64,000 bases of DNA from Loigolactobacillus iwatensis (GTDB lineage: Bacteria; Bacillota; Bacilli; Lactobacillales; Lactobacillaceae): contig NZ_RHNP01000001.1 of the NCBI RefSeq assembly GCF_003950295.1, forward strand, positions 124,001 through 188,000. Direction: 5' to 3'. The notes under the pieces were generated by a model. It was given only the letters and a program-made list of their open reading frames with translations. It was not told the origin of the DNA and ran no database searches. How positions within the stretch are numbered: the first letter of the stretch is position 1; each line of letters opens with the position of its first letter. Positions 1 to 64,000 of this stretch are shown in pieces. The position numbers and the translations under genes are program-made.

Positions 1-686
1 TGGACTTCATCATTGGCTAACAATTCCTTACCAGTTCCGGACAAGATAATATTACCCGTGGATAAAACGTAGCCACGATCAGCAATGGATAAGGCTTTAG
101 AAGCATTCTGTTCAATTAATAATACTGTGGTACCTTGTTTTTTGATTGCTTGAATAATATCAAAGATTTCATTGATAAAGATTGGCGCCAGGCCCATTGA
201 AGGTTCGTCCATCAACAATAACTTCGGCTTAGCCATTAACGCACGGCCCATGGCTAACATCTGCTGTTCACCACCAGATAGCGTTGCGGCGTCCTGATCA
301 CGCCGTTCCTTTAAAACGGGGAAACGTTCAAAAACCATGGCGTAATCCGCCTTAACTCCGTCTCGATCTTTCCGTAAAAAGGCGCCCATTTGTAAATTTT
401 CTAAAACGGATAATCCCGGGAAAATATGGCGGCCTTCAGGGACTTGTGAAATTCCATCGGCCACAATTTTTTGTGACTTTTTATTTTGAATTTCTTTACC
501 TTCATAGATTATTTTACCGCTGGCTGGACGCATTAAACCAGAGATTGTTTTTAAAATCGTTGTTTTACCAGCACCATTGGCACCGATCAGTGAAACGATT
601 TCACCTTCATTAACGTCAAAGCTGACGCCCTTAACTGCGTGAATAACGCCATAATTAACAGCCAAATCGCTAACTTGTAGCAGCAT
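1..686 (-). CDS. livF: Branched-chain amino acid ABC transporter ATPase LivF (partial)
   Basis: This is one of the two cytoplasmic ATPases that power uptake of leucine, isoleucine and valine with LivG, LivH, LivM and LivJ. Translating the minus strand from the ATG at 686 gives an uninterrupted frame to the window edge. It contains Walker A (GANGAGKT), the ABC signature (LSGGEQQ) and Walker B (LLLMDEP) followed by SMGL, in the usual order and spacing. The C-terminal end lies beyond position 1, so the gene is truncated by the window and not by mutation. Its ATG overlaps the livG stop codon (TAATG), which implies translational coupling in the livJHMGF operon. Substrate specificity is inferred from the whole cluster, because the ATPase alone cannot show it. 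Confidence 0.93.
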   Translation of the reverse strand, partial: MLLQVSDLAVNYGVIHAVKGVSFDVNEGEIVSLIGANGAGKTTILKTISGLMRPASGKIIYEGKEIQNKKSQKIVADGISQVPEGRHIFPGLSVLENLQMGAFLRKDRDGVKADYAMVFERFPVLKERRDQDAATLSGGEQQMLAMGRALMAKPKLLLMDEPSMGLAPIFINEIFDIIQAIKKQGTTVLLIEQNASKALSIADRGYVLSTGNIILSGTGKELLANDEV

Positions 687-1462
687 TACGCTTCACCTCC
701 CAAGTATGCCTTGATAACCTTTGGATCCTTCTGTACCTCTTCTGGTGTCCCTTCAGCGATCAATTGACCGTATTCCAAAACGTAAATTCGTTCGGCAACG
801 TTCATAACCAATGACATATCGTGTTCAATTAGTAAAATAGTGATGTGGAATTCTTCTTGAATTTGGCGAATTAGCCGCGTTAGGTCCGCAGTTTCCTCAG
901 GATTCATCCCCGCAGCAGGTTCGTCTAAAAAGAGAATCTTCGGTTTGGTTGCTAGTGCACGCACAATCTCCAAACGCCGTTGGGCACCATAAGGCAAGTT
1001 TTTTGCTAATTTATCAGCGTCATCTTGCATATCAAAAATTTTCAACAAATCTAATACTTGTTGATGCAACTCATCTTCCTTTTTATAAAAAGAAGGCAGG
1101 CGAAAGATACTTTCTAAAAAGCCCTCTTTATTTTTACTTGTCATGGCAATCAACACATTATCCTCAACTGACAGGCCCTTGAATAAACGAATATTTTGGA
1201 AGGTTCGGGCCAATCCTGCTTGCGCGATCGTATAAGGCTTCTTTTTATTCAAAACCTCCAAACCAGCATCGGCCTGTAAGGTTACGGTTCCTTCAGACGG
1301 AACAATAACGCCAGTCAATAAATTAAACAGCGTCGTTTTGCCGGCACCATTTGGTCCAATTAAGGCAACCAGTTCATTATCATCCAAATGCATCGAAACA
1401 TCGGAAACGGCCGTCAAGCCACCAAAATTTTTCGTTAAACCCTTAACATCTAGTAAAGTCAT
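686..1462 (-). CDS. livG: Branched-chain amino acid ABC transporter ATPase LivG
   Basis: This is the second ATPase of the Liv transporter. The 258-residue protein has Walker A GPNGAGKT at residues 36-43, the LivG-type signature PYGAQRRLEI and Walker B ILFLDEPAAG. The signature departs from LSGGQ in the way typical of LivG. The length is normal for the family. Its ATG follows the livM stop codon with no gap, and its stop overlaps the livF ATG by one base, so the three genes are tightly coupled. Regulation is presumably shared with livJ, whose promoter is the only clear one in the cluster. Confidence 0.94.
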   Translation of the reverse strand: MTLLDVKGLTKNFGGLTAVSDVSMHLDDNELVALIGPNGAGKTTLFNLLTGVIVPSEGTVTLQADAGLEVLNKKKPYTIAQAGLARTFQNIRLFKGLSVEDNVLIAMTSKNKEGFLESIFRLPSFYKKEDELHQQVLDLLKIFDMQDDADKLAKNLPYGAQRRLEIVRALATKPKILFLDEPAAGMNPEETADLTRLIRQIQEEFHITILLIEHDMSLVMNVAERIYVLEYGQLIAEGTPEEVQKDPKVIKAYLGGEA

Positions 1463-2425
1463 TTAAGCGTCCCCCTTTGCCTTAAACTTCGTAAATATGC
1501 GGCGAACTGAGAACTCCCAAGTACCTAACAATCCAGAAGGCTTAAAGACCATGATTAAGATCAAGGCTAACGAATAAAGTACCATTCTTAAAGTCCCAAA
1601 ATTTTGTAAAACCATGTCCAATAATCCTAGAACGATCGCGGCTACATAGGTTCCGGTAATACTACCAATACCACCCATAACAACGATGATTAAAATGTTA
1701 ATTGACTCCATAATACCGAAATCATTCGGTGCAATTGTTTGGATATAGCTGGCGTGTAACGCACCACCAATCGCGGCAGTTGCTGCACCAAGAACAAAGG
1801 CAATAACCTTCCATTTGGTAATATTAACACCCATGGATTCAGCGGCAATTTCATCTTCACGGACGGACATAACCGCACGACCATCACGACTATGAATAAA
1901 GTTAACAATCAGAATTGTTGTTAAACAAACGAAGAGGTAAACCACCGACCAGTTAGCTAATTGGGGAATGTTGTATAAGCCCGCTGGCCCATTTGTGATC
2001 TTCAAGTTATTCATAATAATCCGAATAATTTCGGCAACTCCCATTGTTGCAATCGCCAAATAGTCCCCATTTAAACGTAACGTTGGGATCCCAACGACAA
2101 GAGCAACTAAGGCGGAAAGTGCCATTCCGGCTATTAAACCAAGTACCATGCCCCCACCATTTGGTATCGCCTGAGTAATTAGTGCTGATGTATAAGCACC
2201 AATTGCCATAAAACCAGCGTGCCCTAATGAAAATTGCCCCGAGAAACCAATAATCAAGTTAAGGCCAGTCGCTAAAATAATGTTAATTCCGATTAAAACT
2301 AAAGTAGTTTCAGCAAATTGATCAATGACACCCACCAATTCAAGGACATCAATTAAAATATAGCCGACAACCATGATGGCAAGCCAGGTCAAATTATATT
2401 TCAAATTTTTCTTCATGTTCGGCAC
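1463..2425 (-). CDS. livM: Branched-chain amino acid ABC transporter permease LivM
   Basis: This 320-residue polytopic membrane protein forms the translocation pore with LivH. The central part carries the LivM-type region around GFSGQFSLGHAGFMAIGAY and the cytoplasmic EAA-like segment near RAVMSVREDEIAAESMG, which should contact the ATPases. About eight to ten hydrophobic segments are visible. The length matches bacterial LivM proteins. The gene ends directly against the livG start and begins directly after the livH stop, with no intergenic bases on either side, so it can only be transcribed as part of the operon. Nothing looks degenerate. Confidence 0.93.
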   Translation of the reverse strand: MPNMKKNLKYNLTWLAIMVVGYILIDVLELVGVIDQFAETTLVLIGINIILATGLNLIIGFSGQFSLGHAGFMAIGAYTSALITQAIPNGGGMVLGLIAGMALSALVALVVGIPTLRLNGDYLAIATMGVAEIIRIIMNNLKITNGPAGLYNIPQLANWSVVYLFVCLTTILIVNFIHSRDGRAVMSVREDEIAAESMGVNITKWKVIAFVLGAATAAIGGALHASYIQTIAPNDFGIMESINILIIVVMGGIGSITGTYVAAIVLGLLDMVLQNFGTLRMVLYSLALILIMVFKPSGLLGTWEFSVRRIFTKFKAKGDA

Positions 2426-3304
2426 CTACACTTTCTCTTTGACGTTCTTGCCCAAAATACCAGCCGGTCGAACTAATAGAATTAAAATCAGAACGGCATA
2501 CACAACTGCGTCTTTAAAGGCAGAGAACCCAAGTGCTTGAACGGCAGTTTCAATTAGGCCAATTACAAAACCACCAAGAGCGGCACCAGGAATTAAGCCA
2601 ATCCCACCTAGAACTGCGGCAACAAAGGCCTTAATCCCAGGGGTCATGCCCATCAACGGATCAATGGAATTGTAATATAAACCAATCAAGACACCTGCGG
2701 CACCGGCCAAAGCTGAACCTAAAGCAAAGGTAAAGGAGATTGTCCGGTCAATATTAATTCCAATCAATTGAGCCGCATCGGCGTCCACTGAAACAGCACG
2801 CATTGCCTTGCCCATCTTGGTTTCTTTAATAATTAATTGCAATAAAATCATTAAAACAATTGAAACAACCAAGATCAATAATTGAATATTTGAAATCGTT
2901 ACTGAACCTAGATGGTACTGCTTAACCGCAATAGCTTGCGGAAAACTACGTACATTTGAACTAAACAAGTATGACATTCCATTTTCCAATAAGAATGACA
3001 CGCCAATTGCAGTAATCAATGCCGCAATTCGTGGCGAATTTCTCAATGGTCGGTAGGCCAAATATTCAATAATAACCCCTGCCAATGCACAGAATATCAT
3101 CGCCGAAATCAGCGCTGGCCAAAAACTAAAGTGCCACTGATTAATCACATAATAGCCCCAAAAGGCACCTAACATATAAATATCACCATGAGCAAAGTTA
3201 ATTAACTTGATAATCCCATAAACCATGGTGTAACCAAGTGCTAACAGTGCATAGATACTACCCAGCGATAACCCATTAACTAATTGTTGTAAAACTGTAT
3301 GCAC
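2426..3304 (-). CDS. livH: Branched-chain amino acid ABC transporter permease LivH
   Basis: This is the first permease of the Liv system, 292 residues long and almost entirely hydrophobic. The N-terminal QQLVNGLSLGSIYALLALGYT segment and the MVYGIIKLINFAHGDIYMLGAF region are hallmarks of LivH. The segment ETKMGKAMRAVSVDADAAQLIGI is the cytoplasmic coupling loop. It lies 266 bp downstream of livJ, and that gap holds a long inverted repeat instead of a clear promoter. Membrane genes may therefore be expressed below the level of the binding protein through the hairpin. Family assignment is secure, while exact amino acid preference is inferred. Confidence 0.93.
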   Translation of the reverse strand: MHTVLQQLVNGLSLGSIYALLALGYTMVYGIIKLINFAHGDIYMLGAFWGYYVINQWHFSFWPALISAMIFCALAGVIIEYLAYRPLRNSPRIAALITAIGVSFLLENGMSYLFSSNVRSFPQAIAVKQYHLGSVTISNIQLLILVVSIVLMILLQLIIKETKMGKAMRAVSVDADAAQLIGINIDRTISFTFALGSALAGAAGVLIGLYYNSIDPLMGMTPGIKAFVAAVLGGIGLIPGAALGGFVIGLIETAVQALGFSAFKDAVVYAVLILILLVRPAGILGKNVKEKV

Positions 3305-3355
3305 AGTGCTTCACTTCCATTTCTTTATACTTCCGAAACTAACATAACTTTTAAA

Positions 3356-3475
3356 TTGAGAATGGGCCAAAAGGAGGTTGAATTTCGGGCCTAATTCACC
3401 TACTAATTCGTTAGCAAGTAACTAAATTAGCAGCTGAGATTACACGGGAAATTTGCCTTTTGGCCCACATCTCAA
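3356..3475. repeat. Long intercistronic inverted repeat between livJ and livH
   Basis: The arms at 3356-3385 and 3446-3475 are imperfectly complementary over about 25 bases, including a TGGGCCAAAAGG / CCTTTTGGCCCA core. The enclosed sequence can fold further (CTAATTTAGTTA against TAACGAATTAG). There is no U tract after the stem in the minus-strand transcript, so it is more likely an RNA-processing or partial-termination element than a full terminator. Such elements often keep binding-protein mRNA more abundant than permease mRNA; that role is inferred here. Confidence 0.6.
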
Positions 3476-3570
3476 AGTAAAACTACGGTACTTTATTTTG
3501 CTGGACAATAGAATCATCGCCGCTGGATAAAAAGTTCTATTCAGAGCATTACTTTTCTTTGCCGCACTTC

Positions 3571-4758
3571 TTATTTAACGGAGGTAGCCTGAACTTCTTC
3601 GCCATTTTCAACTTTTGCAATGATAACTGGCTTTTGTGGATTATGTTTCTTATCCATCGTGATCGTGCCCGTAACACCCTTAAAGTTCTTCAAGTTGGCT
3701 AATCCAGTAGCAATCTTCGTTGAATCAGCTGACTTTTCATTTTCAATTGCATCCTTGATCATGTAAGTTGCATCGTAAGCTAAAGCATCAAACGTACCGG
3801 CTTGTTCATTGTACTTAGCCTTGTATGCTTTCATATAAGCTGTTGCTTTAGCGTTATTGGTGGCCTTAGAATCAAAATGCGTTGTGTAATAAATATTGCT
3901 TGCGTTCTTCTTACCCGCAATTTGAACTAATTTAGGGTCGGCGAACCCATCAGCACCAACAATTGGTTGCGTGATTCCCATTTGTCGAGCCTGTTTAACA
4001 ATTAAACCAGCTTCAGAGTAATAACCTGGAACGAATAATGCATCAAACTTCTTACCTTTCAGCTTAGTTAACAAGGTATTGAAGTCTTTGTCGCCGGCTT
4101 GGTAATACTGAACTTGAACAACTTGGCCCTTAAACTCTTTCTTGAAGGCCTTCGTTAATCCTTGTGCGTAATCGGTTGACTTATCAGCCAAAATGGCAAC
4201 CCGTTTTAATTTCATATTACTATAAACGTATTTGGCCAAGGCCTTACCTTGATAACTATCCTCGAAACATGAACGGAACATATAGGGTTGAACTTTACCG
4301 TTCTTTTGAACTGTCAAGGAGTCTTGGGTACCACCTGGTGTAATTAACGGAACTTTTGCTTTAGTGTAATTAGGTAAGGCCGCTAAATCAGCACCGGAAG
4401 TGATCGGACCAACTGAGGCAACTACTTTACTCTGCGTTGCTAAGTTTGACGCAACCGACGCAACTTGCGAATTATCGGATTTATTATCTTTTTGAACTAA
4501 TTGAAGTTTTAGCTTTTTACCGTTAACTTTGACCCCACCATCTTTGTTAATCTGTGAGACGGCAAGCTCGGTCCCACGCTGCATTGCTTGTCCATAAGCC
4601 GCAGCAGCGCCAGAAAGCTCAAAGTTACCACCAATTTTAATTGTATTACCGGACTGCTTGTTACCACCGTTAGTGGCGCTACTGCTACATCCAGCCAATA
4701 ATAATGACCCAGCCAACATGACTGTTCCCAGTACAGTTGCTAATTTCTTCCCGCGCAT
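3571..4758 (-). CDS. livJ: Branched-chain amino acid substrate-binding lipoprotein LivJ
   Basis: This 395-residue extracellular binding protein captures branched-chain amino acids and delivers them to LivHM. The N-terminus has a lipoprotein signal peptide with the lipobox LLAGC, so C24 should be lipidated and anchor the protein in the outer leaflet of the membrane. It is followed by a Ser/Asn/Gly-rich linker and a type I periplasmic-binding fold (IKIGGNFELSGAAAAYGQAMQRG at the start and GPITSGADLAALPNYTKAKVPLITPG in the first lobe). A good ribosome binding site (TTAGGAGATGGGCTT) precedes the ATG. It is the first gene of the operon and has its own promoter-like sequence upstream. Confidence 0.94.
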   Translation of the reverse strand: MRGKKLATVLGTVMLAGSLLLAGCSSSATNGGNKQSGNTIKIGGNFELSGAAAAYGQAMQRGTELAVSQINKDGGVKVNGKKLKLQLVQKDNKSDNSQVASVASNLATQSKVVASVGPITSGADLAALPNYTKAKVPLITPGGTQDSLTVQKNGKVQPYMFRSCFEDSYQGKALAKYVYSNMKLKRVAILADKSTDYAQGLTKAFKKEFKGQVVQVQYYQAGDKDFNTLLTKLKGKKFDALFVPGYYSEAGLIVKQARQMGITQPIVGADGFADPKLVQIAGKKNASNIYYTTHFDSKATNNAKATAYMKAYKAKYNEQAGTFDALAYDATYMIKDAIENEKSADSTKIATGLANLKNFKGVTGTITMDKKHNPQKPVIIAKVENGEEVQATSVK

Positions 4759-5119
4759 AAGCCCATCTCCTAAGTAAATTTAATTCTAATCTGTTTTTAA
4801 TAAACTAACATAACAAATTAGAAGCGTCAACGTTTTATAGGCCAAAAGACGCCTTGATAGCGGATACATTTAACCGTAAATACTAATATAATAGTGTTTA
4901 TTAGCGTGTTAAAAGCTGGTATAACAGTAATCCAATATTTATAAAATTAAAATTTACACTTTTTTCACATTTTAAACTCATTTAAAACTAATTTAATTCC
5001 AATCTTACGTTTTTATTTGTTCATAATTATTTCCAAACCAAGCTTATTAATTGCTCATTTTATTTCGAATAGGCTATGCTTGCGTAAAAGGTTTAATAAT
5101 GAACTTAGGAGGGCCTACA
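4759..5119. other. Intergenic region between divergent livJ and tpx
   Basis: This 361-base AT-rich gap holds the livJ promoter candidate at 4802-4830 and, presumably, the tpx promoter. I see no convincing -35/-10 pair for tpx and no CodY-like or T-box element that I can support. Confidence 0.5.
4802..4830 (-). promoter_or_regulatory. Candidate sigma-A promoter of the liv operon
   Basis: On the minus strand a TTGACG box (4825-4830) is followed after 17 bases by TAGTTT (4802-4807), and the livJ start lies about 45 bases further on. The -35 box is five of six to consensus and the -10 box is weaker. Confidence 0.5.
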
Positions 5120-5635
5120 ATGCAAATTAACCGTTATGGCAAACCCTTTGCCACTATTGGAACGCCACCCGAAATAGGTGATCTATTACCAAATTTCACG
5201 TTAAAAAGTGCAAACGAAGAAACACGCTTAACAACCAAGGATTTGTTGGGCAAGCCATTATTAATAAGCGTGGTCCCAAATATCAATACCCGGGTTTGCA
5301 CAACGCAAACCATTCAATTTAATCGTGCCAGTGATCTGGTCACAGCGGCACGCTTCGTCACTATCTCAACAAATACTTGTGCCGAACAACTTGATTGGTG
5401 CGGAATTAGGGGCGTTACTAGTATGGAAATGCTGTCTGATGCTGATGCCTCATTTGGTGAAGCAATGGCACTCTACATTCCTACCAACGCAACGCTTGCA
5501 CGCGCCGTTTTCATTGTTGCCCCTAGTGGGAAAATTATTTATCGGGAATTTATGACCGAACAAACTAATGAACCCGATTATTTAGCGGCGTTAAACTTTA
5601 TTCGCAAATTCTGCGTACTTAATCATTTAGAGTAA
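5120..5635 (+). CDS. tpx: Thiol peroxidase (Tpx, atypical 2-Cys peroxiredoxin)
   Basis: This is a cytoplasmic thioredoxin-dependent peroxidase that reduces hydrogen peroxide and organic hydroperoxides. The frame is open further upstream, but the ATG at 5120 is preceded by TTAGGAGGG and gives a 171-residue protein, normal for Tpx. The peroxidatic cysteine is C60 in PNINTRVC-TTQ, where most family members have DTPVC, so the Asp is Asn here. C94 in DWCGIRG sits where the resolving cysteine is expected, and C87 is extra. The gene stands alone and ends in a strong terminator shared with the convergent gene. Function is confident; the altered residues near C60 could tune activity. Confidence 0.9.
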   Translation: MQINRYGKPFATIGTPPEIGDLLPNFTLKSANEETRLTTKDLLGKPLLISVVPNINTRVCTTQTIQFNRASDLVTAARFVTISTNTCAEQLDWCGIRGVTSMEMLSDADASFGEAMALYIPTNATLARAVFIVAPSGKIIYREFMTEQTNEPDYLAALNFIRKFCVLNHLE

Positions 5636-5636
5636 A

Positions 5637-5684
5637 AAATAACGATCTAAAGGCTAGTGAAAACCTTTAAATCGTTATTTTTTT
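5637..5684. terminator. Intrinsic terminator between tpx and the convergent GT gene
   Basis: AATAACGATCTAAAGG pairs with CCTTTAAATCGTTATT around a short loop, followed by seven T on the plus strand. The flanking A run could also make it work for the minus-strand gene that ends at 5710. Confidence 0.85.
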
Positions 5685-5709
5685 GGTCGTATTTGGAAAT
5701 TATTTTTAG

Positions 5710-7797
5710 CTAATCGCCTTTTCGGTTACTTTTAGGTAACCAGATAAAACCAACATCTACTAATGTAATTAAGATGATTAAGAGTGCTAACTTTTTTGCA
5801 CTGAAAAGTGGCTGTTGCCATTTATTTTCTACCTTAAATAACAAGTACTGGCGGTGCCACTTATTTTGGTTAAGCGGCTTGGCGGCAGGCACTGCATTAT
5901 AGCTACGACTATCTAAAATTGCTAATTTAATTGTTCTGTGACTGTGATTATATAAAGTCAGCTTATAAGTACCAGCTTTAAACTTATGTTGACTGCTCCA
6001 GTTAGTTGCTCTGGCCTTAAGCCGCCAACTAGTTGCCCCGCGAACTACGCGAGCACTGATATCTTTGGTTCCATTATGACGGGGATTTTGAATACTAATT
6101 GCATTAGCCGCCTTAGATAGCCAAATCTGTTGTGTCACTTGGTGCCCGGATTTAAGAACATAATTACCGTAATCTTTCGTTTGCTGAACTACCGGCTCAC
6201 TCTGTGTTACTGGCGCTTCAACAAATCGGCGCGCGCTTAGCATACCGATTGCTGCAACTGCAACGAGTAAGAGGCTTAAACCTGTTTTAAATAGTCTCTT
6301 CTGCTGCATAAGTTTCGGGCCCACTAAATCCTCAAACGACAATACCGCTAATTGTTTCAGCCCAAAGATAGCTAATACTAGTAATAATGGGAAAATTAGT
6401 AAGACGTAACGGGCCTCAGCTTCCCAAAACAATAAATGGAAACTGAATATACCCAAAATAGTTAGAATAATAAATTTCATTTCTAAATCTAATTGCTTAG
6501 GTAGCACACTAAAACCAATAACAGCAATTACGCTAAGTCCTAAAACAGTAACGTAAATAACTTGGTTTAACGAACTAATTAATAGCTTATTAGAGCCGTA
6601 TAGGTATTGAAATAATTTGCCGTATGAGTGGGCTTGATTGATCGTCTCAGTGGCATCCAAATTGCCATCCGACCACATCAAATTAAGTTTATTTAATAAG
6701 TGACCGGCAAGCCCAGCTACACCTTTACTCCGAACACGTGCTTTAATTGTTGTCATTGCTAGTGCTTGCTTCTTAGCGTAAGTTGGCTGTTTTTGGATCA
6801 TACCTGTATCAGCATGACTACTTGAGCCTTGTGTTCCGTAATTCAGGCCCATCATTGTCCAAGTGAGTAAAGGCATTTTTTTGCTTTGTGGCTGCTCGTA
6901 GCCAACTGTGGCCTCCAAATGTGGAGTGGCCGCAACGCCAACGCCAAAAAGAACTAAAAGTAGCGCAATGGCGGTCACGGTTTTTCGCCACCCCTGCCGG
7001 TAATGGTCACCAAGCAAAACTAAGATCGTCGCAATAAGTAATACACCATTATTACCCTTTAACCAAAAACCAAGCCAAAGTTCAATTCCTAATATAATCA
7101 GTAAAATCCAGCCACGCTTATCCGCTTTAAAATAACGCTCTAAAAGCCATAAGGTCAGTACTGGAAATAAAAGAGCAACCCCATCTGTATAGAAAAATAA
7201 TGCATAACCATAAAATGGAAAATAAATTGCGGCAAGTATTAATAAAATTAGTGCATAGGGCTGACCCCACCGGTGGCTAACCCACGACCAAAGTAAACCA
7301 ATTGTCAGATCAATCCAAGCAAACATGACTAAATTTAACCCAAGCCAACCATTAATATGTAACAACTTAAATATTGCTAATAATCCATATTCCACCATCG
7401 TAATTGGCACATTATTTTGGGCCAATTCATGAAAATAGGGAATCCAGTGGCGTGAACCATTGAGTAAGTTAACTGCCTGAAAACGAATATCCATGCCATC
7501 ATAAATATTGTCACCAATAACTCGAAAGGCCAAAAAGAGCTGCACACCAATGCTAATTAACACCACAATCCAACCAATCAGCCGAATTAATCGTTGATTT
7601 TGCCGGTTTAGCCAGCGAATTAATTGAACTAAAACACTAATCAGTGCCAGTACACTTAGTAAAATTAGTAGTGGTCCAAAGCGTAACACGTGATGAAATG
7701 CATCGGGAATTTCCGCCAAGGCAACCACACTAATCATGGTAAGTAGAAACCCGGTTAAGCCTAACAGAAATGGCCAAACTATTTTTTTATCTTTCAA
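5710..7797 (-). CDS. Large multi-pass membrane protein, GT-C glycosyltransferase-like (paralogue of 10410-12458)
   Basis: This protein of about 695 residues has some twelve hydrophobic segments in its first two thirds and a soluble, probably extracellular, C-terminal domain before a last transmembrane helix. It shares TSWTMMGLN and FHLLFWEAEARYVLLIFP with its divergent neighbour, so the two are paralogues. Polyprenyl-linked-sugar glycosyltransferases of the GT-C fold have this architecture, and that role is inferred. I chose the TTG at 7797 because GGGACGG lies seven bases upstream. A longer frame from a TTG at 7833 is possible. The gene overlaps or abuts the acyltransferase gene upstream, so they form an operon. 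Substrate unknown. Confidence 0.75.
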   Translation of the reverse strand: MKDKKIVWPFLLGLTGFLLTMISVVALAEIPDAFHHVLRFGPLLILLSVLALISVLVQLIRWLNRQNQRLIRLIGWIVVLISIGVQLFLAFRVIGDNIYDGMDIRFQAVNLLNGSRHWIPYFHELAQNNVPITMVEYGLLAIFKLLHINGWLGLNLVMFAWIDLTIGLLWSWVSHRWGQPYALILLILAAIYFPFYGYALFFYTDGVALLFPVLTLWLLERYFKADKRGWILLIILGIELWLGFWLKGNNGVLLIATILVLLGDHYRQGWRKTVTAIALLLVLFGVGVAATPHLEATVGYEQPQSKKMPLLTWTMMGLNYGTQGSSSHADTGMIQKQPTYAKKQALAMTTIKARVRSKGVAGLAGHLLNKLNLMWSDGNLDATETINQAHSYGKLFQYLYGSNKLLISSLNQVIYVTVLGLSVIAVIGFSVLPKQLDLEMKFIILTILGIFSFHLLFWEAEARYVLLIFPLLLVLAIFGLKQLAVLSFEDLVGPKLMQQKRLFKTGLSLLLVAVAAIGMLSARRFVEAPVTQSEPVVQQTKDYGNYVLKSGHQVTQQIWLSKAANAISIQNPRHNGTKDISARVVRGATSWRLKARATNWSSQHKFKAGTYKLTLYNHSHRTIKLAILDSRSYNAVPAAKPLNQNKWHRQYLLFKVENKWQQPLFSAKKLALLIILITLVDVGFIWLPKSNRKGD

Positions 7798-7801
7798 TTT
7801 T

Positions 7802-8917
7802 TCACCGTCCCAACAATAACCAACGATCAACAAAGCTCAATTTACTTAAAAGATACGTCAATAAATAACTGATAATGATTAGGCAACCCCAAAGGGCAAA
7901 TGTCTGTTGTGTCAGTGTCATACCAGCAAACCAACCTAACTTTTCAATCACTAATTGGACCATTCGGTGAATTAGAAAGACGCCTAGAGAAAGCTGCGCC
8001 GTTGTGTAAAAACAGCGCCGCAACCAAATTGACGTAATTTTCCAGCGACTACCCCAAGCAACTATAGCAGCAGCACACGGCAACAAAAGAATGTATTCAT
8101 AGGGCATGTTTAGCTGACCGCCATTAAAGCGAGTATAATCCGTAAATTGAAAAGCATACTGCGTATACATAATTAACCCAGTCGTTATTACCGTAAAGAG
8201 TCCCAATAAACTCGTTCGCCATTTTTCAAATGCACCAGTACGGATCAAATAACCGGCAAAAAAATAGGTTGCGCTACGAGCGCCAAAATAGGAAAGATCA
8301 AGCTGCGAGGCAGAGAATCCCACCTTGCCAGCCGCATTTAAAAATAAGTTAATTGTTGGAATCAACATCGTCTGACTGATTACTAACAAATAGATTGCCC
8401 ACAGTCCCCGCCGCGGAAATTGATGAATTGCCCGGGAAATAAATGGGATTGCCAAGTATAGCCCAAGAATTGCCGGCATAAACCAAGCATTCCACATGAA
8501 ATTACCTAAATTATTAGGATTACCATTTTGCCGGGAAATGAACGTTAAATCTTCCAACACTTGCAGAATACCTGTTGGTCGCTTCAGTAAAAGTTTGAGA
8601 AATACATCATAGATCAACACCCAAGCAGTAAAGGCAATAGCCATTGGCAACACTTTTTGGCGGTAAAACCGCTGAATAGCTTGCTTATCTGAATAAGTTC
8701 GGTCTAACAACAAATAACCCGATAAAATGAAGAAAATTGGCACACCAATATGCCCTAACGCAACTAACATTGAATTAATTATTTGTCCCGTTGGTGAAAA
8801 ACGCTGAAACGAAATATGCGCGGGAACTGCATGACTGAAAACGGCCAACAGTATCGCCAAGGTACGCACGGCATCTAGACCTGGATTACGCTTTAGAACT
8901 TTTGCTTCGGTTATCAC
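7802..8917 (-). CDS. Acyltransferase family 3 (OafA/WecH-like) membrane protein
   Basis: This 371-residue polytopic protein begins with the acyltransferase-3 signature NPGLDAVRTLAILLAVFSHA, where the histidine in the first helix is a conserved catalytic residue. It continues with GVPIFFILSGYLLL, which is also typical. About ten transmembrane helices are evident. Family members transfer acetyl or other acyl groups to sugars of cell-surface polymers, and the flanking GT-C genes make surface-glycan O-acylation likely here. The start is GTG at 8917, overlapping the stop of the upstream gene (GTGA) with GAGGCGG as ribosome binding site. The acceptor cannot be told from sequence. Confidence 0.9.
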   Translation of the reverse strand: MITEAKVLKRNPGLDAVRTLAILLAVFSHAVPAHISFQRFSPTGQIINSMLVALGHIGVPIFFILSGYLLLDRTYSDKQAIQRFYRQKVLPMAIAFTAWVLIYDVFLKLLLKRPTGILQVLEDLTFISRQNGNPNNLGNFMWNAWFMPAILGLYLAIPFISRAIHQFPRRGLWAIYLLVISQTMLIPTINLFLNAAGKVGFSASQLDLSYFGARSATYFFAGYLIRTGAFEKWRTSLLGLFTVITTGLIMYTQYAFQFTDYTRFNGGQLNMPYEYILLLPCAAAIVAWGSRWKITSIWLRRCFYTTAQLSLGVFLIHRMVQLVIEKLGWFAGMTLTQQTFALWGCLIIISYLLTYLLSKLSFVDRWLLLGR

Positions 8918-10206
8918 GCTAACCGCCTCTTTTCGCCGTCATGATATTCTTTAAAGCAAAACAAACCTACCATAAGCAAGAAAATTAACGTGTTAATAAT
9001 ACCACCTAATCGAATAAGATGAACGTAACGAAGCGGTTGCATATTCAAATAAACAGCTAAGTAAAATCCGGCCTGGTTAACAAACGTCCCTAAAGTCAAA
9101 ACAGCGTACCAACTTAAATCTCGATTCGTCAAAGTCGCCTTATTCGCTGAAGTTAATAACAGTAAAATAATAAAGGCCAACATGCTTAATTGGTAGCGTT
9201 CATGCTGCAACATGGTGAAAAAGAAAATTAGACCGCTATAAATGGCGCCCACGTATTCTAGGCCAATTGCACGAACACGCTTTTTTGCCACTAACCAGTA
9301 CCAAACACATAGAGCAAGTACAATCAAAACAAGAATTAGCGTATTTAGATGGCCGTACGTTAACCAACCAACAATGTGGTCAGTTGTTCGTAACTGCTTA
9401 TTCCAAATTCGCGCCTTTAACGCCCCTGCCCAAAAATTAAAGCCATTTTCCACAATATCGGCATACTGTGTTGTCCCGCTACCAAATACCTTCAACGGTA
9501 AAAAGATCGTTTTCATATTAATCATAAAAGGTAGCCAACCAACTAAATTAATTCCAATAATAGTGCCAACTAATTTTAAAACTTTCTGCCACTTAACGTG
9601 ACTTAGAAGTTCTAATCCAAAAATTGGAACTAAGTAAACAAATTGAAGCTTTGTTAGGCAGCCTAGCGCAAACCAGATACTAGCCAAATAATAACGTTCC
9701 TGTTTTAAATAATAGAAACTAACGACAATAAAAAAGATCAACGCTGAATCCAGCTGACCCCAAAAAGCAGCGTTAAACCAAATACTAGGATTCAATAAGA
9801 TTAAACCACTTAAAAGTAAGCCCCAAACTGGTCGTTTGCTTTTCCAGTAAACAAAGCCTGCAGTCAACCACTGAAACAGCATTCCCAATCCTTTAATCAG
9901 TAAAAAGGATGTTGCTAAACGCAAACTGGATCCAGCCGAGATACTCAGGCCAAAATGATTGATTAGCTTGCCAACTGGCCACAACAGAGTTGGCATTAAT
10001 GGCGGGTAGTTAACCTGATAGGTACCCGCAAACTGTGGTCGGTACATTCCCGCCCATTGGTGTGCTGAAATTTGTGCCCAAGGAAAGTTATACGTTAAAA
10101 TATCCAGCTTGCCCCAGAACACCGCCGCACAAACTGACTCAATAATAATTGCGCTAAACAACATCGTGATAAATATCGCGTTAGCGTGAGTTTTTTTAAG
10201 CTCCAC
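8914..10206 (-). CDS. Gpi18-like GT-C mannosyltransferase family membrane protein
   Basis: This membrane protein of about 430 residues has roughly ten transmembrane helices. It shows two motifs seen in the Gpi18/PIG-V-related bacterial GT-C family: NYPPLMP in the first large extracytoplasmic loop and FWGQLDSALIFF later. These enzymes move a sugar from a polyprenyl-phosphate carrier on the outer face of the membrane. The open frame starts at an ATG at 10245 with no ribosome binding site. The GTG at 10206 follows GTGAGGT at good spacing, so I prefer it. It is the first gene of a three-gene minus-strand operon with the acyltransferase and the large GT-C-like protein. Sugar specificity is not predictable. 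Confidence 0.8.
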   Translation of the reverse strand: MELKKTHANAIFITMLFSAIIIESVCAAVFWGKLDILTYNFPWAQISAHQWAGMYRPQFAGTYQVNYPPLMPTLLWPVGKLINHFGLSISAGSSLRLATSFLLIKGLGMLFQWLTAGFVYWKSKRPVWGLLLSGLILLNPSIWFNAAFWGQLDSALIFFIVVSFYYLKQERYYLASIWFALGCLTKLQFVYLVPIFGLELLSHVKWQKVLKLVGTIIGINLVGWLPFMINMKTIFLPLKVFGSGTTQYADIVENGFNFWAGALKARIWNKQLRTTDHIVGWLTYGHLNTLILVLIVLALCVWYWLVAKKRVRAIGLEYVGAIYSGLIFFFTMLQHERYQLSMLAFIILLLLTSANKATLTNRDLSWYAVLTLGTFVNQAGFYLAVYLNMQPLRYVHLIRLGGIINTLIFLLMVGLFCFKEYHDGEKRRLA

Positions 10207-10409
10207 AACTATGTACCTCACTTCACAACAATTTTTATCAAGCATACCACAATCACACTATCGATAGAATTTCATTAACAAATTAATTTGGCCGTGAATT
10301 GATAAATAATTTCATTCACGCGTATAATAAATTTTATTAAGAACTTATCAACCTTTTTTCTGATCAAATCCGTTTGCTCAATCATTAAACTATAAGAAGG
10401 ATCGTCCTT

Positions 10410-12458
10410 ATGCAACTTACCCTACGTCGCTGTGTTGCTGGTATTACAGCACTTTCACTCATTATAATAATAGTTACTGCCCTAACTTCGCCAATCGATC
10501 GGCAGGTACATTTGGCCTGGCTACCAGCCTTAGCGCTACTCATTTTAACGTTAAGTTTGGGGCTACTTTTTCTGGCTTATTTAAAATTGAATTTGGTTAA
10601 GCCACGAATAATCCATATTTTATTAATCATTAGTACATTGATTGCGCTACTAATCCAAGTCTGGTTAAGCTTACACATTGTGGCCATGGGGTCGTTAGAT
10701 CCGGCAGCAATTCGTTTACAAGCGGCTGCTCTTGCACAAGGCGGGCAGCACTGGTTCCGCTATTTTTCTTGGTACCCCAATAACGTCAATATCACTTTAA
10801 TTTTGGCCGGTTTAATGAAATTAACTGGCCAAGTTCAAGGTAATGGATTTGGTCATTTTTTAAATTTGATCGGTTTCATTCACATCGATGGCACGATTCT
10901 ATTAATCTGGTGGTTCTTAAAGCGCCACCGTGGTCAGCTTTCTGCCAACATATTTTTGATTCTTAGTCTTCTTTTCGTTCCATTTTATTGGTACGCCTTA
11001 GATTTTTATACAGATATTATTGTCATTATCTACCCAACACTATTATTAACTTGCGTAGATTTGGCCGCCAATAGTCGGACAAAAAAACGACGACTTATTT
11101 GGCTGACCTTAGGATTTCTTTTCTTTACCCTCGGTTACTTAATTAAAGGCAACACCATTGTTTTCGGCCTTGCTGCTTTGTTTGCGTGGGGACTCAGCCG
11201 CCCAACTAGTCGACGTCTAATTGGTCAATTAATTTTAATGGCGATCATTGGTGGCTTACTTTTAATTGCTGGTGGCCACCTCACTCAGCAATTGGCCAAA
11301 ACAACTGGCTACGCGCCAAATCCGGCTAGTGAATTTCCAACTACTTCATGGACCTTAATGGGATTGAATCCACAATCCTTTGGTGCCTATTCACAAACGG
11401 ATATTGATCAAACAACTCGCCTTGGTTCTGCAACCGCAAATCAGCGGGCAGTCAATCAGGCGCTTAAAGCGCGCTTGAAACAACTAGGCTTTATTGGCCT
11501 GCTCAAACAATTCCGCAAAAAAATAATCACGATGTGGTCTACAGGTACCGTGGGCGCTTTTCTTTGGCCAGATCATTTTAAGCAGGTCCCAAAAACTTAC
11601 CTTAAACATCAGGCCGCCTTCCAAACGATAGTCGCTAATTTCACACAAGTATTGTACTTATTTAGTTTAACTACTGCTTTAATTGCAACACTGTTGGAAA
11701 TCCGTAATCCCCACTTTGATCAACTACTATTACAGTTAGGCTTCCTTGGCATACTTTTTCTACATCTTTTCTTCTGGGAAGTTGAAGCGCGCTACGCTTT
11801 ACTAGTCATTCCATTTTTGCTGGCATTGGCGGCCAGTGGTGCACCAAAATTGGTTACCCAAGTTGCACTGCTTAAACCACAAAAGAAAATTAATTTCAGT
11901 TTGCTTCTTGTGCTGCTGGTTGCTAATCTTGGGCCATTCTTATTAACTCGATCGTGGTCACGGCCACAATCGATCAGCACTCCCGTTACCAACCAATCAG
12001 TCCCAGGTTATTTTCAAATGAGCCAACTTACACTAAAACCCGGGCAACACCTAACGCAGCCATTGCAGATTTCAGAACGTTTTAATACCATTAACTGTTC
12101 TGATATTGCCAAAACAGGCACGAAAGTCCGGTTAACCTTAATCAAAAATTCACACGAAGTTGGCCAAGCGCGCTATCCGGGATTAATCACTAGTCCTGCG
12201 TACTTGGCAGCTGGACAGTACCAACTAAAACTAAAGAATGTCAGTCAACAATCAGTGGCCGTGTCAGTAGCTCACAGCCCAATTATTCGGTTAACTACTA
12301 ATCCAATAGAACAGGCGCCCAATTATTACTTTAAGTTCTCAGTGACTTCACAGCAAAATCGGCCGCTAGTCAATCGTTCAGCGCGCTTAATTATTTTATT
12401 AACGATAGAAATTTTGTTGATCGGTTCTGGCTACTACTTATATTATTCAAAAAAATAG
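10410..12458 (+). CDS. Large multi-pass membrane protein, GT-C glycosyltransferase-like (paralogue of 5710-7797)
   Basis: This 682-residue protein has the same layout as the 5710-7797 product: an N-terminal multi-helix bundle, a conserved TSWTLMGLN stretch, LHLFFWEVEARYALLVIPF, a soluble domain of about 130 residues and a final transmembrane helix. It is transcribed divergently from the three-gene cluster across a 200-base gap. The ATG at 10410 follows AAGAAGGA. Duplication of this gene on both sides of the acyltransferase and mannosyltransferase genes suggests two related steps, or two acceptor specificities, in one glycan pathway. The catalytic role is inferred from fold-level resemblance only. 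Confidence 0.75.
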   Translation: MQLTLRRCVAGITALSLIIIIVTALTSPIDRQVHLAWLPALALLILTLSLGLLFLAYLKLNLVKPRIIHILLIISTLIALLIQVWLSLHIVAMGSLDPAAIRLQAAALAQGGQHWFRYFSWYPNNVNITLILAGLMKLTGQVQGNGFGHFLNLIGFIHIDGTILLIWWFLKRHRGQLSANIFLILSLLFVPFYWYALDFYTDIIVIIYPTLLLTCVDLAANSRTKKRRLIWLTLGFLFFTLGYLIKGNTIVFGLAALFAWGLSRPTSRRLIGQLILMAIIGGLLLIAGGHLTQQLAKTTGYAPNPASEFPTTSWTLMGLNPQSFGAYSQTDIDQTTRLGSATANQRAVNQALKARLKQLGFIGLLKQFRKKIITMWSTGTVGAFLWPDHFKQVPKTYLKHQAAFQTIVANFTQVLYLFSLTTALIATLLEIRNPHFDQLLLQLGFLGILFLHLFFWEVEARYALLVIPFLLALAASGAPKLVTQVALLKPQKKINFSLLLVLLVANLGPFLLTRSWSRPQSISTPVTNQSVPGYFQMSQLTLKPGQHLTQPLQISERFNTINCSDIAKTGTKVRLTLIKNSHEVGQARYPGLITSPAYLAAGQYQLKLKNVSQQSVAVSVAHSPIIRLTTNPIEQAPNYYFKFSVTSQQNRPLVNRSARLIILLTIEILLIGSGYYLYYSKK

Positions 12459-12465
12459 AACCCTA

Positions 12466-12512
12466 AAATAGGGATTACGCCAAAAATTGAATTTTGGCGT
12501 AATCCCTATTTA
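12466..12512. terminator. Strong hairpin terminator after the 10410 gene
   Basis: AAATAGGGATTACGCCAAAA pairs perfectly with TTTTGGCGTAATCCCTATTT around a short loop. It probably serves both the plus-strand gene and the convergent gene ending at 12570. Confidence 0.75.
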
Positions 12513-12569
12513 GACTTAGAACTACTTTAATGATAACAATAATTTTTCGGTAAATTATAGCCTGATCCT

Positions 12570-13019
12570 TTATTCCAAAACAAACATTTGGTCAATTAAA
12601 TGTTTGAGCTCTTTTTTAATAAAACCGGCATCCTTGTATGAAAGTTGGAATAAAGTAGCATCAGGTTGCTCTCCTGATCCAAATTCCTTTTGTAATTCCA
12701 CCGCATTTCGGTATTCATTTTCAATCATTTGTTGTTGTGCTTCCAACTTAGCCGGAACCAAGTCATTCATGTGTTCTGCATCAAAGCCCACAATCAAATT
12801 CCCTTTGCTATAGCTAACATGTGTCACTCCGCCATGAACGTCAAAACTAGCCCAGTCGGCCAACCGCGATTTTTCGTAGTAAACGTTGGTTTCTGGAATA
12901 GTGACGTAGCCGTACATGGCGCCCAGTTTATTTTGGCGAATTGTAGCCTTATAACCATGATAAATAAATGTTTTTTCTTTTGGTTGCTGATTCCAGACTC
13001 CTTCAGGTAATTTTGACAT
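12570..13019 (-). CDS. Hypothetical protein resembling a family common in Firmicute phages and plasmids
   Basis: This 149-residue soluble protein has no signal peptide or transmembrane helix. The middle part, GYVTIPETNVYYEK...DVHGGVTHV...LIVGFDAEHMNDLVP, resembles the pattern VHGGLT...GFDCAHxGD seen in many uncharacterised phage-encoded proteins. That resemblance is from memory and is not a search result. The C-terminal half is charged and helical. The ATG at 13019 has an excellent ribosome binding site (GAGGAGGATGAGCT). It sits just downstream of a promoter and a long structured RNA ending in an intrinsic terminator, so its expression may depend on readthrough. Function unknown. Confidence 0.75.
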   Translation of the reverse strand: MSKLPEGVWNQQPKEKTFIYHGYKATIRQNKLGAMYGYVTIPETNVYYEKSRLADWASFDVHGGVTHVSYSKGNLIVGFDAEHMNDLVPAKLEAQQQMIENEYRNAVELQKEFGSGEQPDATLFQLSYKDAGFIKKELKHLIDQMFVLE

Positions 13020-13044
13020 AGCTCATCCTCCTCATCCAAATGAC

Positions 13045-13076
13045 AAAAAAGAACCGCGAACCAGATCGATTCGCGG
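13045..13076 (-). terminator. Intrinsic terminator just before the 12570 gene
   Basis: On the minus strand CCGCGAA and TTCGCGG close a stem that is followed by TTCTTTTTT. It ends about ten bases before the ribosome binding site of the 12570 gene, the usual geometry of a leader attenuator. Confidence 0.85.
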
Positions 13077-13325
13077 ATTGATACTTGCGGAAGACTACTT
13101 CCGAGACCAATTTTATAGTGTAATCCTTACTACACGAAGCTTTCGGAATAACCTAGTTCTGCAACTAGCGCCGTTACACTACCTCAAGTAGTACGATACG
13201 TTTGTTATTCCTATTCGCCAGAGCTAACTTGAGCACAACGCTGATCGTTACTAACCTACCAATCTCACGTTGGCGCCTTGCAGTGATGATAATCATCACC
13301 GTTAATTAGTCTCTCCATCTTCCTT
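13045..13325 (-). ncRNA. Candidate structured leader RNA or independent ncRNA (unassigned class)
   Basis: A promoter at 13332-13360 and an intrinsic terminator at 13045-13076 bracket about 280 nt. The 5' segment at 13304-13313 (GAGACTAATT) can pair over ten positions with 13103-13112 (AATTGGTCTC). This closes a multibranch domain. Inside are clear helices: GTGATGA/TCATCAC, CGCCA/TGGCG, GGAATAAC/GTTATTCC (holding CTACTTGAGGTAG and CTAGTT-GCAG-AACTAG hairpins) and GTGTAGT/ATTACAC. A GGAAGA at the very 5' end can compete with the CGGAAG-TAGT-CTTCCG hairpin just before the terminator, which would allow switching. I found no signature of T-box, lysine, SAM, TPP, cobalamin, glycine, purine or ZTP riboswitches, nor of RNase P, SRP RNA or tmRNA. 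Confidence 0.6.
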
Positions 13326-13331
13326 AACTGT

Positions 13332-13360
13332 AATATAGCATGAATTGGAAACGGATACAA
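13332..13360 (-). promoter_or_regulatory. Promoter of the structured RNA
   Basis: On the minus strand TTGTAT (13355-13360) and TATATT (13332-13337) are separated by exactly 17 bases, with a TG one base before the -10 box. Transcription should begin near 13325. Confidence 0.7.
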
Positions 13361-13482
13361 TCAATATGCTAACACAAATTTTATTAAGGCCTAGAATTCA
13401 ATAATAACTAATAAATTAGCCAATTAATGAGATGGGCCTACCTCCATTATCGTTGTAACTGTCACACCACAATGCTCGTCAC

Positions 13483-14739
13483 TTATTTACCAAATAGACT
13501 CTGAGTAGTTCTCAAGCCTCTAAATCCGATATCTTTGCGGTAGTAAAACTTGGCCAGTTTTAACTGTTCAAGTTGTTGGTAGGCCTTTTCTTGGGCGCTC
13601 GCTAAATTTTTTCCGTGCACGACTAATGTAAAAATACGTCCGCCCGCATTATACAATTGACCATTTTTGGCCGTTACGTTTGCGTAATAGACATTTTGCG
13701 GTAATGGCGGTAGCGTTAAACCTACTTGTGGCTTTTGGGGGTACCCTGGTGCAGCAACGACCACCCCTAAATAACTTTCTGCCTTTTGCCACTCAACTTG
13801 AGGCAATTTACCGGCAATTAAGGCCATAATTAATTGATAAAAATCACTGCGTAATTGCGGCAAAATGACCTGGGTTTCTGGATCGCCTAATCGTAAATTA
13901 TATTCAATTACTTTTGGTCCAGCAGTAGTTGCCACACAACCAATATAAATGACACCTGCAAAGGTCAGTTTATTTGCCACTAAACCGGCCATTGTTGGTT
14001 GCACAATTTGCGTTAATGCGCGCTGGTACATAGTGGTTGGCATCTGCGGTAATGGTGAGTACGCTCCCATACCACCTGTATTGGGTCCTTTATCACCTGC
14101 GCTAAGTTTCTTATGGTCTTGGGAGAGCGGTAAGAGAACCGTTTGGGTGCCGCCAACAAATAACATTAACGAAAATTCTTCCCCACTTAAATAATCCTCA
14201 ATTAATATTTCGGTGGCGTGTTGCAATCCTTTATGAATAACCGCTGCAAGCTCGGTACTAGCCCTAACAATTGTCACCCCTTTACCACCCGCCAAACCAT
14301 TCTCCTTAACCACTAGCGGTAGTGAACGTTCTTGAGCATAACTTAACGCCTGTGCTTCATCGCTAAAGGCACGAAAATTTGCCGTTGGAATATGTTGCTG
14401 CTGCATAAATTGTTTCGCAAATTTTTTTGAACTTTCCAATTGGGCTGCGGCCTTATGCGGACCAAAAATAGTCAATTCTTGCGCCTGAAAATAGTCAACA
14501 ATCCCAGCAGCCAATGGTTCTTCTGATCCAACAAATGTTAAATCAATCGCTTGGGCCTTGACAAACTCTGCTAAATCAGCAAAGGCAAGCATTGCAATAT
14601 CGACACAGTTAATACCATCCCGCTGCATGCCAGGATTTCCCGGTGCACAGTAAACCGTCGTTACTTGCGAACTCTTTAGAAAGGCCACACAAATCGCGTG
14701 TTCCCGCGCTCCTGAACCAATCACAAGTACTTTTGCCAT
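13483..14739 (-). CDS. purD: Phosphoribosylamine-glycine ligase PurD
   Basis: PurD joins glycine to phosphoribosylamine with ATP, the second step of purine synthesis. The 418-residue protein starts AKVLVIGSGAREHAI and contains the ATP-grasp motifs VKENGLAGGKGV and GPNTGGMGAYSP, all in canonical places. The frame is open for 22 more codons upstream, but the ATG at 14739 has AAGGTGGGG in front of it and matches the family N-terminus. It is the last gene of the purEKCSQLFMNHD operon, 17 bases after purH. I see no strong U-tract terminator between its stop and the structured RNA promoter at 13360. Confidence 0.95.
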   Translation of the reverse strand: MAKVLVIGSGAREHAICVAFLKSSQVTTVYCAPGNPGMQRDGINCVDIAMLAFADLAEFVKAQAIDLTFVGSEEPLAAGIVDYFQAQELTIFGPHKAAAQLESSKKFAKQFMQQQHIPTANFRAFSDEAQALSYAQERSLPLVVKENGLAGGKGVTIVRASTELAAVIHKGLQHATEILIEDYLSGEEFSLMLFVGGTQTVLLPLSQDHKKLSAGDKGPNTGGMGAYSPLPQMPTTMYQRALTQIVQPTMAGLVANKLTFAGVIYIGCVATTAGPKVIEYNLRLGDPETQVILPQLRSDFYQLIMALIAGKLPQVEWQKAESYLGVVVAAPGYPQKPQVGLTLPPLPQNVYYANVTAKNGQLYNAGGRIFTLVVHGKNLASAQEKAYQQLEQLKLAKFYYRKDIGFRGLRTTQSLFGK

Positions 14740-14756
14740 CTGCGTCCCCACCTTTA

Positions 14757-16286
14757 CTAATGTCTGAAGTGACGAATGCCCGTCGTTACTAAAACAATTC
14801 CCCATTTATCGGCCATATCAATTGAATCTTGATCACGAATACTACCACCTGGTTGAACAATCGCCTTTATACCATGTTTGGCAGCGTAAGCTACACAGTC
14901 ATCCATTGGGAAAAAGGCGTCAGAGGCCATAATCGCGTTTTCATAACCGGCCTTAGGCATTGCCTTTTGAACGGCAATTTTAGTAGAATCAATTCGGTTA
15001 GGCTGACCAGAACCAATGCCTAAAGTTTGCGTGTCCGTGGTCACAACAATGGCGTTACTTTTAACGTGTTTCACAATGTGCTGCCCAAAGGCTAAGGCCG
15101 CCAACTGTTGCTTGGTTGGTTGCTTTTGGCTAACAACTGTAAAATCAGCCGTGGTGTCGACTTTTTTATCAACTTCTTGTATTAAAAGACCACCACTAAC
15201 GGAAATAGTTTCAAATTGATCAGCTTGGTCCTTACGACTAAAATCAGCCTGTAGTAAACGAACATTTTTCTTTTTGGCCAAAATGGCGTAGGCTTCATCG
15301 CTAAACGAAGGTGCAATAATGATTTCCAAAAAGAGTTCGTGCATTTTGCTAGCAGTTACTGCGTCAACTTCACGATTAACCGCGATAATTCCACCAAAAA
15401 TCGACATGGTATCTGATTCGTAAGCCTTGTCCCAGGCTGCACTCAATGTAGTAGCAACACCAACTCCACAGGGATTCATGTGCTTCATTGCAACCACAGT
15501 CGGCCGTTCAAACTCACGAATCATTTTCATTGCTGCATCGGCGTCTTTAATATTGTTGTAGGACAATTCTTTACCGTGGAGCTGCTTAGTGACCACTGAA
15601 TAGGCTGATGGAATAGCATTTTGATAAAAAGCGGCCTTTTGATGACTATTTTCACCGTAACGTAATGCCTGCTGTTTCTCGTACGTCAGCGTTAACTGTT
15701 GGGGAAACTCTTCAGTTGTGAGGTAATTAGCGATCAATGCATCATAAGCCGCAGTATGGCGAAAAACTTTGGCCGCTAACTGTTTACAAAAATTCTGATC
15801 AACGGTTCCTGCTTGTAAAGCTGCAATTACTTTAGTGTAATCGGCCGGATCAACAACGGGGATAACGCCAGCAAAGTTTTTTGCCGCAGCCCGCAACATT
15901 GATGGTCCACCAATATCAATTTGTTCAATTGCCTGTTCCTGGGTTGTTGTTGGTTTTTCAATTGTTGCTTTAAATGGGTAAAGATTAACCACGACGAGGT
16001 CAATTGGCACAATCTGTGCTTCTTTTAGTTGTTGCATGTGATCAGCGTTATCACGTTTGGCCAAAATACCAGCATGAATGTTTGGGTGCAATGTTTTTAC
16101 CCGCCCGTCTAACATTTCAGGGAAGCCCGTTACGGTTTCAACCCCAGTGACAGCAATTTCAGCCGCTTCTAGCACTTTTTTAGTACCCCCAGTTGAAACT
16201 AATTCATAACCTAACTGCAGCAACTGTTTGGCAAAATCCACCAAGCCTGTTTTATCTGAAACACTTAAAAGAGCTCTCTTCGTCAA
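14757..16286 (-). CDS. purH: Bifunctional AICAR transformylase / IMP cyclohydrolase PurH
   Basis: PurH performs the last two steps to IMP: formylation of AICAR and ring closure. The N-terminal third ([20 protein letters not shown]) is the MGS-like cyclohydrolase domain. The C-terminal two thirds form the transformylase domain, with [14 protein letters not shown] and [14 protein letters not shown], which carries the catalytic Lys-His pair. I chose the TTG at 16286, because AAGGAGAG precedes it by seven bases and the product (about 509 residues) matches the family. The ATG at 16304 would place the ribosome binding site inside the gene. One base separates it from the purN stop. Confidence 0.95.
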
Positions 16287-16287
16287 T

Positions 16288-16872
16288 TTAAATCTCTCCT
16301 TCATTTAATAATTGTTCAACCACTTGCGGGTATAACTGGTGCTCAGTTGTATGAATTCGTTTAGCCAACGAGGCAAGATCATCTTGCGGTAAAACCTTAA
16401 CTGTTCGTTGAGCAATAATCTTACCCGTATCAATTCCAGAATCAACCCAGTGAATCGTCACCCCAGTTGTTGTAACGCCTGCAGCAAAGGCATCTTCAAT
16501 ACCGTGCCGCCCAGAAAAGTGCGGTAACAAGGCAGGATGAATATTGATAATTTTACGTGGGTAAGCAGCAAGCAAGGTGGGACCAATAATCCGCATATAT
16601 CCGGCTAACAAAATAAAATCAATCCGTTTAGCCTGTAATTGTTTAATAATTTGCTGCTCGGCGGCCGCTTTATTAGAGTATGCTTTAAAATCGACCACCA
16701 AACTTGGTACCTTTTCTTTTGCTGCTCGGCGTAGGACGTTAACTGCTGGGTGGTCGCAAATAAGTAATTCAACCTTTAAAGGTAAATTTTGCTGGCGAAA
16801 GGCTGTTATTAGGGCCGTAAAATTAGTTCCTTCACCAGATGCAAAGATTGCAATATTCTTTTCTTGTTCCAT
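16288..16872 (-). CDS. purN: Phosphoribosylglycinamide formyltransferase PurN
   Basis: PurN transfers a formyl group from 10-formyl-tetrahydrofolate to GAR, the third step of the pathway. The 194-residue protein has [16 protein letters not shown] at the N-terminus for phosphate binding. The catalytic region [31 protein letters not shown] includes the conserved Asn and His, followed by [15 protein letters not shown] with the catalytic Asp. Length is normal. It lies directly between purM and purH with essentially no spacer. Confidence 0.95.
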
Positions 16873-17886
16873 TTACTTTTGCTCCTGTAGGATAACTTTT
16901 TGCTGACCCGTAGTAACTTGACCAATTTGTAAAACTGGCTGTTGTTTTTCCGCTAGTACCTGCTTAACTTGCGCCACATTTTCAGGGTGAACGGCTAACA
17001 CCATCCCAATTCCTAAATTAAACGTACTGGCAAGATCAGTAAATGAAAGTTGACCTAAACTAGCTAAGTCCTGCATAATTCCAGGAAGTGTCCAAGTTGA
17101 GCAATCAATCACTGCATCAAGGTCAGTCGGTAAAATTCGCGGGACGTTTTCCAACAAACCACCACCGGTAATGTGGGCAATCCCACTGATTAAATTTTGC
17201 TGAACTAAGGGTAATACCGCCTTAACGTAAATTTTAGTGGGCCGTAATAATTCATGGGCTAAATCCATTTTGCAGTGCTGTAATTGGGCACTTAATTCAA
17301 AGTGATGTTGCTTAAATAAAATCTGCCGAACGAGACTAAACCCATTTGAATGAAGTCCCTGGGCCGGCAAGCCCAGCAGGATATCACCTAACGCCATTTT
17401 TGCAGGTTGCATTAGTTGCTGGGCCTCAGCGATCCCCACCGCAAAACCAGCTAAATCATAGTGGCCAGCGTGGTACATGTCTGGCATTTCGGCGGTTTCA
17501 CCACCAACTAACTGAACTTGTGCGTCTTGGCAACCAGCAACAATTCCCGTTAAAATCGCCTGGGTTTGTGCCCGCTGCAAATGACCAACACCTAAGTAGT
17601 CTAAGAAAAATAGCGGTTGCGCGCCTTGGGCCACAATATCATTAACACACATTGCAACTAAATCAATCCCAATTGTGGCGTGTTCCTGAGCCTTTTGGGC
17701 GATTAATAGTTTAGTTCCAACTCCATCCGCACCGGAAACCAAAACCGGCTGTTTATACCCAGCTAAGTCTAAGGGAAAAAGGCCGCCAAATGAGCCCAGG
17801 GCTTGATTACCAGATAATTTTTTTAAATCAGTGACGACTTGATTGCCCGCCGCAATATCGACGCCAGCTCTTTTATACGCATCCAT
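16873..17886 (-). CDS. purM: Phosphoribosylformylglycinamidine cyclo-ligase PurM
   Basis: PurM closes the imidazole ring to make aminoimidazole ribonucleotide using ATP. The 337-residue protein begins [16 protein letters not shown] and has the family motifs [31 protein letters not shown] and [11 protein letters not shown] in order. The open frame extends 37 codons upstream inside purF, but the ATG at 17886, preceded by GAGGTGAACTCA, gives the standard N-terminus. It overlaps the end of purF by 14 bases, which implies translational coupling. Confidence 0.95.
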
Positions 17887-19333
17887 TGAGTTCACCTCGT
17901 TCATGTGCCAATTGTTGTTGTTCCGCATCATATTCTTCTTGGTAATCGTAAAGTGGTGTTGGATAATCGCCATTAAAATAAGCAACGCACAAACCATGAT
18001 TTGGTGCAGTGGATTTTAAATTAATTGCCTTGATTAAATTGGCGGTACTTAAGAAGGCCAAAGAGTCACAGCCAAAGGTGGCGGTCATTTCGGCAACACT
18101 TTGGTTGGCGGCAATTAATTCGCGCGCAGTTTGAATATCAATTCCGTAAAAACAAGGAAAGCGTAACGGTGGTGACGCAATTCGTAAATGAACTTCCTTG
18201 GCACCGGCATCCTTTAATAATTTAACAATCCGGCGACTAGTTGTTCCCCGAACAATCGAATCATCTACCAGCACAACTCGCTTTCCTGCAACTACCCCTT
18301 TAACCGCAGATAACTTTAAAAAAACACCCTGTTCGCGTAATTCTTGCGTTGGTTCGATGAAAGTTCGGGCTGAATATTGATTCTTAACCAAACCAATTTC
18401 ATAAGGTAGCCCACTTTCCTCAGAGTAACCACTGGCCGCCGAAAGGGAAGAATTGGGAACACCGATAACCATATCCGCATCTGCTGGGTGTTCTCGGGCC
18501 AAAAGCTTACCCATTCGTTTACGGGCAGAATGAACGTTAACACCGTAGATTTCCGAATCGGGACGAGCAAAATAAATGAATTCCATTGAACAAATAGCCA
18601 GTTCCGTTTTATTAGTGTACTGTTCTATTCTTAGGCCGGCCGCGTCAATAATTAAAAGTTCCCCTGGATGAACATCACACTTAAAGGTGGCACCCACAAC
18701 ATCCAGCGCACAAGTTTCGCTGCAAACAACGTAGGCGCCATTGATCAACTGACCAACCACTAACGGTCGAAAACCGTTGGGATCCAGTGCCGCGTATAGG
18801 CGATCCTTCGTGAGTAATAAGTAGGCAAAACCACCTTTAATTTTTCGCAAGGCGGATTTAACCTGCTCATCCAAAGTGGCTGCCTTACTACAGCGAATTA
18901 GGTGCATTAAAATTTCACTATCCGAACTAGAATGAAAAATTGCCCCACTTGCCTCTAAATCTTTTCTTAAAGAAATTGCGTTAGTCAAATTACCATTATG
19001 CGCCAAAGCAAACTGTGTATCGCTAAAATTAAACGGCAACGGCTGAACATTTTCTAACGTATTAGCTCCTGCAGTTGAGTAGCGGACATGGCCAATGGCA
19101 GCAGTTCCGTGCAAATCGTTAATCTTTTGCTGGGACGAAAACACATCAGTTAACAAACCTAAACCACGTTCAGTACGTAACTTTCCTTGTTCATTAACCG
19201 TAATACCCGCACCTTCTTGACCACGATGTTGCAGTGCAAATAAACCAAAATAGGTTAATTGGGCCGCGTCCGGTGTTCCCCAGATACCAAAAACGCCACA
19301 CTCTTCATTAAGACTCTTCACTTCAGACTGCAT
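17873..19333 (-). CDS. purF: Amidophosphoribosyltransferase PurF
   Basis: PurF catalyses the committed step, making phosphoribosylamine from PRPP and glutamine. The 486-residue product starts [11 protein letters not shown] followed by CGVFGIWG. The short propeptide is normally cleaved so that this cysteine becomes the N-terminal nucleophile of the glutaminase domain. The PRPP-binding loop [15 protein letters not shown] lies in the C-terminal transferase domain. I chose the ATG at 19333 because AAGGAG lies nine bases upstream; the frame is open to 19351. The start overlaps the purL end by 16 bases. Three later cysteines may belong to the family's Fe-S cluster type, as in Bacillus. Confidence 0.95.
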
Positions 19334-21537
19334 GCCAAAGCTCCTTCCCATAATCTTTTGGCTTCAGAAAGTGCCAGCTTAAATTCGCCATCAGTTGCTG
19401 CAACAAAGAGTTGCTGCTGGTTAGTTACCTTCCCAAGAAGTGTTGCGTCACGGCCCATTAATTGTTCAAAACCCAATTTATTTTCTGGTTTAACTGAAAT
19501 CAGAAACCGACCTTGCGTTTCGGCAAAAAACTGTGCCGTGGTTAACGTACTACTCAGTGCCACACCTAAATCTTTACCAAAACAGCTTTCGGCAATCGCC
19601 ACAATTAGGCCACCCTCAGAAATATCGTGAGCACTAGCAATTAGGCCTTGCCGGTTTGCACGTAAAATTAATTGTTGAATTCGCTGTTCTTCATCTAAAT
19701 TAAAGGGAAAAAGCTTGCCGCCAATTTTGCCAGTCAATAATTTTTGAATTTCCGTGCCATTAAAATCATTACCAGTTCGACCAACAACGTAAACATTATC
19801 GTTGGCCTGCTTAAAGTCCTGCGTCGTAATCTGGTTTAACCCTTTGATTAAACCCACCATGCCAACCATTGGTGTTGGGTAAATAGCAACATCGTTAAAT
19901 TCATTGTTTAGCGAAACATTCCCGGAAATAACTGGGGTATTAAACACTTTACAGGCCGCCGTCATTCCCATAACTGCTTCATCCAATTCATAAAATTGAT
20001 CAGGTTTTGTTGGATTACCAAAATTTAGACAATCAGTAATGCCCAACGGAACGCCACCAGTCGCCACAATATTACGTGCGGCTTCAGCAACAGCCATTTC
20101 GCCGCCCACATAGGGATCTAAGTAAAGGTAACGGCCGTTAACATCAGTGGTCATTGCCAAGGCCTTGTCGGTATGGCGAATTCGCACGACGGCCGCATCA
20201 GAACCTGGCTGAACGATTGTATTCGTTTGAACCTGCGTATCATAAGTTTCGTAAATCATTTTTTTAGACGCAATCGTCAGTTGTTGGAGCATTTGCCTCA
20301 AAATTTGAGTTGGTTCTGTAATGTTTGGTGAAAACTGAATGGCTGCTTGTTGTAAAATATGCTCCGGGACAGTCTTTTCACGGTGATAAACTGGTGCAGC
20401 AGTTGCCAGCGAGTCCACTGGCACATCCGCTACTATTTCACCATGGTGACTCAATTGGTATTGATGGCCAGTTGTGACCTGCCCAATAACGGCGGCAGTA
20501 AGTCCATAATCATTAAATAGATCTAAAATTTCATTTTCACTGCCAGACTTGATACAAAGCAGCATCCGTTCTTGTGATTCGGACAACATTAATTCAAAAG
20601 CAGTCATATTGGCTTCACGTTGTGGGACTAGATCAAGGTCCAGGGTCATACCACTACCGGCCTTGGAAGCCATTTCGGCGGATGAAGAAACTAGCCCAGC
20701 AGCGCCCATGTCTTGAATGCCGACTAATGCATCCTGATGCTTATAGATAACGTCTAAACAGGCCTCCATCACTAATTTTTCCGTAAATGGATCACCCACT
20801 TGAACAGCGGAACGTTGGCTTTTATGTTTAGAATCAAATTGCGCCGATGCAAAGGAGGCCCCGTTAATCCCGTCACGACCAGTTTTTGCGCCAACGTAGA
20901 TAATACTGTTACCTACGCCAGTTGCTTGACCTTTTTCACGATTAGTTAAATCCATCAAACCCACACACATAACGTTTACTAAAGGATTAGCAGCGTAAGT
21001 TGCATCAAAAGCTGTATCGCCACCAACCGTTGGTACCCCAATACAATTTCCGTAGGCAGCAATTCCGTCAACAATCTGGTTAATTAGATATTTATCGTGG
21101 GCAGTTTTAGGTTCATTGAAACGTAAACTATCCAATAAAGCAATTGGCCGGGCCCCCATTGAAAAGATATCCCGTAAAATACCACCAACGCCTGTAGTTG
21201 CACCCTGAAATGGTTCAACTGCCGACGGATGGTTGTGACTTTCGGCCTTAAACACAATTCCCTGGTTATCACCAATATCAATAATTCCCGCACCTTCGCC
21301 AGGTCCTTCAACGACTTGTTTGGCCTTGGTCCAAAATTTCTTCAAAACTGGTTTTGAATTTTTATAGGAACAGTGTTCGCTCCACATACCAGAATACAGA
21401 CCTATTTCGGTGTAAGTTGGTAAGCGTTGTAAAATTTTCGTCGTAATTAATTGATATTCAGCATCCGTCAACCCTAAACCTTGATAGTACTTCGTAGCTT
21501 GGATTGCTTCTGGTGTAAGTTCCACTGTTTCACTCAT
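19318..21537 (-). CDS. purL: Phosphoribosylformylglycinamidine synthase subunit PurL
   Basis: PurL is the large synthetase subunit of FGAM synthase and works with PurQ (glutaminase) and PurS. At 739 residues it is the small Gram-positive type, not the 1300-residue fused enzyme. The N-terminal region has the ATP-binding segment [16 protein letters not shown] and the catalytic histidine region [17 protein letters not shown]. The [19 protein letters not shown] motif follows. Its start overlaps the purQ stop by eight bases. The presence of separate purS and purQ genes just upstream fits this three-subunit complex. Confidence 0.96.
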
Positions 21538-22213
21538 GAATTAGCCCACGCTTTCTTACCGAATTGACTAACGAGCTGAAAAGTTCGCGGCCTGAAGTAG
21601 AACCAAGAATTGCTTCTACTGCACGCTCTGGATGGGGCATCATACCCAAGACATTACCTTGTCGGTTAGAAATCCCGGCGATATCTGCAACACTACCGTT
21701 AGGATTATTTTGATAGGTGAAAATAATCTGGTTATTTTTTCTTAATTCCGCCAAAGTTGTTGGATCACAATAATAATTGCCGTCACCGTGCGCAATGGGT
21801 AGTTGAATTGTTTGTTGCGTTTGGTAATCAGTTGTAAACATCGTTTGATTATTCGTAACGACTAAATCAGCAAGTTTACAAATAAACTTGGACTGTTGAT
21901 TTCGTTGCAAACTACCAGGTAATAACCTGGCCTCAGTTAATATCTGAAAACCGTTGCAGATACCCAGTACAGGTTTCCCGGCCGCCGCAAACCTTTTAAC
22001 GGCCGACATAATCGGCGCCAACTGCGCAATTGCCCCACTACGTAAATAATCACCGTAAGAAAACCCACCAGGAAGTAACACGGCGCTGTAGTCACTCAAA
22101 TCGGTGGCCGTAGACGGAACTAATTCTGCTTGCTCCTTAACTACGTCCTCGATTGCGTAAACTAAGTCCATTTCGCAATTGGAACCGGGAAAGGCAACAA
22201 CTGCGAATTTCAT
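21530..22213 (-). CDS. purQ: Phosphoribosylformylglycinamidine synthase subunit PurQ
   Basis: PurQ is the class I glutamine amidotransferase subunit that feeds ammonia to PurL. The 227-residue protein has the oxyanion-strand and nucleophile region [15 protein letters not shown] with the catalytic cysteine. [10 protein letters not shown] near the C-terminus supplies the His and Glu of the triad. [12 protein letters not shown] at the N-terminus and [18 protein letters not shown] are also diagnostic. The ATG overlaps the purS stop by four bases and its own stop overlaps the purL start, so all three subunits are translated together. Confidence 0.96.
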
Positions 22214-22473
22214 TCTGCCACCGCCAATTCTTCAAGTTGATAGTGGTAGCTTTCCATGTTCACGTTAGCGAGTAGTCGATCGCAAATTTCGTCTACTTCT
22301 TTTGCGGCCTGCTCCTTAGATTGCGAGCCGGTCAATTTCAATTCAAAATATTTACCCAACTGGACGGAAGTAACGTCCTGATAACCTAAACGCAACAAGG
22401 CCGTCTGAACCGCCTGTGCCTCAGGATTCAAGATTGAACGCTTATAATTAACGTGGATTTTCGCTAAATACAT
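22210..22473 (-). CDS. purS: Phosphoribosylformylglycinamidine synthase subunit PurS
   Basis: PurS is the small subunit that bridges PurQ and PurL in the Gram-positive FGAM synthase. It has 87 residues, normal for the family, with the pattern [23 protein letters not shown] at the N-terminus and [14 protein letters not shown] in the middle. The start codon overlaps the purC stop by one base, and its end overlaps purQ. There are no anomalies. Confidence 0.94.
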
Positions 22474-23204
22474 TAGTTATGTCCCTCCACTTTCTGCAAA
22501 CGTTGCAAAACAGTTTTATAAACGGGAACCAAGTCACCTAAACCTTTACGAAAAACGTCTTTGTCTAGGGATTCTTTAGTTTTCTGATCAACTAAACGAC
22601 AACTATCCGGTGAAATTTCATCCGCTAAAATGATTTCACCGGTTTGATCCAGGCCAAATTCAACTTTAAAGTCAATTAACTCAATTTGCATTGCGGCAAA
22701 AATTGTTCGTAAACGTTGGTTAATTTTAAGTGCCAGGTTACGTATTTGGTCTAATTGTTGCTGTGTTGCAATATTTAGCGCCTTGATTTGCGAATCATTA
22801 ATAAATGGATCATCTAATTTATCACTTTTATAGAAGAATTCTTTGACCGGTTGTTCAAATTTCAGTAAATGGTCAACCGCAAATTTGCGTTCGAAACTAC
22901 CAGAAGCAAAATTGCGAATAACTACCTCTAACGGAATTATTTGTACTTTTTTAACTAGTTGATTATTGGCGTCAATTTGTTTGATGAAGTCATTGGGGAT
23001 ACCATTTGCCGTTAGATCAGAGAAAATCAAACTGGAAATCTGGTTATTCGTTGTCCCTTTATCAGTCATTTGGACTTTCTTTTTACCATTTAAGGCCGTG
23101 ACTTGATCCATGTAATGAACCCAAACAACATCCGCAACGTTAGTGGCAAACATTTCTTTGGCCTTACCGCGATACAATAATTCCTTTTTCTCGTAATCCA
23201 CCAT
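22473..23204 (-). CDS. purC: SAICAR synthetase PurC
   Basis: PurC condenses CAIR with aspartate. The 243-residue protein begins with the typical LLYRGKAKEMFATNVADVVWVHYMD segment and includes VVIRNFASGSFERKF, LIDFKVEFGLD and LADEISPDSCRLVD, the conserved motifs of the ATP and CAIR site. It starts one base after the purK stop and its stop overlaps the purS start. Residues and length are standard. Confidence 0.96.
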   Translation of the reverse strand: MVDYEKKELLYRGKAKEMFATNVADVVWVHYMDQVTALNGKKKVQMTDKGTTNNQISSLIFSDLTANGIPNDFIKQIDANNQLVKKVQIIPLEVVIRNFASGSFERKFAVDHLLKFEQPVKEFFYKSDKLDDPFINDSQIKALNIATQQQLDQIRNLALKINQRLRTIFAAMQIELIDFKVEFGLDQTGEIILADEISPDSCRLVDQKTKESLDKDVFRKGLGDLVPVYKTVLQRLQKVEGHN

Positions 23205-23205
23205 A

Positions 23206-24339
23206 TTAATCGTCTCCCTTTAATGCCTGCGTACTTGCCAATAATTGTTCAACGTTATCGCCTAAAACAGTGATGTGGCCTAATTTACGTTGCGGCCGAA
23301 TCGCATCTTTACCATAATCGTGAAAGTGCCATTCTGGATGATCGTCTAAAAGCCGCCGAGCCTTGGTCAAATCAGACCCCAAAAGGTTAGTCATTACAGC
23401 CGTTCTTTCTTGTTCAATTGCCGGAATAGGTAGGCCACAAATACTACGAATATGGGCCTCAAACTGAGAAATATTACAGGCCTCAATGCTGTAGTGCCCA
23501 GAATTATGGGGGCGTGGCGCCAACTCATTAATTACCAGATGCTGTTCATCAAGAATAAAAAATTCGATACCCAAAACACCGCGTAAATTTAATTCGGTCG
23601 CAATCTTAACGGCGGCCGCTTTAGCCAATCCCGCGATCGTTTCGCCAAAGCGTGCTGGTGCAATCGTGGTGTGCAAAATATGGTGCTTATGAAAATCTTC
23701 CACTAATGGAAAAGTAATAATTTTACCGGCCGCAGTTCGCGTGACCATCATGGCCGCTTCACCAATAAACTTTTGCCGCGCTTCAAGAATACAGCCCGCT
23801 TGTTGATAAAGCTTTGCAGCAGCAGGTAAATTCGCGGCTACATTAAGATCAAGCTGTCCGTGGCCATCGTAGCCACCTGCGGCCGTTTTTAAAATTGCCG
23901 GATAACCGATTTGATTAATGGCGGCCGTCAAACTTTCGCTATCAGTGACGGCGGCAAAATTAGTTACCGGTAGGCCAGCCGAACGTAGAAAATTTTTCTC
24001 ATTCAATCGATCGCCAGTGATATGTAATAATTCAGTTCCTTGTGGTAATTCAGTTACCGTCTGGGCCTTAATCAAGGCCTGCTCATCAACATTCTCAAAT
24101 TCATAGGTTAGGACCGCACTGCGCCGTGCCAATTCCATTAAGGCTGCTGTATCAGTGTAGGCGGCCTTAATTTGAAAATCGGCTACCTGACCGGCTGGTG
24201 CATGGGGCGTTGGATCGAGAACACCAACTTTATACCCCATTGCCTTGGCACTTAAAGCCATCATCTGGCCTAATTGCCCACCTCCGACAATTCCAATCGT
24301 TGCTGGTGGCAAAATTACTTTAGTTGAATTGCTGTTCAC
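23206..24339 (-). CDS. purK: N5-carboxyaminoimidazole ribonucleotide synthase PurK
   Basis: PurK uses ATP and bicarbonate to carboxylate AIR, giving the substrate of PurE. The 377-residue ATP-grasp protein begins TIGIVGGGQLGQMMALSAKAMGYKV and contains KTAAGGYDGHGQ, EARQKFIGEAAMMV and the C-terminal ELAPRPHNSGHYSIEAC motif. The start overlaps the purE coding end by 20 bases. With purE it forms the two-step bacterial carboxylation route. Confidence 0.96.
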   Translation of the reverse strand: MNSNSTKVILPPATIGIVGGGQLGQMMALSAKAMGYKVGVLDPTPHAPAGQVADFQIKAAYTDTAALMELARRSAVLTYEFENVDEQALIKAQTVTELPQGTELLHITGDRLNEKNFLRSAGLPVTNFAAVTDSESLTAAINQIGYPAILKTAAGGYDGHGQLDLNVAANLPAAAKLYQQAGCILEARQKFIGEAAMMVTRTAAGKIITFPLVEDFHKHHILHTTIAPARFGETIAGLAKAAAVKIATELNLRGVLGIEFFILDEQHLVINELAPRPHNSGHYSIEACNISQFEAHIRSICGLPIPAIEQERTAVMTNLLGSDLTKARRLLDDHPEWHFHDYGKDAIRPQRKLGHITVLGDNVEQLLASTQALKGDD

Positions 24340-24808
24340 TGGTAATCGCCTCCTGCCGCTGCTGTTCCTTAAACGCCACCAATTTAGCCGTTAACTTGGA
24401 ATCATCGATCGCCAGAATTTGTATGGCCAACAAGGCCGCATTTTTCGCCCCTGCCTCACCAATGCTGACAGTTGCAACCGGAGCACCAAAGGGCATCTGA
24501 ACAATTGATAATAAAGAGTCAACACCATTTAATGTTCGTGTTTTTATTGGAACACCAATTACCGGTAAGGTTGTATTTGCCGCCAACATACCTGGTAAGT
24601 GGGCGGCACCACCTGCTCCAGCAATGATAGCCTTTAGGCCCTTAGTTACGGCATTACTACCATAAGTGTACAGTTCATTTGGCATTCGGTGAGCAGAAAT
24701 AACGTGCTTTTCGTAGCCAATTCCAAACTTATCCAACCAATTGCAGGTCAATTTCATCGTTGACCAGTCCGAAATCGATCCCATAACAACGCCAACATCA
24801 TTCGTCAT
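24320..24808 (-). CDS. purE: N5-carboxyaminoimidazole ribonucleotide mutase PurE
   Basis: PurE moves the carboxylate from N5 to C4 of the ring, producing CAIR. The 162-residue protein shows the class I PurE motifs VGVVMGSISDWSTMK, HVISAHRMPNELYTY and IIAGAGGAAHLPGMLA. The active-site histidine lies in SAHR. It is the first gene of the operon and is preceded by AAGGAAG and by a promoter with a candidate PurR box. Confidence 0.96.
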   Translation of the reverse strand: MTNDVGVVMGSISDWSTMKLTCNWLDKFGIGYEKHVISAHRMPNELYTYGSNAVTKGLKAIIAGAGGAAHLPGMLAANTTLPVIGVPIKTRTLNGVDSLLSIVQMPFGAPVATVSIGEAGAKNAALLAIQILAIDDSKLTAKLVAFKEQQRQEAITSEQQFN

Positions 24809-24857
24809 TAGTTTGTCTTCCTTTCTAACTAAAAGCCTTTACAGGTTTATAGTTCAA

Positions 24858-24885
24858 ATAATACTTAACATTTTTGCTTTGTCAA
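24858..24885 (-). promoter_or_regulatory. Promoter of the purine operon
   Basis: On the minus strand a perfect TTGACA (24880-24885) is followed after 16 bases by TATTAT (24858-24863). The purE start lies about 50 bases downstream. Confidence 0.75.
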
Positions 24886-24889
24886 CACT

Positions 24890-24906
24890 AAATAGTTCGT
24901 ATTTTA
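24890..24906 (-). promoter_or_regulatory. Candidate PurR operator (PurBox) of the purine operon
   Basis: The minus-strand sequence AAAATACGAACTATTT lies immediately upstream of the -35 box and contains the CGAAC core of PurR boxes from Bacillus and lactococci, with AT-rich flanks. A weaker TTTGAACTATAAA copy lies at about 24847-24859. In lactococci PurR activates from such upstream boxes, and in Bacillus it represses; the direction here is undetermined. Confidence 0.6.
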
Positions 24907-25055
24907 TGTATTATTGCATTTTTCATTATAAAGCAGTCCCTAGTTACTTAGCTAAGCGGTGAATAAGGCCTTAATCCGAACGTTTAGCTAATAAAAAATT
25001 TATTTTATTTCAAACTACATAATTGACTTTCAACATCCAGGCAACCTTCTATAGG

Positions 25056-25150
25056 AACCAAAAAGAGGCCAGGACTTTTGTCCTGGCCTCTTACTATTTT
25101 CGATCATTGCTCTAGAACGTGCGCCAAAAGTCTGGGTTCACGTGCCTAAC
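25056..25150. repeat. Family A repeat, left part (A2), with terminator hairpin
   Basis: This copy holds a perfect 13-bp stem (AAGAGGCCAGGAC / GTCCTGGCCTCTT, 25063-25092) with a TTTT loop. It is followed by the conserved arm CGATCATTGCTCTAGAACGT, then GCGCCAAAAGTCTGGGTTCA. On the minus strand the stem ends in TTTTTGG, so it can terminate the opuC transcript. Its right part continues at 25413, beyond an inserted family B element. Confidence 0.75.
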
Positions 25151-25412
25151 GGAAGTGTTTAAAAAACGATTAGATTCTACTTCACAATTGGGGATTATTA
25201 GCCTAGACCGCTAATAATCTTGATGCTACGAACGATGGCCATTCTTGTGGCAAAATTCGTGCCGCAAGAAACATGGCTCTGAGGATTACTGACGTTGTCG
25301 ATCGGACTAGGATAAAACAAAGTCCGAGTCGCAGCCTGAACAGACGAATTACCTTTGAAAAAGGTGATTTGGCTGTTGTAGCTAACCGCAGGAATCTGTT
25401 TTTTCAAACACG
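25151..25412. repeat. Family B MITE-like repeat (B1), inserted in a family A repeat
   Basis: This ~260-base element has inverted ends: GGAAGTGTTTAAAAAACG on the left and the complement of CGTGTTTGAAAAAACAG on the right. The interior is nearly identical to B2 at 31274-31494 in inverted orientation, apart from a ~40-base segment missing there. Part of it matches B4 at 55127. It codes for nothing conserved. The flanking A sequence is interrupted exactly at CCTAAC/TACAGC. Confidence 0.75.
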
Positions 25413-25500
25413 ACTACAGCCAATCCAATAACCATAGTACGGTTATTGGATTGGCTTACGTTACGCAGTGAACCCAAAACCGACTTTTGGACCACTCCCT
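25413..25500. repeat. Family A repeat, right part (A2)
   Basis: This part contains a strong inverted repeat, GCCAATCCAATAACC against GGTTATTGGATTGGC around CATAGTAC, and then ACGCAGTGAACCCAAAACCG and CTTTTGGACCACTCC. The last stretch is complementary to the 25110-25140 arm, so the whole original element was a long cruciform-like repeat. Confidence 0.7.
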
Positions 25501-25517
25501 TAAATTTAAACATTCAT

Positions 25518-26180
25518 TTATTGACTAGTTTTATTTGTTGGATCAAATTTTCGTTCAAAAAAGCCAAGTACACTATCAGAAATAATCGCCATTAAGGCGG
25601 TTGGTAGCGCACCTGCTAAAATAATTGCCCCACCATTTGTGGCATTGGTTCCACGAATAATAATATCACCTAAACCACCAGCACCAACGAAAGAACCAAT
25701 GGCGGTAATCCCAATAGCTAATACTAGCGCATTTCGAATACCGGCCATGATGACTGATAAGGATAGCGGTATTTCAATTAATCGTAAAATCTGAACCCGG
25801 GTCATCCCCATACCTTTACCGGCATCTAAAACATCAGCGTTGACATTTAACATCCCTGTATAAGTATTTTTGATAATTGGCAATAATGCGTAGAGAAAGA
25901 CCGTCACGATAACCGTATTAACTCCAAGCCCAAGTGCCAACATTATGAGCGACAACATTGCTAACGATGGCACGGTTTGAATCACGTTTGCAATTCCAAT
26001 CACCCAACCACTGAGTTTACGATGTTTAGCAATAAAAATACCAATTGGAATGCCAACAATCGCCGCAAAAACAACCCCATAAATTGAGATTAAAAAGTGC
26101 CGATCAAATTGACTGAGGACGTACATACCATTGTGGGCAAAGTAATAGAATAGTTGTTGAAAAATATTCATATTTTGCAT
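25518..26180 (-). CDS. opuCD: Glycine betaine/carnitine/choline ABC transporter permease OpuCD
   Basis: This is the second permease of the OpuC osmoprotectant importer. The 220-residue protein has five to six transmembrane helices and the binding-protein-dependent transport loop ADVLDAGKGMGMTRVQILRLIEIPLSLSVIMAGIRNA, which contacts the ATPase. The start follows the opuCC stop with a one-base overlap. The short N-terminal region MNIFQQLFYYFAHNGMYVLSQF is typical of OpuCB/CD permeases. It is the last gene of the operon and is followed by the family A/B repeat block, which provides a terminator. Confidence 0.93.
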   Translation of the reverse strand: MQNMNIFQQLFYYFAHNGMYVLSQFDRHFLISIYGVVFAAIVGIPIGIFIAKHRKLSGWVIGIANVIQTVPSLAMLSLIMLALGLGVNTVIVTVFLYALLPIIKNTYTGMLNVNADVLDAGKGMGMTRVQILRLIEIPLSLSVIMAGIRNALVLAIGITAIGSFVGAGGLGDIIIRGTNATNGGAIILAGALPTALMAIISDSVLGFFERKFDPTNKTSQ

Positions 26181-27118
26181 TAATTTTGTCCCCCTTCAAA
26201 ATAATTGTTGTCTTTCAAGAACTTATTGGCCACTGTTGCTGGTTCCTGTAAATTATTATCAACTTGATAATTTAAACGCTGCATTGTCTTCAATGGAATT
26301 TTACCGTCTAAACGTTTTAAAATTGGTCGCAATTGTGGATTCCGCTTCAACGCCTTATCGTTGGCAACTACACTAGCTTGATAAGGTGGGAAAAACTGTT
26401 TATCGTCTTTTAACAACTTCAAATTATAACTACCAATTCGACCATCGGTAGAATAACCTAAGATAGCATCCATCTTATTACTAGCTAAAGCGTTGTAAAC
26501 CAAGCCAATTTGCATTGGGTAGACGTGACCAAAACTGAAGCCGTACGCCTTTTGGAAGGCACCGTAACCATCAGCCTTACGATTCATCCAAATTTGATCA
26601 ATCCCAACCTGCATTTGTGGTGCAGTCTTTTTCAGATCACTAACAGTATTTAAATTGTGTTCTTTGGCGTACTTTTGCGTCACCATAAATTGATAAGTAT
26701 CAGCAAAACCGTAACTTGGGAAATAAGTCATGTGGTATTTCTTTTGAAAATCGCGTTTTACAGTAGTTGCGATTACCTTAGGATCTTTAGTCGCCGATTT
26801 TTTCAAAATTGTTTGGTAATCTGTACCGTTAAATCGAATTGCAGTTAGATCAGCCTCATCATTTTTTTGAGCCTGAAAACTAACGGTGGCCGAACCAAGG
26901 TTATTAATAACGGTGGTATCTAAATTAGAATAATGTTTAATCATCCCTTGAATAATTGCCGCCATAATTTGTTGCTCAGTTGTGTTTTGAGCAGCAATCC
27001 GTACAGTATCATCAGAAGTGCCACCTAAACCAGGTAAACTACAACCACTTAGGGTAACCACTAAAGCCACGAGGGGTAAAAACAACTTGATAACACGTTT
27101 CATTCTCTTTGTCATCAT
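26180..27118 (-). CDS. opuCC: Osmoprotectant-binding lipoprotein OpuCC
   Basis: This 312-residue extracellular binding protein supplies glycine betaine, carnitine or choline-type solutes to OpuCB/CD. A basic, hydrophobic signal peptide ends in the lipobox LSGC, so the cysteine near residue 26 should be lipidated. DDTVRIAAQNTTEQQIMAAIIQGMI begins the mature domain. The C-terminal half has the MDAILGYSTDGRIGSYNL segment typical of OpuCC-type proteins. The start and stop overlap both neighbouring permease genes by one base, giving the classic CA-CB-CC-CD order. Confidence 0.93.
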   Translation of the reverse strand: MMTKRMKRVIKLFLPLVALVVTLSGCSLPGLGGTSDDTVRIAAQNTTEQQIMAAIIQGMIKHYSNLDTTVINNLGSATVSFQAQKNDEADLTAIRFNGTDYQTILKKSATKDPKVIATTVKRDFQKKYHMTYFPSYGFADTYQFMVTQKYAKEHNLNTVSDLKKTAPQMQVGIDQIWMNRKADGYGAFQKAYGFSFGHVYPMQIGLVYNALASNKMDAILGYSTDGRIGSYNLKLLKDDKQFFPPYQASVVANDKALKRNPQLRPILKRLDGKIPLKTMQRLNYQVDNNLQEPATVANKFLKDNNYFEGGQN

Positions 27119-27750
27119 TAACCCTCCTCTGTTGTCTTTGGTGTTAGTAACAGTTCCAGCCGGCCTAATAGAAAGTCAACGACTAGGGCCAAAATAATAA
27201 CTGGAATTGAACCACCAAGAATTAGGTCAGAACGATATAGATTTAAGCCATTGAAAATGAAATCCCCAAGGCCGCCAGCACCAATATATGAAGCCAACGC
27301 CGTCCACGCGATTACATAGGTGGCGGACAGGCGGACACCCGCCATGATCACCGGTGCGGCCAAAGGCAACTCAACGCGCATAATTGACTGAAAATTGCTC
27401 ATTCCCATTCCTTTAGCGGCGTCCCGTAAGGTTGGATCAACATTCTCCATTCCTAAATAAGTATTCCGTAGAATGGGTAACAATGAGTAAATAAACAACG
27501 CAACAATCGCCGGTTTGGCACCAATCCCAAAAATAGGAATCATCATTGCTAGTAGTGCCATTGCGGGAATTGTCTGCAAAACACTGGCTAGGCCAATAAC
27601 AAAACCAGAAATTCGTTTGTACCGCGTTAAAACAACTCCTAGTGGAATTGCAACGATCACACCAAGTCCCAACGAGATCCCTGAAATGTAGATATGCTGC
27701 CAAGTCTTAAATATAAGTTGAGAGCCAAATTGATTAAAGAAGTTGATCAT
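27118..27750 (-). CDS. opuCB: Glycine betaine/carnitine/choline ABC transporter permease OpuCB
   Basis: This is the first permease of the OpuC system, 210 residues with five to six transmembrane helices. The cytoplasmic loop [38 protein letters not shown] is the EAA motif for docking to OpuCA. It overlaps the opuCA stop by four bases and the opuCC start by one base. Sequence and length match the family, with no irregularities. Confidence 0.93.
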
Positions 27751-28991
27751 TTCTGATCACCATCCTCCGTTGTTTGCGTTACTTCGGCCTGTGATTCAGT
27801 CTTACCTGCTTCTTTATCTGGGTTATCTTCTGTTTCTTTTGTTTGACCGCTATCGTTGGAATTACTCTTGTCGGCCTCGCCCCATAAAGCATCATAAACT
27901 ATATCCACTAAGGTAGCTCGCGTTACGATTCCGATTAATTTCCCGTCATCATCGATAACTGGAACATTTCGAAAACCACGTTTTAAAATCCGATCAACAG
28001 TATCGCGAATAACGGAATCCTTCCTAACATAAAAAACATTGCTATCCATGATATCGCCAATTCGTTTACCTGAGCCGTAGTAATGGTTCAAACGCTCAAT
28101 ACCAACAAAGCCAGTCAGTTTACCCTCGTTATTAGTCACCAACAAGGTATCAACACGTTTTGTATGCATTTCACCTAAGGCTTGCTTCAAAGTCTGATCT
28201 TCCCGTGCAGAAATGGCCTTTGTAGCCACTTGCCCAACCGTTGTGATACTTGGCCGTGCCTGAATTAAGCGATCTTGACCAATTAAGTCGGCAACAAATT
28301 TATTGGCGGGATGCCGCAAAATGTTGTCTGGTGTATCTACTTGAACTTGCTTACCATAAGACATGATCACAACCCTCGTTGCCAAACTCAATGCTTCATC
28401 CATATCGTGGGTTACAAAAATAAAGGTTTTACCGGATTTTTCCTGCAAATCCTTAACCAAATCCTGCAGTGATTCACGCGTAATCGGGTCTAAGGCACCA
28501 AATGGTTCATCCATTAAAATAATGTCCTGATCGGCCGCTAAAGCCCGTATAACACCAATCCGTTGTTGTTGTCCACCAGATAATTCAGAAGGATAACGAT
28601 CTAAAAATTCTTCGGGCAATTCAACTAGTTTAATCATCTCTTTAGCCCGTTCATTACGTTTTTCAACGGGCCATTTAAGTAATTTTGGAACTAACGTAAT
28701 GTTGTCCCGAATTGTCATATGGGGCATCAAACCAACGTTCTGAATAACATATCCAATTTTACGCCGTAATTTAACTGGATTCATTTGTGCAATATCTTCA
28801 CCATTAATTTTAATTGTGCCAGAAGATTGCTCTAGCATCCGGTTAATCATTCGCATCGTTGTTGTTTTACCTGAACCGGAAGTGCCAATAAAACAAATAA
28901 ACTCTCCTTTTTCGACCTCGAGATTGAAATCGTCAACGGCAGTTTTGCCACCCGGATAAACTTTGGTTAAGTGTTCCATTGATAGTAACAT
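27747..28991 (-). CDS. opuCA: Osmoprotectant ABC transporter ATPase OpuCA with tandem CBS domains
   Basis: OpuCA powers uptake of quaternary-ammonium osmolytes. The N-terminal ATPase has [12 protein letters not shown] (Walker A), [11 protein letters not shown] (signature) and [12 protein letters not shown] (Walker B). Two CBS domains follow: one around [19 protein letters not shown] and one around [21 protein letters not shown]. In Listeria and Staphylococcus the OpuCA CBS domains bind c-di-AMP, so osmotic gating by this nucleotide is likely here. An acidic, Thr/Glu-rich tail of about 45 residues ends the protein. I prefer the ATG at 28991 because [15 protein letters not shown] aligns with homologues; an ATG at 29027 is in frame but lacks a ribosome binding site. 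Confidence 0.93.
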
Positions 28992-29212
28992 ACCTTTACC
29001 ATCGCCTTCGCTTAGAATTTGAATCATGTTTAAATGCTAACAATAGTAGACCCCTTATTGCAAAAGAATATGAGGATCACATGAGAATTAAACTATAAAA
29101 CAGCTTATTATCTAGCACGTGCCAAAATTATTTTTACAAAGATACTGCGCAAAATTGGCCTAAACGCGTCTAAAAAAGAGACCACTACTATTTCCCGCAA
29201 CAACTAGGAAGT

Positions 29213-29312
29213 GTTTGGAAAAATACACATGAGCCTGCTTTTTCAAACACATTTATCCAAAATTAGTCAGGTAACTGCTAGTAAGGGTGTTTTCCAAACA
29301 CGATCTAGATAA
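29213..29312. repeat. Fragment of family B-type repeat
   Basis: GTGTTTGGAAAAATACAC, the inverted GCCTGCTTTTTCAAACACAT and AAGGGTGTTTTCCAAACACGAT match the ends of family B. The same composite (GATCGTGTTTGAAAAATAC...CACCTGACTAATTTAGTG...CGTGTTTGAAAAAGCAG) appears inverted at 50095-50165. It looks like a decayed or partial copy, with no coding content. Confidence 0.55.
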
Positions 29313-29439
29313 AAAAAACAATACTCAGTAAATAGTCTACCACTATAATAAATTTATATAAGCTATTAACTATAATACCCATGACAATTTAATTCAAATG
29401 AAAATTTTTCTGTCACTTAATATTTTTTGTGCTAACTGG

Positions 29440-29467
29440 TTTACATTTGACCAATACTGACTATAAT
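29440..29467 (+). promoter_or_regulatory. Promoter of hsp20
   Basis: TTTACA (29440-29445) and a perfect TATAAT (29462-29467) are 16 bases apart. The start codon is about 100 bases downstream, leaving a ~95-nt leader. Confidence 0.7.
29447..29463 (-). promoter_or_regulatory. Candidate CtsR operator in the hsp20 promoter
   Basis: TTTGACC-AAT-ACTGACT on the plus strand is the complement of the CtsR heptad tandem GGTCAAA-NNN-GGTCAAA, with a perfect first heptad and a partial second one. It lies between -35 and -10, where a repressor would block RNA polymerase. No CIRCE element (TTAGCACTC-N9-GAGTGCTAA) is present. Confidence 0.5.
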
Positions 29468-29569
29468 AGAATTTGTAAGCTGATAAGGAAGTACAACAGC
29501 TTAAAGGTTGGTGCAAAACTTACATTTTGTGCCACGCATAATTAAATTTTGAAAAGGGGAGTCTTTTTT

Positions 29570-30016
29570 ATGGCAAATGATATGATGGATCGTCAGTATG
29601 ATTTAATGGATACAGGTGCAGATCGTTTCTTCGATCGTTTGGCACATAACTTCTTTGGCAATGCATTTTCATTTCCAAGTGAAGCTGCCAACGCTATGAA
29701 AACAGATATCACTGAAACTCCAGCGGCCTACGCAGTTACAATTGATTTACCAGGCTTAAAGAAAGAAAATATCAACATCGATTATGATCATGACATCTTA
29801 ACCGTAAGTGGCAAATTGGAACACGGCAAAAACGAGACTGATAAAGACGGTGCCATTATTCGCAGCGAACGTCAATATGGTCAATCTAGTCGCCAATACC
29901 GTTTACCAAATATTGATCAAAAGAAGATCACTGCAAACTACGATGGTGGTGTTTTAAAGATTAACTTACCAAAATCTAGTGATCAAAACAGCGAACACAA
30001 AATTGAAATTAATTAG
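29570..30016 (+). CDS. Small heat shock protein, Hsp20 family
   Basis: This 148-residue ATP-independent chaperone holds unfolding proteins during stress. The alpha-crystallin domain spans about residues 40-140, from MKTDITETPAAYAVTIDLPGLKKENI to the GGVLKINLPK motif, where the G-x-L strand is diagnostic. The N-terminal DRFFDRLAHNFFGNAF resembles other lactobacillar Hsp20 proteins. The ATG at 29570 is preceded by AAAAGGGGAG. It is a single-gene unit with its own promoter, candidate CtsR operator and terminator. Confidence 0.93.
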   Translation: MANDMMDRQYDLMDTGADRFFDRLAHNFFGNAFSFPSEAANAMKTDITETPAAYAVTIDLPGLKKENINIDYDHDILTVSGKLEHGKNETDKDGAIIRSERQYGQSSRQYRLPNIDQKKITANYDGGVLKINLPKSSDQNSEHKIEIN

Positions 30017-30066
30017 CATGAGTTTCAAAAAACGTTTAGGCTCTGAAAATTAATTAAAAATAAAAA

Positions 30067-30108
30067 TCGGTACGACGAAAATAGAAATTCCGTCGTACCA
30101 ATTTTTTT
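30067..30108 (+). terminator. Terminator of hsp20
   Basis: GGTACGACG pairs with CGTCGTACC around a loop, followed by seven T. The flanking A stretch may also let it act for the convergent aldo-keto reductase gene. Confidence 0.85.
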
Positions 30109-30119
30109 GTCTAAAACAG

Positions 30120-31112
30120 TTAAGCTTGTAAAATTCGTTCAATTTCAGCTAGTTCATCCGCCGAAAAATCCAAATGCTTTGCGGCAGCAAGATTAGCAGC
30201 CAAATGCTCTTCGCTGGTTGTGCCAATAATAACACTTGCAACTGTCTGATGCCTTAGTAACCACGCTAAGGCCATCTGTGGCAAGGTCTGATCCCGATTC
30301 TTAGCTAAATCATTTAGTGCGTTTAACTTTTTAACGACAACATCTTTTCCTTGGGCCAAAGTTGCCTGATTAGTTGGATGAATCGCAAAGTCATTCGGAA
30401 TACCATTTAGATAACGTTGACTAAGTAAACCCTCAGACAATGGCCCATAAGCTACTAAACCAGCGCCGTCCTTCTCAAGCTCCGTCAGCAAACCACTCGT
30501 TTCGGCCGTCCGGTTAAACAAATTATAGGAAGCCTGGTTAACCGTAAACGGCGTACCCATTTCCTTGAATAACTTAACCATCGTCGCAGTTTGTTTTGGA
30601 TCATAGTTAGATATTCCAATGTAAAGTGCTTTGCCTTCACGGACAACTTGATCAAGAGCTTGTGCTGTTTCTTGCATGTCCGTTTCAGGATCAACTCGGT
30701 GCGCGTAATAGATATCAACGTAATCCGTGCCTAAACGCTGTAAACTCGCGTCAATGCCTTGCAAAATTGCCTTACGGGACAACATTTCACCATATGGGCC
30801 AGCAAACATTTTGTAGCCCACCTTAGTTGCAATAACTAATTCGTGCCGGTAAGGTTTTAAATCAGATTGCAAAACACTGCCGAGTAATTCTTCCGCGGAG
30901 CCAAAATCCGGTGCGCCATAATGGTCAGCAACATCAAAGCTGAAGACCCCTGAATCAAAAGCCTTCAACAGTACCTTTTTACGATCTGCAATTGGGTCCG
31001 TACTACTATAATGATGCCAAAGCCCTAAAGTAATAATTGGTAATTGTAAACCAGTCCGCCCTACACGACGAGAAGGTAATTGTGTGTAGCGTTCATTATT
31101 TGCTAAATACAC
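30120..31112 (-). CDS. Aldo-keto reductase (YghZ/Gpr-like, AKR14 type)
   Basis: This 330-residue TIM-barrel NADPH-dependent reductase resembles E. coli YghZ (L-glyceraldehyde 3-phosphate reductase) along its whole length, for example LANNERYTQLPSRRVGRTGL and ALYIGISNY. The catalytic tetrad is visible: Asp and Tyr in FDVADHYG, Lys in ATKVGY and His in YYAHRVD. The cofactor-binding region is VASVIIGTTSEEHL. The frame is open for 69 codons further upstream, but the GTG at 31112 follows AAAGGGGA and gives the family N-terminus. The physiological substrate is probably a small aldehyde such as methylglyoxal or glyceraldehyde phosphate; this is inferred. A family B repeat separates it from the Spx-like gene. 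Confidence 0.9.
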   Translation of the reverse strand: MYLANNERYTQLPSRRVGRTGLQLPIITLGLWHHYSSTDPIADRKKVLLKAFDSGVFSFDVADHYGAPDFGSAEELLGSVLQSDLKPYRHELVIATKVGYKMFAGPYGEMLSRKAILQGIDASLQRLGTDYVDIYYAHRVDPETDMQETAQALDQVVREGKALYIGISNYDPKQTATMVKLFKEMGTPFTVNQASYNLFNRTAETSGLLTELEKDGAGLVAYGPLSEGLLSQRYLNGIPNDFAIHPTNQATLAQGKDVVVKKLNALNDLAKNRDQTLPQMALAWLLRHQTVASVIIGTTSEEHLAANLAAAKHLDFSADELAEIERILQA

Positions 31113-31273
31113 GTTATTTTCCCCTTTCAAGAAATCACTTACATTATTAATTCTAGAAAAAGAGATTGCTTTGGTCAAGCTATTCGGCCAATTTAGTGAA
31201 ATATTTAGCAATCTTACAATAGGAAAATATTTAGCGACTGCTTTTAGTAGTGTTTTTTTGACCAATTTAGTTA

Positions 31274-31494
31274 AACGTGCTTGGAAAAGCAGATTCCTGC
31301 GGTTAGCTACGATCGCCAAATCATCTGTTGCACAGATAATTTGTCAATCTAGGCTAATCCTCAGAGCCATGCTTCTTGCGGCATGTGCCTTGCCACAAGA
31401 ATGGCCATCGTTCGTAACATCAAGATTATTAGTGATTTAGGCTAATAATCCTCAATTGCGAAGTAGAATCTAACCGCTTTTTCAAGCACTCTCT
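31274..31494. repeat. Family B MITE-like repeat (B2)
   Basis: This 220-base copy has ends CGTGCTTGGAAAAGCAGATT and the inverted AAGAGAGTGCTTGAAAAAGC. Its interior matches the B1 complement closely (GGTTAGCTACGATCGCCAAATC, CCTCAGAGCCATGCTTCTTG and GCCACAAGAATGGCCATCG). Its right edge runs into the stop codon of the Spx-like gene at 31494. Confidence 0.7.
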
Positions 31495-31892
31495 TACATA
31501 CCGCTATTCAACAGTGCAACCATTCGATCAAAATGACGGCGTTCCCGCGGGATAAATGTCCGAATTGCGTCCGAATTGTAGCCAATGTTAACTTTTCGTT
31601 CACTTAATATAATTGGTCGTCTGAGTAATTCAGGTTCTTCATGAAGTCGTTGGAAAATTTGACTAGTTGTCATTTCGCCCATTTCACGTGCAAAGGCCGA
31701 ATAACCTTTATAACGTGTTGCTAAGATATCATCAATTCCGTTATCAACGTATTGCATGATTTGCTTAATTTCATTAACTGTCGGCGGTGCCTTCTTGATG
31801 TAACGTTTAACAAAGGGAATTTGCTGCTGTTCCAACCATTTTAGAGCCTTCCGGGATGATGTGCAGTTTGAGCTGTAGAATAATGTGATCAT
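31494..31892 (-). CDS. Spx/ArsC-family protein with a CxxS motif
   Basis: This 132-residue thioredoxin-fold protein of the Spx/MgsR/ArsC family begins MITLFYSSNCTSSRKALKWL. Spx proteins bind the alpha C-terminal domain of RNA polymerase and reprogram transcription under disulfide stress. Canonical SpxA has CxxC at residues 10-13, whereas here it is C10-T-S-S13, so the intramolecular disulfide switch cannot form. Such CxxS paralogues occur in lactobacilli and streptococci (SpxB/MgsR type or redox-insensitive forms). RRPIILSERKVNIGYNSDAIRTFIPR is the conserved substrate/partner region. The ribosome binding site is TAGGAGGAG. It may regulate independently of disulfide sensing. Confidence 0.88.
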   Translation of the reverse strand: MITLFYSSNCTSSRKALKWLEQQQIPFVKRYIKKAPPTVNEIKQIMQYVDNGIDDILATRYKGYSAFAREMGEMTTSQIFQRLHEEPELLRRPIILSERKVNIGYNSDAIRTFIPRERRHFDRMVALLNSGM

Positions 31893-32229
31893 AAGTTTAC
31901 TCCTCCTAAAATTTCTTTGTGTATTTTTAAACTTAGTGGCTTGTTTTGTCGATGAATTTAATATATCACCATAATCTTATGTAATCCATAACTTATACAG
32001 AATTTACCTTTTTTCTTCAATCTTATTTCACAATTAGAACTGATTGGAGCGGCCCACTTCTTATAAACCGCTATTTATTAGGATTTCTGTGCGGTACTAT
32101 TTTTAAGAATCACCTTTATCGTCATTTTTCTGACTAATTCAACATAAATATATTTAAAAAGGTACTGGCACCCGGCTGACGAAAACGATTTTAGTAGGCA
32201 GCAAAATTCAGGTGTTCTAAATAAAAAAA
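31893..32229. other. AT-rich intergenic stretch between the Spx-like gene and the PTS IIA terminator
   Basis: This region should hold the promoter of the Spx-like gene on the minus strand. I see no clear -35/-10 pair, no repeat copy and no credible small gene; the 62-codon frame here overlaps the terminator and has no ribosome binding site. Confidence 0.4.
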
Positions 32230-32290
32230 CGACATTTTTAATCATTAGGTGAGAAAACAAATTCATCTCAACTAATGATTAAAAATGTCG
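32222..32290 (-). terminator. Terminator of the PTS IIA gene
   Basis: On the minus strand CGACATTTTTAATCATTAG pairs with its complement CTAATGATTAAAAATGTCG across a short loop, followed by seven U. It is one of the longest stems in the window. Confidence 0.85.
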
Positions 32291-32302
32291 CTTACTTTAG
32301 GC

Positions 32303-32635
32303 TTACTTGGTCTCCGCTAAGCGCCGGTATAAATCAATAATTTCACTTGCTAAATCTCGATAAGTTGACACACTCATAATATGATCCTGCGCGTGCACCA
32401 GCAATAACGTCACTTGAATTTTCTGGCCGGCCGCTTCTTGGGATAACAAATGTGTTTGGATTTCATGGGCTGCTACTAATTTTTTATCGGCTTCTTCTAA
32501 TTTTGTTGTGGCGGCGGTAAATTGATTTTTTTTTGCATCTTCAATTGCTGCTAGAATGATCGCCTTAATTGTTGCCGCGTCATTAATTAATGCCATTACA
32601 CTCTCAATAACATCATTTTTCTTAGTCTCCATCAT
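32303..32635 (-). CDS. PTS lactose/cellobiose-family IIA component (orphan)
   Basis: This protein of about 110 residues forms the three-helix bundle of the Lac/Chb IIA family. The phosphorylated histidine lies in VTLLLVHAQDHIM, the family signature. It accepts phosphate from HPr and passes it to a IIB protein. No IIB, IIC or sugar hydrolase gene lies nearby, so this is an orphan that must serve a permease encoded elsewhere or act in regulation. The ATG at 32635 follows AAAGGTTGGGG. The long terminator downstream shows that it is transcribed alone. Confidence 0.9.
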   Translation of the reverse strand: MMETKKNDVIESVMALINDAATIKAIILAAIEDAKKNQFTAATTKLEEADKKLVAAHEIQTHLLSQEAAGQKIQVTLLLVHAQDHIMSVSTYRDLASEIIDLYRRLAETK

Positions 32636-32901
32636 TACAAACCCCAACCTTTTTTAGATAACTGCAACAGCAGTCAACGCTCCATATTCATTAATTAACA
32701 TAACCAGACAAAGTTAACCTGACAGGCTATTATACCACTCACCAAAATGAAGTGACCATTGTTGCTCAATCTATAATTGCAGTTAAAAAATTAATAACCA
32801 ATCCCACCATATAATAAAAATATCAGCGTAATCAAAAAACATAATTTCTATCGTCATTAAAAATTATGCCGTAAGTAATTATTAGTACTAACTGGACAAA
32901 C

Positions 32902-32992
32902 GAGGTTGGGACAAAATTATTGGCCCCTTACTATTTCCGAGCATTAATCTAGAACGTGCGCTAAAACCGACTTTGGTCCCACTCCGGTTCCA
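32902..32992. repeat. Family A repeat copy (A3)
   Basis: GAGGTTGGGACAAAATTATT, TTACTATTTCCGAGCATTAATC, TAGAACGTGCGC and GACTTTGGTCCCACTCCGG follow the family A order. It lies immediately downstream of the minus-strand histidine phosphatase gene. The rest of the 32636-32998 gap is AT-rich, with no feature that I can support. Confidence 0.65.
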
Positions 32993-32998
32993 ATTACA

Positions 32999-33613
32999 TT
33001 AGAAAAGGCGATTATAGTAAATTAACGCTAATTGTTTTGTTTGAGCGTCAGCTGTTATTTTGGTCACACTGGCATTGTCTGGTTCAAGAATTGCTAGTGG
33101 ATCGCTAGCTTGGACGGCGTTATAAGTAAAACTGCGGACAGTAAATCCATGCGTAACAATAATAAGTCGCTGGGTTGGATAGCGCGTCACCATTTCCGCC
33201 ATAAAGGCTGCCGTCCGCTGCTCAACCGCCGCAAACGTCTCACCATGGGCAAGAGCGGCGTAGCTAGGTAAAACATCTCCAGTAGCCAAAGAAAAAGTAG
33301 CTGGAAACTTTTTTTGCAAGGAGACGTTCGGCAAACCATCCCACTCACCATAGGAAATTTCCGTTAAGCGTTCATCATAACTCACCGGTAATTTAGCCGT
33401 GGCGTTTAAAATCGCCGTGGTTTGCTTAGTTCGTTCTAACGGACTACTAAGTAACCGATCGGCAAAACTAATATCGAAGTGTTCGTGCAGCCTCATTACT
33501 TGAGCTTTTCCCGTTTCGTTCAAATAAGTCGCCGGTGTATTTGTGGTGCCTTGCTTAACACCTTGTGTATTAGCAAGCGTTTGCCCGTGGCGAATAAAAT
33601 AAAATTCAGTCAA
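32999..33613 (-). CDS. Histidine phosphatase family protein (phosphoglycerate mutase-like)
   Basis: This 204-residue protein of the histidine phosphatase superfamily has the phosphorylated histidine in FYFIRHGQTLANTQG. The second catalytic histidine is in IVTHGFTVR and the acidic partner in EISYGEWDGL. Members hydrolyse small phosphoesters or act as cofactor-dependent mutases; the short length favours a phosphatase. I chose the TTG at 33613 because AGGAGG lies six bases upstream; the longer open frame to 33652 has no ribosome binding site. Substrate unknown. Confidence 0.88.
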   Translation of the reverse strand: MTEFYFIRHGQTLANTQGVKQGTTNTPATYLNETGKAQVMRLHEHFDISFADRLLSSPLERTKQTTAILNATAKLPVSYDERLTEISYGEWDGLPNVSLQKKFPATFSLATGDVLPSYAALAHGETFAAVEQRTAAFMAEMVTRYPTQRLIIVTHGFTVRSFTYNAVQASDPLAILEPDNASVTKITADAQTKQLALIYYNRLF

Positions 33614-33690
33614 GATGAACCTCCTATAAAAAGCGATCGTATCGTTTAACATTAGATTTCAATATACCACATAACGGCGGTTAAAAAGTC

Positions 33691-34704
33691 CTATTGGGCC
33701 AATAAATCAATAATCGCTGCTGGCTCAATACCTTTGAAGTAGTTTGCTAAATCTAACTTGGCAATCGCTTGGCTAATGTGTTGGCGATCGTAAATAACAC
33801 CGCTTAAAACGTCCGCAACGGCCTTAACATCTTCTGAACCAAAGAAATCACCGTAAAAGGTCACTTCGTTAATTCTACCCTGTTGAATTAGCAACCGTGC
33901 ATCAATTGTTCCCATCGTAAAATGTTGTCTTTTTTGTAATGTAAAGTCTGGTGATTCACCGTAAATCCAATTCCAATTACTATAAGTACTCGTGTAAATT
34001 TGATTAATTTGTTTTTGATCCGCGGCCGTAATTTGATATTCTTTTTCTTTTATTGCGGCTAAATTTGGCGCAGCAAATAATTGAAGCAACAACTTATCGC
34101 GAAATTCTTCAGTTGTTAAATCACGAAATTCTGGTGCTAAATAGGGTCGTAAATTAGTAACCCGACTACGAATTGACTTGATGCCCTTTGACGCAATTTT
34201 ATCGGCCGGTACATTCAACGCATGGGTGACAACGTCTAGATCAACATTTAACATTAAAGTCCCGTGGGAAAATATCTTGCCATTTTTAGTGTACATTGCA
34301 CTACCAGAGAATTTTTTCCCAGCAACTAAAATATCATTCCGCCCAGAGACCTCAATATCTTGCACCCCCATTTTTTGCAAGGCCGTTACAATTGGTTGCG
34401 TAAAAGTTTCAAAATCACCAAATTTTTCGTCGGCAGCGTCGACCACAAAACTAAAACAAAGATTCCCTAGATCATGGTAAACTGCACCGCCACCAGACAG
34501 TCGCCGCGTCACCACAATTTTATGTTCCGCAACGTATTTCTGGTTGATTTCCGCCATGGTATTTTGATTACGTCCAACAATAATTGACGGTCCTTCACTA
34601 TAAAAAAGTACCAATGGTTCTATAAAGCTTTTCTGATTCATTAAATACTGCTCAGTTGCCAAATTTTGGCGAATATCGTGGGACTTCATTAAAACATAAT
34701 ACAT
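33691..34704 (-). CDS. lplA: Lipoate-protein ligase LplA
   Basis: LplA activates scavenged lipoate with ATP and attaches it to lysines of lipoyl domains. The 337-residue protein has the catalytic-domain motifs VGRNQNTMAEINQKYV, RRLSGGGAVYHDLGNLCFSF and the lysine-containing GRNDILVAGKKFSGSAMY. It also has the C-terminal accessory domain. The ATG at 34704 follows AAAAGGTGATTCT. A likely substrate in this window is the lipoyl domain fused to the dihydrolipoamide dehydrogenase at 42893. Confidence 0.94.
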   Translation of the reverse strand: MYYVLMKSHDIRQNLATEQYLMNQKSFIEPLVLFYSEGPSIIVGRNQNTMAEINQKYVAEHKIVVTRRLSGGGAVYHDLGNLCFSFVVDAADEKFGDFETFTQPIVTALQKMGVQDIEVSGRNDILVAGKKFSGSAMYTKNGKIFSHGTLMLNVDLDVVTHALNVPADKIASKGIKSIRSRVTNLRPYLAPEFRDLTTEEFRDKLLLQLFAAPNLAAIKEKEYQITAADQKQINQIYTSTYSNWNWIYGESPDFTLQKRQHFTMGTIDARLLIQQGRINEVTFYGDFFGSEDVKAVADVLSGVIYDRQHISQAIAKLDLANYFKGIEPAAIIDLLAQ

Positions 34705-35316
34705 AGAATCACCTTTTCCCATAAAAGATAGCTACTTACAATAACTTACATTCAAACGACACAGCATTTTAGAAATCACACCCAAGTGAACTATAAAGTC
34801 ATTAAATAAATCATGTGGGCCTCAATCCTGATTGCATTTTTGCCTTCAAACGGTGTCAAAAATTAAATGACATCATAAAATAACGGTTAAAAAGTTGGCA
34901 TAAAAAATATCTATTTTTAATAAAATTTATTTAATATTTGACTTTTTTATTTATTTAATTATCGTTAATATAACATAATATATAAATTATAAGTAAGAGT
35001 TTATACCGCTTACAGGTGCTGCTAATTATTCAGGCCGAACAATATTGAAGCATTTAATGTTAATACTTAATTATAGTGCCCGCAAAGCTGACTTGACACG
35101 GTTTTATTAATTTAGTATAAGTAAGTTGTGATTAGATTCATATGCTAATTTGATGAGTTTATTTTAATGAAAGCTTCTAATGTGATTCATTTCTGCCGAA
35201 GCAAGTAAATTTAAGCCGCTTATTTCAAGTTTTCCGTCCATTATATAAACGACCCGTAATGAATAATATCTCATTAAACTGGAACTTGGGTAGATTAATA
35301 TTTGGAGGGATTTTTA
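34705..35316. other. Long AT-rich region upstream of the adhesin gene
   Basis: This 612-base gap holds the adhesin promoter at 35093-35121 and a ~190-nt leader that ends in the GGAGGG ribosome binding site. The stretch 34860-35000 is extremely AT-rich. I see no small gene and no family A or B copy. Confidence 0.5.
35093..35121 (+). promoter_or_regulatory. Promoter of the adhesin gene
   Basis: TTGACA (35093-35098) and TATAAG (35116-35121) are separated by 17 bases. This is a near-consensus sigma-A promoter with transcription expected near 35128. Confidence 0.75.
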
Positions 35317-38300
35317 TTGAATAATAAATTTAGTCAATTAGACACTAAGCAACATTACAAAATGTATAAGGCGGGGAAACGCTGGTTAGTTGCTGGTATT
35401 TCCGTAGTCGCTTTAGGTTCCTTTTTAGCAGTTGATCAAGTTAATGCAGCAACTACCGATACTACGGCTGCAACGGTGTCCACAACAAGTACCGCTGCTG
35501 ATACACTACAGCAGGCAACTACAGTTTTACCTGCTACTAAGTCCACAGCTATTAGTGCAAGTACAGCGGATTCCAGTGCTAATACGCTAGCCAAGACCAG
35601 CGCCACAAGTACTGCCAGTACCACTGCAAGTTCGGCCGCTACTGCGAGTCAGGCTAGTAGTGCAGTTACCAGCACCGCTGCAGCAACTAGTAACGCAACC
35701 AATAAGTCAACGGCGGTTAGCAGCACAGCGACCGCAACGGCTTCCAACGATATTTCCTCGACAAGCACCGCAGCAATTAATAACACACCGACAACTAGTA
35801 CCGCTAGCGCCGCAGTTAGTGGTGCAACGACCGGTAACAATTCTTCAACAGTAGTCAGTTCAACTAGTACTAGTTCAGACGCTACCGCAACAACTGGAAC
35901 AGTGTCTGCCACCACTAGTACGGCCACCACCAGCACACCAAATAAAACCAGTGCCAACCTTTCAGCCAGCACTGCTACAAATTCACAAAGCACTGCAACT
36001 AGCACTTTAACTGCAGCAACTAGTAGCGCCAATAAAGTAACGGCCAGCGTTAATACTGCTGCGACTTACGCAACAACAATTCAAAGTGAATTACCTGCTG
36101 GTGTCAGTATAACAACCAGTAATAATCAGTTAATTGTTAATTTAAATAGCGGTGTTTCTGAGGAAGAATTGCAGCGATTAGAAACCTTGCTTTCCACTTC
36201 ACCAGTGGCCGTTACGTTAAATGCTACTTCCGCAACAGCACCAACAACTGATCTGGCCAGCACTAGTGCCGTCGGAATTACGCTCAATGGCAGCAGTACC
36301 AGCGCGGCAATTAACTTACTAACTAGTGATACAGCTAGTGGTGAGGCTCACATTGTTATCTCTGGTCACGTAGCGGCTGGCGATACCTTCCAGCTTGTCC
36401 TACCCTATGGCCTACATGTCGTCGGTGATGATCATAATTTATTTACCGTAACGCCATCTGGTAGTGCTACTAGTAAAACCAATCCAGAAACGCTGACTTT
36501 TACTGCCACTGATTCGTCTGGTAGTTTTGGCATTAACGTTTACGTTGAGGCCGCAAATGATTACCTTCAAATTGCTGACCAATCACAGGCCAGCCTAAAT
36601 CTAGTCAGTGGCACAACAACTTTGGCTACCATTCCAATTACGTTTACTAATCCAACGGCCTACACAACAACTCAAGAAATTACGCGAGTACAGCCAACTA
36701 CTTCTAATACACCAACCGTAACTACTGGTGAAGAATATGGCTATCAGGTTCGTTTTTCCGCAGCAACTTATGCGTACGATGGAAGTATTTCTGATAGTTA
36801 CCGGACCCAATTAGCCAACATTGTCGTAACAATTCCGGTACCAGCCGGCTTCCAATTAGATACCGCTAATTCAACCTTATTATCAACTAACGGACTTTCT
36901 GATACAGCAAATAAGGCAACTTTCACACAAAACGGTAATAACGTGATTGTAACCTATCCAGCTACAACATTGAAAAGTGATATTTTCGTTAGAATTTTAG
37001 GTTCGTATGTTACTGGTACTCCTACTGGTGATATCAGTGCAACCAGCGCGCCTAGTGTTACTGGCACTTTTTTGGGCACACCACTAACCATAACGGCTAC
37101 CACGCCTCTCACTGACAAGTTAACTACACCAACTTATGCTTCACGAGTTTACGTCTTAGCACCCAACGAAGGTAGTTCCTCCTTATTATTGAATCAGACT
37201 GCTTATGCTAATCAAGATACAACACAAACTGGTGAGGACAATAATCTACTTTTCATGACTGATTTTCAAAATCTGAGTAATTACACCGCAAAAAGTGATG
37301 TATTAGTTACAGTACCGGATGGTCTGTACGTTACAAGTATGCGGACACCAAGTACTGGTAGTAACTCAGACAGCTATCCAGTTGGTACAACCTTTACCGT
37401 TACTGCAACGGCCTGGGATGGAACAACTACGGAAACGAAAACACTGGGTTTAAGCGAATTATTTCAACCATCCTTTGCATCCGATCAAGGAGTGGCCAGT
37501 TTTGAAATAACAACTAATCTAGCACCTGGTGTTGGCTACACTGCATTATATGTCAGTAGCAACGATGGCACTCAAAATTTCCATTATTATGGCTATGTAA
37601 TTAAAAATTATCGCAATGGAACTGCAGTTACTCCCGGAACCGCATTAGTCATCACGGCAAAGGATTTATCTCCCAAAGGAACGGCCGGCCAGGACTCTCA
37701 CACAATCACAGCCACTGATGTACCAGTTTCCGTAATCAGTAATTCGATCGCTTACACCACTCAAAATAACAATAATGTTTTAAATGATGGTGATACAATT
37801 ACGGCCACCTACTATTCAATCACTAATGTCGCCAACACGTATGAAGGCCCAGAAAATGAAGCTTTACCGTTTGAACCAATTGTCTATATTGTAGCCCCAG
37901 CTGGTACTTCTTTTGCCGGTAATGGTGATTTATCTAAAGCAATTAATATGAGTACTGCTGATTTAAAGGCCGCCAAAGTAACGCAATTGAAAGATACTGT
38001 TAACGGGCGTCAAGTGATCGAGCTTAATTGGGTTGGCACTGGTATTTCACCAGTGATCAACGGCAATTTACAGGCAAATTTCATTGTCAACGCAGATGAG
38101 CTACCTGGTGATAAAATCACCGTCAGTGGTGATAACGATGGCGGCACTATTTTCGTTACCTCGGCGATGGATCTAGCTAAGTACACATACTCTAATCATG
38201 ACTATGCGATCAACGTGGCCGGTAATGCCGACTCACAAGTGGTTGGTAGTGATTGGACCGTTGAAAATAATCAGTTGTATATGGACAACAATGACGTTAC

Positions 38301-38463
38301 TTGGTTAATCAGTGCACCATCCGAATTAGTAACTCAAGATGGATTAAAAAATACTACAGATAATGCCTACAGCGTGTACGATACCACTGACCCAACCAAT
38401 ACATCGGCTACCTTCCGGTTAGTTCAATTAAAAATTGGTCACAAGTACGTTCATTCATCATAA
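35317..38463 (+). pseudogene. LPxTG surface adhesin, N-terminal part (frameshifted)
   Basis: This is the 5' part of a large cell-wall adhesin. The TTG at 35317 follows TTTGGAGGG. The N-terminus carries a KxYKxGKxW signal peptide (KMYKAGKRWLVAGISVVALG) ending near VNA, then a Ser/Thr/Ala-rich stretch of about 200 residues, probably a glycosylated stalk. A beta-rich region of about 780 residues follows, with repeated adhesin-like strands. The frame ends at a TAA at 38461-38463. One extra A in the A5 tract at 38430-38434 would continue it as QLKNWSQVRSFIITATNLGAKDT, straight into the downstream frame. As read, the product would be secreted but not anchored. Confidence 0.85.
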
Positions 38464-39134
38464 CGGCAACTAATCTTGGCGCCAAAGATACAATTGAACT
38501 AAGTGCGCCAATGCAAGTAGCGGTCGATGCAACAGCGGCCGCTGTAGGCAAAATTGATTTAACCCAAGCCAATACAATAGCAACCGATAGTACTGGCAAT
38601 AAAATTACAGCGACAAATACGATCGGTGCACAACTTGCTTTAGCAACAGAAAATTTACCGGTTAACTATTATTTAGTTGGCACTACAACTAAATTAGCCG
38701 CCAGTACAACTTTGACTGGTGACTACAGCACAGCTTATACGGCTACTGCTGCCGATATTGCCAACTATACTTTAGTCGGTGCCGCTACACAAAAGGGTAC
38801 TTTCGCTCCTAATGGGGTCGTTAATTTCTACTATCAATTAAACACTACTGGTAATGTTCCAGGTGACACAAAAGTTTACGCTAATACGCCAGTTTTCACC
38901 ACCGCGCCAATTTTGACATTAACCGCCGCAGATGGGACTACTACAACCTATCAGTTGCAGACTGGCGACTACATCTTCACACAACCAGGACAATCTAAAG
39001 TGACTCCAATTACAGTAGGTACCTACACGTTAGCCCTAACTGCACAAGGATTGAAGCACCTTGCTGCCGCTGAACCAACACTGAATTTAAAAAATGCAAC
39101 GGCATTGGAAACTAACGCGGCAACAGACACTATC

Positions 39135-41390
39135 ACACCAGCTAAGGCTAGTTTAACGGCAGACTCAGCCAGTTACGTTTACGATGGACAGGCGCATCAG
39201 CTAACCATTACACCAACTGGTCTGCTTAATGGTGATACGTTAACTTATAGTGTTACTGGCAACAGTCGAACCAATGCTGGTAGTAATGCCGTGATTTTGA
39301 CATTGGCCGAAAACAATACAACCAATAGTAACTACACTGTTACCTTACAGAATGGGACTTTAACCGTCACACCGTTAGCCTTAACCACACCGGCCAACCC
39401 AAACAATCCTAGTGCGCCAGTTAACCCAACTAATCCTAGTGATAATCCACAGTTAGCCACTAGCTTAGTGGTTCAAGGCGCGACTAAGGTTTACGATGGT
39501 GCTGCCAGTACGGATCCAACAACCTACACTGTTTTGGCGCCAAGTGCCGATAAGGACTTTGTTGTGCCCCAGTTGACCGCAAGTGACTTTGATTTAAGTG
39601 GTATTACAAGCCAAAATGTTGGCAACTACACCGTCAAATTAAGTGCGGCTGGCATAACGAAGTTACAAAATGCTAATCCAAACTACGACTTTACGGCTAC
39701 TGATGTCCAAAGTGGGCTATTTACCATTACACCGGCAAAGGCCACGTTAACGGCGGACTCGACCAGTTACGTTTATGATGGACAGGCGCATAGCCTAGCC
39801 ATCACACCGACTGGCCTGCTTAACGGTGATACATTGACCTATAGCGTTACTGGCAACAGTCGAACCAATGTTGGTAGTAATGCCGTGACCTTAGCGTTAA
39901 CGGCAAATAACGCGATCAATAGTAACTACATTGTTACTTTAAAAAATGGAACTTTAACCGTTACACCGTTGGCCTTAACCACACCGGCCAACCCAAATGA
40001 TCCTAATGCACCGGTTAACCCAACTAATCCTAGTGATAATCCACAATTGGCCACTAGCTTAGTGATTCAAGGCTCAACTAAAGTTTACGATGGTACTTCC
40101 AGTACCGATCCAACAACTTACACTGTTTTGGCGCCAAGTGCTGATAAGGACTTTGTCGTACCTCAGTTAACCGCAAGTGACTTTGATTTAAGTGGTATTA
40201 CAAGCCAAAGTGTTGGCAGTTACTCCGTTAAATTAAGTGCGGCTGGCGTAACTAAGCTACAAAACGCCAACCCAAACTACGATTTCACGGCTACTGATGT
40301 CCAAAGTGGGCTATTTACCATTACGCCCGCAAAGGCTAGTTTAACGGCAGACTCAGCCAGTTACGTTTACGATGGGCAAGCACACAGTCTGGCCGTTACA
40401 CCAACTGGCCTACTTAATGGTGATACATTGACCTATAGTGTTACTGGCAACAGTCGAACCAATGCTGGCAGTAATATCGTTACTTTAACATTGGCCGAAA
40501 ATAACACGATCAATAGTAACTACACTGTTACTTTACAGAATGGAACTTTAACCGTCGCACCAGCTAAAGCCACGTTAACGGCAGACTCAGCCAGTTACGT
40601 TTATGATGGGCAAGCACACAGTCTGGCCGTTACACCAACTGGCCTGCTCAATGGCGATACGTTAACTTATAGTGTTACTGGCAACAGTCGAACCAATGCT
40701 GGCAGTAATGCCGTTACTTTGACGTTGGCCAAAAATAACACGACCAATAATAACTACACTGTTACTTTAAAAAATGGAACCTTAACCGTTACACCAGTGG
40801 CCCTAACCACGCCGACCAACCCAAACGATCCTAGTGCGCCAGTTAACCCAACTAATCCTAGTGATAATTCACAGTTAGCTACTAACTTAGTGGTTCAAGG
40901 TGCGACTAAGGTTTACGACGGTACTGCCAGTACGGACCCAACAACCTATACTGTTTTGGCGCCAAGTGCTGATAAGGATTTTGTCGTGCCACAATTAACT
41001 GCAAATGACTTTGATTTAAGTGGCATTACAAGTCAAAATGTTGGCAGTTACACCGTTAAATTAAGTACGGCTGGCATAACTAAACTACAAAACGCCAATC
41101 CAAACTACAATTTCACGGCCGCTGATGTCCAAGGTGGGCTATTTACCATTACGCAAGCAAAGGCTACTTTAACGGCAGACTCAGCCAGTTACGTTTATGA
41201 TGGACAGGCGCATCAGTTAACCATTACACCAACTGGTCTGCTTAATGGCGATACATTAACTTATAGTGTTACTGGCAACAGTCGAACCAATGTTGGTAGT
41301 AATACCGTAACTCTGACGTTAATGGCAAATAATGCGATGAATAGTAACTACACTGTTACCTTACAAAATGGAACCTTAACCATCGCACCG
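39135..41390 (+). repeat. Tandem MBG-domain repeats in the adhesin
   Basis: A unit of about 594 bases (198 codons) recurs from 39135, 39729, 40322 and 41150, with one short 234-base unit at 40556. Each full unit holds a YVYDGQAH module of about 78 residues and a KVYDG module of about 120 residues. DNA identity is high enough for recombination to change copy number. Confidence 0.85.
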
Positions 41391-41397
41391 GCAAAAA

Positions 41398-41715
41398 CTA
41401 CTACTGGTGACAACAATACTGGCACAACTACTGGTAATAATGTTGGCACTGACACTGATGGTAACACTGACACAACTACCGGCAATAACACTACTGGTAA
41501 TGACGTTGGCACAGTTACTGGCAATAACGCCACTGGTAATAACGTTGGTACAGTTACCGGCAATAACGCCACTGGTAATAACGTTGGTACAATTACTGGC
41601 AATAACGCCACTGGTAGCAATGTTGATACAGTTACTGGTAATAACATTACTAGCGAAAACACGGCTGGTACGACCACTGGCAACAATATTGATACAGTTA
41701 CTAACAATAACACCA
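41398..41715 (+). repeat. Gly/Asn/Thr-rich degenerate tandem repeat
   Basis: Short units such as ACTGGTAATAACGTTGGTAC recur about ten times and encode TGNNVGT-like heptads and longer units. The low-complexity tail acts as a wall-spanning spacer before LPQTG. Confidence 0.75.
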
Positions 41716-41942
41716 CTGGCACAATTAATTTGGCCCAAAAGAAAACTGGTAATACTACTTTGACTAGGGAAAAGCCAACTAAGAAAACAAACACAACCGT
41801 TGCCGGCTCAGCGCTTAGTAAATTACCACAAACTGGTGAGGCTACAGGTGAAAGAACACTTTTGGCAACAATTGGCGTTATGTTATTGACAAGCATACTA
41901 GGTGTATTTGATCAAAAACGTAAACATGAAAAAGAATAGAAA

Positions 41943-42028
41943 CCAGACTTTTGGCACACATTCTTAGAGTAGCGATCAGAAATAGTAAGGAGGTTAGGAC
42001 TTTTGTCCCAGCCTCCTTACTATTTTTT
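41943..42028. repeat. Family A repeat copy (A4) serving as adhesin terminator
   Basis: CCAGACTTTTGGCACACATT, AGTAGCGATCAGAAATAGTA and GTCCCAGCCTCC are in family A order. The hairpin AATAGTAAGGAGG / CCTCCTTACTATT at 41981-42024 is followed by T, giving an intrinsic terminator directly after the adhesin gene. Confidence 0.8.
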
Positions 42029-42180
42029 ATATGGACACTCAAATAAAAATCAAAACCACTCTACTAAACTCACAAAATTGCTTAATATTAGCAATGAAAC
42101 CCGGCACGTAATACATTTTCAACGTCAATCGAACTGACGATTTTATGTAATTTAACCGATCTCTGTATTTCAAATCAAAG

Positions 42181-42240
42181 AAAAAAGCAAGCTTCTCGAT
42201 TAAAAGACTGCCTAAATAATAACCGACGAGTCACTTGCTA
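42181..42240 (-). terminator. Weak hairpin with U tract downstream of ohr
   Basis: On the minus strand AGCAAG...CTCG pairs with CGAG...CTTGCT, with mismatches and a long loop, and is followed by six U. It may be a backup terminator or the end of an unknown short transcript. Confidence 0.35.
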
Positions 42241-42331
42241 AGGTGCACACTTAGTTATTTAAAAAGCGCAAGTTTTCTTAATAGGATAGTAGAAAATAAT
42301 CAAATGCTGTTCATCAGAATTTTAATTAAGC

Positions 42332-42378
42332 AAAAAAGCGTGCACCAAAGTTATTTTACCAAAACTTTGATACACGCC
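42332..42378 (-). terminator. Terminator of ohr
   Basis: On the minus strand GCGTGTATCAAAGTT pairs with AACTTTGGTGCACGC, followed by six U, just after the ohr stop codon. Confidence 0.8.
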
Positions 42379-42387
42379 AGGCTAAAA

Positions 42388-42789
42388 TTATTCAGTTACT
42401 AATTCAACGTCAACATTACCACTAGTTGCCTTTGAATAAGGACAAATTTGGTGGGCAATCTGCATATACTTTGCTGCCTCTTCTTTGTCTAAACCATCAA
42501 TGTGGCCGATTAATTTAACTGCAATCTTAAAATCAGGGCCATCACCTTGGAATAATGAAACTTCAGCACGAATTGTGCTCTTACCGGAAACATTGCCTTG
42601 TTCTAAAGCGACACTCAGTGCACTATTAAAACAAGATGCATAGCCTGCAGCAAAGAGCTGTTCTGGGTTCGTACCTTCCTTACCTTCGCCTGGGGCCGTA
42701 ATCTTTAAGTCTAATTTCTTGTCATTGGACCATACTTGACCTTCACGGCCACCTTCGTTCGTCATAACTGTTGTGTAAAGTTTGTTCAA
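42388..42789 (-). CDS. ohr: Organic hydroperoxide resistance protein (Ohr/OsmC family)
   Basis: Ohr reduces fatty-acid and other organic hydroperoxides using lipoyl groups or thiols. The 133-residue protein has the two redox cysteines C53 in YASCFNSAL and C116 in ICPYSKA, plus the glutamate in NPEQLFAAG, all typical of Ohr rather than OsmC. The ribosome binding site GGGGGAATTC precedes the ATG. In other bacteria Ohr is regenerated by lipoylated dihydrolipoamide systems. It is therefore notable that a lipoyl-domain dihydrolipoamide dehydrogenase is encoded divergently next door, which suggests a shared antioxidant pathway. Confidence 0.92.
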   Translation of the reverse strand: MNKLYTTVMTNEGGREGQVWSNDKKLDLKITAPGEGKEGTNPEQLFAAGYASCFNSALSVALEQGNVSGKSTIRAEVSLFQGDGPDFKIAVKLIGHIDGLDKEEAAKYMQIAHQICPYSKATSGNVDVELVTE

Positions 42790-42892
42790 AATTGAATTCC
42801 CCCTTTAGTTATCGTATAATTATATTGTACACAATTTATATCAAATTATCAATGATAGCCTTTACATTTTATTAAAAAAAGGAGTGCTTTTT

Positions 42893-44785
42893 ATGCGTTC
42901 ATTACGTTTGGCCGATCTTTATACTAAATCCGTTGATGGTACTGTTATCGCTTGGCGAATTAAGGCCGGCGAGCATCTAGATTTTAATCAGGACATGTTG
43001 GAATTAGAGGGCCACAAATTGGTCCTCGATCTAAAGGCACCCTTAGCCGGTACAGTAAAAAAAATAAATATCCAGGAAGGTGAACCCTTCAGTTACACTG
43101 ATGTTCTATTTGAAATTGACGAGGAACCTGGTCAAAACCTGGCTGCTAACTTAAAGAAACAAACGCAATTAGCGCAAAAGGCCCGGGATGACGCCGCAAA
43201 GGCAGAGGCAAAAACTCTAGCCGGCGTTAACATAACACCAGCGTTACGCTGTTATGCACTTCATAATAATGTTGATCTTAGTAAAATTGTGTTAGGTAAC
43301 ACCGCAAAAATGATTAAAAAGACGGATATTGATAACCAAATTAATTTTCGTAATCTCTTCAGCAAACAACCGGCCAAAGAAAAAGACTATCCTGAAGCCG
43401 AGAATATCGACACCGTTATTATCGGGGCTGGCCCTGGTGGTTATACGGCAGCAATCCGCGCCAGTGAGTTAGGTGAACAAGTAACCCTCATTGAAAAAAA
43501 TAAAGTTGGCGGAACTTGCCTAAACATTGGCTGTATTCCCTCAAAGGCTTTAATTAACGCTGGTCATCGTTTTGCCGCTATGGCTAGTGATGAGCAATTA
43601 GGTATGACGCAGGGTGGTAAAAAGAATCTGGACTACACTAAAACCCAACAGTGGAAACAAAGTATTGTTGATAAATTAGTCGGTGGCGTTCAGGATTTAA
43701 TTAAAGAACATCAGGTTGATTTACGTTATGGTAACGCAGATTTTCTTGATTTGCATCATTTACGCTTAGTTAGTGGAACTAAAACGACTATTCTAGCTTT
43801 TAAGCGCGCTGTAATTGCAACAGGCTCGCGACCGCGACCATTAGCAGATTTTCCGTTTGAAAAGCGCGTTATTGATTCAACGAGCGCGCTTAGTTTGCCT
43901 AAGATTCCAGAACATTTATTGGTTGACGGTGGTGGCTACATCGGTACCGAGCTAGCCTCGGCCTATGCAGATCTAGGCGCTAAGGTCACAATTATTCAAC
44001 ACTCCAAGCGACTCTTATCTAAATTTGACGAAAGTCTTGTTAAAGTAGTTACGGCTAACCTGCAACGTAAAGGCGTGGAAATAATTACTGAGGCACCAAT
44101 TAAAAAGGTCGAAAACACAAAAACAGCGGTCACAGTCACTTATGAAAAGAATGGGGAGCAACAAATAATTAATGGCGACTATTTACTAGTCACTGTTGGT
44201 CGTTTGCCCAATACTGAAGATCTTGGTTTAGAAAACCTAGGGCTTAACCTAACTAAACAAAACAAAATTATAATTAATGACCAGTGCCAAACTAACCGCG
44301 AACACATTTTTGCAATTGGTGATGTTACGCCGGGAATTATGCTAGAACACCGGGCAACAAATCAGGCTCGTGTTTTGGGGGCCATTTTGGCCGGTAAGGA
44401 AACTCACGTTAACTACAAGGCACTACCTGAAATTGTTTATAGCGATCCTGAAATGGCCGTTACTGGTTTATCGAAAAAAGCGGCTATCGAGGCTGGCTAT
44501 CACGCCGCAACCGCACAATTCCCATTTGGCGCTAATGGCCGGGCCTTAACGTTAAATGTCACCACAGGCTTTTTACGACTTATTTTTGACGATAAAACTA
44601 ACCAAATTATTGGCGCGCAAATTGTTGGTCCCAACGCCAGTGAATTAATTGCCGAGCTCACTACAGTGATTGAAAACGAACTGACCTTAGATGACGTTGC
44701 TAACACAATTCACGCTCACCCAACGCTTGCCGAAACAATTGTTGATGCGGCCGAGGTCGGTCTCGACCTTCCAATAAATATCTAA
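42893..44785 (+). CDS. Dihydrolipoamide dehydrogenase with N-terminal lipoyl domain and E3-binding-like segment
   Basis: This 630-residue flavoprotein (E3) oxidises dihydrolipoyl groups with NAD. Residues 1-80 form a lipoyl-type domain whose lysine is in LELEGHKLVLD. Residues ~108-145 (ALRCYALHNNVDLSKIVLGNTAKMIKKTDID) look like a degenerate peripheral-subunit-binding segment. The rest is a complete E3: FAD-binding VIIGAGPGGYTAAIRA, the redox pair in GGTCLNIGCIPSKAL, NAD-binding GGGYIGTELA and the catalytic HAHPTLAE. The ATG at 42893 follows AAAAGGAGTG. No E1 or E2 genes are adjacent. Self-lipoylated E3 fusions can reduce peroxide-defence proteins such as Ohr, which is encoded divergently. Confidence 0.9.
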   Translation: MRSLRLADLYTKSVDGTVIAWRIKAGEHLDFNQDMLELEGHKLVLDLKAPLAGTVKKINIQEGEPFSYTDVLFEIDEEPGQNLAANLKKQTQLAQKARDDAAKAEAKTLAGVNITPALRCYALHNNVDLSKIVLGNTAKMIKKTDIDNQINFRNLFSKQPAKEKDYPEAENIDTVIIGAGPGGYTAAIRASELGEQVTLIEKNKVGGTCLNIGCIPSKALINAGHRFAAMASDEQLGMTQGGKKNLDYTKTQQWKQSIVDKLVGGVQDLIKEHQVDLRYGNADFLDLHHLRLVSGTKTTILAFKRAVIATGSRPRPLADFPFEKRVIDSTSALSLPKIPEHLLVDGGGYIGTELASAYADLGAKVTIIQHSKRLLSKFDESLVKVVTANLQRKGVEIITEAPIKKVENTKTAVTVTYEKNGEQQIINGDYLLVTVGRLPNTEDLGLENLGLNLTKQNKIIINDQCQTNREHIFAIGDVTPGIMLEHRATNQARVLGAILAGKETHVNYKALPEIVYSDPEMAVTGLSKKAAIEAGYHAATAQFPFGANGRALTLNVTTGFLRLIFDDKTNQIIGAQIVGPNASELIAELTTVIENELTLDDVANTIHAHPTLAETIVDAAEVGLDLPINI

Positions 44786-44857
44786 ATGTTTATTTACACT
44801 ATAATCTGCGGTAGCATAAACACAATTAGACTACCTGAAGAAAGAGCTGAATAACCA

Positions 44858-45385
44858 ATGACAATATTTGAAAAGTACCACCCAATTATGACCGCGCACT
44901 ACACGCTTGACTGGTTGACTGGGAGTAACATCAAAGAGATTTTCGCATTGCGTCACGACAAATCCATTGCTCAGGCAGCGGATCGTCAACCTGACTCGAC
45001 AATTATGGACACGGCCCGTTACGTTAATTCTGCAATGGGCCGCGTTATGCGCAATGAAATGTTGATCTGGGCAATTCAAGATCGCAAAAGTAATACTTTT
45101 CTAGGTACTTTTGAATTAGGACCCTTTAGTGAAACAACCACATCGGCCAGTGTCCACTATGAACTATTAGCTCAATTTCAACGGCAAGGCGTCATGACGG
45201 AAGTTTTACAGCACATCGTTCAATTTAGTTTTGAAGAACTTAAATTAACTGAATTAACCGCAATTACAACGAAAAAAAATAAACCCGCTCAAAAATTACT
45301 TGAGCGAGTTGGGTTTAAGTCACTAATTAATGAGTCTGCTGAACACGTTCATTATTCACTGCAAGCTTTGCCAATATCGCGGTAA
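44858..45385 (+). CDS. GNAT N-acetyltransferase, RimJ/RimL-like
   Basis: This 175-residue acetyltransferase has the GNAT core from the KSNTFLGTFELGPF strand to the acetyl-CoA loop in LLAQFQRQGVMTEVLQHIV. TKKNKPAQKLLERVGFKS is the typical C-terminal motif of the RimJ/RimL group, which acetylates protein N-termini or small molecules. The ribosome binding site is AAGAAAGAG. Its 3' end overlaps the convergent hemH gene by 59 bases, so both mRNAs share an antisense segment. Substrate unknown. Confidence 0.82.
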   Translation: MTIFEKYHPIMTAHYTLDWLTGSNIKEIFALRHDKSIAQAADRQPDSTIMDTARYVNSAMGRVMRNEMLIWAIQDRKSNTFLGTFELGPFSETTTSASVHYELLAQFQRQGVMTEVLQHIVQFSFEELKLTELTAITTKKNKPAQKLLERVGFKSLINESAEHVHYSLQALPISR

Positions 45386-46289
45386 AGTCTGTACTACCGT
45401 TAAGTGGGTGTAAATAGGTAAAGCGTTGCCCACCACTTTCCATAAAGTACTGCCGGTTTTCGCGGTTAATCTCTTGTAGTGTCTCCAAACAGTCCGCTAC
45501 GAAACTTGGTGTAATAACTAAAACACTTTTACAGCCATTACTGGCCAAATTTTTTAACGTCTGATCCGTTGCCGGTAATAGCCACTGACTAGGACCAAAT
45601 TTAGATTGATAGCTTTGCTGGTATGGCTGATCGCCGACCAATTGCATAATTTGCTGCGTTGTTTCAGTGCATTGTTGTGGGTATGGATCCCCGTTATCAG
45701 CATATTTTTGCGGAATACCGTGATAAGAGAAAATCAGTTGATCATACGACTGATTTTTTAATTCTAGTTTGATTTGATTGGCCAAGGCTGCTATATAGAG
45801 TGGTTCATGGAAAAAACTTTGTTGAAAATATAACTGCGGAATATTGGAACTATTTTGAAAATAAGTCATTACCTGATCAAAAACCGAACCAGTTGTCGTC
45901 CCTGAATATTGCGGGTATAGCGGAATAACCGTTAACTCATCAACGCCCTGATTAGCTAGTTCACTGAGCGCTGTGGGTACGGATGGTGCACTATAACACA
46001 TAGCAAAACGAACAACATAGTTAGGCAGTAATTCTTGTAATTGCTGTGTTTGCTGCTGCGTGTATAGTAATAATGGTGATCCCTCCGCCGACCAAATTTT
46101 TTTATAAAGCGCCGCCGAATGTCGCGGTCGAAAACGCAAAATAATACCATGTAAAATCGGCCACCATAAAAAACGTGGTGTATCAATGACCCGCTGATCG
46201 GCTAAGAAGCGACTTAAATAAACACGGACTGGCTTCGCTTCTGGTGCAGTGGGTGTTCCCAAGTTAACTAATAAAATTCCCTTTTTCAC
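45327..46289 (-). CDS. hemH: Ferrochelatase (coproporphyrin III ferrochelatase type)
   Basis: This 320-residue enzyme inserts iron into porphyrin. It shows the family motifs LLVNLGTP at the start, VIPLYPQYSGTTTGSVFD, the catalytic histidine in SYHGIPQKY and PSFVADCLETLQEIN with the conserved glutamates near the C-terminus. No other haem-synthesis gene lies in the window. Most lactobacilli lack the full pathway and keep hemH alone, perhaps to use imported porphyrins. The gene overlaps the convergent GNAT gene at its 3' end. Confidence 0.93.
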   Translation of the reverse strand: MKKGILLVNLGTPTAPEAKPVRVYLSRFLADQRVIDTPRFLWWPILHGIILRFRPRHSAALYKKIWSAEGSPLLLYTQQQTQQLQELLPNYVVRFAMCYSAPSVPTALSELANQGVDELTVIPLYPQYSGTTTGSVFDQVMTYFQNSSNIPQLYFQQSFFHEPLYIAALANQIKLELKNQSYDQLIFSYHGIPQKYADNGDPYPQQCTETTQQIMQLVGDQPYQQSYQSKFGPSQWLLPATDQTLKNLASNGCKSVLVITPSFVADCLETLQEINRENRQYFMESGGQRFTYLHPLNGSTDFTAILAKLAVNNERVQQTH

Positions 46290-46369
46290 AATTCACAACT
46301 CCTTAGGTATTCAATTATCCCATAAATTAAACTGGCCCGGTATTAGTGAATGACCTACTTCGGATAAAG

Positions 46370-46496
46370 AAAGTGGGACAAAAGTCGGTTTTGGGTTTAC
46401 TGCGTAACTACAGCTAAATCCAGACTTTTGGCGCACGTTCTAGTGCAATGATCAAACAAATAAGAGGCCAGGATTTTTGTCCCGACCTCTTTAGTG
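46370..46496. repeat. Family A repeat copy (A5)
   Basis: GTGGGACAAAAGTCGGTTTTGG, TTTACTGCGTAACTACAGCT, CAGACTTTTGGCGCACGTTC and AAGAGGCCAGGATTTTTGTC-CCGACCTCTT appear in family order. The terminal hairpin can act as a terminator for the minus-strand oleate hydratase gene. Confidence 0.75.
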
Positions 46497-46550
46497 TCAC
46501 AATTTCTGCAACAAATAATTTCAAACCACGCGCTAATTAGAACGTAATTC

Positions 46551-46585
46551 GTTAGGTAGTTTCCGTATAAAATTAACTACCTAAC
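46551..46585 (-). terminator. Hairpin downstream of oleate hydratase
   Basis: GTTAGGTAGTT and AACTACCTAAC form a perfect 11-bp stem around a 13-base loop, 16 bases past the stop codon. It lacks a U tract, so it is a weak terminator or a 3' stabiliser. Confidence 0.35.
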
Positions 46586-46601
46586 ATCACTTTACCCATT
46601 T

Positions 46602-48281
46602 TTAACGGAACATTGTCTTGGTTGCTCGTGCCATTACTTTTGGATCTTTTTCATAATGGTGTAATGGTGTTAACTCACTAGCAGGAATGCCCAAGAAATG
46701 GTAAACGGCGCGCTGGGCACAACGGAATGAATATTGTTCAGTAAAGACCATATCAAATGGCATTTCCGCAAATTGACCAATGAAAGCTAAGTTCTTGGAA
46801 TGCTTCGGTACAACGGCTGGTCGGTCACCAACTGCCCGGCGATTAAAGAGGGCACTGGCATACGGCATGTAAACTGGAATAACGTTAATAATACTGGCCA
46901 TAATTTTATCCGTGTGTTGCCGAATATTATCTTTACTGCTATCGACTTCTGCTAGGTGACCCAGTAATTCCTGCAACATTTCACGGCCAGTCATCTCGAT
47001 AAATGGTTTCTTAACGTAATCCCCTTGCCGCCGTGGATACATTGCGTAGCCCCAAAAGACAGTTTCATTCTCTTTTTGCGCCTTAAAATGAGGCTGATGA
47101 TGAACAACAATTGAGATCAAGTTGTTACTATCAATCCAAGTATTTAGGGCATTGCCAGGTTGTTGCTGCGTAATCCGCGTTACCTGGTTCAGCAAGTAGT
47201 GATCACTGGTTGTGATTGTAAAACTCATCCACTCACTTTGCGATCGGTCGTTAAAGAACTTGTCAGGATGACCTAAATCGTAAAAGTGTTCGGTGGCCTG
47301 TTTCCACAATTGAGCACTCGGCGCATACTCCATATTTTCCTTAATTGGCGTATCTAGATCACCAATTGAAGTACTGTCAGTAATGGCACCGTTAGTATCA
47401 AAGACAAGATCATTTTCTTCAATCGAGACACTGCCCTTTTGGTTGTCATTATCAACTTCTTCGTATTCTAAACCGGTCACGATGATATCGTCACGAAGTG
47501 GTGTGTCTTTAAATTGGAACGCCGTGATTTTACGGTTATTCACAAACTGAACACCACGATCAGTTAGATACTTGCGCATTGGTAATATAATACTTTCATA
47601 CTGGTTGTAAGGCGTTCTGGTGACTCCGGCAAGTGTATTAATCCGACTAAATTCAAGAATCATCCGGTTCATATAACGGCGTAATTCCATCGCAGAACTT
47701 TCCTTCTTAAACGCAAAGGTAGTTTGCCACATATACCAGAAATTAGTCTGAAAAATATGCTGACTAGTTTTGAACCATTGCTTAATACTCACGTCATTTA
47801 ATTCTTGCTCTTTGCTTTCAGGTAACAACATTAATTTGCTTAACAAATAACGATCGTGATTATTAAACTGCATATGATTATAATCCTGGCGGTCACCTTT
47901 ATTCCGAATACCGTTAAACTTATCCATTAAACGGGCAACATCATGCGTTGGGTGTGCGTGATCGAAATCTAAAATATCATCCGTTACTGATTGACCAGGA
48001 TTATCTAATGACGGAACTTCCCGCAATAGATCCCAAAGATTTTCGTACGTCTCCTCATTTAACATTCGACCACCCTCGGCCAAATAGCCCTGGCTGTTTC
48101 CAAGTGGTGTAATCCCGTACTCATCCTCATAGGCAGCGACCGTATCACCATCGTTAGCACCATGTTTATTCAGGCCAAACATAGTAATCTGATCACCACG
48201 CCAACCACCATCACGAATCAAATAGATACCTGCAGCTAAATTACCGATTCCAGTACCGATCATATAAGCTTTTTGGGTCAT
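46602..48281 (-). CDS. ohyA: Oleate hydratase (myosin-cross-reactive antigen family)
   Basis: This 559-residue FAD-dependent enzyme adds water to the 9,10 double bond of oleic and related acids, giving 10-hydroxy fatty acids and detoxifying host fatty acids. The N-terminal nucleotide-binding motif is MIGTGIGNLAAGIYLIRDG, which is the shape typical of this family rather than classic GxGxxG. NHDRYLLSKLMLLPE and FWYMWQTTFAFKKESSAMELRRYMNRM are strongly conserved in the family. It is monocistronic, with the 498-base upstream gap on its 5' side. Confidence 0.94.
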   Translation of the reverse strand: MTQKAYMIGTGIGNLAAGIYLIRDGGWRGDQITMFGLNKHGANDGDTVAAYEDEYGITPLGNSQGYLAEGGRMLNEETYENLWDLLREVPSLDNPGQSVTDDILDFDHAHPTHDVARLMDKFNGIRNKGDRQDYNHMQFNNHDRYLLSKLMLLPESKEQELNDVSIKQWFKTSQHIFQTNFWYMWQTTFAFKKESSAMELRRYMNRMILEFSRINTLAGVTRTPYNQYESIILPMRKYLTDRGVQFVNNRKITAFQFKDTPLRDDIIVTGLEYEEVDNDNQKGSVSIEENDLVFDTNGAITDSTSIGDLDTPIKENMEYAPSAQLWKQATEHFYDLGHPDKFFNDRSQSEWMSFTITTSDHYLLNQVTRITQQQPGNALNTWIDSNNLISIVVHHQPHFKAQKENETVFWGYAMYPRRQGDYVKKPFIEMTGREMLQELLGHLAEVDSSKDNIRQHTDKIMASIINVIPVYMPYASALFNRRAVGDRPAVVPKHSKNLAFIGQFAEMPFDMVFTEQYSFRCAQRAVYHFLGIPASELTPLHHYEKDPKVMARATKTMFR

Positions 48282-48779
48282 TCTAATTACCTCCGATTCT
48301 GTTTAAGGACATTTGATATCTACATTATAAACGTTCTCGTACCTGTTTTGTTTAATAATTAGAAAACGCTTAACTACAAAATAACACAGAAAACTGTAAA
48401 CGTCCGAATTACTCACCACAACTTTTACTTATTTTAATTAATTAGTAAAATTTAATCCGCCAAAATTAATAAATTTATGCATAAATCCATTACTTAGCCA
48501 CACTCACTACTTGATTGTTTTCCAGATAAAAATATGACCCTGACTATTTAAATTAATCTAAGTGCTCATTTACGGACCACAAGACTTTTCATCCAGGGCC
48601 TCATCCTGTAAAAAGAATAAATTATTAAGCAATTAGAATATTTATTGGAATAACGATTAGCACTAGTCTAAAGCACGTCACTAAACATTTTAATAAAACA
48701 ATGTGAGGTTTCATTGTTTTCTAATTTTATATTTTGTGCTAAACTATAGGCTAACTTATAAAAAGCGAGGTCTTTTACT
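48282..48779. other. Divergent regulatory region between ohyA and asd
   Basis: This 498-base AT-rich region should hold both promoters. A perfect 9-bp stem (AAAACAATG / CATTGTTTT, 48695-48720) lies about 60 bases upstream of asd, followed by a possible TGCTAAACT -10 region. I see no lysine riboswitch (AGAGG...GCCGAAG-type motifs are absent) and no repeat copy. Confidence 0.4.
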
Positions 48780-49841
48780 GTGAGTGGTTATAATGTTGCA
48801 GTGGTTGGCGCAACTGGCGCTGTTGGTACCCGAATGATTCAGATGTTAGAGGAGACAACTTTACCAATTAATTCTGTAAAATTGCTAGCATCTAGTCGTT
48901 CTGCTGGTAAACAATTAAAGTTTAAAGACCAGACAATTACTGTTGAAGAAACTGTGCCTGATTCTTTTAAGGGCGTTGATCTAGCCCTTTTCTCTGCTGG
49001 TGGCGGTGTTTCCAAAAAATTTGCTCCTGAAGCTGTTAAACGTGGCGCTGTCGTTGTTGATAATACAAGTGCTTTCCGCATGGATCCTGAAGTACCTTTA
49101 GTTGTTCCTGAAGTTAATGAAAAGGCACTTTATGCGCATCATGGTATCATTGCTAATCCAAATTGCTCGACGATTCAAATGGTTGTTTCACTAGAACCAA
49201 TTCGCCAAAAATTTGGTCTAAAAAAAGTGATTGTTTCAACTTACCAGGCCGTTAGTGGTGCCGGTAACCGTGCTTTACAAGAGCTACGAACTGAAACGCA
49301 AGATTACTTAGATGGCAAAGAAATGCACGCTGATATTTTACCAACTGCTGGTGATAAAAAGCACTATCCAATTGCTTTTAATGTTTTACCGCAAATCGAC
49401 GTGTTTGAAGAAGATGGCTACTCCCATGAAGAATGGAAAATGATCCACGAAACCAAAAAGATCATGGCTGGTGACATGAACAGTAAGGCTATCAAGGTAA
49501 CCGCAACTTGTGCTCGCGTCCCCGTTCCAGTCAGTCATTCTGAAGAAGTTTACTTTGAAGTTGAAGACGCTAAAAATGCTAATGTTGCGGGCATTCAAGC
49601 TGCTCTACGCAACGCCCCTGGTGTCGTTTTACAAGATGATCCTGATCATCAAATCTACCCAATGCCAATCAACGCGGAAGGTAGTCGCGATACCTTTGTT
49701 GGTCGTGTTCGACCTGATCAAGAAGAAGATAACGCCTATCATTTATGGAACGTTTCCGATAATTTATTGAAAGGTGCCGCGTGGAATTCAGTTCAAATTG
49801 CGGAACATCTAGATAAATTAAATCTACTACACATGCAATAA
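48780..49841 (+). CDS. asd: Aspartate-semialdehyde dehydrogenase
   Basis: Asd reduces aspartyl phosphate to aspartate semialdehyde for lysine, threonine, methionine and diaminopimelate synthesis. The 353-residue protein begins with the NADP-binding [14 protein letters not shown]. It has the catalytic cysteine in [10 protein letters not shown], the [11 protein letters not shown] motif and [14 protein letters not shown]. The start is a GTG at 48780 behind AAAGCGAGG. It is transcribed alone and ends in a strong terminator. No dapA or lysC gene is adjacent. Confidence 0.95.
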
Positions 49842-49853
49842 TGGGCTAGTTAT

Positions 49854-49905
49854 TAGCGTTAGAAAATTTGGTTTGAAGCAAACTAAACTTTCTAGCGCTT
49901 TTTTG
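49854..49905 (+). terminator. Terminator of asd
   Basis: AGCGTTAGAAA pairs with TTTCTAGCGCT around a long loop that can also fold (TTTGGTTTG / CAAACTAAA), followed by six T. Confidence 0.85.
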
Positions 49906-49933
49906 GTACAGTAAAAGAGAATTTTAAATTAAG

Positions 49934-49970
49934 GTGTGGGACAAAAGTCTGGGTTCACTTCACGGCCTTG
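49934..49970. repeat. Family A repeat fragment (A6)
   Basis: GGTGTGGGACAAAAGTCTGG, then GTTCACTTCACGG matches the first half of family A and stops. The 49971-50090 stretch beyond it is AT-rich and featureless. Confidence 0.55.
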
Positions 49971-50096
49971 CTTTTTTAAATCGGTTAGTCCGTAATTGAG
50001 AATAGTTTTCAATTAGTCTAGATATAAACTATTTCTTCTGCTAAAATTAAAACTTAAATGAGATCTTTTTCATTTTAATCATTATTGGCCTTAGAT

Positions 50097-50345
50097 CGTG
50101 TTTGAAAAATACTTTTACTAGTATTCACCTGACTAATTTAGTGTAAACGTGTTTGAAAAAGCAGCTTCCTGCGGTGACCGAGACGAATTGAGTCGCGAGC
50201 AGTTACGGACTTTGTAACTGTGACCTTTAAACTTTGCCACAAGAATCGACAACATTCGAGGCGTCCTAAGCTATTTGCGATCTTTGTAAATAACTCACTA
50301 TAATTGCAGAGTAGAATCTAACCGCTTTTCCAAACACTCTCTCGG
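50097..50345. repeat. Family B MITE-like repeat (B3) just upstream of the iron-uptake permease
   Basis: The main copy runs from CGTGTTTGAAAAAGCAG (50149) to the inverted AGAGAGTGTTTGGAAAAGCG (ending 50343). It keeps the inner GCAGAGTAGAATCTAACCGC end seen in B1 and B2, but with a diverged middle. A partial unit (CGTGTTTGAAAAATAC...CACCTGACTAATTTAGTG) precedes it from 50097. Its right end is only 17 bases from the start codon of the permease gene. Confidence 0.7.
50275..50304 (+). promoter_or_regulatory. Promoter-like sequence inside repeat B3
   Basis: TTGCGA (50275-50280) and a perfect TATAAT (50299-50304) are 18 bases apart, about 55 bases before the permease start codon. The equivalent place in B1 and B2 lacks TATAAT. 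Confidence 0.5.
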
Positions 50346-50359
50346 TAAGGGGGAAAAGG

Positions 50360-51340
50360 ATGCAACATAAAATAGCCCATTTGAATTTTATCTTAATTTG
50401 CCTGTTATTATTAGGCTTTACTATCGACCTCTGCAGTGGACCAACTTGGTACAGCCCACTAACATTGCTTCACCCACACACTGGCTTAGAACAGCAAATA
50501 ATTCTACAAGTTCGGCTACCTCGTGCGTTGGCCAGTGTGTTAATTGGTAGCTTGTTAGCTGTTGCGGGTCAATTACTACAAACCATTTCACGTAATCCAA
50601 TTGCTGATCCAGCGATTTTAGGCGTCAATAGTGGCGCAAATCTGGCTCTAATCATTGGTACGGTGGTTGGTATTCCATTTACCATCGCTGCCCGTTTTGG
50701 ACTTGCATTGTTAGGCGCTTTAATTGCTTTTTGTATTGTGCTTGGCCTATCAGTAACGCGCAGTGGTATGCAACCACTGCGATTAATTTTAGGCGGTACA
50801 ATTTTTTCAGGCTTTCTTGTCAGCGTGGCTTACGCTGTCAGTTTACTCACCCAGTCAACTGCAAAATAACGAACATTGTTAGTCGGTGGATTCTCCGGTG
50901 TAACGTATCAGGCGGTTACTCTGCTTGCCATTACTTTTTTCATTTTAGTTATTGGCCTATTTTGTCTTCGCCAAGAATTGACGCTGCTTGCGCTCAATGA
51001 TCAATTGGCCCAAGGGTTAGGGACAAAACGAAATTGGACACGTTTATGGGCAGCCTGCCTAATTGTACTTGCCGCCGGTGCCAGTGTTGCCGTGGCCGGT
51101 AACATTGCTTTTGTTGGTTTGGGAATTCCCCAATGTATCGCTTTACTCAGCGGCCACAATTTCAAGCATACAGTTGGCCAAGTATTACTTGCTGGGGGCG
51201 CCTTTCTCAGCTTTGGCGACGCATTGGCTAAGTCTGCCCATCCACCCTTTGAATTGCCCTTAGGTGCGCTGACTGCTATCTTAGGCGGCTTATTTCTATT
51301 CATTTTCCTCTGGCGTAATCAAGAGGAGGCCTTGAATTGA
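50360..51340 (+). pseudogene. FecCD-family iron/cobalamin permease, interrupted by an in-frame stop
   Basis: The two frames 50360-50869 and 50876-51340 are in the same register and together give one FecCD/BtuC permease of about 326 residues. RLPRALASVLIGSLLAVAGQLLQ and RNPIADPAILGVNSGANL mark the N-terminal half. GNIAFVGLGIPQCIALLSGHNF and GDALAKSAHPPFELPLGALTAILGGLFLF mark the C-terminal half. A TAA at 50867-50869 splits STAK from RTLLVGGFSGV, where intact proteins read through the periplasmic loop. A single substitution (for example CAA or AAA to TAA) explains it. A TTG at 50876 could restart translation but has no good ribosome binding site. The locus is probably inactive or relies on suppression. 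Confidence 0.82.
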
Positions 51341-52338
51341 CTAATCTAAAAAGAAAACACCGCTTTGGTGCATGGTTTGCTGGTCTATTAGTCCTTTTTG
51401 TTCTATTAAGTTTCTTTCAAATGACCCACGGCAGCATTCACCTCTCTTTACATAACGTTCTTACAACCTTAGTTGGCCAAGGTGATGCACAGTCACAACT
51501 TATTTTACTGCAATTTCGTTTACCACAAATTATGTTAAGTGTTATCTGTGGCGGTTGTCTGGCCCTTAGTGGTGCAATTTTGCAATTAGTTACTGAAAAC
51601 CCTTTGGCCGATACTAGCGTCATGGGCATTAATGCCGGTGCCAGCTTAGGCGCAGTAATCTTTCTAGCGCTTAGTCACTACATCAACTTAACACAAACGA
51701 TTGGTTTACCACTTTTTGCTGTACTTGGCAGTCTTTTAGGTGCTGCAATTGTCTTTATACAGCGGCGTTTGCAACAACCGCTGCAACTTTTATTAATTGG
51801 TATCGCCAGCGGTACTTTATTAAATGGCATTATTTTATTGATTGAACTGCAACTTAATCAGTTTGATTTTGACAAATTAATTATCTGGATCAGTGGTGAC
51901 TTTTGGAATCAAGACTGGAGCTACATTTTTGTTCTAACTTGTGCCATTCTAGTCATTTTGCCATTCATGGTTCGCCAATTATGGGGTAGTGATCTACTAA
52001 CCCTCGGGCAGCAGTCTGCTAGCAGCCTTGGATTGGCAGTTAGAAACAAACGCCGAAATTTACTATTGCTGGCCGTACTATTAGCCGGGATCGCAGTGGC
52101 CGGCGGCGGTGCCATTAGCTTCGTTGGTTTAATGGCGCCACACATTGCACATTCATTAGTTGGTCACAAAAGTCGCTACTATCTCCCCTTAACGGTACTA
52201 ATTGGCATCGACCTCGTTTTATTTGCTGCAATTGTTGCCGAGGTTGTCTTCGCCCCAAGTCAATTACCAGTCGGACTTGTCGTCGCCGTGATTACCATGC
52301 CTTACTTTGTGATTTTGCTACTACACCAAACAAATTAA
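51337..52338 (+). CDS. FecCD-family iron-siderophore/cobalamin ABC permease
   Basis: This 333-residue permease pairs with the preceding one as a heterodimer. It has the BtuC/FecCD motifs RLPQIMLSVICGGCLALSGAILQ, ENPLADTSVMGINAGASLGAV and GGGAISFVGLMAPHIAHSLVGHKSRY, which includes the ATPase-coupling helices, with about ten transmembrane segments. The start is a TTG at 51337 overlapping the previous stop (TTGA), behind AAGAGGAGG. It is intact, unlike its partner. No ATPase gene accompanies the set. Confidence 0.9.
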   Translation: MTNLKRKHRFGAWFAGLLVLFVLLSFFQMTHGSIHLSLHNVLTTLVGQGDAQSQLILLQFRLPQIMLSVICGGCLALSGAILQLVTENPLADTSVMGINAGASLGAVIFLALSHYINLTQTIGLPLFAVLGSLLGAAIVFIQRRLQQPLQLLLIGIASGTLLNGIILLIELQLNQFDFDKLIIWISGDFWNQDWSYIFVLTCAILVILPFMVRQLWGSDLLTLGQQSASSLGLAVRNKRRNLLLLAVLLAGIAVAGGGAISFVGLMAPHIAHSLVGHKSRYYLPLTVLIGIDLVLFAAIVAEVVFAPSQLPVGLVVAVITMPYFVILLLHQTN

Positions 52339-52365
52339 ATTTATAACTTAAAAGGAGTTGTCTTT

Positions 52366-53289
52366 ATGTTTAAGAAAAGATTCTGGATATTTGCTTTACT
52401 GGCGGTCACTTTTTTATGCAGCACTGCACGACCAGTAAGTGCGGCCGCTACCCACGCCTTTAAGGCCGAAAACGGCACCGTCCAAGTTCCCAATCACCCA
52501 AAACGTGTTGTCGCCGGCCTATATTTAGGCCAAGTAATGTCATTAGGGGTTAACACTGTCGGTTCCACCAAGCTAGAACTGGCCAATCCCTACCTCAATC
52601 AGGCCAAAGTTAAAAAAATTAAAGATGTTGGAACGCCAATGAATCCTGAATCAGTTCTAAAATTAAAACCAGATTTGATCATCACTAGCAATGAAGCTGA
52701 CACCAAAAAGATGGAGAAAATTGCGCCAACTGTTCAGATCTCTTATACTAAAACTCAAGATTTTTATAAGTCATTAAATTATTTTGCTAAATTATTGAAT
52801 CGCGATAAACAGGCCGCAGCATTTAAACAATCATTTAAAAAGACCGCCAAACAACAGTCTAAGCGTTTAGATAAGGCCGGAATTAGTCGGAAAAAGACGG
52901 TTGGTATTTATGAAATGCAAAACGGTAAATTTTACGCTTACGGTGCTGGATTTAGTCGGGGCGCTCAGGCCTTAACTCATGGTTTAGGCTTCAAATTGGC
53001 ACCAGCCTTAGCTAAGGTTAATTCTGGCGCTGGTTTTAAAGAAATTTCGATTGAATCAGTCCCAAAGTATAAGGCCGATTACATGTTTGTAACCAGTTCT
53101 AGCGGTAAAGGCACTAAGGACCCAGATTTGGTTGCAATGCAAAAAAATCCGATTTGGAAATCATTACCAGCCGTTAAAGCAAAACACGTCATTGAATTAC
53201 CATTTAATAAAATGTACTATTACGATCCCTATGCCACAAGGGGACAATTAAAAATTGTGACTGATGCTTTAATTAAAGCCGGCAATTAG
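52366..53289 (+). CDS. Iron-siderophore/haem/cobalamin-type substrate-binding protein
   Basis: This 307-residue protein of the FecB/BtuF class III binding-protein fold has NHPKRVVAGLYLGQVMSLGV at its first lobe, ESVLKLKPDLIITSNE and a helical backbone linker. The signal peptide ends in VSA-AATH, a signal peptidase I site. A cysteine at residue 18 (TFLCST) does not fit a lipobox. Gram-positive binding proteins are normally lipid-anchored, so this one may be released or held by another means. RBS AAAAGGAG precedes the ATG. It completes a permease-permease-binding protein set without an ATPase, which must be supplied in trans. Confidence 0.88.
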   Translation: MFKKRFWIFALLAVTFLCSTARPVSAAATHAFKAENGTVQVPNHPKRVVAGLYLGQVMSLGVNTVGSTKLELANPYLNQAKVKKIKDVGTPMNPESVLKLKPDLIITSNEADTKKMEKIAPTVQISYTKTQDFYKSLNYFAKLLNRDKQAAAFKQSFKKTAKQQSKRLDKAGISRKKTVGIYEMQNGKFYAYGAGFSRGAQALTHGLGFKLAPALAKVNSGAGFKEISIESVPKYKADYMFVTSSSGKGTKDPDLVAMQKNPIWKSLPAVKAKHVIELPFNKMYYYDPYATRGQLKIVTDALIKAGN

Positions 53290-53315
53290 TTCCCCCCTAA
53301 AAATATATCCATTAA

Positions 53316-53367
53316 CAAAAAGGCCAACTTAGTCGCTTAAAACAGCGCTATGTTGGCCTTTTTTTGA
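53316..53367 (+). terminator. Terminator of the iron-uptake cluster
   Basis: AAAAAGGCCAAC pairs with GTTGGCCTTTTT around an AGTCGC/GCGCT inner part, followed by T. The symmetric A and T runs make it potentially bidirectional. Confidence 0.85.
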
Positions 53368-53598
53368 ATAAGTTGCACTAGCACAAGTTAGATTGTGTTT
53401 ATAAATTACTTTTGCTAATAATTTGCAATTGCGTAATAGTAATTAGGATTGACGAACGCTCGGAGACTAGGCACTTTTTCAAACATTCCCTGGCTTAAGT
53501 AATCTTTAAACTATCCTTCAAATTTATTAATCTATTTCGTCACAATTTCTTCATATTTAGCCGTTATTCTATACTCATAGTTAATAAGAACCAACTTA

Positions 53599-53667
53599 TT
53601 AACCATACCCAAACAACCTAACAACCCTAACAGTTTTAAGTGAAAGCTTAAAACTAACATTTTTCAT
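53599..53667 (-). CDS. Possible 22-residue basic peptide antisense to the candidate sRNA
   Basis: On the minus strand GGAGGA lies five bases before an ATG at 53667 that opens a 22-codon frame (MKNVSFKLSLKTVRVVRLF plus GYG). The peptide has five basic and no acidic residues. No minus-strand promoter is evident, and the ribosome binding site is simply the complement of the sRNA loop, so this may be coincidence. It is not hydrophobic enough to resemble Fst- or TxpA-type toxins. Confidence 0.2.
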   Translation of the reverse strand: MKNVSFKLSLKTVRVVRLFGYG

Positions 53668-53736
53668 TTTACTCCTCCAAAGTAAAAGAAAAGTAGTCGT
53701 GACCTCCCAATCACGGCTACACCCTTACTCCTTTTT

Positions 53737-53765
53737 AGCCGTCACTGTGTGTGGCGGTTTTTATT
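53737..53765 (+). terminator. Intrinsic terminator of the candidate sRNA
   Basis: GCCGTCAC pairs with GTGGCGGT (with G-U pairs) around TGTGT, followed by TTTTTATTTT. The opposite strand has A instead of U after the stem, which fixes the orientation as plus. Confidence 0.75.
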
Positions 53766-53799
53766 TTGCTCTTCTATCTTTTGTTGTGCATTCCATCTT

Positions 53800-53943
53800 T
53801 AATTAGGCTGAAAAACAATCCCAGCCTCTTACTGTTTGATCGTTGCACTAGAAACGTGCGCCAATCCAACAACCATCGTACGGTTGTTATTAGGTTAGCT
53901 TACGTTACGCAGTAAACTCAAAACCGACTTTTGGCGCACTCCT
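53800..53943. repeat. Family A repeat copy (A7)
   Basis: CCCAGCCTCTTACTGTTTGATC, ACTAGAAACGTGCGCC, the CCAACAACC...GGTTGTTATTAGG inner inverted repeat, TTACGCAGTAAACTC and CCGACTTTTGGCGCACTCC are in family order. It ends just downstream of the mupG-like stop codon at 53946. Confidence 0.7.
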
Positions 53944-53945
53944 CC

Positions 53946-55034
53946 TTATTCATTCAGTTTAAAAGTACTCCACGGACGGATGTAATCTAATAATAGTCGT
54001 TCACTAGGTACAAGATGGCCAACAACGTTTCGCCGACCATCATTTTCAAATGGCTGCAACGCAATCTGTAACTCAGCTTTGTACTGGCCGTAGTCACTGT
54101 TCACAATAATCACGTCACCAGGCTGAATCATTCCCTGATTGTCGTGTGCAGGAATATCCTCGGCGCGGTATTTGGTTCGTGGCTGTGTATCTCGTACCAG
54201 ATAGGCAGATTGATCGCCGCGATACAGGTGCTCGTCAGTTAACACAATTTTTCGTTCCAATTCTGAAACGTCCCCAGTTAATTCAACTTGATAAGTTAAT
54301 TGTTTAGCAAAAAATGCAGTGGCGGCAGCCTTTAGCTCCGTTTCTGAAGCATATGCATTACCAATAAGTACATCATTAATCATACCAGTTAACACTAAAT
54401 GTTTAACCTGAACTGCGATTGGCAGGTCACGATCCTCTTCTAGCGTTGGTAAGCCGTCTTGAACGGGCCACGGACCAAAACTGGCCGTCTGAGAACTAAC
54501 AAAGGCTGCAGTATTTAAATTACGATCCGTAAAAAATTTCGACCATTTATTAAAGAACGGACGACTCAAACCTGTATAGCGCTGTGGGTAAAAATTGTGA
54601 CAACCTAATAAATTATTTTTTTCTGGCGAATAATCTAGGATACTATTTAAATAATGAGTTCCGCCGCTCATATTAATTTCAATTTTCAAACCATACGGAT
54701 TCCGCGTCATTCGTGCCTCTTCCATCCCTGAAAAACCTTCATCAAGCCGGACTCCCCAAGCACCTAAATTATGAAAGAAACTAAGATCGTCATAGCTAAT
54801 TCCTAACTGTTTAAAAAGCCGTGGGTTCATATCAACCATCACAACAAACCCTAATTGATTGGCGTACGCAATCGTTTGCTTAAACCGATTAACAACCTCG
54901 TCTTGGTTACCAGCAATCTCAAGCAGCGAAGTAAAAACACGGGTATAACCGTATTTATGCGCCAAATCCAAATATTCTTTATCTTTTGCAAGTGTCGAAT
55001 GTTCTGGATACAACGAAACTCCTAATCGTCTCAC
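53946..55034 (-). CDS. MupG-like 6-phospho-N-acetylmuramidase (DUF871 family)
   Basis: This 362-residue cytoplasmic TIM-barrel protein belongs to the DUF871 family, in which Staphylococcus MupG hydrolyses MurNAc-6-phosphate glycosides during cell-wall recycling. The N-terminus RRLGVSLYPEHSTLAKDKEYL and the segment WGVRLDEGFSGMEEARMTRNPYGLKIEINMS are strongly family-like. NFYPQRYTGLS and the C-terminal VGHLVPSERLLLDYIRPW are also typical. No PTS or murQ gene is adjacent, so the partner transport system is elsewhere. A role in cell-wall sugar recovery is inferred from homologues. Confidence 0.85.
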   Translation of the reverse strand: MRRLGVSLYPEHSTLAKDKEYLDLAHKYGYTRVFTSLLEIAGNQDEVVNRFKQTIAYANQLGFVVMVDMNPRLFKQLGISYDDLSFFHNLGAWGVRLDEGFSGMEEARMTRNPYGLKIEINMSGGTHYLNSILDYSPEKNNLLGCHNFYPQRYTGLSRPFFNKWSKFFTDRNLNTAAFVSSQTASFGPWPVQDGLPTLEEDRDLPIAVQVKHLVLTGMINDVLIGNAYASETELKAAATAFFAKQLTYQVELTGDVSELERKIVLTDEHLYRGDQSAYLVRDTQPRTKYRAEDIPAHDNQGMIQPGDVIIVNSDYGQYKAELQIALQPFENDGRRNVVGHLVPSERLLLDYIRPWSTFKLNE

Positions 55035-55126
55035 TACGAAAAACCTCCGTTATTAAATAAGATTAAAGAAATTATCAATTCATTCCTTTAACCTTATTCT
55101 CGCTTATTAGAACATTTTTAACAACT

Positions 55127-55290
55127 AGAGAGTGTCTCAAAAAAGTGCCCAGGTTCCGAGCATTACTGACGATGTCGATCGGACTAGAATGAACCGAAGT
55201 CCGAGTCGCAGCCTAGCTTGCCGAATTATTCGCGCAGTGGATAATTTGGTGAGCGTAGCTAAGCACAGGAATCTGCTTTTTTTAGACACG
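55127..55290. repeat. Family B MITE-like repeat (B4)
   Basis: The 165-base copy starts AGAGAGTGTCTCAAAAAAGT and ends with the inverted CGTGTCTAAAAAAAGCAGATT. Its GATTACTGACGATGTCGATC and AGTCCGAGTCGCAGCC regions match B1 closely. It lacks the half that carries the CAGAGCCATG and AGAATGGCC part. Confidence 0.65.
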
Positions 55291-55303
55291 TTTCCATCAA
55301 ATT

Positions 55304-55372
55304 AGAGTGTCTCAAAAAGCGCCTAGGTTCCGAGCATTACTGACGATGTCGATCGGACTAGGCTCAAAAAAT
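55304..55372. repeat. Truncated family B copy in tandem (B5)
   Basis: AGAGTGTCTCAAAAAGCGCC, TTCCGAGCATTACTGACGA and CGATCGGACTAGGCTC repeat the first 70 bases of B4 directly after it. The remainder is missing, so B4/B5 look like a partial tandem duplication. Confidence 0.6.
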
Positions 55373-55417
55373 CAATCGGAAAATAGTAACCATTACCACG
55401 ACCTATGTGCTAATCAA

Positions 55418-55792
55418 TTAATGGTGCATCGTCTTGCGCATTGTTACCTGCTTACCGCCACCTTTATTCCGTCGTGCCTTAAATCTAACGTGTTGCTTAC
55501 CTGATACAATCTTAAAGTGTTTCATCTTACCGGTAAATGGTTTCCCTAAAGCCTTAATTCGCACCCATTCGTCCATCGCAGCTGCCATTTGTTGCGCGGC
55601 CTTAGCGCGATCAGGGTGTCCTTCACGGGTAGCCTCATCGACAATATTTCCCGTTAAATAACGGACTAATTTTTGGTTATAGCGTAATAGTTCATCCGTC
55701 AGTGGTGCATCCTTATATTGATTGAATAAATTTTCAACGTAGCGCATTGCATCTTTGCTATCTTTAGGTTGATAAAATCTGTCTTCCGCCAT
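55418..55792 (-). CDS. Hypothetical small basic protein
   Basis: This protein of about 124 residues has no signal peptide, transmembrane helix or motif that I recognise. The N-terminal two thirds are helical and charged. The C-terminal 40 residues are very basic, ending RFKARRNKGGGKQVTMRKTMHH, which could bind nucleic acid or an acidic partner. The ATG at 55792 follows AAGGAG. It stands alone between repeat block B4/B5 and the YibE/F genes. Function unknown. Confidence 0.7.
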   Translation of the reverse strand: MAEDRFYQPKDSKDAMRYVENLFNQYKDAPLTDELLRYNQKLVRYLTGNIVDEATREGHPDRAKAAQQMAAAMDEWVRIKALGKPFTGKMKHFKIVSGKQHVRFKARRNKGGGKQVTMRKTMHH

Positions 55793-56024
55793 AATCAAAA
55801 ATCTCCTTGTATTAGATATAATGTCCTCAGTTTAGCATGAGCCAGGTTTAAAAATTACTGTGCCAGTATTTTTCTGATTAATTTGAGCCAGGCGTACTTG
55901 AAAAACAGGCTCTCATGATTTTCACACCATTCCTAGGTAAATTAAGCGCGCTTGACTATGCGCTTAACTTCATAATTAAGTATTCTTTTAAGCTGATTTA
56001 GGCACTAATTTGATCACAATTGGA

Positions 56025-56795
56025 TCAATCCGCACGTTTATTTTTCCGTACACGGTGAATTCGCCGCGTCATAACCCAAGTTGTCATTGGTACAGTTAAA
56101 ATGACACTGATCAACGAAAATAGCACCATTAAAATTTCAGCATCAAAAATTTTATTATTTAAAAATTGTCCTAATGAGTAATGTAAATCGACGTACCAGA
56201 TAAACAAACCTAAAAAACCACCAAAAAAACCAAAGAATAGCGTATTAAATGTTGTCCCAATGATCTGTTTACCAACCGTGATCCCATCATAAAATAACTG
56301 CTTGGTCGCAATTTTTGGTTGCTGCTGAACGATCTCGGCCAAACCGGCGGAAATCGCCATCGCGGCCTCAGCGATCGCTCCCAATGTACTAAATACCGCG
56401 GTGACAATTGAGACTTGCATAAATTTAATACCAATTAACAGTGACATTCCTTCTAAATCATCACTATCCTCCATGCCAAAACCTTGAACTGAGGCCCAGT
56501 GCTCTACTGGTAAAATCAAAGCCAGCAACACCAGCATAACCAAAATTGAAGCGAAGAAAGCCGTTTGCGTTGTTACTTCATCATCATTACCTAAGAAAAT
56601 TGTAACGGCCAAAATAACAACACCAAATATCAACGTAACAACCATTGGCGAAAAGTGCAGCGAGACCAAAACAATCGCCGCAAACAGGAAAATAAAGTTT
56701 AACAGTAGGCTCAAAAAGGATAATGCACCCTGTTTTCCACCAACAAGTACCATAACCACTAGTAGCAGTAGTCCTAAAGCCGGAATTGTACTCAT
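56025..56795 (-). CDS. YibE/F family membrane protein (second gene of pair)
   Basis: This 256-residue polytopic protein of the YibE/F family has seven or eight hydrophobic segments. Segments such as ALGLLLLVVMVLVGGKQG, TAVFSTLGAIAEAAMAISAGLAEIVQQ and GKQIIGTTFNTLFFGFFGGFLGLF match the family's TLGAxxEAxxxI...GRxIxGTxxNTL pattern. It overlaps the preceding YibE/F gene by four bases, and lactobacilli commonly have such pairs. The family's function is not established; transport or membrane stress roles have been proposed. Confidence 0.85.
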   Translation of the reverse strand: MSTIPALGLLLLVVMVLVGGKQGALSFLSLLLNFIFLFAAIVLVSLHFSPMVVTLIFGVVILAVTIFLGNDDEVTTQTAFFASILVMLVLLALILPVEHWASVQGFGMEDSDDLEGMSLLIGIKFMQVSIVTAVFSTLGAIAEAAMAISAGLAEIVQQQPKIATKQLFYDGITVGKQIIGTTFNTLFFGFFGGFLGLFIWYVDLHYSLGQFLNNKIFDAEILMVLFSLISVILTVPMTTWVMTRRIHRVRKNKRAD

Positions 56796-57892
56796 TTTGC
56801 CTTCCTCCTAGTCATTAATAGACTAGCCAAGAAACTGGCCATTGGTACTGCTAAAACAATTCCAACCCCACTAATTAGACTTTGCGTAACGCCCAGTGAC
56901 ATATTCATTGAGAAAGTGTACCCCCAAGTATTACCATTCTTCAAAAAAAGGATGGCCATTGGAAAAGTGTCGGCTACAAAAATTAAGAATAAAACATTCA
57001 CCAATGGTCCCATGATTGAACGACCAATTTGCCGACCAGAATTAAATAATGTTTTACCTGAGATATCCGGTTGTTCTTCACGTAGTTGAAAAAGTGTCGC
57101 AACGATATCCGTTGATTCATCCATCACGGCTCCGAGAGAACCAAGCAGTGTCTCCGCAAAAAATAACGGCCGCGGAGCCACCTGAGTCACGTACTGCATT
57201 GATTCATAATAAATTCCTTTTTCACCAGTAAGTTGCATCACAATTAGACTCAGTAGCAAGGCAACAGAGGTTCCAACTAGGGTAGCACCAAAGGTCACTA
57301 GCATCTGGCGCGTCGGGCCTAACACCAACCAGAGTGTTAAGGCCGCAAAAATGACAGCTAAACTTGCGAAAATCAACAGAAAATAACTACTGTGCAGCAT
57401 TAAATTTAACGTAATTGCCAAAAAGAATAGCACCATGTTCAAGCAAACGCTTAGTAAAGCTAACATGCCACTGCTGCGCATAATAACGAATAATAGACTA
57501 ACCGCCAGCCAAACTAAAAATGCCAGAGTCACATCGCGCTTTAAGCCTTGAATCAAATTAACCGTACCGTTTTTTTGTAAAGTAACAAAGACTTCTTGCC
57601 CAACTTTATACTGTTGGTCGTAAGCGCCAGATGTTGTATAAGTATTATGTAGCTTAACGTACTTGCCTTGATAACGACCATTCAGTAGTTTGCCCTCTAA
57701 TACTTGATTCGTTTGGTGGTCGACATTTTTAAATTGATCAACTTGCTTGATTGGTTTTCCATTAGCCACTTTCGTAATTCGTACAATCGGTGTTTTGTAA
57801 AGTGCTTGATCAAAGTGCGTTCCAATGACCAATAAAAAACCGATTAAAATAATACCGGCGGGCAATACCCAGCGCCGGACTTGCTTCGTCAT
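56792..57892 (-). CDS. YibE/F family membrane protein (first gene of pair)
   Basis: This protein of about 366 residues has an N-terminal transmembrane helix, an extracytoplasmic beta-rich domain (roughly residues 35-125, VEGKLLNGRYQGKYVKL-type strands) and about seven C-terminal helices. It contains ETLLGSLGAVMDESTDIVATLFQLREEQPDISGK and SGRQIGRSIMGPLVNVLFLIF, the family signatures. The start is uncertain: ATG codons at 57892 and 57901 are both possible, and neither has a strong ribosome binding site. It forms a heteromeric unit with the next gene by overlap and orientation. Function unknown. Confidence 0.85.
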   Translation of the reverse strand: MTKQVRRWVLPAGIILIGFLLVIGTHFDQALYKTPIVRITKVANGKPIKQVDQFKNVDHQTNQVLEGKLLNGRYQGKYVKLHNTYTTSGAYDQQYKVGQEVFVTLQKNGTVNLIQGLKRDVTLAFLVWLAVSLLFVIMRSSGMLALLSVCLNMVLFFLAITLNLMLHSSYFLLIFASLAVIFAALTLWLVLGPTRQMLVTFGATLVGTSVALLLSLIVMQLTGEKGIYYESMQYVTQVAPRPLFFAETLLGSLGAVMDESTDIVATLFQLREEQPDISGKTLFNSGRQIGRSIMGPLVNVLFLIFVADTFPMAILFLKNGNTWGYTFSMNMSLGVTQSLISGVGIVLAVPMASFLASLLMTRRKAK

Positions 57893-58034
57893 TTCTATCA
57901 TCTCATTCAATAGTATATGAATGAGTTTAACACGTTTATTGTTTTAATTTGCCGTAGTATTACCAAATTAATAAAAGTGTAATTTCATAAATGATGTATC
58001 AGCAAAAATACGGCCATAATAATTGATGAAGAAC

Positions 58035-58730
58035 TTATTCACGTACCTGAGTTTTAAGACTGCCCTGCTCGTCTGTACCCTGCACCCAATTAGTTAGTTT
58101 TGGAAAATGCCGCTCAATTAGACCAACGAGCCGACCAGATAAAAGTGCTGACAACACCGTGCCTTCACGAATACCAATTAATTGATGACTAAAAATAAGA
58201 CTGATGAGTAGCGCCGCAATTACCATGGCAATGTCAGTGCGAATTTTCATGCGCGAGAAGGCCATTTTTTTAGCAAACGCTAATGCTACCGCAATCCCTT
58301 CTCCGGCCATGGTTAGCGTCCGTGAATTAACCTCAAAAAAGACCCCAATCGCCAATAGTACAATACTAAGCAGTGTGATACCAAGTTGCGCCCAGTAATT
58401 TGGTAATTTGATAAAGCTAAAAAACTTTACAAACCAGTCGATCATAACTCCAAAAAAAAGGGAAGGAATTATTTGGATAATGTTCAACCAGCTAAAATAT
58501 TGGCGTAAAGCGGCCCACTCTAGTCCAATTAATACGATCATAAAAATAATCGTCCACTGGCCAATCGTCAAATTCGTCAATTCACTTAGTACGTTTGGAA
58601 CACTGGAAATTGGGGACGTACCAAGTAACGCAATTTTAGCTAAGGCCACACTGGCCGACATCAGGCTAATTCCAAATATTAAACAAGCAAAGTGCTTGCA
58701 AACACCTATGACTCCCCATTTTTTAATCAA
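58035..58730 (-). CDS. YczE/YitT-like integral membrane protein
   Basis: This 231-residue protein of the YczE/YyaS/YitT family has five to six transmembrane helices. It has the family segment ALAKIALLGTSPISSVPNVLSELTNLTIGQWTIIFMIVLI. I chose the TTG at 58730 because GGGGGAGAG lies five bases upstream. It overlaps the end of the MarR gene by eight bases, so it is co-translated with that regulator and is its likely target. YczE proteins are implicated in peptide or antibiotic export in Bacillus, but no activity is proven for this family. Confidence 0.82.
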   Translation of the reverse strand: MIKKWGVIGVCKHFACLIFGISLMSASVALAKIALLGTSPISSVPNVLSELTNLTIGQWTIIFMIVLIGLEWAALRQYFSWLNIIQIIPSLFFGVMIDWFVKFFSFIKLPNYWAQLGITLLSIVLLAIGVFFEVNSRTLTMAGEGIAVALAFAKKMAFSRMKIRTDIAMVIAALLISLIFSHQLIGIREGTVLSALLSGRLVGLIERHFPKLTNWVQGTDEQGSLKTQVRE

Positions 58731-59154
58731 TTTTTCTCTCCCCCAATGCTTTACGTACCAACTCAAGTTGATGTCCTAAAACAACACTATCAATCTCCGG
58801 ATTGCTACGAAATAAATCAGCCCACCAATTTCCCATCGTTGTTTGTAACCGCCGCGAAAGGGCAGTACCTTCAGTAGTTAATGTAATTACTCGTGCCCGT
58901 CGATCTTCGGCGTGAACTTCTCGTTGTACCCAACCGTGATCAATCAAGATTTTTATATCCTTGGTTAGCAGACTGGCATCAAGCGTCATGTTATGGGCAA
59001 TTTGCCGCTGCGTAAGGCCCGGATGATCTTGGATAAACATCAATAGATCACTTTGAGTTGCCCGAACATCTAGTTCCGTAATTTGTTGTTTAAAATCATT
59101 TTTTGATTGCCGATAAACGGAAGCAATATATTTGCTAAATTCAAATAATTCCAC
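58723..59154 (-). CDS. MarR-family transcriptional regulator
   Basis: This 143-residue winged-helix regulator has the MarR layout. An N-terminal dimerisation helix is followed by the recognition helix in LTQRQIAHNMTLDASLLTKDIKILIDHGWVQRE. The wing is DRRARVITLT, with the conserved D-x-R, and then a C-terminal dimer helix. It probably represses its own operon: an inverted repeat overlaps the -10 region of its promoter. The downstream YczE-like membrane gene is the only co-transcribed partner. Confidence 0.9.
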   Translation of the reverse strand: MELFEFSKYIASVYRQSKNDFKQQITELDVRATQSDLLMFIQDHPGLTQRQIAHNMTLDASLLTKDIKILIDHGWVQREVHAEDRRARVITLTTEGTALSRRLQTTMGNWWADLFRSNPEIDSVVLGHQLELVRKALGERKID

Positions 59155-59201
59155 GTTAACCTCTCCTTGTTTGTTTCTTAAAAAATAGTTGTTTTTAATA
59201 A

Positions 59202-59221
59202 TTAGTGGACTTATCCATTAA
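59202..59221. promoter_or_regulatory. Candidate MarR operator
   Basis: TTAGTGGA-CTTA-TCCATTAA is a nearly perfect inverted repeat (seven of eight pairs). It overlaps the -10 box and start point of the promoter at 59217-59245, the expected place for an autorepressor. Confidence 0.55.
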
Positions 59222-59245
59222 ATTGCATTTTTCTATAAATGTCAA
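59217..59245 (-). promoter_or_regulatory. Promoter of the MarR-YczE operon
   Basis: On the minus strand TTGACA (59240-59245) is followed after 17 bases by TTTAAT (59217-59222), about 60 bases before the MarR start codon. Confidence 0.7.
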
Positions 59246-59265
59246 GGCTACAAACTAGATCGTAT

Positions 59266-59300
59266 TAAAAAAAGAACCTATGACATGTTCCGTCATAGGT
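59266..59300 (-). terminator. Terminator between the GNAT gene and the MarR operon
   Basis: ACCTATGAC pairs with GTCATAGGT around a seven-base loop. On the minus strand it is followed by TCTTTTTTT, so it ends the transcript of the 59437 gene before the MarR promoter. Confidence 0.8.
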
Positions 59301-59329
59301 CCTAACTATTTTTTCTGATCATTACGCCA

Positions 59330-59430
59330 GAACGGGAGTGTGACAAAAGTCAGACTTTTGGCGCACGTTTTAGAGTAATGTTCGGAAATAAGTAGGGGCT
59401 AGGGACTTTTTTGTCTCAGCCTCTCCTAGC
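59330..59430. repeat. Family A repeat copy (A8)
   Basis: GGGAGTGTGACAAAAGTCAG, CTTTTGGCGCACGTTTTAGA, ATGTTCGGAAATAAGTAGGG and GACTTTTTTGTCTCAGCCTC are in family order. It lies immediately downstream of the GNAT gene, between its stop and the terminator at 59266. Confidence 0.7.
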
Positions 59431-59436
59431 TTAAAT

Positions 59437-59961
59437 CTATTTCAATAATAATTGGTAAGCGTACCGTTCTTCTTTTGGTTCGTGCATATAAATAATACCC
59501 CGGTATGTAAAACCATTTTGAACGATCACGTGTTGCATGCCTTTATTCTCTGGATGCGTATCAATTCGAACGTCGGTATAACCAAGTTCTAACGAAACCG
59601 TTAATAAATTGGTAATCATGGTTTCCGACAAATGTTGACCGCGATAGTTGGCCGACACTGCAATTCGGTGAATTGACGTATACTGCGCATCCGCTGCCCC
59701 TTGCCAACTGCCATGATCAATAACTTTATAGTTATCATCCATACCCTGCTGCAAAGTAGCCGTTCCAACAATATCATCGTCACGAATCAAAACATAATTC
59801 AATCCTGCTTTAACGTCATTAATCATATCTTCTTCATAAGGATAGCCATGTTGCCATTGATCGACACCTTGTTCCTTTAAATAGGCCTTTGCCTCGTTAA
59901 TAATTGTCATAATTGCTGGTAAATCAGCTTCACGTGAACGCCGTAAGTAAGTCGTTGTCAC
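59437..59961 (-). CDS. GNAT N-acetyltransferase
   Basis: This 174-residue GNAT-fold enzyme has the acetyl-CoA pyrophosphate loop region IHRIAVSANYRGQHLSETMITNLL. The C-terminal DTHPENKGMQHVIVQNGFTYRGIIYM is typical of the family, with the conserved Asn and Tyr near the thioester. The N-terminal YLRRSREADLPAIMTIINEAKAYLKEQGVDQWQ resembles many lactobacillar acetyltransferases of unknown target. The ribosome binding site is GAAGGAAG. It is single-gene, flanked on both sides by family A repeats. Confidence 0.85.
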   Translation of the reverse strand: MTTTYLRRSREADLPAIMTIINEAKAYLKEQGVDQWQHGYPYEEDMINDVKAGLNYVLIRDDDIVGTATLQQGMDDNYKVIDHGSWQGAADAQYTSIHRIAVSANYRGQHLSETMITNLLTVSLELGYTDVRIDTHPENKGMQHVIVQNGFTYRGIIYMHEPKEERYAYQLLLK

Positions 59962-59985
59962 GTTATCACTTCCTTCTTTAAAATT

Positions 59986-60127
59986 TGAGAGGTTGGGCTA
60001 AAAGGCTTACTATTTCTGAGCATTACTCTGGAATGTGCACCAAAAATCTGAGTTCATTGCCTAACTACAGCTAATCCAATAACCGTAGCTATGTAGTAAA
60101 CCCAAAGTCAACTTTTGTCCCACCCTC
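59986..60127. repeat. Family A repeat copy (A9) with empty site for family B insertion
   Basis: GAGGTTGGGCTAAAAGGCTT, TTTCTGAGCATTACTCTGG, GTGCACCAAAAATCTGAGTTC, CCTAACTACAGCTAATCCAA and GTCAACTTTTGTCCCACCCT are in family order. At 60060-60071 it reads CCTAACTACAGC without interruption, the exact place where B1 sits in copy A2. Confidence 0.75.
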
Positions 60128-60305
60128 ATCTTTCAAAATTATTTTTCCAATATTCTTGATTTGTACATTTTGCTATTATCGCCACTTGACCGTCATTTTG
60201 CAAGTAAAAAATGAAATTTTTTATCAATTAAATAAGTCATAATTAATATATGATATTATCATTAATAATGTGGCAAACTCTTTTATGTAATTGGAGGAAG
60301 TAGCT

Positions 60306-61196
60306 TTGAAAAAAATAATACACAGCGGCTATGTTGAATCCATTTACCGACTTCCGGCATTACCCGGTATGCCACTACAAGAATTACCTTGGAACTGTTT
60401 CTATCCTACTCTCCAGCAAGGTCGTTCAATTAAAATCTCGCCACTTTTAACGCCCAGTCCAACAAGTCAGCACATCGCTAGGCAGATTAGTAAAAATGTG
60501 CCCGTTCATCCCGGTCAATTTCCACTCATTTTATTACAGCCACCACTGGGCCAATCGTTCTTTACCAATTTACACTTAATTGATCAACTGGTAAAAGCAG
60601 GTTACATTGTTTTCCAACTTGGCCACCCGAGAACGACAACTTATTTACTCAACAAAACATTAAAGAAACCGGAGACCGCCCTAATTTCTAAAATTCAACA
60701 AGAAGCTACTGCAGTTTCATTATCAAAATCAGATTATCAAGAATTACTTAATAAAATACCTGTAACACGATACTGGGCGAAACAATGGACAAAGGAGACA
60801 TTAATCGCGCTTGATTTACTAAAACAACCACAGCAACTTAATAGCACCATTTTGCGCCAACACATCAATTTTTCTAAAGTTATCACTTTAGGTACGGGCT
60901 TCGCTGGTTCTGTCACCTTAGAGCTTGCGCAACGCTCACACTTTATAACGGCAGCGATTGATTTAAATGGCGCTTACGTCAGTACTAAGGCTATCCGATT
61001 AATTTCAAAGCCGCTACTGCTTATTCAAGATAGTAAACAACACTTAAACTGGTTGGCGCAGTCGGCCCCGCAAACCAAACTAATAACTAGTACCCTTCCA
61101 ATAATTGCTGACAGTAGCGCTGATGACACTCAACTACCATTGTTATCAACAAAAATCAGCCACGATATAATTCAATTTTTAAACAAAATCACTTAA
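60306..61196 (+). CDS. Alpha/beta-hydrolase-fold protein (PAF-acetylhydrolase-like) lacking the nucleophile serine
   Basis: This 296-residue protein resembles bacterial alpha/beta hydrolases of the PAF-acetylhydrolase group. HPGQFPLILLQPPLGQSFFTN precedes the oxyanion region, then GYIVFQLGHPRTTTY, and the nucleophile elbow is at residues 196-202. Where homologues have GHSFGG, this protein reads GTGFAGS, so the catalytic serine at 198 is Gly. The Asp candidate in AAIDLNGA is present, but the usual C-terminal HxDF motif is not obvious. The start is a TTG at 60306 behind TTGGAGGAAG. It is therefore probably catalytically inactive or uses another nucleophile. Confidence 0.7.
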   Translation: MKKIIHSGYVESIYRLPALPGMPLQELPWNCFYPTLQQGRSIKISPLLTPSPTSQHIARQISKNVPVHPGQFPLILLQPPLGQSFFTNLHLIDQLVKAGYIVFQLGHPRTTTYLLNKTLKKPETALISKIQQEATAVSLSKSDYQELLNKIPVTRYWAKQWTKETLIALDLLKQPQQLNSTILRQHINFSKVITLGTGFAGSVTLELAQRSHFITAAIDLNGAYVSTKAIRLISKPLLLIQDSKQHLNWLAQSAPQTKLITSTLPIIADSSADDTQLPLLSTKISHDIIQFLNKIT

Positions 61197-61222
61197 TCTT
61201 TAGTGAACAATTGATTTTGTTT
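61181..61222 (+). terminator. Hairpin at the end of the hydrolase-like gene
   Basis: AAACAAAATCA pairs with TGATTTTGTTT around a 20-base loop that includes the stop codon. There is no clean U tract, so termination here is uncertain. Confidence 0.35.
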
Positions 61223-61356
61223 GAATAATGTTACTAAATTAGTGATAATTCAAAGTGTAGACCTCACCAAATAACAACGATTTCTATCTTGTAATTTTTG
61301 TTATAAAATAGAGACGTTTTAGTTTTTAATTTAGGTCATGATTGGAGAATAGTTAC

Positions 61357-63669
61357 ATGGCAATTGACGATCAATACCAAATTCATTTACAAAAATTAAC
61401 GAATAAAGAACAACCCGTTACGGAAACTATTTACGCATTAGGAAACGGGCACATGGGTGTTCGGGCAAGTAATCCATTACAAGGCAACAGCGACAATTAT
61501 GAAGGTAATCCCGGCTTATTTGTTAATGGCTTCTATGACCTAAGTCCGATTACTTATGGTGAACGTTACTTTGGCTACCCGCGAAATAACCAAACAATTT
61601 CTCAGTTACCTGATCCGCGCTTTTTAATCCTTGAAGTTGATGGCGTTCGTTCAGATCAAACACCTTTTCGTGTTGAAACAGTTGATAAAAATTTAGACAT
61701 GGAAACCGGCCTTTTAGTCGAAACCTTTCGAATTACAACGCCAAAACAAAAAATGTTGACTTTAACTTTGCAATCTTTCATGTCACAAAGTGATTATCAT
61801 CTATACGTTGTTCGCTACGAAATTCGGGCGTTAAATTTTAGCGGTAAGGTTACACTCTTAAAACAACATAATTACGTCAATCAAAGTATTCCCAACAGTA
61901 ACGAGGATGTTCGACGAGCGCAGCGCCATAATCCTCTTGGTCAAGTCTACATGCCTGCCGATTCACCGACAATGCTCATTGAAACCCAAAAGAGTCAGTT
62001 GGGTATTTTAATGATGTTTCATTATCTAGGTGGTGATCCCCGTATGAAAATGGTTTCCAGAAACAACATTCCTTGTTACCAAGTTCAATTGGATCTTACA
62101 CCAGGCAAGTTAGAGCAGTTTGCGTTCGGTTATTCCCTGGGAAATATTCACGCGCTAATGACCGTGGAAATGGGTCCTGATTTTTACATCAAAAAATCTT
62201 TAGAACGATTCCATGAACAAAATTTTGCAAAACTATTTGAAGCTTCAGCTAATCATATGCGTCATTTTTGGCAGGACAGTGATATCGTCATTGATGGTGA
62301 TCCGACGCTTCAACGGGGAATTCGCTTCAATCTATTTCACCTTTACCAAGCGGCCGGTCGCGACGGCGTGACCGATGTTCCGGCCAAGGGGATGACTGGG
62401 CCTGGTTATGAAGGCCATTATTTCTGGGATACCGAAATGTACATGCTGCCTTTCTTCATTTACACACAACCAGAGATTGCGAAGGCCTTACTGACCTACC
62501 GCTTTTCAATTTTAGATGAAGCACGCCAACATGCTCGGGAAATGGGAATTGAAAGTGGCGTGCTCTATCCTTGGCGGACGATTAATGGCGAAGAAGCTAG
62601 TGCCTATTATCCTGCTGGCACTGCCCAAGTTCACATCAACGCTGATATTGCTTACGCAACTGACTTATACATTCAGGTTACACAGGATACAGACTTTCTT
62701 GAAAATTATGGTTTTGAAATGATTATCAGCACCGCCCGTTTTTGGCTGGCATTTGGCAACTACGGTGAACAGGGTAAGCAGAGGAATAAATTTGTGATTA
62801 ACGCCGTCACCGGTCCGGATGAATATACGGCCTTGGTAGATAATAATTATTACACCAACCGAATGGCACAAAATAATTTATTTATCGCTGTTAAGTACGC
62901 TAAGCAACTACAAAAAGAAAATCCGACCAAATTAGCAGATTTAGGGGTTAGTGAGGAAGAAATTGTCGCTTTCCAAACGGCCGCTAATAAAATGTACTTA
63001 CCTTACGATGATGATCTACAAATTAAGATGCAAGATGATAGTTCACCAAATCGTCCAGTGTTTGATATTGCCAATGAACCTCGGGAAAATTTCCCCTTAT
63101 TACTGCATTACCACCCACTCGTTTTATACCGTTACCGGGTTAATAAACAAGCAGATACGCTAATGAGTGATTTTCTATTTCCATTTGACCAAGATGAACC
63201 ACAATTGCAACGTGATTATGATTACTACGAAAAAATCACAACGCACGACTCTTCTTTATCACGGGCAATTTTTAGTGTCCTTGCTAATCGAATTCACAAT
63301 CCAGAAAAGGCCTATAGCTACTTTATGGACACGGCATTAATGGATCTAACCGATCTTCAGGGTAACTCGGCAGACGGTATTCATGCGGCCAACATGGGGG
63401 GAACGTGGCTGTCACTCATTTATGGTTTCGCTGGGATGCACGCTGGAATTAACGGCCTAACGTTTGACCCCCAGTTTCCTTCTGAATGGCTCTTCCTTAG
63501 CTTCAAGGTGAAATACCACAAACGGCAGATTAAAGTGGCCATTCAACGGCAAGAAGTTACCTTCACGTTGTTGGTTGGCAAATCAATTAATATTTTCTAC
63601 CGGGAACAAGAGGTTAAATTAGTTGATTCAACCCCAGTAACAATTCACTTAACCGAACTACAGGTTTAA
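61357..63669 (+). CDS. Glycoside hydrolase family 65 disaccharide phosphorylase (maltose phosphorylase-like)
   Basis: This 770-residue GH65 enzyme phosphorolyses an alpha-glucoside such as maltose to beta-glucose 1-phosphate and glucose. The catalytic glutamate is E489 in TGPDEYTALVDNNYYTN, the place of E487 in Lactobacillus brevis maltose phosphorylase. GHYFWDTEMYMLPFF is the phosphate- and sugar-site region. The N-terminal YALGNGHMGVRAS and the C-terminal beta domain are complete. The ATG at 61357 follows TTGGAG. The usual partner, beta-phosphoglucomutase, is not downstream in the window. Other GH65 substrates (kojibiose, nigerose, trehalose) cannot be excluded. Confidence 0.92.
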   Translation: MAIDDQYQIHLQKLTNKEQPVTETIYALGNGHMGVRASNPLQGNSDNYEGNPGLFVNGFYDLSPITYGERYFGYPRNNQTISQLPDPRFLILEVDGVRSDQTPFRVETVDKNLDMETGLLVETFRITTPKQKMLTLTLQSFMSQSDYHLYVVRYEIRALNFSGKVTLLKQHNYVNQSIPNSNEDVRRAQRHNPLGQVYMPADSPTMLIETQKSQLGILMMFHYLGGDPRMKMVSRNNIPCYQVQLDLTPGKLEQFAFGYSLGNIHALMTVEMGPDFYIKKSLERFHEQNFAKLFEASANHMRHFWQDSDIVIDGDPTLQRGIRFNLFHLYQAAGRDGVTDVPAKGMTGPGYEGHYFWDTEMYMLPFFIYTQPEIAKALLTYRFSILDEARQHAREMGIESGVLYPWRTINGEEASAYYPAGTAQVHINADIAYATDLYIQVTQDTDFLENYGFEMIISTARFWLAFGNYGEQGKQRNKFVINAVTGPDEYTALVDNNYYTNRMAQNNLFIAVKYAKQLQKENPTKLADLGVSEEEIVAFQTAANKMYLPYDDDLQIKMQDDSSPNRPVFDIANEPRENFPLLLHYHPLVLYRYRVNKQADTLMSDFLFPFDQDEPQLQRDYDYYEKITTHDSSLSRAIFSVLANRIHNPEKAYSYFMDTALMDLTDLQGNSADGIHAANMGGTWLSLIYGFAGMHAGINGLTFDPQFPSEWLFLSFKVKYHKRQIKVAIQRQEVTFTLLVGKSINIFYREQEVKLVDSTPVTIHLTELQV

Positions 63670-63861
63670 AAACATGACAACCCGCTTAGAATTTAAATAC
63701 TTTTTTAAACCCACCCTAGCTTTTTACAATTTAACTGCTTCGTATTAGTTGCCAAACAATCCCACACAACCTAATATAGAAGTATAGTGTATTAGTGTTA
63801 CCATGAATGTGGAACGCTTGCACATTTCGTTTAGTAAAAGCGGGGAGGAGCTTGTCACATT

Positions 63862-64000
63862 ATGAAAGTTATTTCATTACGAATTACGGACGACGCAATT
63901 ATCTTGACCTATACGCGCAATAATCAAAGTCTACAGGCTATCATTACTTACGACCCAAAACAGGCCATTGGTGAAAATCTCGAAAAGATTCGTGAACGCT
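63862..64000 (+). CDS. Unknown protein, 5' end only
   Basis: An ATG at 63862, 12 bases after GGGGAGGAG, opens a frame that runs off the window. The 46 residues visible (KVISLRITDDAIILTYTR and onward) show no signal peptide and no motif that I recognise; they suggest a cytoplasmic beta-strand start. The long spacing to the ribosome binding site makes the start tentative. Nothing can be said about function. Confidence 0.5.
   Translation, partial: MKVISLRITDDAIILTYTRNNQSLQAIITYDPKQAIGENLEKIRER

Follow-up and report, generated by a model that had tools for sequence, protein, structure and literature searches.

Two described RNAs are among the nearest points of reference for the locus considered here. 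RsaI of Staphylococcus aureus is described as an RNA that CcpA represses under abundant glucose, and that pairs with the ribosome binding sites of mRNAs (PMC9266662). The second, a long non-coding RNA of Lactobacillus salivarius, resembles the present RNA, when the two are compared by description, in being restricted to a narrow group of lactobacilli and in having no established function in the terms in which PMC5643018 presents it; it differs in its length (520 nt, as opposed to ~280 nt) and in being carried on a megaplasmid rather than beside a transporter operon. Among the matches listed for literature on RNA in Loigolactobacillus, L. backii and L. coryniformis, no title describes the present RNA.

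The window analysed here (the whole stretch of 64,000 nucleotides from Loigolactobacillus iwatensis) carries, on its minus strand and between two genes, a structured RNA of ~280 nt that extends from about position 13325 to 13045 (Table 1). This RNA is real, conserved and structured, and it falls below every Rfam threshold. The reading that we favour, at a probability of roughly 0.6, is that it represents a ‘stand-alone’ non-coding RNA gene, the product of which most likely acts in trans, and which is possibly repressed by CcpA in four species.

Table 1. Features of the RNA locus and its surroundings, in window coordinates.
Feature	Position	Strand	Basis or remark
Betaine/choline-type ABC transporter operon (opuC)	25518-29027	-	seemingly ancestral upstream neighbour; synteny in 8/8 genomes
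Purine genes (purD at 13483)	13483-24808	-	between transporter operon and RNA; same order in G007
Promoter-like sequence: TTGTAT (13360-13355), 17-base spacer, extended -10 TGC-TATATT (13340-13332)	13332-13360	-	sequence
cre-like site TGTATCCGTTTCCA over the -35 (weak)	13346-13359	-	two mismatches to TGWAANCGNTNWCA
Structured RNA	13045-13325	-	z -5.2; homologues in 5/7 other genus genomes; 16 two-sided pair changes
P1a, 5' strand GGAAGAU	13317-13323	-	partner 13089-13095; nearly invariant; mean probability 0.75-0.96 (n=6); no covariation
P1a, 3' strand GUCUUCC	13089-13095	-	sequence and pair probabilities
P1b, 5' strand GAGACUAAUU	13304-13313	-	partner 13103-13112; nearly invariant; mean probability 0.87-0.97 (n=6); no covariation
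P1b, 3' strand AAUUGGUCUC	13103-13112	-	sequence and pair probabilities
P2 hairpin	13281-13301	-	two-sided changes among species once register is hand-corrected
P3 hairpin arm	13233-13274	-	two pairs with two-sided changes
P5 arm (13204-13211 with 13145-13152)	13145-13211	-	bears P6, P7 and P8; two-sided changes in P5, P7 and P8
P7	13177-13193	-	within P5 arm
P8	13153-13168	-	within P5 arm
P9 hairpin	13118-13135	-	three pairs with two-sided changes
Intrinsic terminator: stem 13076-13054, T-run 13050-13045	13045-13076	-	scan; three stem pairs with two-sided changes
149-aa ORF after RNA	12570-13019	-	2/8 genus genomes, against 6/8 for the RNA; outside the RNA's conserved context

The RNA strand has a predicted minimum free energy of -94.8 kcal/mol, where shuffled sequences average -71.2; the corresponding z-score is -5.2, none of 200 shuffled sequences being as stable; with the terminator removed, the score is still -4.5 for this RNA and -3.0 for its homologue in genome G002. 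The ten-position pairing between the two ends of the segment, as drawn in the first-pass annotation, is present (GAGACUAAUU with AAUUGGUCUC), and it continues outward (13323-13317 with 13095-13089) to form the long stem P1, which is nearly invariant, has no covariation support, and is predicted with a mean probability of 0.75-0.97 in all six RNA-bearing species. The estimate of at least four enclosed helices likewise stands, since more than four are found in both the predicted and the consensus folds, and the overall picture of a structured RNA with a promoter-like sequence of its own, a multibranch fold and a terminator is supported. Four segments that are left open in the fold (AAGUUAG, AACGG, CGAAA and AGUAUC) are invariant. 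A coding function was considered and rejected: three of the sequences contain open reading frames of at least 20 codons (window and G007, 41 codons each; G004, 24 codons), and the remaining three contain none. The window holds no tRNA or tmRNA gene.

An automatic alignment of the six sequences, which fall into two groups only, yields a consensus of 79 pairs in which 95.1% of the base-pair cells are standard, and in which 16 pairs display two-sided changes (the shuffled mean is 8.2, and 0 of 500 shuffles reach that number). Controls in which the partners were slid by 1 to 3 columns gave 33-46% paired cells and between zero and five two-sided pairs. The compensatory changes that had been proposed as a check on this RNA are therefore found by this count; by one further measure, the number of additional pair types, the alignment does not rise above its shuffled counterparts (33, against a mean of 37.3, with 495 of 500 shuffles at least as high). 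Re-registering P2, P5 and P9 by hand increased the paired cells to 98.5% and the two-sided pairs to 17 (0 of 1000 shuffles); such an alignment leans towards the structure, and the automatic counts take precedence. The zero probabilities that the window and G007 display for P2, P5 and P9 are an artefact of the uncorrected register. Folded singly, the RNAs of G003 and G005 adopt a different interior, with a low probability for the inner consensus helices. The two-sided changes in P2, P3, P7, P8 and P9 fall partly inside a group of four close species (G002 to G005), and so they do not reflect a single event between the two groups.

In agreement with the first-pass annotation, which had failed to place the RNA in any known class, no Rfam 15 model matches the window at its gathering cut-off; across the six homologous stretches, the only matches are to group II intron domains that adjoin the RNA. 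Relaxed searches produced only weak matches, the best of which, to isrK, scored 17.4 bits (E 0.14) where the cut-off is 50. Membership in the 6S RNA family (RF00013) was rejected, as the match to that family sits elsewhere in all eight Loigolactobacillus genomes. A new class of catalytic or small-molecule-binding RNA, which would act alone, with no partner protein or mRNA, would be in keeping with this lack of a match at threshold, and with the compact, closed fold and its invariant joining segments. We consider it quite improbable, given that no conserved pseudoknot of at least four pairs was found (the search covered ungapped complementarity between unpaired columns common to all six sequences), and that the distribution is narrow, comprising six of eight genomes of one genus.

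That distribution was established by several searches, in all of which the RNA is confined to the genus Loigolactobacillus. With blastn, it was detected in six of 60 genomes, all of them among the eight Loigolactobacillus genomes analysed; the search for homologues in related lactobacilli that the first-pass annotation had proposed returned single copies in five of the seven other genus genomes. A covariance model (R1) recovered one copy in each of the same six genomes, with no match in the remaining two (G001 and G006) up to an E-value of 10. Applied to 397 genomes of the family, the model returned those six together with two weak matches (E 0.065 and 0.13); applied to 395 genomes of the order, it returned the window's own copy and two weak matches, one of which is shared with the family search. 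These two samples overlap, and strict filters in such large searches mean that distant relatives may be missed. The weak matches (G138, G204 and G528; E 0.065, 0.13 and 0.88) are taken as chance because they span only 32, 77 and 78 bases, and because stray matches reach 15.3 bits when the model is run with filters off over 10 loci, where the five true copies score at least 272 bits. No convincing relative outside the genus was found in the family and order genomes.

A 24-base pattern, allowed up to three mismatches, was found in 11 of the 397 family genomes, six of them within the genus (with zero mismatches) and five elsewhere (with three); its reversed control produced three matches. A pattern with 17 fixed letters retrieved 58 stretches from a genome-contig collection and eight from a viral-contig collection, and of these 66, four fit the RNA model well, all from Loigolactobacillus, while two fit it weakly (E 0.065 and 0.21). 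In a named collection, the carriers are L. binensis, L. zhaoyuanensis, L. jiayinensis and L. backii. Copies of the RNA from different groups share 66-69% sequence identity, those inside the group of four 82-92%, and those of the window and G007 98%. A phage or plasmid origin was also considered and rejected; searches of phage and plasmid collections with the G005 copy of the RNA returned no match.

The surroundings of the RNA vary from one species to the next. All eight genomes share a small heat-shock gene (hsp20) that lies divergently ahead of four transporter genes, here called opuCA to opuCD. In the window, the ATPase of this operon scores above the proV cut-off, and the matches of its permease and binding protein to betaine/choline families stay below the cut-off. 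The RNA directly follows this operon in G002 to G005; the order is opuCD, RNA and tag in G002, G003 and G004, and RNA, group II intron and tag in G005. In the window and G007, the RNA is followed by the 149-aa ORF, and tag is absent from the stretches examined (the G007 contig ends soon after the ORF). In G001 and G006, opuCD and tag are separated by about 90 and 50 bases, respectively, with no RNA between them, an arrangement that corresponds to an empty site. A mobile RNA was entertained when the purD and opuC neighbours first seemed unrelated, and was dismissed once the transporter operon was recognized in the window as well, on the strand of the RNA and 12 kb upstream of it. The RNA therefore seems to occupy its ancestral place. 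The best purD matches in G002 to G006 lie far away or on another contig, that of G003 (locus L128, G003:C25:6744-7979) containing one in-frame TGA stop, which may be an error of assembly or the mark of a broken gene; G001 has no strong match (best E 6e-6).

The intron of G005, which encodes reverse transcriptase and maturase domains, sits directly behind the RNA's terminator (L154:5414-7622), and we take it to start immediately after the T-run, judging by its GUGCG start. Some group II introns (class C) insert behind terminators.

In a tree of five flanking proteins, G006 groups with the window and G007 (support 1.000), and G001 stands beside them (0.996); the other four genomes lie apart. On this tree, which is unrooted and represents one locus, the two absences of the RNA require a minimum of two changes, two losses being the simplest account. 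Such absences, in two of eight species, are what one might expect of an elaborate terminator or a remnant without any role of its own. That explanation appears highly improbable, however, in view of the retention of core, promoter and terminator at the level of identity that separates the two groups, the compensatory changes in most of the inner helices, and the persistence of the RNA after purine genes came between it and the transporter operon.

The first-pass annotation had also described a near-consensus promoter. The sequence TTGTAT-17-TATATT is indeed present (with the -10 proper at 13337-13332), and it suggests a transcription start near 13325; the term ‘near-consensus’ is too generous, as TTGTAT matches TTGACA at three of six positions. 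A scan demanding nine of 12 promoter positions does not include this promoter among its sites. Within 2.5 kb, six promoter-like and three terminator-like sites were counted, compared to 6.1 and 2.5 in shuffled sequence, and such matches alone therefore mean little. What makes the promoter credible is that its extended -10 element (TGnTATATT) is identical in all six species that bear the RNA; the -35 is TTGTAT in two of them and TTGCAA in four. The terminator, a strong one, is likewise present in all six.

The same upstream region contains sites that resemble the cre elements recognized by CcpA. In the window, matches to TGWAANCGNTNWCA with two mismatches are at chance level (77, against 76.7 expected). 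In G002 to G005, which are close relatives, TGTAATCGCTTGCA overlaps the -35 and has one mismatch to the B. subtilis cre consensus and, by hand count, three mismatches in 16 to that of L. plantarum (both consensus sequences as given in PMC5986886). One-mismatch matches are expected about 1.1 times per 12 kb, or 0.7 times per 9.5 kb. With one position of the pattern relaxed, 23 of 158 loci match, all of them overlapping copies of the promoters of these four species. CcpA may possibly control the RNA.

Downstream, the T-run ends 11 bases before GAGGAGGA (13033-13026), in good agreement with the ‘about ten bases’ originally reported between the RNA and the ribosome binding site of the next gene, and 25 bases before an ATG at 13019. 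That gene, described as phage-like, is the 149-aa ORF; it matches only one PHROG, of unknown function (E 2.2e-15), and has no match among phage-collection records. No Pfam match was found for it, and none was confirmed in viral contigs. The ORF has a good ribosome binding site, and the promoter scan gave none for it. Between it and a converging 682-aa ORF lies a near-perfect inverted repeat (12466-12511, ~20 pairs by reading) that looks like a two-way terminator.

This proximity raises the question of whether the RNA is a cis-acting leader, controlling readthrough past its terminator into tag or the 149-aa ORF, whichever comes next. Readthrough control is possible because an ORF follows closely in four of the six species, beginning 19 (G002), 25 (window and G007) or 30 (G004) nucleotides past the T-run by hand count, and because the two species tested, G002 and G004, contain no other promoter-like site on the RNA strand. 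Nevertheless, the next gene varies; in G003 it is 229 bases distant, and in G005 it lies beyond the intron, at about 2.2 kb; furthermore, the tag gene of G001 follows a terminator-like hairpin without the RNA. The switch-like geometry that the first-pass annotation had proposed finds no support in this analysis. The hairpin just ahead of the terminator, with which the 5' GGAAGA was proposed to compete, can be drawn, yet it contributes negligibly to the ensemble (GGAAG/CUUCC has a mean probability of at most 0.03 in all six sequences), and a pairing between the 5' strand and the AAGUUAG region reaches at most 0.01. Among helices of at least six pairs that are kept in all six sequences, five alternatives were found; none uses the 5' arm of the terminator, and the single one that touches its 3' arm is mostly G-U. 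Also discarded was a long pairing between AUCAGCGC and GCGCUGAU: sequences L003 and L004 appear to use it when folded singly, but by reading it cannot form in L001, L002 and L006. With no good conserved helix of at least six pairs competing with the terminator, and with a downstream gene that changes, a leader function seems unlikely.

A stand-alone RNA, in comparison, is argued for by the combination of a promoter-like sequence, a covarying terminator, and survival despite neighbours that change on both sides (opuCD or purD upstream; tag, the intron or the 149-aa ORF downstream). Transcription of such an RNA would start at the extended -10 promoter, near 13325, and would end at the intrinsic terminator near 13045, producing a transcript of ~280 nt in which the long P1 stem would close the molecule around a multi-helix core. 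The open, invariant segments would then be available to contact a partner, whether protein or mRNA. In the four species with the one-mismatch site, CcpA would repress the gene through the cre element over the -35, such that the RNA would rise once preferred sugars run out.

A survey of possible pairing with 21 local gene starts, several of them approximate and the test consequently weak, gave a best z-score of -2.1 (tag of G003), and a score of -1.6 for opuCC in both the window and G007; no target recurred across the two species groups. A more specific, and rather doubtful, extension of the stand-alone reading is that the RNA represents a new functional class, compact and closed by P1, that might act in trans by way of a protein or small molecule bound to it and not through simple base pairing, confined to the genus and dispensable in two of its species.

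Loigolactobacillus provides a well-supported structured RNA, below Rfam thresholds and so far limited to this one genus among the lactobacilli. Two related species have nothing at the corresponding site, which opens the function of the RNA to direct tests, by deletion as well as by comparison of natural carriers and non-carriers. Should the cre-like site prove real, sugar control in these bacteria would gain an RNA arm.

Several known systems share individual features with this locus. Attenuating riboswitches and leaders have a comparable layout, in that a multibranch RNA closed by P1 is followed by a terminator and, in four of the six species, by an ORF; the present RNA differs in having no supported alternative fold, a changing downstream gene, and no Rfam class at threshold. 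6S RNA is also structured, stand-alone and a few hundred bases in length, but it is rod-like, whereas the Loigolactobacillus RNA is multibranched. RsaI, which was compared by description and by Rfam scans only, differs in that it has pairing targets, of which none was found here among the 21 local starts (several approximate), and in that the cre-like site of the present RNA is convincing in four species only; what the two have in common is the arrangement of a stand-alone RNA gene whose promoter bears a possible CcpA site.
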